A DNA stretch of 41,658 bases from an uncultured Methanomicrobiales archaeon. GTDB lineage: Archaea > Halobacteriota > Methanomicrobia > Methanomicrobiales > Methanospirillaceae. Shown here in pieces: positions 1 through 41,658 of the stretch. The DNA lies in NCBI GenBank assembly GCA_903828975.1, contig CAIKOD010000178.1, positions 1 through 41,658 on the forward strand. The letters are read 5' to 3'. Position numbers and translations under genes: made by a program. The stretch's first letter is position 1. Every line of letters begins with the position of its first letter. The notes under the pieces were generated by a model that was not told where the DNA came from, did not search any database, and saw only the letters and a program-made list of their open reading frames with translations.

Positions 1-1
1 G

Positions 2-61
2 CTCGTGATTTCTTTGGGATTTGACAAAAAGATTGACATACAACGGCTTTCTGAGTGGTGA
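2..61 (+). CDS. possible C-terminal end of an upstream gene (partial)
   Basis: Frame 2 is open from the window edge to a TGA at 59-61 and gives about 19 residues ending in QRLSEW. The other two forward frames stop almost at once. The composition is compatible with a protein C-terminus, but nothing in so short a piece identifies a family. It is listed only to flag that the left edge may cut a gene. Confidence 0.25.
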   Translation, partial: LVISLGFDKKIDIQRLSEW

Positions 62-250
62 GTTGGTAAGGGGGCTAATATGGATATTCCCTGAATTTTG
101 TTATTTTGTCATGAAAATTTTTGATCCAACAAGGCAATGGGTGTAAAAAAATGGCCTTTCAAATTTTCATTGCTTTGGTGCGAAGCCATCTGGCTTCATG
201 CAAGTTTTTTTAGATGCTCGGGAACATTAATTGCTCATATTGATTGATGG

Positions 251-889
251 ATGCTCATGACAGAACCTGTCGATGCGATACGGGCAATTCATAATGCGTT
301 CAGAAAAGACATGTGGCAAATTGATACTGCAGCATTTGACTCAGCAAAGGGAATGGAAGGTCTTGAAGCAACAATCGAACGGTTCCGTTTCTTTAACGAA
401 ATATTGGTCTGGCATGCAAAAGGTGAAGAATTAGCCATCTTCCCTGCACTCGAGAATGTCGCCCCCCTTGTTGCTGAAGCATATGTGAAAGATCACCGTG
501 GACTGGACCTGGCATTTGACGACTTGAATAATTCATATTCCGCACGAGATGCTTTAAAAACCGCCCGGGCTACCGCCGCATTTCGTTTTCATCTGGATAT
601 TCACCTGGACAAGGAAGATACACACCTCTACCGTATTTTCAGGGAACGAATCCCCCTGGGCGATCAAGGGAAGGCGGTTAGTATCATGGCCAGCACGATT
701 CCACCGGAACGGTTCCCTGATGTAGTGGGGTGGCTGTTCCCCTTAATCGGGAACGATGATCGTGAGAATGTGACCCGTATATGGCAGATAGTGTTACCTG
801 CTCCCGCCTTCGCCGGTGTGAAGAAGCTCATTGAAAAGTCCGTTGGCAGCGACTGGAGTGAACTCAAACGTCGGATTCCAACATTGTAA
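251..889 (+). CDS. hemerythrin-like (HHE domain) protein
   Basis: A 212-residue soluble protein. Its first 130 residues are helical and carry the spaced His/Glu ligands of an HHE cation-binding domain: a WHAKGEE segment near residue 55, KDHRG near 80, and HLDIHLDKEDTHLY near 115-125. The family binds a di-iron centre and is used for O2 or NO sensing, storage or iron repair. The C-terminal 70 residues (FPDVVGWLFPLIGND onward) form an extension whose role I cannot name. ATGs at 251 and 257 are both possible starts and neither has a strong ribosome binding site. It stands alone and is followed by repeat copy 1. The family call is fairly secure and the specific role is unknown. Confidence 0.75.
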   Translation: MLMTEPVDAIRAIHNAFRKDMWQIDTAAFDSAKGMEGLEATIERFRFFNEILVWHAKGEELAIFPALENVAPLVAEAYVKDHRGLDLAFDDLNNSYSARDALKTARATAAFRFHLDIHLDKEDTHLYRIFRERIPLGDQGKAVSIMASTIPPERFPDVVGWLFPLIGNDDRENVTRIWQIVLPAPAFAGVKKLIEKSVGSDWSELKRRIPTL

Positions 890-920
890 ATCGATGGATT
901 TGACGATTTTTAGTAAACTG

Positions 921-1086
921 CTAAGACAGGAGGGGGTTTCACCCCCTCCCTGCCCCCCCATAAGATATTTCTTGGGCAGGGTTTTCATAAGACTCCTTAA
1001 TATTCCAGAGTGTGGGGGACAGTCACTATCCCAACCGGGGTCGCCACAGCGGCGGGGCGGAGCCCCGGGAACGTCAATAGATTCGG
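921..1086 (+). repeat. structured intergenic repeat, copy 1
   Basis: One of four clear copies in the window. Blocks in order: GGAGGGGG-TTTCA-CCCCCTCC hairpin (about 929-949); CCCTGCCC...GGGCAGGG hairpin around ATAAGATAT (about 948-981); TATCCCAACCGGGGTCGCCA (1027-1046); and a GGGG/CCCC stem ending in GAGCCCCGGGA (about 1036-1070). It matches the copies at 12478-12725, 19835-20178 and (reversed) 35200-35599. The outer CTTTGTTGAAA ends are not recognisable here. Confidence 0.8.
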
Positions 1087-1216
1087 TACAACCAAGAATA
1101 TGTAAGATTTTTCTGTTATTCCTGTCGATGGTTTTTCCCTCCCGTTGTCCTATTGTTCATCCCTGACTCTTTCATTAAAAGATGTTATGTGGGAGCCGGT
1201 TGCATAATATTCCAGA

Positions 1217-1774
1217 ATGATCCTTGTCGACTGGCAGATCCTTGACCGCATCAACAGGGGCTATATCAGCATAGACCCTTTCGACCCGAACCTTGTACAG
1301 CCGAACTCCCTCGATATCCGTCTCGGGGACCATTTTGTCTGGTACGAGGCCGGGGACGAAGTGATTGATCCCTACCAGAAGGAGACAATCACAGCAGATA
1401 CAAAGGAACTAACCGCTGATTGCGTGGTTATTGAACCCGGCCACTTCATGCTTGCGGAGACATTCGAGGTGATTTCCCTCCCGGATAATATCGTTGCAAG
1501 CATCGAGGGAAAAAGCAGCATAGCAAGGCTTGGTGTAGAACTCCACCAGACCGGGGGGTGGATCGACGCAGGTTTCTCAGGGTCGATAACCCTTGAGATG
1601 TGTAATGTCAACCAGCGCCCGGTGAAGGTGTATGCGGGGATGCCGATCGGACAGCTGGTGTTCTATACGACTGAACGGGCGTCACGGCCATACAACCTGA
1701 AAGGGGATGCGAAATACATGAACCAGAGACAAGCCACCCTCTCACGGTACCATGAGAACCCTAAGACCGGTTGA
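1217..1774 (+). CDS. dcd: dCTP deaminase, possibly bifunctional deaminase/dUTPase
   Basis: A 185-residue cytosolic enzyme of the dCTP deaminase/dUTPase superfamily, which makes dUTP or dUMP from dCTP for thymidylate synthesis. The signature around residues 97-125 is clear: [10 protein letters not shown], then [13 protein letters not shown] and ITLEM, where the Glu is the expected catalytic residue. The HQTxGWIDAGF form resembles the Methanocaldococcus jannaschii enzyme, which carries out both deamination and diphosphate removal, so a bifunctional enzyme is possible but not shown. ATG 1217 gives the expected N-terminus MILVDWQIL. The stop lies 63 bases before thrS, which has its own TATA box, so the two are probably separate units. 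Confidence 0.9.
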
Positions 1775-1779
1775 ATGGG

Positions 1780-1834
1780 TATATACCGTATGAAATTACA
1801 TTTAATACGGATGATTTCAGTATTCCGGAGATGA
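1780..1834 (+). promoter_or_regulatory. thrS promoter and ribosome binding site
   Basis: TATATACC at 1780-1787 fits an archaeal TATA box, placing transcription start near 1805-1812. GGAGATGA at 1827-1834 is a good ribosome binding site three bases before ATG 1838 and fixes the thrS start. Confidence 0.5.
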
Positions 1835-1837
1835 ACT

Positions 1838-3667
1838 ATGCGACTTCTTCTGATACACTCAGATTTTATTGAATACGAAGCGAAAAAGAAGACCCGGATG
1901 GCCGAGGAAGGCGCCGTTCTCAAGGACTCCCAGAAAGAGACATTAATTGTCTTTTGTGCGGTTGAATCGGTCGATGAGGAGGATGTCAACGGTGTCGTAG
2001 CACAGGCCGCAAACGAAGTCAGGAAGACCGCCGCACAGCTCTCTGTGCGAAATGTCATGCTGTACCCGTATGCTCACCTTTCCAGCGACCTTGCAAACCC
2101 GGACGTGGCTATTGCTGTCCTCCAGGCCCTCGAGTGTGAGCTGAAAGTTGATTTCGATGTCAAACGTGCACCGTTCGGTTGGTACAAGTCTTTTTCCCTC
2201 TCCTGCAAGGGCCACCCCCTGTCGGAACTCTCAAAGACGATTGTCCCGGGCGAAGGAGCCCCGGTAAAGGCAAAATCAACTGTCACACACGAGTTCTTCG
2301 TGATGACCCCCGATGGAAAGCAGCACGATGTCGCCGGTTACATGGACAAAACTCCGTTTGGCTGTCTTGTCAGGAAAGAACTCGGTGAACAGACGTCTGC
2401 AGGCGGGGAACCTGTCCATGTCGAACTGATGCGGTCCAAGGAACTCGTCGATTACGAACCGGCGAGTGACGTCGGGCACCTCCGCTGGTTACCCCGCGGC
2501 AAGCTCATCAGGGACCTCCTTGCCGACTACGTGCTCCAGATGATCCTTCCCTATGGCGGGACTCCTGTCGAGACACCGGTAATGTACGACCTCGGCGACC
2601 GTGCAATTTACGAGCACGCCGACAAGTTCGGGGAACGGCAGTACCGGTTCAAGAGCGGGAATCGGGACATGATGCTGCGGTTTGCCGCATGTTTCGGCAT
2701 GTTCTCGATCATGAGGGACATGCATATCTCCCCGAATACCCTGCCGATGAAAATGTACGAGCTCTCCACCTACTCGTTCCGTCATGAACAGAAGGGGGAG
2801 GTCATCGGGCTCAAGCGCCTGCGGGCATTTACGATGCCCGATATGCACTCGCTCTGCACCGATATGCCGGAGGCCCTGAAATGTTTTGAAGAGCAGCTCA
2901 CCATGGGCTGGAAAACAGGGAAAGACTTTGGTACGGAACTTGTAGGGGTATTCCGGTGTACCCGTGACTTTTATACTGAGCACGAAGGCTGGGTAAAGAA
3001 GGTCGTGGCTGACTCGGGTATGCCTCTCCTGGTAGAGATCCTTTCGGACCGGGTCCATTACTGGATTGCGAAGATAGACCTTGCGGCAATAGACGGCCAG
3101 GGACGCCCGATTGAAAATCCGACGGTCCAGATTGACGTCGAGAGCTCGACACGGTTCGATATCAAGTACCACCTGATGGACGGAACGGAAGTTCACCCGC
3201 CTATCCTGCACTGCTCTCCGACCGGTAGCGTGGAACGGGTAATCTGTGCCATTCTTGAAAGCACCGCCTCGATGGAAGTACCAATGCTGCCCACCTGGCT
3301 GTCCCCTTCCCAGGCCCGCGTTGTTCCGGTGGCAGAACGGCACCTCCCGTTTGCAGAAGAGATCGCAGAGAGGCTGAACCAGTCGTCTATCCGTACAGAC
3401 CTCGATGACCGTGACGAAAGTGTCGGCAAGAAGATCAGGGAATCCGGGATGGACTGGGTCCCTTACGTGATTGTTGTAGGGGATGCCGAAGTCGAGAGCG
3501 GCAAACTCACTGTTACCATCCGGAAAGAATCGGCAAAAGACAAGCCTCACAAAGTCACGCTCACGGAACAGGGGGTTATTGCCGTAATCCGGCAGGACAC
3601 CGGCACCATGCCGTTCCGCCCTCTTTACACACCACGTAAACTCTCGAAAAAGGCCAGGTATATCTGA
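1838..3667 (+). CDS. thrS: threonyl-tRNA synthetase, archaeal type
   Basis: A 609-residue class II aminoacyl-tRNA synthetase that attaches threonine to tRNA-Thr. The first ~140 residues ([18 protein letters not shown] onward) form the archaea-specific N-terminal editing domain, related to D-aminoacyl-tRNA deacylase, which removes mischarged serine. The catalytic core contains a motif 2 region reading [16 protein letters not shown] and a motif 3 region reading [17 protein letters not shown] Cys in the AACFGMFS segment, a His in the FRHEQKGE segment and the His of motif 3 are the expected zinc ligands. The C-terminal ~100 residues (from about [14 protein letters not shown]) are the anticodon-binding domain. 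Full length, with a good ribosome binding site. Confidence 0.97.
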
Positions 3668-3706
3668 TACTTTCTATTTTTTTCAGCAATAATCAGGGAT
3701 TCATCT

Positions 3707-3925
3707 ATGATACCAACACAGGACGGAAGGTACAGGACAAGCGTCAGCAACGGTCTGAAGGTTGACATCGTCCAGAAACAGGACCAGAGGACCGGAAAGA
3801 AGACCCGTGGTATTGTTGGAGAGATCCTTACCAACTCCTCTTTTCACCCCCATGGGATAAAGGTCCGGCTGGCGGATGGAAAAGTCGGCAGAGTCGGCGG
3901 AATTATTCCCCTTGAAAAGAACTGA
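3707..3925 (+). CDS. YwbE family protein (DUF2196)
   Basis: A 72-residue basic protein. It matches the small YwbE family, with a GLKVDIVQKQDQRTGKKTRG segment followed by VGEILTNSSFHPHGIKVRL and a Gly-rich end (GKVGRVGGII). The fold expected from this pattern is a small beta-barrel with KOW-like character. No function is established for the family. It follows thrS by 39 bases on the same strand and may be co-transcribed with it up to the terminator at 3998-4022. Confidence 0.8.
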   Translation: MIPTQDGRYRTSVSNGLKVDIVQKQDQRTGKKTRGIVGEILTNSSFHPHGIKVRLADGKVGRVGGIIPLEKN

Positions 3926-3997
3926 CAAAAAGGGACCGGTGGTTTCCTGTGACTTCTGGTGATGGCAGGGGGAAAACAGGAATAATTTTGAGTAAGG

Positions 3998-4022
3998 AGG
4001 CCCCTTGTGGGGCCTTTTTTTT
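3998..4022 (+). terminator. hairpin plus T-run after the thrS-ywbE unit
   Basis: AGGCCCC-TTGT-GGGGCCT is a perfect 7-bp stem at 3998-4015, followed by a run of eight T (4015-4022). Oligo-T alone can stop archaeal RNA polymerase, so this is a convincing 3' end. Confidence 0.75.
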
Positions 4023-4063
4023 CTACAGTATGCCGTATCCGAATGGACCTATCGGATATTGGC

Positions 4064-4372
4064 CTATCCTTCATTATGGAATGAGAAGGCAAAGCTGGTT
4101 ATTTTACCACTAGCCGACACAGTCTGCGAGTAATCGAGGCGTGACGATGGAGTCCGGCTGTGTACTCCTCCATATGTGAAGACCGATCCCAATGCGTACG
4201 GCCCCGACACCATAGTCCATGCCGGTTGTGCTGATCCTGCTCCCGGGAGTCCTTTGATGCCATACGACAATGCCCCCGGCATATCTGCCAGTGCGACAGG
4301 TGCCAGGAAAAGCCCCATTACGAGCGTGGCAATGAGCAGGACGCGGATGCCCGGTAGTTTCAGTATATCCAT
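4064..4372 (-). CDS. small exported protein of unknown function
   Basis: A 102-residue protein with a textbook signal peptide: a short basic start, a hydrophobic stretch (VLLIATLVMGLFLAPVALA) and an ALA cleavage site near residue 29. The mature part is about 70 residues, rich in Gly, Ser and aromatics, with no Cys and no family I recognise. The reality of the gene is supported by a strong ribosome binding site: on the minus strand AGGAGATGA stands about six bases before ATG. It lies alone between the thrS unit and the phosphate regulator. Confidence 0.6.
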   Translation of the reverse strand: MDILKLPGIRVLLIATLVMGLFLAPVALADMPGALSYGIKGLPGAGSAQPAWTMVSGPYALGSVFTYGGVHSRTPSSRLDYSQTVSASGKITSFAFSFHNEG

Positions 4373-4722
4373 AAATTCATCTCCTTTTTCTCCGGAAACA
4401 ATCGAAACAGCATATATCTGGTGGATATATTGTCGTATTTCCTGCTTCCGGGTAACGCGAACTGGTTCAACGGGTACTGGGAACCGTCCCTCCGGCGTTA
4501 CAGCATTGAGTTGAGCCCTTTCCTATTAAAAATGGTCTGATAGTACCAGTTCAATGGTATAGTTCTAAGAGAGGTTTTTTGTTATCAAAAAAATCCTGGG
4601 AACTGCTTAGTTCCACGGTGTTATTATTAGAAACAGACCATTCCATTCGGTCATTTAGTTCTATTTTTGATTGAAACCGGGTTGGATTTACCTCAAATCC
4701 TAAAAAGGAGTAGTATGTGGTG
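4373..4722. other. non-coding stretch between a small exported protein and the phosphate regulator
   Basis: About 350 bases without a convincing gene. A 63-codon minus-strand frame starts at a TTG inside the regulator's 3' end but has no ribosome binding site and no recognisable protein. AT-rich pieces just left of 4500 could hold the promoter of the minus-strand gene at 4064-4372. Confidence 0.5.
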
Positions 4723-5733
4723 TCATACTCCTTGTTCTTCAATAAGGTAATTGATCACGGTCTCTGATATGTCCCCCGAATATTCGCCACACCTCCGGAT
4801 GCTCTCAGCGATATAGTGAAGTGAGATGGCAAGAGGGGTGCCCATTGTCATTGAAAGGGAGTTAATCTGCTCACATGCCTCATCCAGCTCTTTTATGGAC
4901 TCAATATTCCGGTGTGAAGCCATAATATCTAACTGGAAAAATGAGACAATACTTTTGTCAAAAATCGTAAGTGAAAGGGTACTGGCGGCACGAATTACCC
5001 TCTTTGTATTCTTGCCGATATCCTCCCCCTCAATATGTTTCATATTCTCCGCCATCCTGACCGCATGGTCCCCGATCCGTTCAACAATCCGGCTTATCAG
5101 GTAGGTATTCACCACGAGCGAGGTGGAGAGGTCCATCTTCCTGGAAAGGTTGACATTTTTCAGGATCACGTTCATCTGGCGGGCAATCAGCCAGTGAAGA
5201 CGGTCAACATCATTGTCCCGGGCAATGACGTCATCTGCAAGGGCGGGGTTGTTCGTCTCGATTGCAGCGACTGCATCAATATGCATATTTTTTACCACAA
5301 CGTACATCCGCTTCAGGGTGTTGTCGAATGGCATTTCCAACGGGTTTAAGAGGTCCTTTAACAACATGGTTGAATCTGTCTCTTCAATGACTTCTGGCCC
5401 GATGGTCATCTGGGCGAAATCACGGACGACCTGCCGGACGAACGGTGAGAACCGTTGTTTAGAGGTAATAGTTATTGTCGTAAATCCCGCAATATATGCC
5501 CCGATCAGGAGCCTGAACAGGTAGGCCGGGTCATTGATCAAGGAGACATCGAATTCCTTGTGGGATTGCACTTGTGCATCGCTGATATTTTTTGTGACCA
5601 GTAAGGTCCCATCGGGTTGTGAGATTAACCCGAGAGGATCATTCTTCCTGACGTGTAATTTCGCAATCCAGTCCTTCGGGAGTGTGATAATGTAGGATGA
5701 GCCCCCGGTTACCTGAACTTTCCTGATATCCAT
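4723..5733 (-). CDS. AbrB-PhoU domain phosphate regulator
   Basis: A 336-residue protein. Residues 1-50 form a SpoVT/AbrB-type swapped-hairpin DNA-binding domain (MDIRKVQVTGGSSYIITLPK, then DWIAKLHVRKND and a hydrophobic strand ending in LLVTKN). The rest is helical and PhoU-like, with two repeats of the type seen in PhoU; an RIVERIGDHAVRMAENMKHI segment near 215-235 is the classic PhoU motif. The fusion of an AbrB domain to PhoU is typical of archaeal phosphate regulators. It is transcribed divergently from pstCA across a 190-base AT-rich region, so it probably controls that region and its own expression. Its DNA target is discussed under the shared promoter motif. Confidence 0.85.
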   Translation of the reverse strand: MDIRKVQVTGGSSYIITLPKDWIAKLHVRKNDPLGLISQPDGTLLVTKNISDAQVQSHKEFDVSLINDPAYLFRLLIGAYIAGFTTITITSKQRFSPFVRQVVRDFAQMTIGPEVIEETDSTMLLKDLLNPLEMPFDNTLKRMYVVVKNMHIDAVAAIETNNPALADDVIARDNDVDRLHWLIARQMNVILKNVNLSRKMDLSTSLVVNTYLISRIVERIGDHAVRMAENMKHIEGEDIGKNTKRVIRAASTLSLTIFDKSIVSFFQLDIMASHRNIESIKELDEACEQINSLSMTMGTPLAISLHYIAESIRRCGEYSGDISETVINYLIEEQGV

Positions 5734-5778
5734 ACGTGATTCCCTCTCTTCGTTGATTATGCTATGCTCTCTATTCTC

Positions 5779-5810
5779 CTATAGAGTGTATATATCCATC
5801 TATATTTTAC
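5779..5810. promoter_or_regulatory. divergent phosphate promoter region with a motif shared with the pstS promoter
   Basis: CTATAGA at 5779-5785, then three bases, TATATAT (5789-5795), one base and CAT. The same arrangement occurs at 9818-9838 before pstS (18 of 21 positions equal). The AT-rich core can serve as a TATA box for the minus-strand regulator (start 5733) and possibly for pstCA. CTCTA/TAGAG inverted repeats overlap it. A regulatory role is inferred. Confidence 0.5.
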
Positions 5811-5925
5811 TGCGAAAAATGGTATAAGTCAGACCCACCTAGAAGGTATCAGAACATGGTGCCGGGTTTGTGGGGTTTTGAATTTTTTATTTCTTACCAT
5901 TTGATAGAGGGGCCGGTGAGCTGCG

Positions 5926-7875
5926 TTGTCTGATGACATCGTAGCCCTGCAGTCCCAGGGCATCAAACCAGCCGCAAGGAATATTAAAGAAGGCCTGATG
6001 ACCTCGCTCTGGTTTTTCTGTGCGGCGTTTGCTGTCGTGATTGTTTTTTTCATCCTTGTATTCCTGCTCTACAATGGTTACCCGGTATTTTCAACCATCG
6101 GGCTTTCAGCTTTCCTGTTCGGGGACACCTGGGACCCTTCTGGTTTCCCCCCGCTCTACGGAATCTTCCCTCTCATTGTCGATACCCTGCTCGTGATGGC
6201 CCTTGCAATGCTGATCGCGATCCCACTCGGTGTTGCAAGTGCGATCTATATCAGCGAACTGGCCCATAAAAAAGTTAAATCTGTTGTAAAACCTGCCGTT
6301 GAACTTCTGGCAGGGATCCCATCCGTCGTGTTTGGTTTCTTCGGCCTGGTCGTCCTCACCGATTTACTCCGCGTGACCTTTGATGTCCCGAGCGGGGAAT
6401 GCTGGCTTGCCGGGTCAATCCTTCTCGGGGTTATGGCGCTTCCGACAATTGTGAGTGTATCAGAGGACGCGATAAGTTCCGTGCCAAAGGAATTCCGTGA
6501 AGGCTCACTTGCAACTGGTGCAACCAAATGGCAGACGATCAGCCGTGTTGTTGTCCCTGCAGCAATATCCGGGATTACTGCCGCGATTATCCTCGGGATT
6601 GGGCGGGCAATAGGGGAGACTATGGCAGTCCTGATGGTCACCGGAAATGCAGCGGTAATACCTTCCCCCATCTGGAATGTCCTCTCTCCGGTCAGGACAT
6701 TGACGGCTACCCTCGGGATCGAAATGGGGGAGGTATCAGTAGGCAGCCTCCATTACAGCGCCCTTTTTGGTATTGCAGTCGTTTTGCTCGTCATTACTCT
6801 TACGATAAATCTTGTCGCCTATAAGATCCTCGGGAAGATCAGGTCCGGGCAGACCGGGATGGGAGTGGGTGGTCGGAGGTACCTGTCACATGAAACGGCC
6901 GACTCCCTGAAAAAATACGGGATCTACGTGGTAACCGTAATTGCACTCTTGTTTGTCTTTATTGCAGCGGGACTTGTTGTTGGCCTGGTCTGCGTCCTGG
7001 CAGTGTTTTTGTGGTTTATATTGAGGCAGAAACTTAACCCGCGCCAGGTGCAGTACGCAGCGTTTGCCCTTCTCTGGGCTGCAATCGGGTTGGTATTGTT
7101 TATTCTCGGCTGTATTATCGCCGATATCGTAATAAACGGGCTCCCGGCCATCAGCTGGGAGTTCCTCACCTCACCACCTACTGACCTTGGAAGGGAAGGG
7201 GGTATCGCGCCTGCGATTGTGGGCACGTTTTATCTCGTGATTGGTGCGATCCTTATCGCCTTACCTCTTGGTATAGGTGCAGCAATTTATCTCAACGAGT
7301 ATACCCGAGAAGGCAGGGTGACCCGGACGATCAGGGCGGGCGTTGACCTGTTAAACGGCACTCCTTCCATCGTCTTCGGGCTGTTCGGGTTCGCTTTCCT
7401 TGTATTGTATCTCAAATTCGGCGTGTCGCTGCTTGCCGGGCAGGTTACCCTTGCACTGATGGTGCTCCCGACAATGATCAGGACAGCAGAGGAGTCCCTG
7501 AAAAATGTGCCCATGTCGGTGAGGGAGGGGAGCCTTGCTCTCGGCGCCACAAAATGGCAGACGGTGAGGAGCGTGGTGTTACCACCCGCGGTACCGGGAA
7601 TTATCACCGGGACTATCCTCTCAATCGGACGGGTTGCGGGAGAGACGGCACCGATCCTGTTTACCGCCGTGGTATTTTCTTCAAGGACTCTTCCAACATC
7701 TGAATTCGAGCCGGTGATGGCCCTCCCCTATCACCTCTATATCCTGTCCACGAATGTTCCCGGCGCCTCCCTCAACCAGTACGGGACGGCGCTCGTACTC
7801 CTGGTTCTTGTAATCGGGTTGTATCTTGTAGCGATTATCGTGAGACGACACTACCATATGAAAATTCACTGGTGA
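5926..7875 (+). CDS. pstCA: phosphate ABC transporter permease, PstC-PstA fusion
   Basis: A 649-residue membrane protein that joins the two permeases of the high-affinity phosphate importer in one chain. The first half (about 1-310, PstC) and the second half (about 320-649, PstA) each carry an ABC-permease EAA loop: EGSLATGATKWQTISR in the first and EGSLALGATKWQTVRS in the second. Each half also has a similar membrane helix before the loop (ELLAGIPSVVFGFFG, DLLNGTPSIVFGLFG), so the halves are homologous. There are about six helices per half plus extra helices at the junction. TTG 5926 was chosen because GGTGA stands eight bases upstream, as before pstB. pstB follows six bases after the stop. 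Confidence 0.9.
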   Translation: MSDDIVALQSQGIKPAARNIKEGLMTSLWFFCAAFAVVIVFFILVFLLYNGYPVFSTIGLSAFLFGDTWDPSGFPPLYGIFPLIVDTLLVMALAMLIAIPLGVASAIYISELAHKKVKSVVKPAVELLAGIPSVVFGFFGLVVLTDLLRVTFDVPSGECWLAGSILLGVMALPTIVSVSEDAISSVPKEFREGSLATGATKWQTISRVVVPAAISGITAAIILGIGRAIGETMAVLMVTGNAAVIPSPIWNVLSPVRTLTATLGIEMGEVSVGSLHYSALFGIAVVLLVITLTINLVAYKILGKIRSGQTGMGVGGRRYLSHETADSLKKYGIYVVTVIALLFVFIAAGLVVGLVCVLAVFLWFILRQKLNPRQVQYAAFALLWAAIGLVLFILGCIIADIVINGLPAISWEFLTSPPTDLGREGGIAPAIVGTFYLVIGAILIALPLGIGAAIYLNEYTREGRVTRTIRAGVDLLNGTPSIVFGLFGFAFLVLYLKFGVSLLAGQVTLALMVLPTMIRTAEESLKNVPMSVREGSLALGATKWQTVRSVVLPPAVPGIITGTILSIGRVAGETAPILFTAVVFSSRTLPTSEFEPVMALPYHLYILSTNVPGASLNQYGTALVLLVLVIGLYLVAIIVRRHYHMKIHW

Positions 7876-7881
7876 GCTATC

Positions 7882-8646
7882 ATGACAGAACATAACGATA
7901 TCATCCAGGTGGACCATCTGAACCTCTGGTACGGTGATTCAATAGCCCTCCGGGACGTCACAATGGGCATGCCGGACCGCCAGGTGACCGCCCTGATCGG
8001 ACCTTCGGGTTGTGGAAAATCCACCCTGATCCGGTGTTTGAACCGTATGAACGACCTCGTGGACATCTGCCGGATCCAGGGGGCCGTAAATTTCCACAAC
8101 AAAAACATCTATGCGAATGATGTTGACCCGGTTGAAATCCGGAGAAAAATCGGCATGGTATTCCAGCGGCCTAATCCCTTCCCGAAGACCGTGTATGAAA
8201 ATGTCGCGTATGGTCCCCGGGTCCATGGTGTAGAAGACCGGAAACAACTGGATGCAATCGTTGAAAAGAGCCTGCGAAGCGCCGCGTTGTGGGACGAGGT
8301 GAAAGACCGGCTCCATGACTCGGCGATGGGTCTTTCAGGTGGGCAGCAGCAACGGCTCTGTATTGCCCGGACTCTGGCAGTGGAGCCTGAAGTGATCCTG
8401 ATGGACGAGCCCTGCTCTGCACTTGACCCGATTGCCGCGGCGAAGATTGAAAGCCTGATTGAAGAATTAAAGACCGAATACTCCGTCGTAATCGTCACCC
8501 ATAACATGCAGCAGGCTTCAAGGGTGAGTGACCACACAGGATTTATGTACATGGGCGAGTTGGTTGAATTCGGCACTACGAGACAGATCTTCGAGAAACC
8601 GCATGAAACGCTCACTGAAAATTACATTACCGGAAGATTTGGATAG
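7882..8646 (+). CDS. pstB: phosphate ABC transporter ATP-binding protein
   Basis: A 254-residue ABC ATPase that powers phosphate import with PstCA and PstS. Walker A is GPSGCGKST near residue 37, the Q-loop region is [20 protein letters not shown] (typical of PstB), the signature is LSGGQQQR, Walker B is [13 protein letters not shown], and the switch His is in [10 protein letters not shown]. Length and all motifs are normal for the family. ATG 7882 is preceded by GGTGA. The stop at 8644-8646 abuts the phoU leader, so translational coupling is likely. Confidence 0.95.
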
Positions 8647-8655
8647 GTGATACTG

Positions 8656-9306
8656 GTGGCAGATAAATTCCATGATGAAATTATAACCCTCCGGGGTGAT
8701 GTCGTCCACATGGCCCGTTTCGGAAGGGATATGCTGAACGATTCGATTACTGCGCTGCAATTGCAGGACCTGGAAATGGCCCGGGCAGTGAAAACCCGAA
8801 AAATTACTCTGCAGGAGCAGCATGACGCCCTTGAAGACCGGATCTTCACGATGATCGCCCTCTACCAGCCGGTTGCACGTGACCTCCGGACGCTGGTGTG
8901 TTCACTCATGATCGTCCAGGCAACTGAGCGGATCGGGCGGTATGGAAAGGACATTGCGAATGCGACAAGACACCTGGCCGACACGGATACTACGGGGAAT
9001 TTTATCAGTATTCCCCATATGTCAGAATTAGTGGTAGAGATGATTGACGATGCGATCATCGCCTACGAAGGTGAAGACCTCACGAAAATTGAAGGGATGT
9101 CAAAGCGCGATGACGTGGTCGATTCACTCAGGACCTCGATATTCCGGGAATGCCTGACGTACATGATGGAAGACCCGCGTACGATCACCCGGTGTACACA
9201 CTACGTGATGATCTCACGATTCCTTGAACGGAGCGGGGACCATGCCTGCAAGATGGCAGAAAAGGTCAACTACATGGTCACGGGTGAGCGAATCGAGATA
9301 AAATAG
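8656..9306 (+). CDS. phoU: phosphate signalling protein PhoU
   Basis: A 216-residue helical cytosolic protein with two PhoU repeats. It is expected to couple PstB activity to phosphate sensing. The metal-binding type motifs are visible as ERIGRYGKDIANATRHL (first repeat) and FLERSGDHACKMAEKV (second). A longer frame begins at GTG 8647, directly on the pstB stop, but GGTGA at 8646-8650 sits five bases before GTG 8656, the same spacing used by its neighbours, so 8656 is preferred. This is the second PhoU-type protein in the locus; unlike the one at 4723-5733 it has no DNA-binding domain. Confidence 0.88.
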   Translation: MADKFHDEIITLRGDVVHMARFGRDMLNDSITALQLQDLEMARAVKTRKITLQEQHDALEDRIFTMIALYQPVARDLRTLVCSLMIVQATERIGRYGKDIANATRHLADTDTTGNFISIPHMSELVVEMIDDAIIAYEGEDLTKIEGMSKRDDVVDSLRTSIFRECLTYMMEDPRTITRCTHYVMISRFLERSGDHACKMAEKVNYMVTGERIEIK

Positions 9307-9323
9307 CCTTTATACGAGTAGAA

Positions 9324-9753
9324 ATGCAGACCAGGGAACAGGATAAAAAAAAGCATTATTTTTCTCTGTAGTTATAACTCCGTGAGATCGCAGATAGCCG
9401 AAGGTTTCATGCGGCACATTTTCGGCGACCGGTATGACGTCTATAGTGCCGGTGTCGCAAGTGGCGGGGTAAGCCCCTATGCCATCGCAGTGATGAAGGA
9501 GATCGGGATCGACATCTCCAATCAGCGTTCAAAATCCCTGCATGGATTCAAAGACCGGCACTTTGATGTGGTGGTTACCTTGTGTGACCATGGAAAAGAG
9601 GCCTGCATATGTTGCCTCCCGCGGGGAGACCTCGTCCTTCACCATAATTTTTCCGCTCCAAACGAGGTCGGTATCCCAGAAGAGAAGACCCGGGAAGAAT
9701 TCAGGGAAGTGCGGGACCAGATAAAAACGTGGCTGATGCACCAGTTCAGTTAG
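9324..9753 (+). CDS. arsC: thioredoxin-type arsenate reductase / low-molecular-weight phosphatase family protein, N-terminus frame-split
   Basis: Product would be about 142 residues. The conserved core (YSAGVASGG, IGIDISNQRSKSL, VVTLCDHGKEAC, EVRDQI) matches thioredoxin-coupled ArsC, with the two redox cysteines seven residues apart. The catalytic loop CSYNSVRS (CX5R) lies upstream of GTG 9382, in the same frame, but that frame has no ATG, GTG or TTG before its stop at 9319-9321. ATG 9324 opens another frame, which joins the core frame if the run of eight A at 9345-9352 is read as seven. Thus a GTG 9382 start would lack the catalytic Cys. The general-acid Asp of the DDP motif is replaced (FSAP). 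Its place between phoU and pstS suggests a link to phosphate/arsenate discrimination. Confidence 0.7.
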
Positions 9754-9817
9754 TCTGAATATTTTTCTTTTCAATTTTTTATTTTTATCCAGTATTCATG
9801 CATAAAATAAATAATCT

Positions 9818-9867
9818 CTATAGATTATATATATACATATATTCTCTGTCGGGAATTGGTATATATC
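9818..9867 (+). promoter_or_regulatory. pstS promoter region
   Basis: CTATAGA (9818-9824) plus TATATAT and CAT repeat the arrangement found upstream of pstCA and the AbrB-PhoU gene. A second TATA-like site (TATATATCC near 9860) lies about 30 bases before ATG 9894 and would give a nearly leaderless mRNA. pstS therefore has its own promoter although it ends the pst cluster. Confidence 0.5.
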
Positions 9868-9893
9868 CAACAGTCAATTGTTATCAGACCATT

Positions 9894-10850
9894 ATGGTAA
9901 ACAATCTTAGGAAATTTGGAATTGCAGGACTGGTCATTGCAGTACTGCTTATGCTCATGGTCTTTTCAACTGGTTGCGTCAACAACACGGCCGGAAAGAC
10001 TCCGACAGCCGTATCAACCGCTTCAACAACCCCGGTTGCTTCTCAGGTCGCAACACAGGCAACAACTACCTTAGCCAGAACCCCTCAGGCCGCTCCCGGA
10101 AGCAAGACCATCAAGATATCAGGTTCTACCACGGTACTTCCAATTGCCCAGAATGCAGCAGATGCATTCATGACAGCCAACGCGGGAACCAATATCCAGG
10201 TATCCGGTGGTGGATCAGGTGTTGGTGTCCAGCAGATCGGTGACAAACTTGTCGATATCGGGATGTCTTCGAGAGACCTTACCAAGGATGAAATAGCGAA
10301 ATACAAGGAATTCGTCGTCACCCCGGTGGCACTTGACGGTATTGCAGTCATTGTTAACCCCAACAATAACCCGGTTAGTTCCCTGAGTATCGCCCAGATC
10401 CGCGATATATACAGCGGGAAAGTTACCAACTGGAAAGACGTCGGCGGCAAGGATATGGCAATCGTCGTGATAGGCCGCGACAGTGCATCAGGGACCCGCA
10501 CCTTCTTCACCGACACGGTGATGAACAAGACCAATTACGTAAAGACCCAGTTCGAGAAGAACTCGAACGGTGCGATCCAGCAGAGCGTTGCCCAGACCCC
10601 CGGTGCAATCGGGTATGTAGGACTTGGGTTCATCGACCCGACCGTGAAAGCATTAAAGATCAGCGTCAACGGAACGCTCGTCGAGCCATCAGTCAAGACA
10701 GTACTTGACAAGAGTTATCCGATTTCAAGGTCACTGCTGATGATCACCAACGGGCAGCCAAACGGTCTGGTAAAAAGCTATATTGACTACATCCTGAGCC
10801 CGGAAGGCCAGAAACTTGTAGCAAAAGAAGGCTTTGTACCTATACCCTGA
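9894..10850 (+). CDS. pstS: phosphate-binding lipoprotein PstS
   Basis: A 318-residue periplasmic-type phosphate-binding protein of the ABC importer. The signal peptide (LVIAVLLMLMVF) ends in a lipobox STGC, so Cys28 would be lipid-anchored outside the cell. It is followed by a Thr/Ala/Pro linker of about 40 residues. The binding domain starts at KISGSTTVLPIAQ (phosphate-loop Ser/Thr) and contains VSGGGSGVGVQQI, DIGMSSRDL and GRDSASGTRTFF, the usual PstS signature elements. The frame opens at 9798, but ATG 9894 gives a proper signal peptide and is preferred. It follows arsC after a T-rich gap and has its own promoter and a strong terminator. Confidence 0.93.
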   Translation: MVNNLRKFGIAGLVIAVLLMLMVFSTGCVNNTAGKTPTAVSTASTTPVASQVATQATTTLARTPQAAPGSKTIKISGSTTVLPIAQNAADAFMTANAGTNIQVSGGGSGVGVQQIGDKLVDIGMSSRDLTKDEIAKYKEFVVTPVALDGIAVIVNPNNNPVSSLSIAQIRDIYSGKVTNWKDVGGKDMAIVVIGRDSASGTRTFFTDTVMNKTNYVKTQFEKNSNGAIQQSVAQTPGAIGYVGLGFIDPTVKALKISVNGTLVEPSVKTVLDKSYPISRSLLMITNGQPNGLVKSYIDYILSPEGQKLVAKEGFVPIP

Positions 10851-10886
10851 ACAACTTTTTTACCAGAACAGAATAGTGTGGAAAGA

Positions 10887-10925
10887 GGGGCCACGAAAGG
10901 ATTTCGCCCCCACCTTTTTTTTTTT
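10887..10925 (+). terminator. pstS terminator
   Basis: GGGG, CGAAA, three loop bases, TTTCG, CCCC form an interrupted 9-bp hairpin (10887-10910), followed by a run of eleven T (10915-10925). Confidence 0.8.
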
Positions 10926-11076
10926 ATAATGTATCATTGTTCCCACCAGGGACCACAAAATGGTTTTCCCTAATCCATCAGTCTTATGATTTTAATGAAA
11001 ACGAGGGGTATTATTTTCATACCTGCAGAAATTATCAACTGTTTTAACTGAACTACCCGGCTGCCCTTTTCACCAG

Positions 11077-12219
11077 TCAGTCTTTATCATCGCGGAGAGC
11101 ATCCTCCATCTCTCTCATTGCCTTCTGTATCTTCCTCTGTTCGGTGGTATTTGTTGCAGATATCCGGATGACCTGGAACATCGGGCTCACCGTAATATGT
11201 TCGCGGTAGGTGACCTTCACGATCTTAATGGTCCTGTCATGATGACTGGTATCACCATCTTCCATAGCGCGGAGCAGTTCCGGAAGGTCTGGCGGGATAA
11301 ATACCTCAAGCGTTGTGCCTGGCCCGAACCTGATCAGGTCATCGATCGCTGCCTCGTTGAAATACGAGATCTGGCCGTTCTGGTTCAGTTCGATAACAGG
11401 GTTTGCCTCGAGGTACGGGAACGCCGATAATCGCTCAATCTCCCGTGCCATTGCAAGTCTTTTCGTGATATTGGTAACCGTTATCATTGTCCCTGAATCT
11501 TTGTTGTGCTCTTCGAGGGGCACGATGTTGATCTCGCAATCGATCAGGGGACCGGATTTCTGCCTGAACCGTGTCCGTAGCTCGGAATGCATCTTATTTT
11601 CCAAATCTGTCACGACCTGGTCTTTCACCCGTCTGTATACCTCATGGTCCTCGTAAAGGGACTCGAGGTCTTTTTCCATCAGGTCCTGTTTTGAATACTG
11701 CAGCATCCTTGCGAACGTGTCATTGACCCATCTGATCCGCTCGTCCTTTATAAGCGCAATTCCGTGGGGTGATGCAGCAAGGATTGCATCAAGGATATGG
11801 TTTTTCTCATACAGTTCCCGCTGCGCACGTCTCTGTTCCACACCCTTTCTTATCTTCGACCGGAGCTCGGTAAACTGGGCTGCCGGGTCTCCGCCTTTCT
11901 GGAGGTAGAAATCAGCTCCATTATTTAAGGCTTCTATCACCACTTCCTCCCTGCCTTTCCCGGTAAACACGATAAAAGGGATGGTGGTATTGCCAGACCT
12001 GACCGTTTTTAAAAAGGTGATGCCGTCCATGTCAGGCATGAGGTAATCAGAGACCACGGCATCGTATTGTACTTTTGTCAGCATTACGAGCGCATCAGCG
12101 GCTGAATTTGCGATATCGACACGGCATTCACCGGAACGCTCGAGAAAAAGCTTTGCGATCCCGATGAGTCCGGGCTCATCATCAACAAGAAGTACTATTA
12201 TTCTGCCTGCCTTACTCAA
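11077..12219 (-). CDS. response regulator with REC and two PAS domains, no output kinase
   Basis: A 380-residue cytosolic signalling protein. Residues 1-130 are a receiver domain with the acidic pair in LLVDDEPG, the phospho-acceptor Asp in VVSDYLMPDMDG, the Thr in FTGKG and the Lys in YLQKGGD. Two PAS domains follow: about 140-260 (ILAASPHGIALIKDERIRWVND) and about 265-365 (EANPVIELNQNGQISYFNE). There is no histidine kinase, GGDEF or DNA-binding domain, so it probably passes its signal to a partner kinase by contact, as many methanogen REC-PAS proteins do. The start codon is TTG, overlapping the end of a short frame upstream. No cognate kinase gene is in the window. Confidence 0.85.
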   Translation of the reverse strand: MSKAGRIIVLLVDDEPGLIGIAKLFLERSGECRVDIANSAADALVMLTKVQYDAVVSDYLMPDMDGITFLKTVRSGNTTIPFIVFTGKGREEVVIEALNNGADFYLQKGGDPAAQFTELRSKIRKGVEQRRAQRELYEKNHILDAILAASPHGIALIKDERIRWVNDTFARMLQYSKQDLMEKDLESLYEDHEVYRRVKDQVVTDLENKMHSELRTRFRQKSGPLIDCEINIVPLEEHNKDSGTMITVTNITKRLAMAREIERLSAFPYLEANPVIELNQNGQISYFNEAAIDDLIRFGPGTTLEVFIPPDLPELLRAMEDGDTSHHDRTIKIVKVTYREHITVSPMFQVIRISATNTTEQRKIQKAMREMEDALRDDKD

Positions 12220-12439
12220 GAATAATCACCCGGTTGTTTCTTAGGGAATAAAGGGGACCTGTATTCAGGTCCAGCACCCCCTCCGCCTCATGGTCCCGAT
12301 CGGCCATGGACAAGAGCCCCAACCTGTATATCCATTGATTACCCGAAACAGGGATCTCTCTATCCTCCAGTATCAGAATTCCAATACTTATAGATCGTGA
12401 AATAGACAATGTATAAAATATTTTAATATATTTACTCAT
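12212..12439 (-). CDS. possible small leader ORF of the response regulator
   Basis: A 75-codon frame opens at an ATG in an AT-rich promoter-like region and ends 8 bases inside the response-regulator gene, so stop and start overlap (GTAA region). The last 50 residues (from DREIPVSGNQ to NNRVIILE) look plausibly coding, while the first 25 are translated AT-rich sequence. There is no good ribosome binding site and no recognised family. It may be a translationally coupled leader or just the 5' untranslated region. Confidence 0.3.
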   Translation of the reverse strand: MSKYIKIFYTLSISRSISIGILILEDREIPVSGNQWIYRLGLLSMADRDHEAEGVLDLNTGPLYSLRNNRVIILE

Positions 12440-12477
12440 ATATAATTTATTTTTTGAAAATCAGGGCTTTGTTTAAA

Positions 12478-12725
12478 CCATGCATTTTTAAAAAGAAGAA
12501 GAAATATGTGGACCGGAGGGGTTTCATCCCCTCCCTGCCCCCTCCCCAATAAGATATTCCTTGGGCAGGGTTAAACGGAAGAATCAACGAAAGTTTCAGA
12601 GATTTAATGACCCCCCACTATCCCAACCGGGGTCGCCAAAGTCGTGGGGCGGAGCCCCGTGAGCGTGGGTAAATTTCGGAATACTTCAAAATGGTAAGCC
12701 ATTTTAGAGCATTTCAACAAAGGGT
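12478..12725 (+). repeat. structured intergenic repeat, copy 2
   Basis: It contains the leader ATGCATTTTTAAAAAGAAG, a GGAGGGG-TTTCAT-CCCCTCC hairpin, CCCTGCCC/GGGCAGGG around ATAAGATATTCC, TTTCAGAGATTTAA, TATCCCAACCGGGGTCGCCA and GGGCGGAGCCCCG. The end reads TTTTAGAGCATTTCAACAAAG, whose TTTCAACAAAG is the reverse complement of the CTTTGTTGAAA that begins copy 3. A perfect hairpin follows: CTATGAGCC-GCT-GGCTCATAG (12727-12747). Confidence 0.82.
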
Positions 12726-12726
12726 G

Positions 12727-12747
12727 CTATGAGCCGCTGGCTCATAG
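12727..12747. repeat. perfect 9-bp inverted repeat next to repeat copy 2
   Basis: CTATGAGCC, a three-base loop GCT, then GGCTCATAG. There is no T-run after it, so it is not an obvious terminator. A weaker relative (GAAGCC-ATCT-GGCTTC preceded by GGTGC) lies near 171-190, suggesting that a fragment of the same repeat family is at the start of the window. Confidence 0.6.
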
Positions 12748-12890
12748 ATGAGGATAAAAAAGCTGGACCTTCACGATGGCTGCCTGAAGTTGTTCATACC
12801 AGCGAATATCAGAACTTATTTCTGTCATCCACGTGAACGACCCCTTGATCAGCAGCTTTTTCCCTTTCCCGTCCTGATTAACAAATAATT

Positions 12891-13700
12891 ATGACGGTCA
12901 GTTCAGTCAGGTGGACACTGTCGGACCTCAATGCGGCAGTCAGCTGGTGCAGGAAACGGAACTCACAGGGTATCAGGTGCATCCTTGCCGTGCTCGGGGA
13001 ACATGCACAATCAAAACAGGCCACATTCCACAGTACAAAAGAGAATATCGATTGCATCAGGGCGATCGAAGCACACCAGCTTGATGCATCGCTGTCACTC
13101 AAGCTGACGGCGGTCGGTGCCGTGTTCGATCAGCAGGTATGCAGGGATAATGCTATTACCATATTCCATGAAGCCACTGTCCGGCTTGCGGGATTCGAAC
13201 TTGACATGGAGGGGAAGGGGCTGATCGATATCACCATCGATACTGGGATTGCCTGCATCAGGACCGGATACCCGGTCACCCTTGCACTCCAGGCATACAT
13301 GGACCGGACAGGGAAAGACCTTGCGAACATTGTCTCGGCAGGTATCATACCAAGAATTGTAAAAGGGGCGTATCATGGTGATTACCACGAGTTTGAACAG
13401 GTCCAGGGGCGTTTTAAGGCACTTGTTGAGATGGTATTACCTACTGGTGCCGCATTCCAGGTCGCGACGCATGACCCGGAACTGCTGGAGTGGCTGACAT
13501 CCCACCTGGACGACGAGAAACACCGTGTTGAGTTCGGATTTCTTTTGGGCCTTTCGGACCAGACGAAAACGGAACTTGCCGAAAACGGATGGGCCGTTTC
13601 AGAATATATACCACTTGGCAATGGAGCCGGCCCCTATATCGCAAGAAGAGAGCATTATCTGTCAGCGCTTGGCGAAATAGGGAGGGTGCCGGCCCCCTGA
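12891..13700 (+). CDS. proline dehydrogenase-like protein
   Basis: A 269-residue protein with the motifs of the FAD-binding proline dehydrogenase TIM barrel: FELDMEGKG (strand with the acidic pair), RIVKGAYHG, QVATHDPELLEWL, VEFGFLLGLS, and SEYIPLGNGAGPYIARRE, where the paired Arg bind the proline carboxylate in characterised enzymes. The length is close to monofunctional bacterial proline dehydrogenases. It would oxidise L-proline to pyrroline-5-carboxylate. No pyrroline-5-carboxylate dehydrogenase is adjacent, and the electron acceptor in a strict anaerobe is unclear. The N-terminus is shorter than in bacterial enzymes. It could act on a different amine substrate. Confidence 0.75.
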   Translation: MTVSSVRWTLSDLNAAVSWCRKRNSQGIRCILAVLGEHAQSKQATFHSTKENIDCIRAIEAHQLDASLSLKLTAVGAVFDQQVCRDNAITIFHEATVRLAGFELDMEGKGLIDITIDTGIACIRTGYPVTLALQAYMDRTGKDLANIVSAGIIPRIVKGAYHGDYHEFEQVQGRFKALVEMVLPTGAAFQVATHDPELLEWLTSHLDDEKHRVEFGFLLGLSDQTKTELAENGWAVSEYIPLGNGAGPYIARREHYLSALGEIGRVPAP

Positions 13701-13731
13701 AATAGGTGCTGTGGTCATTAGGGGACCCTGA

Positions 13732-14097
13732 TTATCTCAATAAAGCACCGATAACGCCACCGGTTAAGCCAAGTACTGCATGGTAGAGTGCAAGGATGAT
13801 CAGGGTCATCGCGATGCCCAGTCCGGCTACCAGGCCAGAAATTCCGAGAAGGAACGTGCTCCCGATAATCGCAAGGACTGATAGGATGACCGCGCCTAAC
13901 AACCCGCTCAAAAACCCGGCCTTCCCGCCGTTTCACACATCACCACCTGCAACCAGCCCTGCAACCAGCGGCCCGATTACCGGTACAAAGCCCAAGCTTA
14001 CCATCAGGACAAATCCGACAGCAACTGCAAGCCAGAACGAACCTTGCTTTTTAGAACTCGTCTGTTCAGGTAATTGTTTCGAAAAAGTGATTAATTT
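13732..14097 (-). pseudogene. small multi-helix membrane protein broken by an in-frame TGA
   Basis: On the minus strand one frame reads continuously as a hydrophobic Gly/Ala/Leu-rich protein of about 120 residues, starting KLITFSKQLPEQ and ending TGGVIGALLR. It carries FWLAVAVGFVLMVSLGFVPV, GPLVAGLVAGGDV, then a TGA (13933-13935), then NGGKAGFLSGLLGAVILSVL. The pattern (helix, GPLVAG...AGGD..GGKAGFL, helices) resembles the DUF5518 family of archaeal membrane proteins. The frame has no ATG, GTG or TTG before the first membrane helix, although a TATA-like CATATAAAAATT lies just upstream. The simplest reading is a decayed gene, probably a CGA or GGA turned into TGA. Confidence 0.7.
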
Positions 14098-14160
14098 TTA
14101 TATGCGAAAATCCGGGAATCAACACTGAAATGTCCTTCCGGTGAGGATTAGACCCGACCT

Positions 14161-14349
14161 TTAGGTACCTTCGGAGAGCATCCTCCCCGACTTCCCTATA
14201 TTATCCCGGTCAAGCTCATCGATTAGTACCGTGACCATGTCGGGTTCTACCCCGAGTGTATCGGTGATGGTCTTTGTAAACTCCCTGATGAGGACTTTTT
14301 TCTGTTCGACAGTCCTCCCTTTGCCCATTTTTATAATAACAACCGGCAT
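14161..14349 (-). CDS. 4-oxalocrotonate tautomerase family protein
   Basis: A 62-residue enzyme of the tautomerase superfamily. After removal of the initiator Met, Pro1 (MPVVIIKMGKGRT) is the catalytic base of the family. A basic residue in GKGRTVEQKKVLIREFT is typical of the active site. The frame is open to 14373, but ATG 14349 exposes Pro1 and has GGTGA five bases upstream, so this start is secure. Such proteins form hexamers of small beta-alpha-beta subunits. The physiological substrate in methanogens is unknown. It stands alone, between a broken membrane gene and malic enzyme. Confidence 0.85.
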   Translation of the reverse strand: MPVVIIKMGKGRTVEQKKVLIREFTKTITDTLGVEPDMVTVLIDELDRDNIGKSGRMLSEGT

Positions 14350-14536
14350 ATTGCTCACCAGTAGTCTGGTCACCTGACCTGATAAGCTATGCGAATCCGG
14401 GCCCCGGGAAGAAGAATAAGCGGAGCGACCTCATTTTTTTAATCCGGGCCTCCAAGCCCGATCTGAAATTTTCCATTCGGACAACAACGGTTTTCAGAAC
14501 TGGAAAAAAAGAGAAAACTGCTCTGGAATCATCGGG

Positions 14537-15769
14537 TCATTCCGATGTCCTGCGGGCACACCCCCCGGCAATTGCCGCCTCTTTTACAGCCCCCGCAATT
14601 GCTGCCGTCACCCGGCGGTCAAGGATGCTGGGGAGGATCCGATCCTTTGCAGGTTTTCTGATGTAGTCTGCAAGTGCATGGGCTGCTGCAACTTTCATCC
14701 CGTTGGTAATTTTCGTGGCGCATGCATCAAGGGCCCCGCGGAACATCCCCGGGAAGACCAGTGCATTGTTGATCTGGTTCGGGAAGTCGCTCCTACCGGT
14801 GCCCACGATGGCTGCACCTGCAGACAGTGCAATATCAGGCATGATCTCGGGGACCGGGTTTGCCATGGCTAAGACGATGGGGTCATCGTTCATTGAACGG
14901 ACCATCTTTTTTGTAATAATCCCGGGTGCAGAGACCCCGATACATACATCCGCACCTTCCATCGCAACAGCGATGTCGCCGGACCTGCCCTGGCGGTTTG
15001 TCTCGTCAGCGAGGATAAACTTGTATTTATTGGCGTAGAGCCCCTCACGCTGACGGTGTATGATGCCGTTGGTATCACAGACAATGATATCATGGACTGA
15101 GCGGCAGTAATCAGGGTTGTACCCGATGCATTTCAGGAGCCTGGCTGTTGCATACCCTGCAGCCCCTGCACCGCAGATGGTAATATTGAGGTCCTCAAAT
15201 TCCTTTCCCGTCACCTTGCAGGCATTCAGGAGCGCTGCCAGGATGACGATTGCCGTGCCGTGCTGGTCATCGTGCATGACCGGGATACCGATATCCTGCA
15301 GCGCCTCTTCAACTTCAAAACATTTCGGTGCGGCGATATCCTCGAGGTTGATCCCGCCAAACACCGGTGCGATATTCTTGATGTCATCGGCAAAACCAGC
15401 GTGATACTTCTCAAAACATATAGGGAACGCATCAATATCGGCAAATTTCTTGAAAAGAATTGCCTTTCCTTCCATGACCGGGATCGCTGCATAGCCGCCG
15501 ATATTTCCAAGCCCCAAAACGGCTGAACCATCAGTGACGATTGCGATGGTGTTCGCCTTCAGGGTATACCGGTATGCAAGGTCCTTGTCCTTCTCAATTG
15601 CCCTGCATACAGCGGCAACCCCGGGTGTGTACGCCCTTGCGAGGTCTTTCCTGGTCCTGAGCGGGACCTTGGAACGGATTTCCAGTTTTCCCTGTTTCCG
15701 TTCGTGGAGTTCGAGGGCTTCCCGGTACACATCTGACTTTTTCTGGGTACTTGCTGCTTTTTTCGTCAT
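14537..15769 (-). CDS. NAD(P)-dependent malic enzyme
   Basis: A 410-residue cytosolic enzyme that oxidatively decarboxylates malate to pyruvate. N-terminal motifs include KVPLRTRKDLARAYTPGVA (substrate-site Tyr), VTDGSAVLGLGNIG and the metal/catalytic region KKFADIDAFPICF. Later come HDDQHGTAIVILAAL and the nucleotide-binding Rossmann loop ICGAGAAGYATARLL, then MANPVPEI. The length agrees with the short prokaryotic malic enzymes. ATG 15769 gives the usual MTKKAAS start; the open frame to 15871 adds unrelated sequence. GGAG lies eight bases upstream of 15769. No other C4-acid gene is nearby. Confidence 0.92.
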   Translation of the reverse strand: MTKKAASTQKKSDVYREALELHERKQGKLEIRSKVPLRTRKDLARAYTPGVAAVCRAIEKDKDLAYRYTLKANTIAIVTDGSAVLGLGNIGGYAAIPVMEGKAILFKKFADIDAFPICFEKYHAGFADDIKNIAPVFGGINLEDIAAPKCFEVEEALQDIGIPVMHDDQHGTAIVILAALLNACKVTGKEFEDLNITICGAGAAGYATARLLKCIGYNPDYCRSVHDIIVCDTNGIIHRQREGLYANKYKFILADETNRQGRSGDIAVAMEGADVCIGVSAPGIITKKMVRSMNDDPIVLAMANPVPEIMPDIALSAGAAIVGTGRSDFPNQINNALVFPGMFRGALDACATKITNGMKVAAAHALADYIRKPAKDRILPSILDRRVTAAIAGAVKEAAIAGGCARRTSE

Positions 15770-15969
15770 CCACAAGAGCTCCGTTTGTCCTGCATTGAAT
15801 GAGCGCATCCTCCCTACAATAATGTTGTGGTACGAGAACCGGGTGAACGACAACCCCCGGAGCCCTGCCACCTGGCCTGACTATACAATACGGTTCACAC
15901 ACGCAAGGTTCAGGCTGTAAAACCATCTACCGGAGGCCATTTACAACAGTACCACTGTTTCATTGCTTC

Positions 15970-17946
15970 TCACCCGGCTGCTTCCTTGAGCGAAAATTCA
16001 ATCTCATGCCATGCCCGGTCGAGCAGTGCCTGGTAATAGGGCACATCGAACCCGTCGGCCTCCCATGAAAGGTCTACTGCCCATTTCTTCGCGTCACGGA
16101 CGACATACCCGATCTCCATCCCTGGTGAGACCGGAATGCCCGCGGCCCTGCATGCCCTGACTGCCGATGCTTCGGGGCAGTTCCGGGAATAATCAAGCCT
16201 GCTCACCTGGCGGTGGATTGCCATCTCCTGCGGGTTTGCAGTACGGAGCCCGTCTATGGCATCCCTGTACAGTCCTCTCACCGCACCGCTGACCTCGTTG
16301 ATCTCTCGTCGTGAGGATGCCGTACTCATGAGGTCGAGCATCCCTGTCTGGACCCTCCTTATATATTCCGGGGTATCCCCCCGCCGGCTGGCAATACCAC
16401 GGATTTTGACAGAACCGTGCGTAAGCCTGCCATAATACCTGTTATATGCCCCGAAGCCGTCCGGCATCGGGAGAAAGACCAGCCAGTCGTAGGACTCGAG
16501 CTCGGTGAGCAGCCGGGTCTCCTCCTCGATCCGTGCCTTCAGGTGTTCACGCCCGGGCCCCTGGAGCCACAGGCAGTCAACAATCCCGTGGAGGACTGTT
16601 GCCCCTTCTGCCTCGGCGATATCTTTCGACCTGATGAGGATATCCCGGGAACAGGAGGTGATCCGCTCGTGTACCTCGATCCGTCCGAACTTGGCATTTT
16701 TATACCCGGTATAACCGAAACAGGTGACCAGCATCCACTTGAGGATGGAATCGGCCCCGCGGTATTTCGGGTTGGTCTTCTTCAGCTGTTTTGTCCTGTA
16801 CCTGAGCTCAAGGAGCGGTGCAAGCACCGCCGGGAGAAAACCCGGCTTTTCAGGGCAGGTAATTGTCTCGGGTGAGAGGTTATGCAGAACGATGACGGCC
16901 GGGTAGAGTGAGGTGAAGTCGATCTGGAAGACGTCCTCGTAGAGCCCGGGCACCGGCTGGAACATCATCCCTCCCCGGTCGCAGGCACGGAGGTCATTCA
17001 CGTCCCGGGTGCCTTCTGCATCGGTCTTCCGGTACGGTACCGCGATCTCCCGCAGGAGTGCCTCGTATACTTCATATCCCGAGATCAGGGTCCCGGCAGT
17101 AAACCGTGCTGACAGGTTCGGGCTGAGTCCGGTGAGCCGCGACGCGAGTATTACACCGTAAAGCCCGCCTTCACGGTAGTTAAAACTCGTACGCGTATCG
17201 ATCAGTACCCTGCCATCCGGCATGAGCGAACCTTCACGGTACTCGGTCCTGCCATAGCTCATGTATGACTTGGCCTCGATCCTACGGAACATTCCGCTCC
17301 GGCTGAATGGTGGATCGAGACCATAATGCCTGGATTTAGCCACGATCCGCGGGACCCATATGTCTGCACCGGGAAAAAGGATGACATCCGGGTCAAAACA
17401 ACTGACAATTCCTGATAGATCGGCGATGACCGTTTTTTCATCACCTGAAAGGATATCTTTCCTTTCCGGGCCACTGTCGGTTACACGGACCTGCCTGCAC
17501 TCCTGAGTGCTATACGGGTTTTCCAGGACATCGATCTCCATGACCCTGCCCGGCAGTGCAAAGTCCGGGGAAAACCGGGACTCTTCCTGTTCCCCGCATG
17601 GGAACAGGGTATGTTCGGCCATGTAGCGGTGGTCAGGCCTGGTATCTACATTGTACAGCCTTGCCTTGTGGCAGGTCTGTTCCAGGATTGCGTCAGCTAC
17701 CTGCCGTCCTGCACCGGCCCGGTACCCGTGGCAGGTGCCGTACACGGTCTCAAACTGGCATTCGTGGAGGCTGTACTGTTCAGAAAGCGCTTCGATCATC
17801 TGCCAGTGGGAATCCGCATCAGGTACCTGGAATAAAAAATCCGGGGTACATGGTATCCGGTGAAGGGTCGCCCTGCCCCTTTCGCCACGCTCCCAGAGTT
17901 CAACATGGCCGTCCCGGTAATATGAGTCGATGATCCACATGATCAT
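15970..17946 (-). CDS. atypical B-family DNA polymerase, PolB2/Dpo2 type
   Basis: A 658-residue protein. Motif A is intact (QIDFTSLYPAVIVLHN), as is motif B in divergent form (ILKWMLVTCFGYTGYKNAKFG). Motif C, normally YGDTDS, reads HGIVDCLW: the second Asp (the metal ligand, D623 in phage RB69 polymerase) is kept and the first is Ile. The 3'-5' exonuclease motifs are degraded: around VMEIDVLEN the D-x-E spacing is lost, and FDPDVILFPGADIWVP lacks the Asn and the usual FD pair. It is shorter than replicative PolB (about 780). This matches the archaeal PolB2 group; in Sulfolobus the homologue Dpo2 is associated with damage-induced mutagenesis. Its ATG overlaps the preceding stop (ATGA). Confidence 0.87.
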   Translation of the reverse strand: MIMWIIDSYYRDGHVELWERGERGRATLHRIPCTPDFLFQVPDADSHWQMIEALSEQYSLHECQFETVYGTCHGYRAGAGRQVADAILEQTCHKARLYNVDTRPDHRYMAEHTLFPCGEQEESRFSPDFALPGRVMEIDVLENPYSTQECRQVRVTDSGPERKDILSGDEKTVIADLSGIVSCFDPDVILFPGADIWVPRIVAKSRHYGLDPPFSRSGMFRRIEAKSYMSYGRTEYREGSLMPDGRVLIDTRTSFNYREGGLYGVILASRLTGLSPNLSARFTAGTLISGYEVYEALLREIAVPYRKTDAEGTRDVNDLRACDRGGMMFQPVPGLYEDVFQIDFTSLYPAVIVLHNLSPETITCPEKPGFLPAVLAPLLELRYRTKQLKKTNPKYRGADSILKWMLVTCFGYTGYKNAKFGRIEVHERITSCSRDILIRSKDIAEAEGATVLHGIVDCLWLQGPGREHLKARIEEETRLLTELESYDWLVFLPMPDGFGAYNRYYGRLTHGSVKIRGIASRRGDTPEYIRRVQTGMLDLMSTASSRREINEVSGAVRGLYRDAIDGLRTANPQEMAIHRQVSRLDYSRNCPEASAVRACRAAGIPVSPGMEIGYVVRDAKKWAVDLSWEADGFDVPYYQALLDRAWHEIEFSLKEAAG

Positions 17947-18275
17947 TCACACCCGTCCGTTTCCCTGCCATCCGGGCAGTTTCCAGTTGGGTGGCATAAA
18001 GGGGGGGACTCCGGGAAAGGGGGGACGTCGCCGGGCACGACATGCCCGCCTTCCAGCCCATGTTCCCTGTACACACAGATGAGTACCGAAAAAAAGGCTG
18101 CTTCAAGCGGTTCATCGAACGCATAAAACGCCTCACTTGCGTATGTTTTCGCCATTGCCACCACCTCGTCCGCGTAGACTGCGTCATTGCTCCTCATGGC
18201 CCGGGCTGCACGCTGCCACCGTCCGGCGATGTCGTTCACTCCCATGCGGACACTCAGAAAACTCCGTCCCATCAT
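17943..18275 (-). CDS. small helical protein of the PolB2 cassette
   Basis: A 110-residue protein that I do not recognise by family. Residues 10-75 look helical and are the likely conserved part (DIAGRWQRAARAMRSNDAVY, EVVAMAKTYASEAFYAFDEP). The last 35 residues are Pro- and Cys-containing and probably disordered. It overlaps the upstream gene by four bases (ATGA) and the polymerase gene by four bases in the same way, so all three should be translated together. By position it is a candidate accessory or bridging subunit for the polymerase. ATG codons at 18275 and 18272 are both possible starts. Confidence 0.75.
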   Translation of the reverse strand: MMGRSFLSVRMGVNDIAGRWQRAARAMRSNDAVYADEVVAMAKTYASEAFYAFDEPLEAAFFSVLICVYREHGLEGGHVVPGDVPPFPESPPLCHPTGNCPDGRETDGCE

Positions 18276-18805
18276 GACACCCCTCCGGAGAACACCTCAA
18301 GTGTGGCCTGTCCTTTACCCGGTCCTGGCAGCTTCCGTGACGAATGCGCCCTGCGAGGCGTATCCCGCGGGGGGACAGGTGGTTCCCGGAAGAAGTACAC
18401 CTGGTCTGCCCGGGACAGGATCAGGTCAAACCACCTGTCTGCCCGTGGGGTATACAGCACCACGACTGCACCTTCTGATGTTCTTTTCAGCGCATGTGCG
18501 ACTGATGCGGCATCTTCCTCACTGGCGTACAGTGACGGGTCATGCTCGACGAAGAGAATGGAATGTCGTGACGCCCTGATCTCCGCGGCGAGGTGGCCTG
18601 GTGAAAGAGCCCGCCTGACCTCCATGGTACCGGGACGCTTCGCGAGTGCAGGCAGTATCCCCGATATAGTCCCTGCAAGATAAAGGAACAGGTAGCGCCC
18701 GTTTTCAGGGTTGGTGAGGGCCGGGAGCACGAGCTCTTCAGGTGCGATCACGGCACAGAACGTGCCGGTCAGCACCGATATCGCGGGTGCGAGCTCAAAC
18801 TCCAT
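18272..18805 (-). CDS. possible degenerate RecA-like protein, first gene of the PolB2 cassette
   Basis: A 177-residue soluble protein. The order of secondary structure suggests a RecA/KaiC-like core without a working P-loop. Around residues 12-28 (LTGTFCAVIAPEELVLPAL) there is no GxxxxGK[ST]. SILFVEHDPSLY near 84-95 sits where Walker B would be, and GAVVVLYTPRADRWFDLI then SRADQVYFF resemble the late strands of RecA-family proteins. The C-terminal tail is basic and Pro-rich (EPPVPPRDTPRRAHSSRK). I infer this fold from pattern only. By analogy with bacterial ImuA or SulA-like partners of mutagenic polymerases it could be a recruiting subunit. It starts 135 bases from the divergent carbonic anhydrase gene. 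Confidence 0.7.
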   Translation of the reverse strand: MEFELAPAISVLTGTFCAVIAPEELVLPALTNPENGRYLFLYLAGTISGILPALAKRPGTMEVRRALSPGHLAAEIRASRHSILFVEHDPSLYASEEDAASVAHALKRTSEGAVVVLYTPRADRWFDLILSRADQVYFFREPPVPPRDTPRRAHSSRKLPGPGKGQATLEVFSGGVS

Positions 18806-18906
18806 GGTATGTCAGTGAACTGGTAAGCCCATAAGGGTGGAGCGGGCGTGGTGTGAAAGTGACGTGATGGTGTAGCAGTGTGAATGCAATAAGAAAACCG
18901 GGTTAA

Positions 18907-18915
18907 TTTTATAAA
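18907..18915 (+). promoter_or_regulatory. TATA box of the carbonic anhydrase gene
   Basis: TTTTATAAA lies 26 bases before ATG 18941, so transcription would begin at or just before the start codon and the mRNA would be leaderless or nearly so. Confidence 0.45.
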
Positions 18916-18940
18916 TTCTGGTGGTGATGTAGGTTTTCGT

Positions 18941-19795
18941 ATGCGTGCCGAAAATATCATCTGGCTCTTCCTGGTCCTCCTGGTCCTCCTGGTGGTTGTC
19001 ATCTCATCCGTCCAGGCGGTCCCGATATTTTCAAGGGTGGGTGCGATCGATCCCGTGGGATCCAAAGCAGCATGTCCCTTTCCAGAAAGTGGATCAATTT
19101 CAGTCCCAATTTCAATGCTCGGGCAAGGTCTCGTCATCCCGTTTGGTCCGACCCGGAGTGCCCAAGAGAAACCTGTGGGAGATCATATCACCGGAGAGGT
19201 ACAGCATGGTAGCCTTGTTGAAGAACTCCTGCAGGGCAACCTGAAATTCAGGGATGATGTGTACAATGCAAGTATCGAACGCAATCAGGAACTTGCGGCC
19301 GGCCAGAACCCGGGAGTGCTCTGGATCGGGTGTTCGGACTCGCGATCAGACCCGGAAAGGATTACCGGTGCCGGGCCGGGTGAACTTTTTGTTACCCGGA
19401 ATGTCGGTAATATTGTTCCGAACCATGACTGGTCCCTGGCTGCCGTGCTGGAATACTCCATTAACTACCTGAACGTACAGGAGATCGTTATCTGCGGGCA
19501 TTCCGACTGTGGTGCGATCAAGTCACTCGATAAGGATCTACACGACCCCTATATCCCGCTCTGGCTCAATGATGCCCGTGAGGCAAAGACGCGTGTAGAC
19601 AGCCGGATCATGGTTCCAAAAACGCCGGAAGAGATGAAGGAGCGAAATCACCAGATGGAACTCGAAAATGTCAGGCTCCAGGTCGAGCACCTCATGACGT
19701 ACCCGTCCGTGAAAACGGCAGTGAGTGAGGGCAGAGTTCATGTCAGCGGTCTCTACTACGACCTCGCCACCGGAACCCTCTCGGTTGTCACGTGA
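18941..19795 (+). CDS. exported beta-class carbonic anhydrase
   Basis: A 284-residue enzyme that interconverts CO2 and bicarbonate. Zinc ligands are clear: Cys in WIGCSDSRSDPE, and His and Cys in ICGHSDCGAIKSL. The Asp-Arg dyad of the CSDSR motif is present. The C-terminal VHVSGLYYDLATGTL is typical. The first 27 residues are a strong signal peptide or anchor (WLFLVLLVLLVVVISSVQA), followed by about 65 residues of linker before the catalytic domain (from about residue 90). It therefore acts outside the membrane, unlike the cytosolic beta enzymes. Export could help supply CO2/bicarbonate at the cell surface of a CO2-reducing methanogen. It diverges from the PolB2 cassette. Confidence 0.9.
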   Translation: MRAENIIWLFLVLLVLLVVVISSVQAVPIFSRVGAIDPVGSKAACPFPESGSISVPISMLGQGLVIPFGPTRSAQEKPVGDHITGEVQHGSLVEELLQGNLKFRDDVYNASIERNQELAAGQNPGVLWIGCSDSRSDPERITGAGPGELFVTRNVGNIVPNHDWSLAAVLEYSINYLNVQEIVICGHSDCGAIKSLDKDLHDPYIPLWLNDAREAKTRVDSRIMVPKTPEEMKERNHQMELENVRLQVEHLMTYPSVKTAVSEGRVHVSGLYYDLATGTLSVVT

Positions 19796-19834
19796 GAAGA
19801 GAGGCAAGGCTCAAAATTTCTTCCCCTTTTGAAT

Positions 19835-20178
19835 AGCTTTGTTGAAACACGCATGAACAGGAAGTTCACACCCGGACGATTGAAAATGCCCTTTCAAAAA
19901 TCTCTTCATATTGGGGGTCGTTCATACATTTACAGGGGAAATCCTGCGTGATTTTTTTTAAAAGGAAAAATAGATAAGACAGGAGTGGGTTTCAGCCCTA
20001 ACCTCAATAAAATATCCTTTGGGCAGGGTTCAACTGTAGAATCCTTGAAAATTTCAGAGATTTTAAAATCATTACCTATCCCAACCGGGGTCGTCAGAGC
20101 GGCGGGCCATGAGCCCCGGAGCGTGACTAAATATTCGAATAACCGGAATCCACAAGATAGATTTTAGAGCATTTCAAA
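19835..20178 (+). repeat. structured intergenic repeat, copy 3 (fullest forward copy)
   Basis: It begins AGCTTTGTTGAAACACGCA, continues with TGAACAGGAAGTTCACACCC, GACGATTGAAAATGCCC and CATATTGGGGGTCGTTCA, then the common core: GACAGGAGTGGGTTTCAG, GGGCAGGGTTCAA, TTTCAGAGATTTTAAAATC, TATCCCAACCGGGGTCG, GAGCCCCGGAGCGTGACTAA. It ends with CACAAGATAGATTTTAGAGC and ATTTCAAAAG. The left 100 bases are nearly identical to the reversed copy 4. Confidence 0.85.
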
Positions 20179-20427
20179 AGAATTCCTTTCATTGTATTGT
20201 CACCATGGAGGTGGCCGGGCAGGCTACTTTTTTATACTAAAATGTATAATTTTATACATCATAGTATTACATTGTCACGCAGGTCCCTGGAGACCTGACG
20301 ATTGTTATTCGCCGTACCATTCCGACATACCTCTCCGCTGGTACCCCTGTAATAATTGCCCGCTACCCTTTCAGGGTTTCCCTGTGTGATATTCTTACTT
20401 GATTATCATAAACCAGGATGTTACACC
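20179..20427 (+). other. leader region of the ECF transporter operon
   Basis: It holds AT-rich TATA-like stretches (TTTTTATACTAAAATG near 20229, TTTTATACATC near 20252) and a small hairpin, CAGGTC...GACCTG, near 20280-20297. A 65-codon open frame here has no ribosome binding site or family. I see no known riboswitch, although an S component with a 150-base leader makes one worth considering. Confidence 0.35.
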
Positions 20428-20952
20428 ATGAAGTCCAGAGATATTGCAATTGTTGGTATTCTGCTTGCCATTGGAGCAATTCTTCGTTATTTCCTTGCGA
20501 TGCTCCACACACCGCTGACACCGAACATGATAATTGCGTTCTACTGTCTCGCGATTATCCTGATATCGCCAAAGATTTACGAGGCATTCGGGATCGGTAT
20601 CGTCGCGGGTATCCTCTCCATGCTGATATCAGGCTCGATATTCCCGCCTGCCAACCTGATCAGCGAACCCGTGGGGGCACTTGTCTGCTTTGTCGTGTAT
20701 GCCGCGATTAAAAATCGCTCAAAGCTCTCTCCATCGATTGCGACGTTCATCACCACGCTTGCGAGCGGGTTTACCTTCGCTGCAATAGCAATCATCGCCG
20801 TGGCGCCCCAGATCATCACCAGGTATGCTACAATGGGTGGATTTATCCTCGTATTCGTACCGATCGTGGTTATTACCGCAGTATTTAATGCCGTTATTGT
20901 CCAGCTGCTCTACATCCCGTCAAGCAGGGTGCTGATGCGGGGACAGGAATGA
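20428..20952 (+). CDS. ECF transporter S component, TrpP-like
   Basis: A 174-residue membrane protein with about five or six helices, the substrate-binding S component of an energy-coupling factor importer. MKSRDIAIVGILLAIGAILR and TPNMIIAFYCLAIIL resemble the TrpP-type S components associated with tryptophan uptake in bacteria; the substrate here is not proven. The open frame starts at 20356, but ATG 20428 with GGATG upstream gives the usual MKsrdiai start. The stop overlaps the ATG of the ATPase gene (ATGA), and the A and T components follow, so this is a complete dedicated ECF operon. Confidence 0.82.
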   Translation: MKSRDIAIVGILLAIGAILRYFLAMLHTPLTPNMIIAFYCLAIILISPKIYEAFGIGIVAGILSMLISGSIFPPANLISEPVGALVCFVVYAAIKNRSKLSPSIATFITTLASGFTFAAIAIIAVAPQIITRYATMGGFILVFVPIVVITAVFNAVIVQLLYIPSSRVLMRGQE

Positions 20953-22400
20953 TCAGGCTGGACTCGGTGAGTTATGCCTACCCACATACCGGTAAACCCG
21001 CGCTGACAGACCTCTCGCTTTCGGTAGGGAAAGGGCAGTGCGTGATGGTTACCGGGCCTTCCGGGGCCGGGAAAACAACGCTCTGTCTTGCATCTGCCGG
21101 TATCCTTGCACATGAATTCGGCGGAAAAAAAGAGGGGGCCGTCACCATTGACGGTCGTGACGTGAAAAATTACAAAGACCTTTCAGATATTGCCTCCAAC
21201 CTCGGGATTGTTTTTGATGACCCCGAGGCCCAGCTCATATTTACCACGGTTGAAGAGGAGCTCCTGTCAGCTCTTGAACGGCGGGGTTTCCAGGTTGACG
21301 AGATCGAGGACCGCCTGCGGGTCATCATGGAGATGACAAAACTCACCACGTTAAAAGACCGTGCACCCCATACCCTTTCCGGTGGGCAGAAGCAGCGCCT
21401 GGTGCTTGCTGTTACACTTGCACTGGGGACCGGGATCCTGATCCTCGACGAACCGACGTCTGAACTGGATGAACACGGGACGAATGGGATCCTTGAGATC
21501 CTGAAAGGGTTAAAAGCCCAGGGCAGGACTATCCTCATTGTCGAGCATAAATTTCTCAGGATGAGGGAACTTGTCGATACCCTTGTCGTAATGGAAGATG
21601 GCCGTATCATGGCATCCGGTGCTCCCGACGAGGTCATAAGGGACCCGGGCGTGCAGAAGATCGTAGTTCCTGATTTCTCCGGTATCAGGGAACGGACCCG
21701 GAATACCGGGGAGACGGTCATTCCTGAACTGCTAATCCTTGTAAAGGGGATCTCTCACACCTATGGTGAGGATATCCATGCACTCTATGATATCGATCTA
21801 ACGATATCTTCCGGCGAGTTTATCGCAATTGTCGGGGAGAACGGTTCAGGAAAGACCACGTTGATCAAGCACTTCAACGGGCTCCTGAAGGCTACAGGCG
21901 GTACCGTGACAGTGAAAGGTAAAGACGCCTCGACAACGACAATTACCGAACTTGCCCGTGACGTGGGGTTGGTATTCCAGAACCCGGACCACATGTTTTT
22001 TGCTGACACTGTCCGTGAAGAGGTAGCGTTCGGCGTGGACAACCTCGGGATCCCTGACCGCGATGCGGTAATCGACCACGCACTCACGCGGGTGCGGTTA
22101 ACCCATGCAAAAGACCTCTATCCAAGGTGGCTCTCCCGTGGTGAACGCCAGAGGCTCGCAATAGCCTGTGTCCTCGCGATGAAACCTGCAGTGATCGTGC
22201 TTGATGAACCGACTACCGGGCTTGATGGGAAAGAGGCCCGGGAAGTTATGGAAGTGTTAAAAGAGCTCCAGCTCGCAGGCCATACGGTTATTATCATCAC
22301 TCATAGCAGGGAGATTGCACGGGACTGTGCAGACCGTGTGATCACGATGGAAAACGGGAAGATCATATCTGATGTCATGACGCCGGGAGTGCTGTCATGA
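20949..22400 (+). CDS. ecfA: ECF transporter ATPase, fused A and A' domains
   Basis: A 483-residue protein with two complete ABC ATPase domains. Domain 1 (about 1-235): Walker A GPSGAGKTT, signature LSGGQKQR, Walker B ILILDEPTSELD, switch His in IVEHKF. Domain 2 (about 260-480): Walker A GENGSGKTT, Q-loop VFQNPDHMFF, signature LSRGERQR, Walker B VIVLDEPTTGLD, switch His in IITHSRE. Most ECF modules use two separate chains (EcfA1 and EcfA2); here they are joined. Four-base ATGA overlaps with both neighbours show tight translational coupling with the S component and EcfT. Confidence 0.93.
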   Translation: MIRLDSVSYAYPHTGKPALTDLSLSVGKGQCVMVTGPSGAGKTTLCLASAGILAHEFGGKKEGAVTIDGRDVKNYKDLSDIASNLGIVFDDPEAQLIFTTVEEELLSALERRGFQVDEIEDRLRVIMEMTKLTTLKDRAPHTLSGGQKQRLVLAVTLALGTGILILDEPTSELDEHGTNGILEILKGLKAQGRTILIVEHKFLRMRELVDTLVVMEDGRIMASGAPDEVIRDPGVQKIVVPDFSGIRERTRNTGETVIPELLILVKGISHTYGEDIHALYDIDLTISSGEFIAIVGENGSGKTTLIKHFNGLLKATGGTVTVKGKDASTTTITELARDVGLVFQNPDHMFFADTVREEVAFGVDNLGIPDRDAVIDHALTRVRLTHAKDLYPRWLSRGERQRLAIACVLAMKPAVIVLDEPTTGLDGKEAREVMEVLKELQLAGHTVIIITHSREIARDCADRVITMENGKIISDVMTPGVLS

Positions 22401-23167
22401 CCGAGATACTCCAGTATGTCCAGAGGGACGGGTTCTTCCACCGTCTCGCCCCGCTGACAAAGATTCTGTTTGTCATCATTGTAGGTACGATGAGCATCGT
22501 CTCGACAAGCATCCCGTTCCTCGTCAGTGTTATCATTGCCCTGCTCATCATCGCATTTATCGCCGGGCTCCACCGCGAGGTGCTCAGGCAGTTTTTCCTC
22601 ATTGCCGTGATGAGTGTTATTCTGATTGTCATTACCGTCATAACGCTTCCTGGTGGCACAACGTTCTTCGTGATAGGGGGGATTATTCCGATAACGACCG
22701 GGGGTCTCCTCATCGGTATTATCATGACACTCCGGTTCGCCGTGCTCATCACCGCGATCCAGCTCTTCGTATTGTCGACCCAGCCGCGGGACCTTGTCCA
22801 TACACTCGAGCGGATGAAGGTCCCTGTTGATTACACCCTGATGTTTGTGATAGCACTCCGGTTCATCCCCACGCTCCAGATCGAGGGGCTCAGGATCCAC
22901 GAGGCCCAGCTGTCACGGGGTTATAACCCCGGCTCCGGTGTGGGCGGGAAGATCCGGAGTATAGCACCGGTTATGGTCCCGCTGGTCTCCAACTCGCTAG
23001 CCCGGTCGAATGTACTCGGCCTTACCATTGACCTCCGGGGGTACCGGACTAAGGTAAGGACCCCGATACGTGAACGGCATCTTAATGGGCTTGATTATGC
23101 CGTGATCGTTATGCTGGTCGTTGTTGCCATGGCTTTCACATACTCGACATTTAATGGACTGGTCTGA
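22397..23167 (+). CDS. ecfT: ECF transporter transmembrane component
   Basis: A 256-residue membrane protein, the scaffold that links the fused ATPase to the S component. Helices are visible around ILFVIIVGTMSIVS, LVSVIIALLIIAFIAGL, FFLIAVMSVILIVITVI and GLLIGIIMTLRFAVLITAI. The coupling helices carry the family's A-R-G type motifs: EAQLSRGYNPG and ARSNVLGLTIDLRGYR. The last helix is AVIVMLVVVAMAFTYS. ATG 22397 overlaps the stop of ecfA. A run of T at 23181-23192 lies just after the stop and probably ends the transcript. Confidence 0.93.
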   Translation: MTEILQYVQRDGFFHRLAPLTKILFVIIVGTMSIVSTSIPFLVSVIIALLIIAFIAGLHREVLRQFFLIAVMSVILIVITVITLPGGTTFFVIGGIIPITTGGLLIGIIMTLRFAVLITAIQLFVLSTQPRDLVHTLERMKVPVDYTLMFVIALRFIPTLQIEGLRIHEAQLSRGYNPGSGVGGKIRSIAPVMVPLVSNSLARSNVLGLTIDLRGYRTKVRTPIRERHLNGLDYAVIVMLVVVAMAFTYSTFNGLV

Positions 23168-23180
23168 TATAAACAGGCAA

Positions 23181-23215
23181 TTTTTTTTTTTTGGCAGGGC
23201 TTTCACTAAGCCCTG
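23181..23215 (+). terminator. oligo-T and hairpin after ecfT
   Basis: Twelve T (23181-23192), sufficient for archaeal termination, are followed by a perfect 8-bp hairpin CAGGGCTT-TCACT-AAGCCCTG (23195-23215). The hairpin lies after the T-run, so it is not a bacterial-type terminator. A G-rich GGGAGGGGATCATCCCCCTG patch near 23257-23276 recalls the first block of the intergenic repeats. Confidence 0.5.
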
Positions 23216-23351
23216 AATAACACTAATCTTTTTCAGGCAATTTTCGCGCTGTGGAGGGAGGGGATCATCCCCCTGTTTTAATGCGCGCTAACCCAGATAA
23301 AATGAAAAGACTGCAAAAATATTACCTAATTATCATGGCGATTATACGTAG

Positions 23352-23365
23352 TTTATATATATAAT
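23352..23365 (+). promoter_or_regulatory. TATA box of the A1AO ATP synthase operon
   Basis: TTTATATATATAAT lies 44 bases before the ribosome binding site GGTGA (23397-23401) of the first small ORF. This is the only strong TATA box upstream of the operon. Confidence 0.6.
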
Positions 23366-23408
23366 AAAAATAAGTGTATAAGCGACAGGTAATTCTGGTG
23401 ACGTTGGT

Positions 23409-23582
23409 ATGACAACCCCGCAGATGGAGCAGATCGAGAGAATAAAGGCAATGGCGTTAAAGAGGTGCTCAGAGCGGATAATAGAAGGGGAACGGAAGCG
23501 GAGTGCTGCAGGTGAGAGGATATTCAACCCTGCACCGCATTGCGGGATCACATCATTCCTGAAACGACATCACGGACTGTAA
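23409..23582 (+). CDS. 57-residue protein of unknown function heading the ATP synthase operon
   Basis: ATG 23409 to TAA 23580-23582. A ribosome binding site GGTGA stands seven bases before the ATG, the same kind used across this window. The first 40 residues are highly charged and helical (EQIERIKAMALKRCSERIIE, GERKRSAAGE). The end is IFNPAPHCGITSFLKRHHGL. Two Cys and several His are present. It is followed after 14 bases by ahaH. It is not one of the known subunits A, B, C, D, E, F, H, I or K. It could be a small assembly or regulatory factor, or an order-specific leader peptide. Confidence 0.6.
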   Translation: MTTPQMEQIERIKAMALKRCSERIIEGERKRSAAGERIFNPAPHCGITSFLKRHHGL

Positions 23583-23596
23583 AAAAGGAGGACGGT

Positions 23597-23986
23597 ATGG
23601 ATAAAAAGAATGTCATTGGGACCGATAAAAGCAGCGGGGATGTGGAATCTGCCTATGCGAATTATGTGAATTCCGAGGAGTCACTTCTTGAGCAGATCCG
23701 TGCCAAGGAAGAGGAGCAGAACGCGAGGATTGAATCCGCAAGGCAGCAGTATCTCATGGACGTTGAAAACGCCCGGAAGGAAGCAGAATCAAGGCTTGCC
23801 AGGGAACGTGTCCTGGGCCAGACCGAAGCGGATTCTGTCTGGCGTGAGGCGATGGACCGCATTAATAGTGATGTTGAGCGGATCCTCGGTGAAGGTGAGC
23901 AGATGGTGCGCCTCGATCGGGAACGGAAGGAGCAGAGGTTCAACGGGGTCGTAGACAGGGTGGTCCGGGAGATCGGTAAAGGGTAA
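23597..23986 (+). CDS. ahaH: A1AO ATP synthase subunit H
   Basis: A 129-residue, almost entirely coiled-coil protein (AKEEEQNARIESARQQYLMD, ARKEAESRLARERVLGQTEA), as expected for the peripheral-stalk subunit H that pairs with subunit E. It connects the membrane subunit I to the catalytic head. AGGAGG lies five bases upstream of ATG 23597, which overrides the longer open frame from 23540. The gene follows the 57-codon ORF and precedes ahaI by 7 bases. The call relies on coiled-coil character and operon position. Confidence 0.85.
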   Translation: MDKKNVIGTDKSSGDVESAYANYVNSEESLLEQIRAKEEEQNARIESARQQYLMDVENARKEAESRLARERVLGQTEADSVWREAMDRINSDVERILGEGEQMVRLDRERKEQRFNGVVDRVVREIGKG

Positions 23987-23993
23987 AGCTGGT

Positions 23994-25934
23994 ATGATAC
24001 AGAAAATGAAGAGTGTGCTGGTGGTGGGTCCTAAACCGGACTTCAGCCAGATCGTCGATGTGCTGTACCACATGGGCACAATTCACCTTGAAGAAGTGAG
24101 CGAATACCTGCAACCGGAAAGCGGTAATGTGCGGAAGATAATGACCAGCAGCATGGCAGATATTCCCGTAATTCTTGCTTCAATCGAAGGGATCTTGCTG
24201 TTGCTCCCGAAAGTGAAGGATGATTCCAAACATTCGGCACAGCTGTATGAAGAGGTCCACCACCTCTCAACACCCGACGTCCTGGCGAGGGCCGGCCACG
24301 TAACTGGGGTTGCCGGGGAGATAACCCGAAATTTGGCGATAAAAAAAAGTGACCTTGAGATCACCATTACCGGATTGAACCGGTACGAGAAAATCCTCGA
24401 TAAAATACAGCCACTCGAACAGCAACTGCCGATTCTCCATGGCTACGAAGTTACCGTTCTTGTAATCCAGAAGGAATACGTGGATGTCCTCGATATTATC
24501 CGTCCTGCGCTATCAGACATTACCAATAACCAGTTTGAACTGATATCGGCTGACCTCGACGAACAGACAATTGCTGTGATCACGGTCTTCAATAAACATT
24601 ATTCTGAAAATGTTCACCGGTTCCTTTTCTCCAAAAACATTAATGAAGTCCGTATACCTGCAGATTACTCGAACATGCCGCTTGATAAGGCGCTGCTCCT
24701 GATCGATAAAAACCGCAGGGACGCCAGGGCAGAGAAAGAAAACATCGATAATAAGCTTGCCGGTGCCTCACAGGAATGGTACCACGAGCTGGCGGCGTTA
24801 CAAAAGGTCCTGACCGAACGGGGTGAAGAACTCAGTGCCTACAACAATTTCGGTGAAACTGATTATACCGTGATGATCAGGGGGTGGGTCCCCAAAAAAC
24901 TTATTCAGAAGACAAGAGATACGCTGAATGAGACATTCCAGGGCAGGGTGGTAATGACTGAAACAGACGCTACGGCAGAGATGATGGACCGGGCCCCTAT
25001 ATTCTATGATAACCCCCGGTGGGTTCGTCCGTTTGAATTCTTAATGAAGCTTGCAAGCCCTCCGCAATACAACGAGATCGACCCTACCCCACTCATGGCC
25101 ATCTTTTTCCCGATATTTTTCGGGATTATTGTTGGGGATATCGGGTATGGTCTCCTGATCCTGGTCGCCGGTTTGTTTATCCGGTTCCGTTACGGGGCGA
25201 TAACATGGCTTCGCCAGATATCGGGCATCCTAATCATTTCATCCTTTCCGGCCATCTTTTTCGGGTTTATTTTCGGGGAATTCTTCGGGAATTTTGGCGA
25301 GATGATGGGCTGGATTGAGCCTGTTACCCTGTTCGGGGTCACATGGAACCGGATAGAGGCAATGGTACCGCTCCTTATCCTGACGATTGCAATCGGAGTA
25401 TTCCATGTAGTCCTGGGACTTGTTATCGGTTTCATCAATTCAATGACCCGTAAGAATCACCGGCATGCCTGCGAAAAGTGCGGGATGATAGGTGTCATTT
25501 TCTGCCTGCTGTTGTTAGTCGGAATAATAATCGAGATGATACCAGGGGTATTACTTATTCCGGTCATTGTTTTCCTTGGTTTAACCGTCGTACTCGTTAT
25601 TTATGGTGGTGGTACCGGCGGCGCTGTTGAGATAATGGGGACAGTGGGAAATATTCTCTCCTATGCCCGTCTTATGGCGATCGGGATGGCGTCTGTCATA
25701 CTCGCCATGGTTGCAAATGAACTGGGCGGCTCAATGGACGTGCTTGCGCTAGGTATCCTTATCGCGGTCCTGCTCCACACACTCAACCTGATGCTTGCGA
25801 TGTTCAGCCCGTCTATTCACAGTGTAAGGTTGCATGTTGTGGAGTTTTACTCGAAATTCTACCAAGGAGGCGGACTCCCCTACCACCCTTTCAGTTCCGG
25901 AGACAAACCCGGGTTGAGCGAGGGTAAGAAGTAG
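23994..25934 (+). CDS. ahaI: A1AO ATP synthase subunit I (a subunit)
   Basis: A 646-residue membrane protein. The N-terminal half is cytosolic with coiled coils and binds the peripheral stalks. The C-terminal half (from about residue 355) has seven to eight helices and forms the ion half-channels beside the c-ring. Visible landmarks are TPLMAIFFPIFFGIIVGDIG, FGFIFGEFFGNFGEMMGW, and GNILSYARLMAIGMASVILA, which contains the essential Arg of the a subunit (SYARL). Length is normal for the archaeal subunit. A 105-base AT-rich gap separates it from ahaK. Confidence 0.96.
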   Translation: MIQKMKSVLVVGPKPDFSQIVDVLYHMGTIHLEEVSEYLQPESGNVRKIMTSSMADIPVILASIEGILLLLPKVKDDSKHSAQLYEEVHHLSTPDVLARAGHVTGVAGEITRNLAIKKSDLEITITGLNRYEKILDKIQPLEQQLPILHGYEVTVLVIQKEYVDVLDIIRPALSDITNNQFELISADLDEQTIAVITVFNKHYSENVHRFLFSKNINEVRIPADYSNMPLDKALLLIDKNRRDARAEKENIDNKLAGASQEWYHELAALQKVLTERGEELSAYNNFGETDYTVMIRGWVPKKLIQKTRDTLNETFQGRVVMTETDATAEMMDRAPIFYDNPRWVRPFEFLMKLASPPQYNEIDPTPLMAIFFPIFFGIIVGDIGYGLLILVAGLFIRFRYGAITWLRQISGILIISSFPAIFFGFIFGEFFGNFGEMMGWIEPVTLFGVTWNRIEAMVPLLILTIAIGVFHVVLGLVIGFINSMTRKNHRHACEKCGMIGVIFCLLLLVGIIIEMIPGVLLIPVIVFLGLTVVLVIYGGGTGGAVEIMGTVGNILSYARLMAIGMASVILAMVANELGGSMDVLALGILIAVLLHTLNLMLAMFSPSIHSVRLHVVEFYSKFYQGGGLPYHPFSSGDKPGLSEGKK

Positions 25935-25993
25935 GCTTCCATGGTCGTATTTTAAAAATTAAATTGAAATAAGTAACATTTCTATTATTAAAC

Positions 25994-26007
25994 TTTATAT
26001 AATATAA
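25994..26007 (+). promoter_or_regulatory. internal TATA box before ahaK
   Basis: TTTATATAATATAA lies in an AT-rich gap between ahaI and ahaK, about 30 bases before the AGAGGTG ribosome binding site (26025-26031). It suggests extra transcription starting at the c-subunit gene. Confidence 0.5.
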
Positions 26008-26038
26008 GAGCACTGTAACGGATTAGAGGTGTTGTAAA

Positions 26039-26254
26039 TTGGCGATTGAAGTTGCATTTGGAGCTGCGATTGCGTTTGTTGGTGGCGCAATCGCGACTGG
26101 CTGGGCGCAATCCAGAATCGGTGCTGCGGGAGCTGCGACTATAGCAGAAAGACCTGATGCATCAGGCACCATTATTGTGCTGGAGGCAATCCCCGAAACG
26201 ATGGTCATTCTGGGCTTTGTTGTTGCATCCATGATAGTAATTATGGTCAAGTGA
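26039..26254 (+). CDS. ahaK: A1AO ATP synthase subunit K (c-ring proteolipid)
   Basis: A 71-residue two-helix proteolipid, many copies of which form the rotating c-ring. Helix 1 is EVAFGAAIAFVGGAIATGWA, with a loop GAAGAATIAERPDA and helix 2 IIVLEAIPETMVILGFVVA, in which the Glu of PET is the ion-binding carboxylate. An adjacent Thr and a Gln in helix 1 (WAQS) would be compatible with Na+ coordination, but this is not decided by sequence alone. The start is TTG 26039 with AGAGGTG seven bases upstream. A single hairpin of this length is usual for methanogen c subunits. Confidence 0.93.
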   Translation: MAIEVAFGAAIAFVGGAIATGWAQSRIGAAGAATIAERPDASGTIIVLEAIPETMVILGFVVASMIVIMVK

Positions 26255-26279
26255 AGCCCTCGCTATCCTGTATAGGGCT
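26255..26279 (+). promoter_or_regulatory. hairpin directly after the ahaK stop
   Basis: AGCCCT and AGGGCT form a 6-bp stem with a 13-base loop, beginning at the base after the ahaK stop and in a 125-base gap before ahaE. It could protect a separate ahaK transcript or lower read-through. There is no T-run. Confidence 0.35.
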
Positions 26280-26379
26280 GGGTATTTCCGGATACGAGTT
26301 TTTCGGGATTACCTCTGGACAGAAATTACCGGTTGTCATCAGGGTATGACAGCGGGTGGGGAGGTAACGGTCAGGCCTT

Positions 26380-26976
26380 ATGAAATATGATCACCTGATC
26401 CAGGCAATTGAAGATGGTGCAGAGGAAAAACTTCGGGATTTCAGGGAGAGTAAAGACCGTGAAATTCGCGAACTCCGGGAACGTGCAGAGACAGAGTCTG
26501 TACAATTACAAAAGGATCTGCTCAATGAAACAGAACGAAGGATAAACGTAGAAAAGAATAAGAAAATCTATTCGGCACGTGAACAGGCAAAAGATCACCT
26601 GACACGGGCACGACAGGAGACCTGCCTGCAGGTTTTCCATGAGGCTGATGTACGGCTTTCGTCATTACGTTCAACCGCTTCATATGAGGCGTTTTTCAAG
26701 GAAGTATTATCTGAGATAATTCTATCCCTTGACAGCGAAAAAATCCGCCTCCATATCGATAAAAAAGATGAGGCGCTGTGCAGGCAGCTTATCAAAGGTC
26801 CTGGGAAGGAGTTGGACATAGTCACCGATCTCACTACTAATGGTGGACTGAACGGTTCAACTCCTGATGGGAAGGTTATTATCCGGAATACGATTGAGGA
26901 CCGCCTTGCCAGGGCAAAGGAGCGTATGAACGTGGTCGTATTTTCGGGACTCTACGGTGATCCGGATGTACGTTGA
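26380..26976 (+). CDS. ahaE: A1AO ATP synthase subunit E
   Basis: A 198-residue peripheral-stalk subunit. Residues 1-110 form a long charged coiled coil (EEKLRDFRESKDREIRELRE, RRINVEKNKKIYSAREQAKD). The C-terminal domain ends with the family's pattern GGLNGSTPDGKVIIRNTIED and an RLARAKE helix. Subunit E pairs with H and caps the A3B3 head. The last 11 bases overlap the start of ahaC. Confidence 0.9.
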   Translation: MKYDHLIQAIEDGAEEKLRDFRESKDREIRELRERAETESVQLQKDLLNETERRINVEKNKKIYSAREQAKDHLTRARQETCLQVFHEADVRLSSLRSTASYEAFFKEVLSEIILSLDSEKIRLHIDKKDEALCRQLIKGPGKELDIVTDLTTNGGLNGSTPDGKVIIRNTIEDRLARAKERMNVVVFSGLYGDPDVR

Positions 26977-28015
26977 GTATGTGAATGCACGTGTCCATGG
27001 CATGTCAAGCCGCCTTATTACTACCCACGGGTTCGAGCGTCTGATTGCCCAGCCATCCCTGGATGGTATCATTACCGAGCTGGAGAAGACACCCTACCGT
27101 GAAGAGATCGTTGAGGCACGAATATTGCATACCGGGATTAGCTGTATCGAGTATGCCCTCCGGAAGAACCTTATGAAGACCTACCGGAAGGTCCTCACCC
27201 TCGTTGAAGGGGAAAAATCTGCACGCTATATCGTAATATTCTTAAAAAAATGGGATGTCCAGAATATAAAAACGATAATCCGGGGTAAAAATATCCAGAC
27301 GCCAAACGAGGAGATCTCCGGTTGTCTTATCCCTGCCGGGACGATGGATGAAACGACCCTGATTGAACTGGTAAAACAGCCGGATGTCCGTGCCGTTGTT
27401 GACCTGATGGCGACATGGGGTATCGAATATGCCCTTCCCCTTACAAGAAATATCGGTGAATTTTTTGAACGGAACGAGATAGGGATGCTCGAGTATGCAC
27501 TGGATGAGTACTATTTTGAGTCAGCGTTAAAGGAATTAAGTGGAAAGCGTCATGATGACCGGATTGTCCGTGACCTCATCGGGACAGAAATTGATATCCG
27601 GAATATCAAGACGGTATTAATGATGGTCCGTGATTCTGTTTCAGCAGATGATGCAGCCCCGTTCATCCTCAAAGGCGGAAAAGAGATCGACCATAAGATT
27701 ATTCAGAATATGTTCCAGGCAAAAAAAATACCTGACGCTGTCTATCTCCTTGAGCCGACGACGTACCGTTTTCTCCTGAATGTTCCTGACCTCGAAGTCT
27801 CCCTGGGAAAGATATCAGTCCTTGAAAAAGAGCTCGACCGCTTCCTGATTAGGAAAGGGACCGCGATGTTCCGTGGTGACCCGTTCTCGTTCACCATCGT
27901 TATCGGGTACCTTTGGGCAAAACTCAATGAGATTACGAACCTCAGGGTTATTGCCCGTTGCAGGGAGGCTGGAATGCCGGATGAACTGATGGAATCGGAG
28001 ATATTCTATGTATAA
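26966..28015 (+). CDS. ahaC: A1AO ATP synthase subunit C (d-like)
   Basis: A 349-residue subunit of the V-type C/d family. It joins the central stalk (D and F) to the c-ring. The N-terminus YVEYVNARVHGMSSRLI matches the family, and the body has three similar helical segments, e.g. LVEGEKSARYIVIFLKKWDV with GTEIDIRNIKTVLMMVRD, and IVIGYLWAKLNEITNLRVI near the end. GTG 26957 is also in frame, but GGTGA at 26956-26960 stands five bases before ATG 26966, which is the better start and overlaps ahaE by 11 bases. Confidence 0.92.
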   Translation: MYVEYVNARVHGMSSRLITTHGFERLIAQPSLDGIITELEKTPYREEIVEARILHTGISCIEYALRKNLMKTYRKVLTLVEGEKSARYIVIFLKKWDVQNIKTIIRGKNIQTPNEEISGCLIPAGTMDETTLIELVKQPDVRAVVDLMATWGIEYALPLTRNIGEFFERNEIGMLEYALDEYYFESALKELSGKRHDDRIVRDLIGTEIDIRNIKTVLMMVRDSVSADDAAPFILKGGKEIDHKIIQNMFQAKKIPDAVYLLEPTTYRFLLNVPDLEVSLGKISVLEKELDRFLIRKGTAMFRGDPFSFTIVIGYLWAKLNEITNLRVIARCREAGMPDELMESEIFYV

Positions 28016-28328
28016 GTACGTGATTGTCACGGACCCGGAGACTGCGGCGGGGTTTCGCCTTGCAGGAGTGGAAGTAATTGAGGTCTCCACCCATGAGGAG
28101 GCAAGAAAGGTAATCCCACCCCTCCTGAATGCTGATGATACCGGCATTATTGGTGTGAGTGAGGAGTTCATGTCGGCAATGGACCCCGAGCTGCTGGCGA
28201 CGATTGATAAGACCTACAGGCCGATTATCATCCCGATCCCAAGCCGTGCCAAAAAGGTGGTATCAGAAACGTATATCGAACGGCTCCTGCGGCGGGCAAT
28301 CGGGTACAACATTGTAGTGAGGCGATAA
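28008..28328 (+). CDS. ahaF: A1AO ATP synthase subunit F
   Basis: A 106-residue Rossmann-like central-stalk subunit. It starts [20 protein letters not shown] and has [20 protein letters not shown] and [11 protein letters not shown], all typical. It regulates coupling by changing conformation against subunits B and D. The start overlaps the ahaC stop by 8 bases and ahaA follows two bases after its own stop. Confidence 0.94.
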
Positions 28329-28330
28329 GT

Positions 28331-30070
28331 ATGATAGAAGGAGCAATTTCCAGGATCTCCGGCCCGGTCATCCTCGCTGAGTCTATGCGTGGCTCAAGGA
28401 TGTATGATGTAGTCAGGGTCGGAGAAAAGTCCCTGGCCGGGGAGGTGATCAGGCTGGACGGTGAAAATGCCGTTATCCAGGTCTACGAGGATACATCAGG
28501 GCTCAAGGCCGGCGAACCGGTTATAAACACCGGGATACCCCTGTCGGTGGAACTCGGCCCGGGCCTGATATCATCCATCTACGATGGTGTCCAGCGTCCG
28601 CTTTCGGTGCTTGCTGAACTATCAGGGAGTTTTATTTCCCGCGGGATCTCTGTTCCCGGTCTTGACAGGGCAAAAAAATGGGAGTTTGTCCCCCTGGTAA
28701 AGGCTGGCGACCCGGTCACCGGGGGTGATGTAATCGGGACCGTTCAGGAATTCCACATCGAACACCGTATCATGGTCCCCCCCGGGTCTTCCGGTACTGT
28801 CCGTGAGATCCACGGGGGTAATTTCACGGTTGAGGAGACCGTGTGCACCCTCGGTGACGGAACGGAACTGCGGATGATGCAGACCTGGCCGGTGAGGAAG
28901 GAACGCCCGTATAAAAAGAAACTTGACCCGGAAGTCCCGCTCCTTACGGGTCAGCGGGTATTTGACAGCCTATTCCCCCTTACCAAGGGTGGCACCGCCA
29001 TGATCCCCGGAGGGTTCGGGACTGGCAAGACTGTTTCAGAACAGACCCTCGCAAAATGGGCAGATGCCCGCATCATCGTCTATATAGGTTGCGGGGAACG
29101 CGGGAATGAGATGACTGATGTGCTTACTGAATTTCCGGAACTTGTCGATCCGAGGACTGATCTGCCCCTCATCCAGAGGACAATAATGGTCGCTAATACC
29201 TCTAATATGCCGGTCGCCGCCCGGGAAGCATCTATCTATACAGGGATTACGATGGGCGAGTATTACAGGGACATGGGATACGACGTTGCCCTGATGGCTG
29301 ATTCCACTTCCCGCTGGGGAGAGGCACTCCGTGAGGTATCAGGCCGGCTTGAAGAGATGCCGGGTGAGGAGGGGTATCCTGCATATCTTGCAACACGACT
29401 CGCAGCATTTTATGAACGTGCAGGGCGGGTGATGTGCCTTGGAAACCGGGAAGATACTGGTTCAGTCACGATTGTCGGTGCAGTTTCACCTCCCGGCGGG
29501 GACTTTTCAGAACCTATTACCCAGAACACGCTCCGGATTGCAGGGACGTTCTGGGCTCTCGACACGAGCCTCGCCAACAGGCGGCATTTCCCCTCAGTCA
29601 ACTGGATTAAAAGTTACTCGTTATACCTCGAGAGCCTGAAGGAATGGTATACAAACAACGTCGCCCCTGACTGGATGGAGATACGTGACCAGACAATGTA
29701 CCTCCTTCAGAAAGAGATTGAGTTGCTGGAGATCGTCCAGCTGGTAGGTCCTGATGCACTTCCGGAAAGCGAGAAGCTGATCCTTGAGGTAACAAGGATG
29801 ATCAGGGAAGATTTCCTCCAGCAGAGTGCGTACAGCGATGTTGACTCCTATTGCCCGCTTGATAAACAGTACTGGATGCTCAAGATAATCCACACCTTCC
29901 ACAGGGAGGCGTCGGGGAAGATGGGACAGGGGATAACGCTGAAACAGGTCATGGGGATCCCTGAGCGGAGCGAGATCTCAAGAATGAAGGATGTAGCCGA
30001 TTCTGCTCGGCTGCAGGTGCTTACCGGGGCCATCGCAGAACGGATGAAGACACTGGAGGTGCAACACTAA
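28331..30070 (+). CDS. ahaA: A1AO ATP synthase catalytic subunit A
   Basis: A 579-residue catalytic subunit. The P-loop is [17 protein letters not shown] (about residue 232), and the catalytic [11 protein letters not shown] region follows. [20 protein letters not shown] and [18 protein letters not shown] are further core motifs. The large inserted non-homologous region typical of A/V-type A subunits occupies about residues 110-190 ([12 protein letters not shown]). There is no intein. The stop and the ATG of ahaB share one base (TAATG). Confidence 0.98.
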
Positions 30071-31467
30071 TGACAGGCTTTGACCTCTCAACAAGGGAAT
30101 ATCGTTCTGTTTCCTATGTCTCCGGGCCTTTGATCTTTGTTGAAAACCCCCGTAGTGTCGCATTCGGTGAAACTGCAATTATCACCCTTCCATCGGGGGA
30201 GGAACGGTCCGGTCAGGTGCTTGAAGTCTCGCGTGAGCTGGCGGTGGTCCAGGTATTTGAAGGGACAAGCGGGGTGGATAATTTAAGGACTGCAGTCCGA
30301 TTTACCGGGGAACTTCCCCAGATTAATGTCTCACTTGATATGCTGGGCAGGGTTTTTTCCGGGGTAGGAAAGCCGAGAGACGGAAAACCTGACATTATGG
30401 CAGATGAGACCGTGGATATCTCCGGTATGCCAATCAACCCCTATTCACGTGATAAACCGTCAGATTTTATCCAGACCGGTATATCGACGATAGACGGCCT
30501 TAATACGCTTGTCCGGGGCCAGAAACTGCCTATTTTTTCGGGTTCAGGTCTTCCGGCAAACAAGCTGGCCGCACAGATCGCCAGGCAGGCAAAAGTTCTC
30601 GGGAGCCAGGAGCAGTTTGCAGTGATATTTACTGCAATGGGAATTACCCACAAAGAGGCATCGTTCTTTATGAAGGACTTTGAGAATACCGGGGCACTCG
30701 AGCGTGTGGTGTTCTTCCTCAACCTTGCGGACGACCCTACCATCGAGCGGATTGCCACGCCAAGGGTTGCCCTGTCAGTTGCCGAATACCTCGCCTACCG
30801 CCATAATCTCCATGTGCTTGTTATTCTCACTGACATGACCAATTATTGTGAGGCGCTACGGGAGATCTCCACGGCCCGCGAGGAGGTGCCCGGCCGGCGT
30901 GGCTATCCCGGTTACATGTATACCGATCTTGCCTCCATCTACGAACGGGCGGGAAGGATCAAGGGAAAAAGCGGGTCGATTACCCAGTTACCCATCCTCA
31001 CGATGCCAGACGATGATATTACCCACCCGGTCCCAGATCTTACCGGGTACATCACGGAAGGGCAGATTGTCCTTTCGCGTGACCTGTTCCGGCGGGGTAT
31101 CGACCCTCCGGTGGATGTCCTCCCGTGCCTCTCCCGCCTGATGAACCTCGGGATTGGCATGGATAAAACGAGGGAAGACCACCGGAATGTTGCTGACCAG
31201 CTGTACGCATCATATGCATACGGCCGGGACCTCAGGCGACTCGTTGCCATTGTGGGTGAAGAGGCACTGACCGATCTTGACAGGAAGTACCTGAAATTTG
31301 CCGATGATTTCGAGCGGAAATTCATCTCGCAGGGGTCAGAAGATCGGAGTATCCACCAGACCCTTGAAATAGGATGGGAATTGTTTGCAGGTCTTCCGGA
31401 AGAGGAATTAAAACGCGTGAAGGTTGACTACATCAGAAAATATCACCCGGCATACCGGGCGGGATGA
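30070..31467 (+). CDS. ahaB: A1AO ATP synthase regulatory subunit B
   Basis: A 465-residue non-catalytic partner of subunit A in the A3B3 head. Its degenerate P-loop [15 protein letters not shown] is typical of B subunits. [20 protein letters not shown] and [19 protein letters not shown] are standard motifs. Full length, with a one-base overlap with ahaA. Confidence 0.98.
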
Positions 31468-31471
31468 GTCA

Positions 31472-32119
31472 ATGGAGCAGGTGAACCCTACCAGGATGGA
31501 ACTCCTGAAGAAAAAGACCCAGATACGACTGGCCGAGCAGGGTAAGGACCTGTTACGCCAGAAAATGGATGCCCTGATCAACGAGTTCTTCAGGATTATG
31601 GGGACGGTATCCCGTTCACGTGATGAACTCGAGGTGATTGCAGAGAATGCCCAGCGTTCGCTTGTAATTGCACAGGCTGTGGATGATAGTATCGCTCTCC
31701 GGTCAGCATCATTTGCCACCAAACGTCACATTACCCTGGACATTCATGGCCGGAATATCATGGGCGTACCGGTACCGGTCATTGAAAAGAAAAGCCTGGT
31801 ATTAAGTGTCCTTGACAGGGGTTACAGTATTACCGGGGTATCCGGGCGTATTGATGAGGTTGCCGAAAATTACGAACTTGAACTTGACCTGATCACCGGC
31901 CTCGCTGAGACTGAGACTGCACTCCGTCGTCTTGGGGAAGAGATCCAGATGAACCGCAGGCGGGTTAATGCACTTGAACAGGTCCTGATACCGGAATTGC
32001 AGAGACAGGCGAAATATATCAGGATTACCATCGATGAGCGTGAACGGGAGGACTTATTCCGCCTTAAAAAAGTTAAAAAGATACTGGAAAGGAAGAAGAA
32101 AAGCCGGAAAAAAATGTGA
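31472..32119 (+). CDS. ahaD: A1AO ATP synthase subunit D (central stalk)
   Basis: A 215-residue rotor-shaft subunit made of long helices at both ends (MELLKKKTQIRLAEQGKDLL at the start; RRRVNALEQVLIPELQRQAK at the end) and a highly basic tail of Lys/Arg. The family start is EQVNPTRMELLKKK, so ATG 31472 is used instead of the longer frame from 31424, which runs inside ahaB. GGATGAG lies upstream. It is the last gene of the operon. Confidence 0.94.
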   Translation: MEQVNPTRMELLKKKTQIRLAEQGKDLLRQKMDALINEFFRIMGTVSRSRDELEVIAENAQRSLVIAQAVDDSIALRSASFATKRHITLDIHGRNIMGVPVPVIEKKSLVLSVLDRGYSITGVSGRIDEVAENYELELDLITGLAETETALRRLGEEIQMNRRRVNALEQVLIPELQRQAKYIRITIDEREREDLFRLKKVKKILERKKKSRKKM

Positions 32120-32159
32120 CCGGCAAACGAAGGGCCTGCCTCCAGCATCATTTTTCCGT

Positions 32160-32492
32160 TTATTTGCCTTTACCTGTCAGGATTGCAGTCACATCGGTTA
32201 TCGCTTTTGTATCCGTTGAGTCCTTACCCTTGCTTACATTCCCAATCTGAATGATGTGCAGGACATCGGTATACTTCAGCTGGGAAAACGCGATAGTATC
32301 CCATACCACGGTATCGATGTACACCCAGCACTCCCCGAGCATCCGTTCGAGTACCTTAATATCATCTTCTGTAAACAGCTTCCAGTCGTCTCCGATGCCG
32401 TGGTGAATTTTTTTTACTGCATTCTCAACGCCTTTTTCCCTGTGGACCTGGAATAACCTCCTGCCCACTTCCGTTTTAGTAGCTTCCGGCAT
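32160..32492 (-). CDS. small soluble protein of unknown function
   Basis: A 110-residue soluble protein, convergent with the ATP synthase operon. Nothing in it matches a family I can name. The N-terminal half is helical and charged (RRLFQVHREKGVENAVKKIH), the middle contains EDDIKVLERMLGECWVYIDT, and the C-terminal part is strand-like (YTDVLHIIQIGNVSKG). GGAGG is 12 bases upstream of the ATG, and AT-rich TATA-like sequence lies at about 32550-32565, so it is probably a real, separately expressed gene. Confidence 0.65.
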   Translation of the reverse strand: MPEATKTEVGRRLFQVHREKGVENAVKKIHHGIGDDWKLFTEDDIKVLERMLGECWVYIDTVVWDTIAFSQLKYTDVLHIIQIGNVSKGKDSTDTKAITDVTAILTGKGK

Positions 32493-32757
32493 GCCAGTCT
32501 GTAACCTCCATATTTAAACGGTATACGGCGTGACTTAGTGACTCATATATTAATATCTTTGGATTGCCCCAGTCTATTAATCTACAAACAGGTTGATCTA
32601 ATCAACAGTATACATTAAGGCCGGCGTCATCAGTATCCCCATTAAAATTTCCCGAAAAAGCGAGATTTCATTCAGGAAGATAGACTGGTGTAATAAAAGT
32701 GGAAAGGTTGGATCCCCCGGGGATTCCCTTTCCGGTTTAGTTAATCTTCGTTATGCA

Positions 32758-33252
32758 TTACTTTTTGATGGTTGTATTGTTTATAGCAGTTTTGACGTCT
32801 GCCGTCAGGTTTGCAACCGTGCTGTTGATGGCGGTCTTGGCATTTGCCGTCAGGTTTGCCACGGGGGTCTTGTTGGTCACGTTTGCAACAGTATTATTGA
32901 CCACAGTCTTGACTTCTGCAGTCAGATTAGCAACAGTAGAAGGTGCTGGCTTGCATTCGCCACGGTAGAGCGCCCATTCCTCACATGAGGAACCGTTCGG
33001 GAATGTGCAGATACCATATTCCGCACCGGTTGCGTCTTTCTTGATTTCGGTCTTACCGCCGACCTGGCCACAATATACCGAGGCAGGGTTGGCAAGTCCG
33101 GTGCTGCCCTGGGCAGGGACGACGGGGGTCGCTACTTCTGTTGCTACCTTGGTCGCAGTTGTTGCAGGCTGGTTCGATGTGCATCCGGCGGTCATCATGA
33201 CCACCGCAATAACGAGGACCAGTAAAAGTGAAGATGTTTTCATCCAGCTCAT
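32758..33252 (-). CDS. lipoprotein with DUF333 domain and Asn-rich repeat tail
   Basis: A 164-residue surface lipoprotein. The signal peptide (LLLVLVIAVVMMTAG) ends at a lipobox Cys (AGC, residue 24). After a Thr/Ala linker comes a DUF333-type domain, about residues 55-100: NPASVYCGQVGGKTEI, GICTFPNGSSCEEWALYRGE, with four Cys likely in disulfides. The C-terminal 60 residues repeat a unit of about 15 residues close to VANLTADVKTAINNT. It contains many N-x-S/T sequons (NLT, NNT, NVT, NKT, NST), suited to archaeal N-glycosylation. The upstream region has CATATATAAC as a TATA box. The function of DUF333 is not established. Confidence 0.85.
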   Translation of the reverse strand: MSWMKTSSLLLVLVIAVVMMTAGCTSNQPATTATKVATEVATPVVPAQGSTGLANPASVYCGQVGGKTEIKKDATGAEYGICTFPNGSSCEEWALYRGECKPAPSTVANLTAEVKTVVNNTVANVTNKTPVANLTANAKTAINSTVANLTADVKTAINNTTIKK

Positions 33253-33694
33253 TATGATTTCTCCGGCTCATACTTGAGCGGGAAAGTTATATATGCGCTG
33301 TGGTTTTAAACGGAGAAATTGAATTCTACTGTAAATCCATGATTTTATTTTGTAATTTACTTTTCAAGAAGGTTGAGATTATTCAGTAAACATTACTATG
33401 TTTTTGATCCTGATGGCCCATGCAGGATTACAGGATTAAAAAAAAATGCAGCCCCGTGACCCGATGATTTGAGATAAAAGGGGTTGTGAACCTCTTGAAT
33501 ACATTATCCAGACAGAATGCTCTAAGGTAGACTGTACCTCCTGATCCGGCCTTAATCCGTATATAAAAGAATTTTCGATGTTTTTGGGTTAAAGATGTTA
33601 CTTCACCCCGGGATAGCTGACATCATATATTGTTTCCCTTGAGATCTAATAAGGGGAAGAGGCTAATTAGGAATGAGTGCAAAAAGGTTTCACT
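33253..33694. other. 440-base intergenic region with several TATA-like elements
   Basis: It holds the minus-strand TATA of the DUF333 gene (near 33285) and plus-strand candidates GTATATAAAAG (near 33560) and CATCATATATTG (near 33619). I see no gene, no repeat copy and no clear hairpin. Confidence 0.5.
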
Positions 33695-34033
33695 ATGAAA
33701 GATTCAATCTGAATACCAGCAGTAATTGGCGTGCTCCTGATAGTTTTCGCTTTTATTGCAACATCTGTTGCCGCAGCGACATTTAATCAGGGGAGACTGA
33801 CTACTCAGTCCTACCGGTCCTTTACGAAAGTGAACCCGGTATCGATGTCCATATTTACAAGTTCACCGCCTGCGTACCTGAATACCAAATACTCGAACCT
33901 GAATAACTATCTGAGCGGCTCGTTTAGTACAAATACGAACATGATCACGGTCCCGTCAATGGCAGCCAGCAATAATAACTGGGACACATTGTTTGGTTCA
34001 CCTGCTTTCATGTATTCCTGCGGATGCGGTTAA
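33695..34033 (+). pseudogene. small exported protein with an in-frame TGA in the signal peptide
   Basis: ATG 33695 opens MKDSI, then TGA (33710-33712), then the same frame continues IPAVIGVLLIVFAFIATSVA, an excellent signal peptide with an AAA-type cleavage region, followed by about 85 residues rich in Ser, Asn, Thr and Tyr and ending CGCG. The TGA differs by one base from CGA (Arg), which would complete the basic N-region. A GTG at 33731 could start a shorter product, but it has no ribosome binding site and would leave the signal peptide without positive charge. AAAAAGG lies before ATG 33695. I read it as a recently inactivated gene, with rescue by GTG or read-through as alternatives. Confidence 0.55.
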
Positions 34034-34109
34034 TTATTTATAGCAGGATCCCCATTTCCTGATCCAGGCCCAAAATATTTTTATTCCTGAGTTTCATTCA
34101 ACCTTAATC

Positions 34110-35123
34110 ATGAATTTCTTCCGGTTCCCGGGAATCATATCCCTCGGTATCCTTATATTGGTTCTCTTGTTCATTCCTTCAGGAGTTATTGCCCTCGAAT
34201 CATTTTCGGGTGACCAGGTCTCAATTGATACACCGGTTGTCGACGATGTTTTTGCAGCGGGAGGCGCAATCACAGTAAATGCTCCTATTGACAGTCTCAT
34301 TGCGGCAGGGGGCACCGTAACGCTCAATGCACCGGTAAAAGGCGATGTAATTGTTGCAGGGGGGCGGGTCATTGCAAACAATAATATCGGCGGAAAACTG
34401 GTCGCTGTGGGAGGCACCGTGGATGTTAACGGTGATGTAGGGACAAATGCCCTTATAACCAGTGGAAGGGTGACGCTGAACCCGCGGTCCAGGATTGGCA
34501 GGGACGCGGTAATATCGGCAGGTACGGTTGCAAGTTCGGGTCATGTAACAGGAAATCTGTCAGTCCGATCACAGAGCTTTGCCGATACCGGTTCAGTTGG
34601 GGGCACAAGGACCTTCGTTAAGACTGAACAACAAAGTCTCGCGAAAATTTTCACGGCACTTGGGATCCTGTTTTCAATTGGCTGGCTTATACTCGGGCTC
34701 GTGCTCATTAAAATTGCACCAGCACGGTACCATGTGGTGGTAGATGAAGTCGCGAAGACACCGGTTGTGAAACTGGTAGTCGGGTTCACTGGTCTGATTG
34801 TAGCCTGCATCGTTCTGGTGATCCTTGCAATGACCATAGTCGGGCTACCGGTTGCACTGGTCAGTGGTCTTCTTATATTCATCGGGATCATTTTTTCGGT
34901 AATATTTGTTTCGTCTTCGCTGGGCAGGTGGCTCCTGGGTATGTTAACGGTAGATATAAAAGACTGGCAAGCATTTGTTGCCGGGTTCGTGGTATTGAGT
35001 ATACTCTTCCGGATACCGTTTGCAGGGCCCGTCCTCCTCATCGTTACGACCAGCCTCGGGTTTGGAGCATTGATATATACTGTGCATGACAACTGGGAGG
35101 TAATCACCGGTACTATCGGTTGA
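34110..35123 (+). CDS. bactofilin-like beta-helix membrane protein
   Basis: A 337-residue membrane protein. A signal peptide or first helix (IISLGILILVLLFIPSGVIA) is followed by about 150 residues of short hydrophobic beta repeats (DDVFAAGGAITVNAPID, SLIAAGGTVTLNAPVKGDVI, GGKLVAVGGTVDVNGDVG), a pattern of the bactofilin/polymer-forming beta-helix family. The beta part is on the outside if the first segment is cleaved. Four or five helices follow (FTALGILFSIGWLILGLVLI, LVVGFTGLIVACIVLVILAM, VALVSGLLIFIGIIFSVIFV, and others). In bacteria bactofilins form scaffolds; for this fused archaeal form no function is known. The gene is alone. Confidence 0.75.
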   Translation: MNFFRFPGIISLGILILVLLFIPSGVIALESFSGDQVSIDTPVVDDVFAAGGAITVNAPIDSLIAAGGTVTLNAPVKGDVIVAGGRVIANNNIGGKLVAVGGTVDVNGDVGTNALITSGRVTLNPRSRIGRDAVISAGTVASSGHVTGNLSVRSQSFADTGSVGGTRTFVKTEQQSLAKIFTALGILFSIGWLILGLVLIKIAPARYHVVVDEVAKTPVVKLVVGFTGLIVACIVLVILAMTIVGLPVALVSGLLIFIGIIFSVIFVSSSLGRWLLGMLTVDIKDWQAFVAGFVVLSILFRIPFAGPVLLIVTTSLGFGALIYTVHDNWEVITGTIG

Positions 35124-35199
35124 TTCCGGGCCTGATTGTAACATGGAAGGACGGCCACTATATTTTTTTGATTTTTTTAGCTCGGTAAAAATTCTTTTT

Positions 35200-35599
35200 A
35201 GTCTATCTTGCAGGTTAGGTTATACTAAAATTTAGTCAAACTCCCGGGGATCCGCCCACAGTTTTGGCGGCCTCGGTTGGGATAGAGTATGATCTCGAAA
35301 TCTCTGAAATTCTCTTCCAATGGCCCAATTGAACCCTGCTCATGAATATCTTATCGGGGGTGGAGCAGGGAGGGGGTGAAACCACCTCCTTTCAACGTAT
35401 TTCTTCTTTTTTTAAACATGCAGGGTTTCCCATGAAAACAAACATGATGCCAAAAGGCCACAGGCATATAAAATGAAAATGCCAGGCGGAGATTTCCATA
35501 TAAAATGCCTGAACTGCCCCCAATATAAGGAGATTTTGAACGAGCTATTTTCAATCGTCAGGGTGTGAACTTCCCGTTCATGTATGTTTCAACAAAGCT
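35200..35599 (-). repeat. structured intergenic repeat, copy 4 (reversed, longest)
   Basis: Read on the minus strand from 35599: AGCTTTGTTGAAACATACAT, GAACGGGAAGTTCACACCC, GACGATTGAAAATAGC, ATATTGGGGGCAGTTCA, then a copy-specific stretch, then CCCTGCATGTTTAAAAAAAG, GGAGGTGGTTTCACCCCCTC, ATAAGATATTC, GCAGGGTTCAA, TTTCAGAGATTTCGAGATC, TATCCCAACCGAGGCCGCC, GGATCCCCGGGAG, TTTGACTAAATTT and CAAGATAGAC. The blocks are in the same order as in copies 2 and 3. Confidence 0.83.
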
Positions 35600-35787
35600 G
35601 ATTTTCCGAATATGCTGGCAGAGCTTGTTAATATCCAGGTGGTGATTCCTTCCATCTGTCCATTTCGTCCATTACGCGAACCACAAGAGAGTAACCGGGA
35701 ACAATGGCTATGAAAATCTGACTGCTGATCTCCCGATATACAAAAATCGAAAGCTATATGCTCATTCATTCAAAAATAACCCGCTAT

Positions 35788-37287
35788 ATGTGTGCAAGTT
35801 TTCTCGGATCACTTTTCAGGCAAAAGCCTCACATCGTCGAGAGTCCGCCGCCTCCCGTGATCGCACACGGTGCCGGCATGCAGGTGCCGGAATTTAAGCA
35901 AAAACCTTATTTCATCGTGGCATCGGTGGAGATGGGGAACACGACGACAAAATGCATCCTCACCGGCGTAAATTTGGAAACCGGGATGTCGTATGTCATT
36001 AATAAAACCGTTAAAATGAGCCGGGATGTGCGAAAACCGAAGCCGGTAGAAGAAATATTCGGTGAAACCCTTGACGGGACACAACTGACCAGGGAATCTG
36101 TTACTGAACTTGTCAGGGAAACGCTTGTACAGAGTCACCGGGAAGTGCACCTTGATATTCTCCACGACCTTGATTTTGTTGTCAGGAGCACGGGGGTGGT
36201 CGCTGCGATGGACTCTCCCGATCAGGTCGGTGTATTTGTAATTGCACTCGCAAATGGCTGTCTTTCCGCCGGTGTCCCTCCCAGAAAGATGACACCCCCA
36301 ATGTCAAAGGCAAACCAGTCTGAAAAACTGCAGCCCTATAGTTTTGCAGATAAAGTCGTCTTTGTCGGGGCTGTTGCAGGGGTAGTCCCACCGGTTGGCA
36401 GTACCGGTGTTGAGATGGTAGCGAACGAAATGGAAGGAGAACTTGCCATGGCCGGTATCAAAGAGGGTGCGAAATGGACACCCGTTGATTTCAGGAACCC
36501 CTGCATCTCTATCGATTTTGGTACCACACTGGATGGTCGGATCACGAGTGACGTGACGCCAGACGACCCGAACCCGTTCGCAAAGACAATCGGGAATTTC
36601 TGCGGTCTTGCAGGCGCCATCCCGGATGCAATCATCCGTGGGACCGGGCTCGTGGACGGGCGGACCGGCACGGCACTCGACGTGTTCGGTGACCAGAGCA
36701 TTCTTGGAGGTTTTTCCCTCCGCTCGAAAAGGAATGAAGTTGAGGACTTCGTGGAACGCAGCCATAAAATAATTGATATCAGGATTGTGCCGCCGGAACG
36801 AAGACGGTTCGGACGTGTGCCCGTCTATGCGGATATTGCCAAGGCGTCGGGAGTTGCAATGATTGGGTGTGACGCCGGTGAGGAAGCGAGCGGGTTAGAG
36901 GAGCTGAAAAAGATTGGGGCCGAAATCCACGAAAATTATAACCTCGGGTTCCTGAACGTGGTCATCGACCAGGTATGTGCAAAGATGGCCCTCCGGCTGA
37001 TCGATGTTGCCATTGATGAGCACCTGGTATTCCCGAACAGTTCGATCGGGTTCACTGGCCGGGCTGCGATATCAGGGAGAAAACCCGAGTATATCCTGGA
37101 AGGGATTATCGAGAGAAAACTCTTCGATGACCCGAATGACCACCTGGTATTTGTGGATGATGGCCTTGCACGGGGTGCCGCACTCATGGGACGGTGCATG
37201 AACTCGCTGGGCAAACCGAAACAGCCGATTGGTGGAGTCCGTGGTGGACCGTGTATTATGAACAGACGTATTAAGGCAGGAAAATAA
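35788..37287 (+). CDS. methanogenesis marker protein 14
   Basis: A protein of about 499 residues of the family found in nearly all methanogens and assigned as methanogenesis marker 14. It has ASKHA-type (actin/hexokinase fold) phosphate loops: VASVEMGNTTTKCILTG near residue 50 and ISIDFGTTLDGRITS near 245. The end GLARGAALMGRCMN is Gly-rich in the same style. Members resemble reductive activators and 2-hydroxyacyl-CoA dehydratase activators, but I see no CxxC cluster here, so the biochemical role is open. The frame extends to ATG 35758; ATG 35788 is nearer to the expected family N-terminus. A small gene follows 23 bases after the stop. Confidence 0.85.
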   Translation: MCASFLGSLFRQKPHIVESPPPPVIAHGAGMQVPEFKQKPYFIVASVEMGNTTTKCILTGVNLETGMSYVINKTVKMSRDVRKPKPVEEIFGETLDGTQLTRESVTELVRETLVQSHREVHLDILHDLDFVVRSTGVVAAMDSPDQVGVFVIALANGCLSAGVPPRKMTPPMSKANQSEKLQPYSFADKVVFVGAVAGVVPPVGSTGVEMVANEMEGELAMAGIKEGAKWTPVDFRNPCISIDFGTTLDGRITSDVTPDDPNPFAKTIGNFCGLAGAIPDAIIRGTGLVDGRTGTALDVFGDQSILGGFSLRSKRNEVEDFVERSHKIIDIRIVPPERRRFGRVPVYADIAKASGVAMIGCDAGEEASGLEELKKIGAEIHENYNLGFLNVVIDQVCAKMALRLIDVAIDEHLVFPNSSIGFTGRAAISGRKPEYILEGIIERKLFDDPNDHLVFVDDGLARGAALMGRCMNSLGKPKQPIGGVRGGPCIMNRRIKAGK

Positions 37288-37310
37288 ACAGAATCTGGAG
37301 TTAGGGAAGA

Positions 37311-37616
37311 ATGATGCAGGAAGATCCGTCGGGTGCACCCGGAACAGGAGCGAACAGGGAGATCACCGGAGAAAAAGGACCGGAAACTGAAGAACTTTTT
37401 GACCTCATTATACCTCCTGGTACACCACAAAGTGTAATTTCTGATGTCAACAGGAAATTTGATGTCGAAATCGTTGAAAGAAAGGAAAGGCTTACCTTTG
37501 CGAATATGGATGGGGACGAGCGGATACTCCTTGCATTCAGGGGAAAACTTGAAGTTATGAAGGAAGTCGAACCCTATTTTTATGCGAAAGTAAAGGAATT
37601 TATCGATAGGCCTTAA
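37311..37616 (+). CDS. small conserved-looking partner of methanogenesis marker 14
   Basis: A 101-residue soluble protein. The first 30 residues are low-complexity (Gly, Pro, Glu). The rest forms a compact alpha/beta unit (LFDLIIPPGTPQSVISDVNR, FDVEIVERKERLTFANMDGD, ERILLAFRGKLEVMKEVEPY, FYAKVKEFID). I do not recognise it as a named family; it may be another methanogen-specific protein. The position 23 bases after marker 14 with GGAG before the ATG makes co-translation likely. Confidence 0.7.
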   Translation: MMQEDPSGAPGTGANREITGEKGPETEELFDLIIPPGTPQSVISDVNRKFDVEIVERKERLTFANMDGDERILLAFRGKLEVMKEVEPYFYAKVKEFIDRP

Positions 37617-37784
37617 CCATTTCAATTATTTTCCGAAAAAAAGGTTACGGGGGAAGTTTTTTCTGCGGTTTTATTCCATACTTTCATTCTGCAAGCTTTT
37701 CTGTAAAACCAATTGAATAACCGCCTTTGTTGACATCCTCTAAAATTCATCTTACCGATTTTTAGGAGACCTGAAATTTACTTA

Positions 37785-37890
37785 AGCTCCCAGGGTGGAG
37801 CCCCGTAAAGTCCGGTAAATATCGGAATTATGGCTTTGTTGAAACACACAGGAACGGGGGGGTTCATAGGTGCTTTCAATAAAATCCCGG
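37785..37890 (+). repeat. structured intergenic repeat, junction fragment (copy 5)
   Basis: GAGCCCCGTAAAGTCCGGTA, then AATATCGGAATTATGG resembles the right part of copy 2 (GAGCCCCGTGAGCGTGGGTA, AATTTCGGAATA). It is directly followed by GGCTTTGTTGAAACACACAG, GAACGGGGGGGTTCA and TGCTTTCAATAAAATC, which resembles the left end of copies 3 and 4. The two ends thus meet tail to head with the core missing. The remaining sequence from 37617 to 37784 shows no gene. Confidence 0.65.
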
Positions 37891-37927
37891 GAAAAAAGAA
37901 TTTCCGGTGCCGTGACAGGGACCTGTG

Positions 37928-38917
37928 TTAGAAAAATTCCTGTGCGGCGTACCAGGTATCAGCCGCCTGGTCATATGCTACGCCGACCCCGATGAGAGTG
38001 AACTTCTGTTCATTGGAATCAACAAGATTGGCGCGGTGGCCCGGGCTGTTCATCCATGCTTCGACAATAAACCTTGCCACCTCATCCGGTGTCCCCGGGT
38101 AATTACTGAGCATTGCGATATTTTCACCGACCCCTACCCGGACATATGTCCCGAAATCCTTTTCCACCTGGTAGCCGTGCCGTATCGCCCTGTCAGCTGG
38201 TGTCTCACCATCAGGGTTAATATGGTTAAAAAATCCTCTCGCAGCCATATCAACACAGTGGTCACGACCGATTACTGCAAGTTGTTCGTCCCATTTCAAA
38301 GCGGGTTTTCCCGCGTTTGCCCGCTCAATATTTGTATAATACAAAATCCTCTGTTCGACCTGTCGCGTGGTGTCGTTAACGATAATTGTTGATGGAACTG
38401 GTTTTGCAGGGGCAACCGGGAGTAATGTTGGCAGCGGTACCAGGGTTGTCGTGGGTTTTATAGGCGTTACTGCTCTCATCACTGCCGGTTTTGACTGGAG
38501 AAACGGAAATTTCTGTGATTTTGTCGTATTGGGATAAACAGGGGCAGGAACTCTCCCGGAGGGCCCCGATGAATACGCGTTTGCCGGGGTTACCGATGTC
38601 CCTGATGAAGGAATTGAAATTGATGACCCCGAAGCTGAAGACGGGATCTGAATAAGTGTTTTGGCCGGGATTATTGTTGGTTTTGGCAGAATATTTGCGG
38701 TATTGAGTGGTTTGGTGATACCATTCGGGAAATACTGCAGGCATGCAGTTGCATCAACGAAGATCGCTGCATCCTGCGTCAAAGTGTTATCGGTTCCCTT
38801 CGCACAGATAGTTTCATAATTCTGCCATGTAACGGCTGACGCCGCAATCACGAGTATCCCTGTAATAAGGAGGACCATGACCGCTATCATCCTGGCTCTG
38901 GTATTGGGGGCTGCCAT
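37928..38917 (-). CDS. membrane-anchored CAP (SCP-like) domain protein
   Basis: A 329-residue extracellular protein. Residues 10-30 are a membrane anchor or signal (MIAVMVLLITGILVIAASAV). Residues 75-190 are a Ser/Pro/Thr-rich linker. The C-terminal 125 residues are a CAP/SCP domain: YYTNIERANAGKPALKWDEQ, RDHCVDMAARGFFNHINPDG, VGENIAM and VEAWMNSPGHRANLV, including the His and Glu residues that form the CAP cavity. Function in archaea is unknown. ATG 38917 was chosen: GTGAG is six bases upstream and the anchor begins nearby; the frame to 39058 adds no plausible protein. Confidence 0.85.
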   Translation of the reverse strand: MAAPNTRARMIAVMVLLITGILVIAASAVTWQNYETICAKGTDNTLTQDAAIFVDATACLQYFPNGITKPLNTANILPKPTIIPAKTLIQIPSSASGSSISIPSSGTSVTPANAYSSGPSGRVPAPVYPNTTKSQKFPFLQSKPAVMRAVTPIKPTTTLVPLPTLLPVAPAKPVPSTIIVNDTTRQVEQRILYYTNIERANAGKPALKWDEQLAVIGRDHCVDMAARGFFNHINPDGETPADRAIRHGYQVEKDFGTYVRVGVGENIAMLSNYPGTPDEVARFIVEAWMNSPGHRANLVDSNEQKFTLIGVGVAYDQAADTWYAAQEFF

Positions 38918-39144
38918 TTTCTGCTCACAAACGTATCCGGATAATCTCATATACTTCTTCCGGTAAAACTGCAAGGTTACGGGTAATCCCATGATGTACC
39001 ATAACAATGGAAAATCAAAGGAGACCCGCTGCAGAAAAAAGCAGGCGCATTCTTCCAACTATGGGCTCCTGCTGCCGGTTCACCTCAAAGGAAATGGTTA
39101 AATGAATTCCAATCCTTTTTATTATGATCGATGTTTTAACTGAA

Positions 39145-39227
39145 TTGTATACAAAGTACACATTGTATAATTAATAAAAATCGCAGTTACTGAATTATTT
39201 GTATACAGTGTATACTTTATATACAAC
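39145..39227 (+). promoter_or_regulatory. multi-site palindromic operator region before the tri-domain regulator
   Basis: TTGTATACAA at 39145-39154 is a perfect 10-bp palindrome. TGTATACA recurs at 39200-39207, TGTATAC at 39209-39215 and TATATAC at 39219-39225. The last sites overlap the TATA-like CTTTATATAC (39215-39224). CTGAATT precedes both main sites (39140 and 39190). The pattern suggests autoregulation by the downstream gene. Confidence 0.6.
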
Positions 39228-39290
39228 ACGAGATATTCTATATGCTACATGATGCAGCTATTAATATTTCTTACAGGACGGATATTTGGT

Positions 39291-39962
39291 ATGCACAATG
39301 ATGTGATGATAAGGGTCAGGTCGGAGACCCGTAATCGTCTCAAGATGTTAAAAGGGTTGGATGGAAATCTTGATCAGGTCATCACCAGGCTATTGGATTC
39401 ATATGAGAATAGTCAACAAACCGAACCTATTTTGAGTGAACCTGAAGTTCTCAATTATATATTTGACATCAAAAAGAGGTTGGAAGTTCTCGAAAACAAG
39501 GAAGGCCAATTAAAGGACGTTAATTTAGAAGTTTTACAAAAGCCCAAAAAAATTCGATTAAAAAGATCGACTTCATCAAAAAATACTGTTGAAAAAGTAG
39601 AAAGATTTTTCAAAAATAATCCTAACGCCTCATATAGTGATGCTGCCAAGAAATTAGGGATTACAAAGCAAACAATCGGTTTCCATTACAATAATTTGGT
39701 AAAAGAAGGAATTCTTCCACCCAAAAAAAGCCAAGTAGTAGAAAATAATGAATCGATCGTACCATCTCACACACCTATTTTTGTAAGTACCGATATTGGA
39801 GTCATTTATACACCTGATGAAGCAGCAGCTTTTTTGAGAATTCCCGAGAAAAATGTCATTGATCTTCTACGCGCGGGAAAAATCAAAGGATTTAAGGCTG
39901 GCAGATTTTGGAGAGTCAAGCAATCCAATCTTGAAAATTATCTCCAGGAAAATAGATTATAA
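39291..39962 (+). CDS. three-domain DNA-binding regulator (RHH-like, winged HTH, excisionase-like HTH)
   Basis: A 223-residue protein. Residues 1-40 (NDVMIRVRSETRNRLKMLKG, LDQVITRLLDSYE) look like a ribbon-helix-helix DNA-binding domain. A coiled-coil stretch and basic linker follow. Residues ~100-145 (NASYSDAAKKLGITKQTIGF, HYNNLVKEGIL) are a winged HTH. Residues ~170-223 (YTPDEAAAFLRIPEKNVIDL, LRAGKIKGFKAGRFWRVKQS) match the excisionase/MerR-type HTH_17 fold with the GRFWRV wing. It is AT-rich compared with genes to its left, as are its right-hand neighbours. The preceding palindromes are likely its own operators. ATG 39291 is preferred over ATG 39249 because the RHH motif starts right after it. 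Confidence 0.75.
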   Translation: MHNDVMIRVRSETRNRLKMLKGLDGNLDQVITRLLDSYENSQQTEPILSEPEVLNYIFDIKKRLEVLENKEGQLKDVNLEVLQKPKKIRLKRSTSSKNTVEKVERFFKNNPNASYSDAAKKLGITKQTIGFHYNNLVKEGILPPKKSQVVENNESIVPSHTPIFVSTDIGVIYTPDEAAAFLRIPEKNVIDLLRAGKIKGFKAGRFWRVKQSNLENYLQENRL

Positions 39963-40070
39963 ATCTGTTTTAAAAAAATTTCGAGTATCGTGATGTTCCA
40001 AGTAAATTTGATGTTTTAAATGACATAACGAATAGATGAAGCCACTTATTATTGTTGGATTCCATCTTTT

Positions 40071-40227
40071 TTATTTAGTCATCTGGATAATAACTGCCCC
40101 ATTTTCAACACACCACTCAGTTTGTCTCCTTTTTTGAGATCAAACTGGTTCACGATATATGCAGGGACGGTTGTTCTGATGGAATTTTTTTTGAGCTGGC
40201 TGGATGGATGACGGATTCAACGCGCAA
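40071..40227 (-). pseudogene. broken second copy of the AbrB/MazE-like gene, two frameshifts
   Basis: Read on the minus strand this aligns along its length with the intact gene at 41270-41455: ESVIHPASSKK, then NSIRTTVPAYIVNQFDLKKG, DKLS, then WCVENGAVIIQMTK and a stop. The first piece leaves the second frame at a run of eight A (nine needed). A further single-base loss near AGTGG breaks the frame again before WCVENG. The first codon is TTG or missing relative to the intact copy. It begins eight bases after the rmuC-like stop, on the same strand. Confidence 0.75.
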
Positions 40228-40234
40228 CGGTTAT

Positions 40235-41131
40235 TTATTCCTCATATGATTCTTCAAGATTCAAAGTGCACGATGTAATTTTCTCGAACTCAGTTTTCAA
40301 TTTTTCAAATGTTTTATCTAAATTTGCTGAGGCTTTATCTGCATTATTAAAATGTTTTTTTACTAGTTGCCATCGAGAATCTACCAAACAAAATAGAGTA
40401 CCCAGATTTTCCAAATCTTTCTTTAATTGTTCTGCTTCTTCTGACAATTTTTTTGCATGTACTCCAGCCTTTATTAGCGCAATTTTATGTGCAAGTGTAA
40501 TCGGGGAAGTTACCTGGACACCTTTTTTGGTATAGTCAATTAAAACATCAGGCAATTCTGTAACAAGATAATAGTAGATGCTTTCGGAGGGAATATATGC
40601 AAATGCAAATTCTGCAGAGCCTTTATCCGGATGTATATAATCATCAGCTATTTTATTCAAATGAGACTGAATATCTCGTTTAAACTGTTTTTGAAAGTTT
40701 TCCTTTTCATTTGGATCACTTGTCTCTATCATTTTTCTATAATTATCTAATGGAAATTTTGAGTCAATACAGATAGTCCCAGAAATTGAGCGGATACTTG
40801 CGTCGGGGGTTTTATTATCGAAAACCTGTTGCCTTATCTTGAACATTTCTTGAGGCAATTGATCTTCTAAAATAGATTCAAGAGAGAATTCACCAAAAGA
40901 TCCTCTTTCACTGGGTTTTCGAAGCATTTGATCCAAAGAACGATAGTCCTTTCTAATATCCTGAGCAATTATTCCTAATTCTCCGACAGATCTTTGTAAT
41001 CCTGTTTTATTCCATGCGTTCGACACCGCAAGTTCAATATCATTTTGTTTGAAATTTTCCTTTTTTAAATTTAGAAACAACAAAATCAATAAAAGGACCG
41101 TAATAATCCCGAGAAATATCTCTATTACCAT
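40235..41131 (-). CDS. RmuC family protein
   Basis: A 298-residue protein. One N-terminal membrane helix (IEIFLGIITVLLLILLFLNL) is followed by a charged coiled-coil segment and the RmuC core: GSFGEFSLESILEDQLPQEM, ICIDSKFPLDNYRKMIE, GSAEFAFAYIPSESIYYYLV and VQVTSPITLAHKIALIKAG. RmuC proteins have a restriction-endonuclease-like nuclease core (D...ExK-like; here the IDSKFPL segment) and are linked to limiting recombination between inverted repeats. It is shorter than bacterial RmuC (over 400). ATG 41131 begins the membrane helix; a TTG at 41155 is also possible. It is flanked by intact and broken AbrB-like genes. Confidence 0.85.
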   Translation of the reverse strand: MVIEIFLGIITVLLLILLFLNLKKENFKQNDIELAVSNAWNKTGLQRSVGELGIIAQDIRKDYRSLDQMLRKPSERGSFGEFSLESILEDQLPQEMFKIRQQVFDNKTPDASIRSISGTICIDSKFPLDNYRKMIETSDPNEKENFQKQFKRDIQSHLNKIADDYIHPDKGSAEFAFAYIPSESIYYYLVTELPDVLIDYTKKGVQVTSPITLAHKIALIKAGVHAKKLSEEAEQLKKDLENLGTLFCLVDSRWQLVKKHFNNADKASANLDKTFEKLKTEFEKITSCTLNLEESYEE

Positions 41132-41269
41132 ATAGGATATTCTGCAAACCAGCAATTAAATTTATCAATATAATTCTTAATTATATTTAGATACAATAGA
41201 AATCCGTAATAAAATATATAGTGCCGATTGTGTTAAATGAGCGAAAATCCGACAATGAATCTAATTCAC

Positions 41270-41455
41270 TTACTCTATTTCCTGTTTGGCCACTTGAATG
41301 ACTACTGACCCGTTTTCAATATACCAATTTAATTTATTTCCCTTCTTAAGATCGAATTGGTTCACGATATATGCAGGAACTGTTGTTCTTAACGAGTTAC
41401 TCTTCGAGGTGGCAAAATGGAGCACGGATTCATCGTGTCTTGAATATTTAGCCAT
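41270..41455 (-). CDS. AbrB/MazE-like DNA-binding protein
   Basis: A 61-residue protein with the swapped-hairpin AbrB fold pattern: SLRTTVPAYIVNQFDLKKGN, KLNWYIENGSVVIQVAKQE. Proteins of this length often act as antitoxins or small transcription regulators. No toxin gene of the usual MazF or PIN type is adjacent within the window; the only same-strand neighbour downstream is the RmuC-like gene 138 bases away, which has its own AT-rich promoter region. A degraded duplicate lies on the other side of rmuC. Confidence 0.8.
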   Translation of the reverse strand: MAKYSRHDESVLHFATSKSNSLRTTVPAYIVNQFDLKKGNKLNWYIENGSVVIQVAKQEIE

Positions 41456-41522
41456 TGTTATAGCCTATTTAGGAAAGACTAGGATTTAAACCTTTTTGAA
41501 GAATCGGGTAAACAATACGAGC

Positions 41523-41554
41523 CCGTCCAACCAGCTGGGATAATTGTTGGACGG
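41523..41554. repeat. 9-bp inverted repeat near the right edge
   Basis: CCGTCCAAC and GTTGGACGG form a perfect 9-bp stem with a 14-base loop. There is no T-run. The surrounding 200 bases show no gene, and the next feature lies beyond the window. Confidence 0.4.
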
Positions 41555-41658
41555 ACCACCAGAGAACCCAATATCAATAATGGATGCAACCCCCAGATTC
41601 ATACAATTACAGAAAACACCCGCGCATCCTGCCATTTTAATTCCAGGAGAGAGAAGAA

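Follow-up and report, generated by a model that had tools for sequence, protein, structure and literature searches.

A 223-residue regulator encoded in the last few kilobases of the window (the whole stretch of DNA analyzed, 41,658 nucleotides) is preceded by an evenly spaced ladder of GTATAC-centered boxes. We put at about 65% the probability that this ladder serves cooperative autorepression by an N-terminal ribbon-helix-helix (RHH) module of the regulator, whose gene lies on a small, AT-rich and probably acquired stretch. The window spans an entire contig (G000:C178); the assembly to which it belongs measures 2.58 Mb and is 97.8% complete. Judged by its DUF2114 protein, the closest named records are MAGs of Methanoregulaceae or Methanomicrobiales, the best of them at 94% (Prado136).

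Six TGTATACA-like boxes stand 5' of the regulator gene and form two triplets with an exact 9-bp step within each. Predicted operator triplet I (39146-39171, no strand assigned) consists of TGTATACAA, AGTACACAT and TGTATAATT, which start at 39146, 39155 and 39164 and carry 0, 1 and 1 mismatches to GTATAC. Predicted operator triplet II (39200-39225, likewise unstranded) lies 54 bp from triplet I and consists of TGTATACAG, TGTATACTT and TATATACAA, starting at 39200, 39209 and 39218 with 0, 0 and 1 mismatches. Exact copies of TGTATACA are found at 39146 and 39200, and the two triplets make up a 25-nt direct repeat with 80% identity at the 54-bp offset. The GTATAC core is kept across the ladder units while the bases between the cores vary, and the three in-register units between the triplets are not boxes. 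The original prediction of at least three TGTATAC-type sites in the promoter, one of them a perfect 10-bp palindrome and others over the TATA box, was thus borne out and extended to six regularly ordered boxes: the palindrome is TTGTATACAA at 39145-39154, and triplet II covers TTTATATA (39216-39223, + strand), which, by the archaeal TATA consensus, we take to be the probable TATA box of the regulator gene. Transcription would then start near 39245. The proposal that CTGAATT extends the repeated unit had to be given up, because its copies at 39140 and 39190 are 50 bp apart, as against 54 bp for the boxes, and are therefore out of register.

The ladder exceeds chance expectation. With up to 3 mismatches, TGTATACWNTGTATACW matched 10 times in the window, nine times within 39146-39225, whereas 100 shuffles gave a mean of 0.44 matches and a maximum of 3; the lag-9 self-identity of 39138-39235 was equalled by none of 2000 shuffles. 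This promoter was the sole locus in the window with GTATAC triplets (at most 3 mismatches in 18), at spacing 9, and the same tolerance gave no triplets at spacings of 8, 10, 11 or 12 across the window. Genome-wide, the single octamer TGTATACA is indeed spread (23 copies versus 13 for the backwards control), and 17 of the 21 copies outside the regulator promoter fall within open frames of at least 80 codons. The paired 9-bp pattern at up to 3 mismatches was no more frequent than its reversed control (26/25 matches as against 30/30), three further genome sites reached 2 mismatches, and at 0-1 mismatch the pattern was confined to the regulator promoter. A random spread of TGTATACA, named at the outset as speaking against an operator, therefore applies to the octamer and not to the paired arrangement, and this confinement to its own promoter points to a regulator that controls itself rather than a regulon.

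The regulator gene likely sits on an acquired stretch, with insertion as the simplest reading, because AT-rich DNA starts where relatives run on into another gene. A segment at 39064-39139 (+ strand) is shared with same-genus relatives, in which it lies just upstream of an S-adenosylmethionine synthetase gene; sequence likeness to three same-genus genomes stops at 39129-39139, and the relatives continue into that gene. In G002 and G003, the synthetase start codon is 15 bases past the position matching 39139, and the G003 protein is an archaeal S-adenosylmethionine synthetase (PF01941, 599.7 bits). Beyond this boundary, 39140-41518 is missing at the same place in the relatives; it has a GC content of 33.6%, compared with 50.5% before, and holds the ladder, the regulator, an RmuC-like gene and a MazE-like gene. 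The RmuC-like gene is convergent with the regulator and present in two of 108 family genomes, the own genome included (E up to 1e-10). No + strand gene follows the regulator, hence no toxin gene lies downstream. A mobile-element or plasmid origin, originally proposed from the AT-richness, is thus supported by base composition and by the left boundary against same-genus relatives. A role in copy control, partition or excision is no more than a proposal: a Pfam scan of five neighbor proteins detected no integrase, replication or partition protein. The contig ends 1.7 kb past the regulator gene, so that the remainder of any element would lie beyond it and no right boundary is seen.

Several features of this region deserve mention in their own right. 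The contig end (41519-41658) is a 139-140-bp repeat that recurs with 100% identity where five other contigs end and, by eye, carries a GTCCAAC-type inverted repeat; it is probably the edge of a transposable element. MazE-like antitoxin gene copies at 40121-40186 and 41333-41398 (80% over 66 nt) flank the RmuC-like gene, and the left copy is a remnant with an in-frame stop. The region of the MazE-like gene (41278-41511) is a multi-copy unit, with more than one match in either of two same-genus genomes (several in each, the longer ones at 76-83% identity). To the left of the boundary, 39079-39132 stands out by its conservation within the genus (93-95% over 51-60 bp, above its surroundings), perhaps as a promoter or leader.

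There is a limited but appreciable chance that the left boundary is instead an assembly join between the region that precedes the synthetase gene and unrelated DNA. A protein search of the rest of the assembly did not find the synthetase, and a DNA search did not find the synthetase-his stretch; the synthetase, hisG and hisA, which come next in the relatives, were thus not recovered, and the repeat at the end of the contig also ends others. On the other hand, a lost contig explains the absent genes in an assembly of 97.8% completeness, and at 39139 there is no repeat longer than a few bases. The ladder and the regulator gene stand whether the boundary is an insertion or a join.

We place the regulator gene at 39291-39962 (+ strand, 223 aa). 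An in-frame alternative start at 39249 yields the longest open reading frame (237 aa); we preferred 39291 because the RHH-like segment begins there. The C-terminal HTH_17 domain (PF12728; residues 173-222, 39807-39956, + strand) is clear at 57.8 bits against a Pfam cut-off of 27, and the NCBIfam excisionase-family domain TIGR01764 passes as well (39.4 bits, cut-off 28.8). The winged HTH (HTH_24, PF13412; residues 108-141, 39612-39713, + strand) is borderline, with 23.1 bits barely above the cut-off of 21.9. The N-terminal segment (residues 6-41, 39306-39413, + strand) resembles DUF7557 and VapB antitoxins. Its match to DUF7557 (PF24434) lies under the Pfam cut-off of 25, with 17.3 bits for the whole protein and 21.2 bits for residues 1-50. 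Against a DUF7557 profile built from 36 sequences with the window protein left out, residues 1-50 scored 24.7 bits, whereas none of 2000 shuffles exceeded 10.7, which indicates kinship to DUF7557 beyond composition. Hence, of the predicted chain of RHH, winged HTH and excisionase-like HTH, the last part is firm and the second just passes. The RHH part lacks a profile match of its own and an above-threshold DUF7557 score, and retains a likeness far above shuffles.

From this kinship to antitoxin domains and from the operators, we infer that the N-terminus is an RHH. The Pfam results for the whole protein and for the first 50 residues included no RHH family, and profile searches against solved structures returned no significant RHH relative of the N-terminus; MazE7 appeared at E 0.11-0.3 with profiles of relatives. 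AlphaFold2 modeled the whole chain poorly from the single sequence (pLDDT 52), with helices at 11-20 and 25-40, and residues 1-49 alone as one long helix (pLDDT 87). The latter model would count against an RHH, or it may be an artefact of folding a short dimeric domain alone. The domain combination of the regulator appears to be absent from all genome, plasmid, phage and viral-contig sets searched. We found no full-length homologue beyond the HTH parts in genome contigs or viral contigs (a search that needed near-exact peptides), none in plasmids apart from three partial HTH matches, and none in phages. Regulator matches were only partial in the 108 family genomes (in three besides the own genome) and in 392 phylum genomes (at most 7 candidates scored per genome), and residues 1-165 matched 232 order genomes, outside the own genome, only within residues 71-149.

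We therefore looked at DUF7557 genes themselves. Of 108 family genomes, 76 had a match to the domain, which in 70 exceeded the cut-off. A downstream frame of at least 70 codons, starting between -25 and +80 from the DUF7557 stop, accompanied 40 of 46 loci, and eight of ten such frames scanned matched ParE_toxin, seven over the cut-off. In a first promoter set (49 rows, one gene twice), GTATAC occurred within 120 bp in 11, at -14 in eight of these. A second set comprised 58 further DUF7557 matches of family genomes, fetched after the ladder idea arose; GTATAC lay within -60 to +3 in 11 of its 57 unique promoters, compared with none of 56 distal 120-bp controls, and CTATAG was found in 21 of the 57. 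Gene starts were set by rule at the nearest Met at most 8 residues before the domain, as a result of which a small number of promoters are misplaced. Across 28 representatives of both sets (<60% identity), the last 60 bp repeat at a lag of 10 (0.355 versus 0.273, z 7.3) and of 20 (z 3.9), with no repeat at lag 9 (z -1.6). The 10-bp spacing of the antitoxin ladders and the 9-bp spacing of the window ladder are thus a real difference. At the DUF7557 loci L088, L089, L090, L099 and L215 (Methanomicrobiales), 10-bp ladders of N-TATA-N' palindromes reach the start codon.

The type of box seems to follow one beta-strand residue of the DUF7557 protein, an idea that was conceived after the data were seen. 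Among 103 unique promoters, 46 belong to genes with Arg or Lys at this position; GTATAC occurred in 18 of these, and none had CTATAG/CTATAA-type boxes. Of the 50 promoters of Gln or Tyr genes, 41 contained CTATAG/CTATAA-type boxes and 2 GTATAC. The remaining seven genes had another residue or none at this position. When reduced to 35 representatives of <70% identity, the Gln/Tyr part held (4/8 versus 1/27, Fisher p 0.006), and the association of Arg/Lys with GTATAC failed (8/21 versus 3/14, p 0.46). On these comparisons, the proposed code is partly supported.

A pattern-only search of 232 order genomes for three GTATAC at 9 bp (at most 2 mismatches) used no protein information. Matches came from 11 genomes, and the ladder pattern had 13, compared with 50 for the backwards control (counted from the table), so that triplets at 2 mismatches are to be expected by chance, most being chance or coding matches. 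Outside the window there were ten loci: seven lay in open frames, two overlapped the beginning of an HxlR-type gene and one was a promoter ladder. At one mismatch or fewer, a triplet was present in only two of the 232 genomes, the window's own and G362, which contains this promoter ladder: four 9-bp boxes (two GTATAT, two GTATAC) located 44-71 bp 5' of a gene for a 181-aa protein (L437). This protein passes both VAPB_antitox (30.1, cut-off 27.9) and DUF7557 (25.6, cut-off 25) and shares 45% identity over 33 residues with residues 7-39 of the window protein (E 3e-7, single comparison); its remainder had no HTH match in the Pfam scan. G362, found by a search blind to proteins, is the best single support for a link between ladder and domain, and it is one case. 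The two HxlR-associated loci (L439 and L440 in G344 and G520) occupy orthologous places, and there the GTATAC 9-bp ladder overlaps the gene start; the G520 gene, the one of the two that was scanned, matches HxlR (PF01638) with 84.5 bits. The divergent gene beside these ladders begins MYCYQCEE and is presumably a hybrid-cluster protein gene (hcp).

The HxlR loci bear on whether it is the winged HTH of the regulator, or HTH_17, and not its N-terminus that reads the ladder; the gene would still be self-controlled. For such a reading, it also matters that curated cut-offs are exceeded by the winged HTH and by HTH_17 and that the model of the N-terminal fragment is not an RHH. We nevertheless regard it as unlikely, as similar ladders accompany DUF7557 genes lacking a winged HTH, and in G362 the gene that follows a near-perfect promoter ladder matches VAPB_antitox and DUF7557 only.

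Palindrome clusters can also be denser than an operator calls for. In G083, a gene for a DUF7557-coiled-coil protein (L113, DUF7557 30.2 bits) is preceded by six GTTAAC palindromes (-71 to -6), and another eight lie close to it or within it, which makes 14 in 584 bp (L209 9865-10448, G083:C1). Five of the sites in this region are inside the gene and three are 379-401 bp upstream. In total, L209 contains 18 GTTAAC in 19.9 kb, compared with 5.2 expected from composition; a 1243-aa frame further along G083:C1 may, by eye, encode a phage tape-measure protein. This excess over the need of a simple operator would fit a ladder that belongs to a site by which a mobile element is maintained or excised (through partition, copy control or recombination), with the protein as site binder and repression as a secondary effect. 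The HTH_17/excisionase match and the AT-rich DNA with its boundary relative to relatives agree with this. HTH_17 is, however, present in many proteins other than excisionases, the five scanned neighbors lack integrase, replication and partition functions, and the right boundary is not visible, which makes such a site doubtful as the primary role of the ladder.

Viral contigs were searched in the same way. GTATAC triplets were present in 102 stretches at 9 bp and 42 at 10 bp, with 14 for a CATATG control; of the 102, 90 fell inside open stretches of 100 codons or more, and 12 did not. An RHH-like gene followed one of the 102 (L270), and by the profile used there was none behind the 10-bp (0/42) or CATATG (0/14) stretches. 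We therefore rejected the ladder as a marker of viral RHH genes, since these ladders are mostly coding repeats. At L270 (8973-9146 of IMGVR_UViG_3300025736_000301), four TGTATACA-type boxes at 9 bp stand 14 bp before a 45-codon RHH-like frame, which has sub-threshold RHH matches and an AGGAGG-like site before it and may represent this self-control unit at its smallest. Although the coding viral repeats would suit a decayed 9-bp tandem repeat without function, we consider this very improbable for the window, where the ladder stands upstream of a gene, cores are kept while intervening bases vary, the three in-register units between the triplets are not boxes, and ladders recur before genes with related N-termini.

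For autorepression, we counted the position of the ladder over the TATA box, its excess over chance and the precedent of archaeal viral RHH repressors described below. For the RHH module as the reader of the ladder, we counted the profile score of the N-terminus against its shuffles, the ladders of the DUF7557 genes and of the VapB/DUF7557 gene of G362, together with the six GTTAAC palindromes before L113. Against it, we counted the sub-cut-off DUF7557 score, the one-helix fragment model, the absence of an RHH relative among solved structures, the 9-bp spacing here versus 10 bp in the antitoxins, the ladders at HxlR genes, the larger number of control matches and the mostly coding loci in the search of the order genomes, and the mostly coding viral ladders. 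In the resulting working model, the N-terminal DUF7557/VapB-like RHH module would dimerize, each dimer would occupy one GTATAC-centered palindrome, and adjacent dimers would bind cooperatively along the 9-bp ladder. A filled triplet II would cover the TATA box and keep out TBP/TFB, and the regulator would thereby limit its own synthesis. Triplet I, 54 bp upstream, may be a nucleation site or a road-block at the start of the host promoter left of the boundary; judging from its position, it falls at the point from which the former synthetase promoter would direct transcription. Further DNA contacts may come from the winged HTH and HTH_17, with targets most likely outside the assembly; a candidate site for these two domains was not found. 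A MetJ-like link to S-adenosylmethionine, suggested by the neighboring promoter, was dropped, as nothing spoke for it.

More speculatively, the window protein could be the three-headed, bridging form of an archaeal family of modular repressors, which we hold to be rather improbable as a whole. One DUF7557/VapB RHH module would read an N-TATA-N' ladder, and its central beta-strand residue would set the outer base pair, Arg/Lys specifying GTATAC and Gln/Tyr CTATAG. The C-termini would vary, with the module fused to ParE-binding tails, a coiled coil or two HTH domains, and the window protein would coat its own promoter and bridge to a second site, such as one for partition or recombination on its mobile element. 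If the ladder rule is true, DUF7557 promoters could become readable from sequence, the boxes predicting the binding protein and vice versa, and the window gene would represent a module employed outside toxin-antitoxin pairs and fused to two more DNA-binding domains. Few archaeal repressors have a known operator. DUF7557 is a common yet unstudied antitoxin family; we found no paper naming DUF7557 or PF24434 among the open-access full texts searched. We consider the ladder rule most worth following.

Among the closest parallels are the DUF7557 antitoxins with ParE-type toxins of methanogens, which have a similar N-terminal segment and a regular GTATAC-type ladder before the gene. They differ from the window regulator in having a toxin gene downstream, in the 10-bp spacing and in a ladder that reaches the start codon, whereas the window ladder lies over the TATA box and its regulator carries two extra HTH domains. 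L437 of G362 is alike in its 9-bp GTATAY ladder and its 45% identity over 33 residues, and differs in its length of 181 aa and the lack of a match to the HTH domains. HxlR regulators (PF01638; G344/G520) have the same GTATAC 9-bp ladder, but theirs overlaps the gene start, and their winged helix differs from that of the window protein, which matches HTH_24. In bacteria, RHH dimers of CopG and MetJ bind adjacent short palindromes at a regular spacing of 8-9 bp; the likeness to the window is in palindrome spacing, with no sequence kinship in evidence, and there is no sign of a methionine link of the MetJ kind despite the adjoining synthetase promoter. Finally, the archaeal viral RHH repressors SvtR, AvtR and F55 bind and repress their own promoters, occupying distal high-affinity sites first and then spreading over BRE and TATA (PMC5569661). 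Their operators differ in sequence from the window ladder, and two of them, SvtR and F55, are small RHH proteins that lack both HTH domains of the window regulator. What they would have in common with the window protein, its RHH being predicted, is RHH autorepression that spreads toward BRE and TATA.
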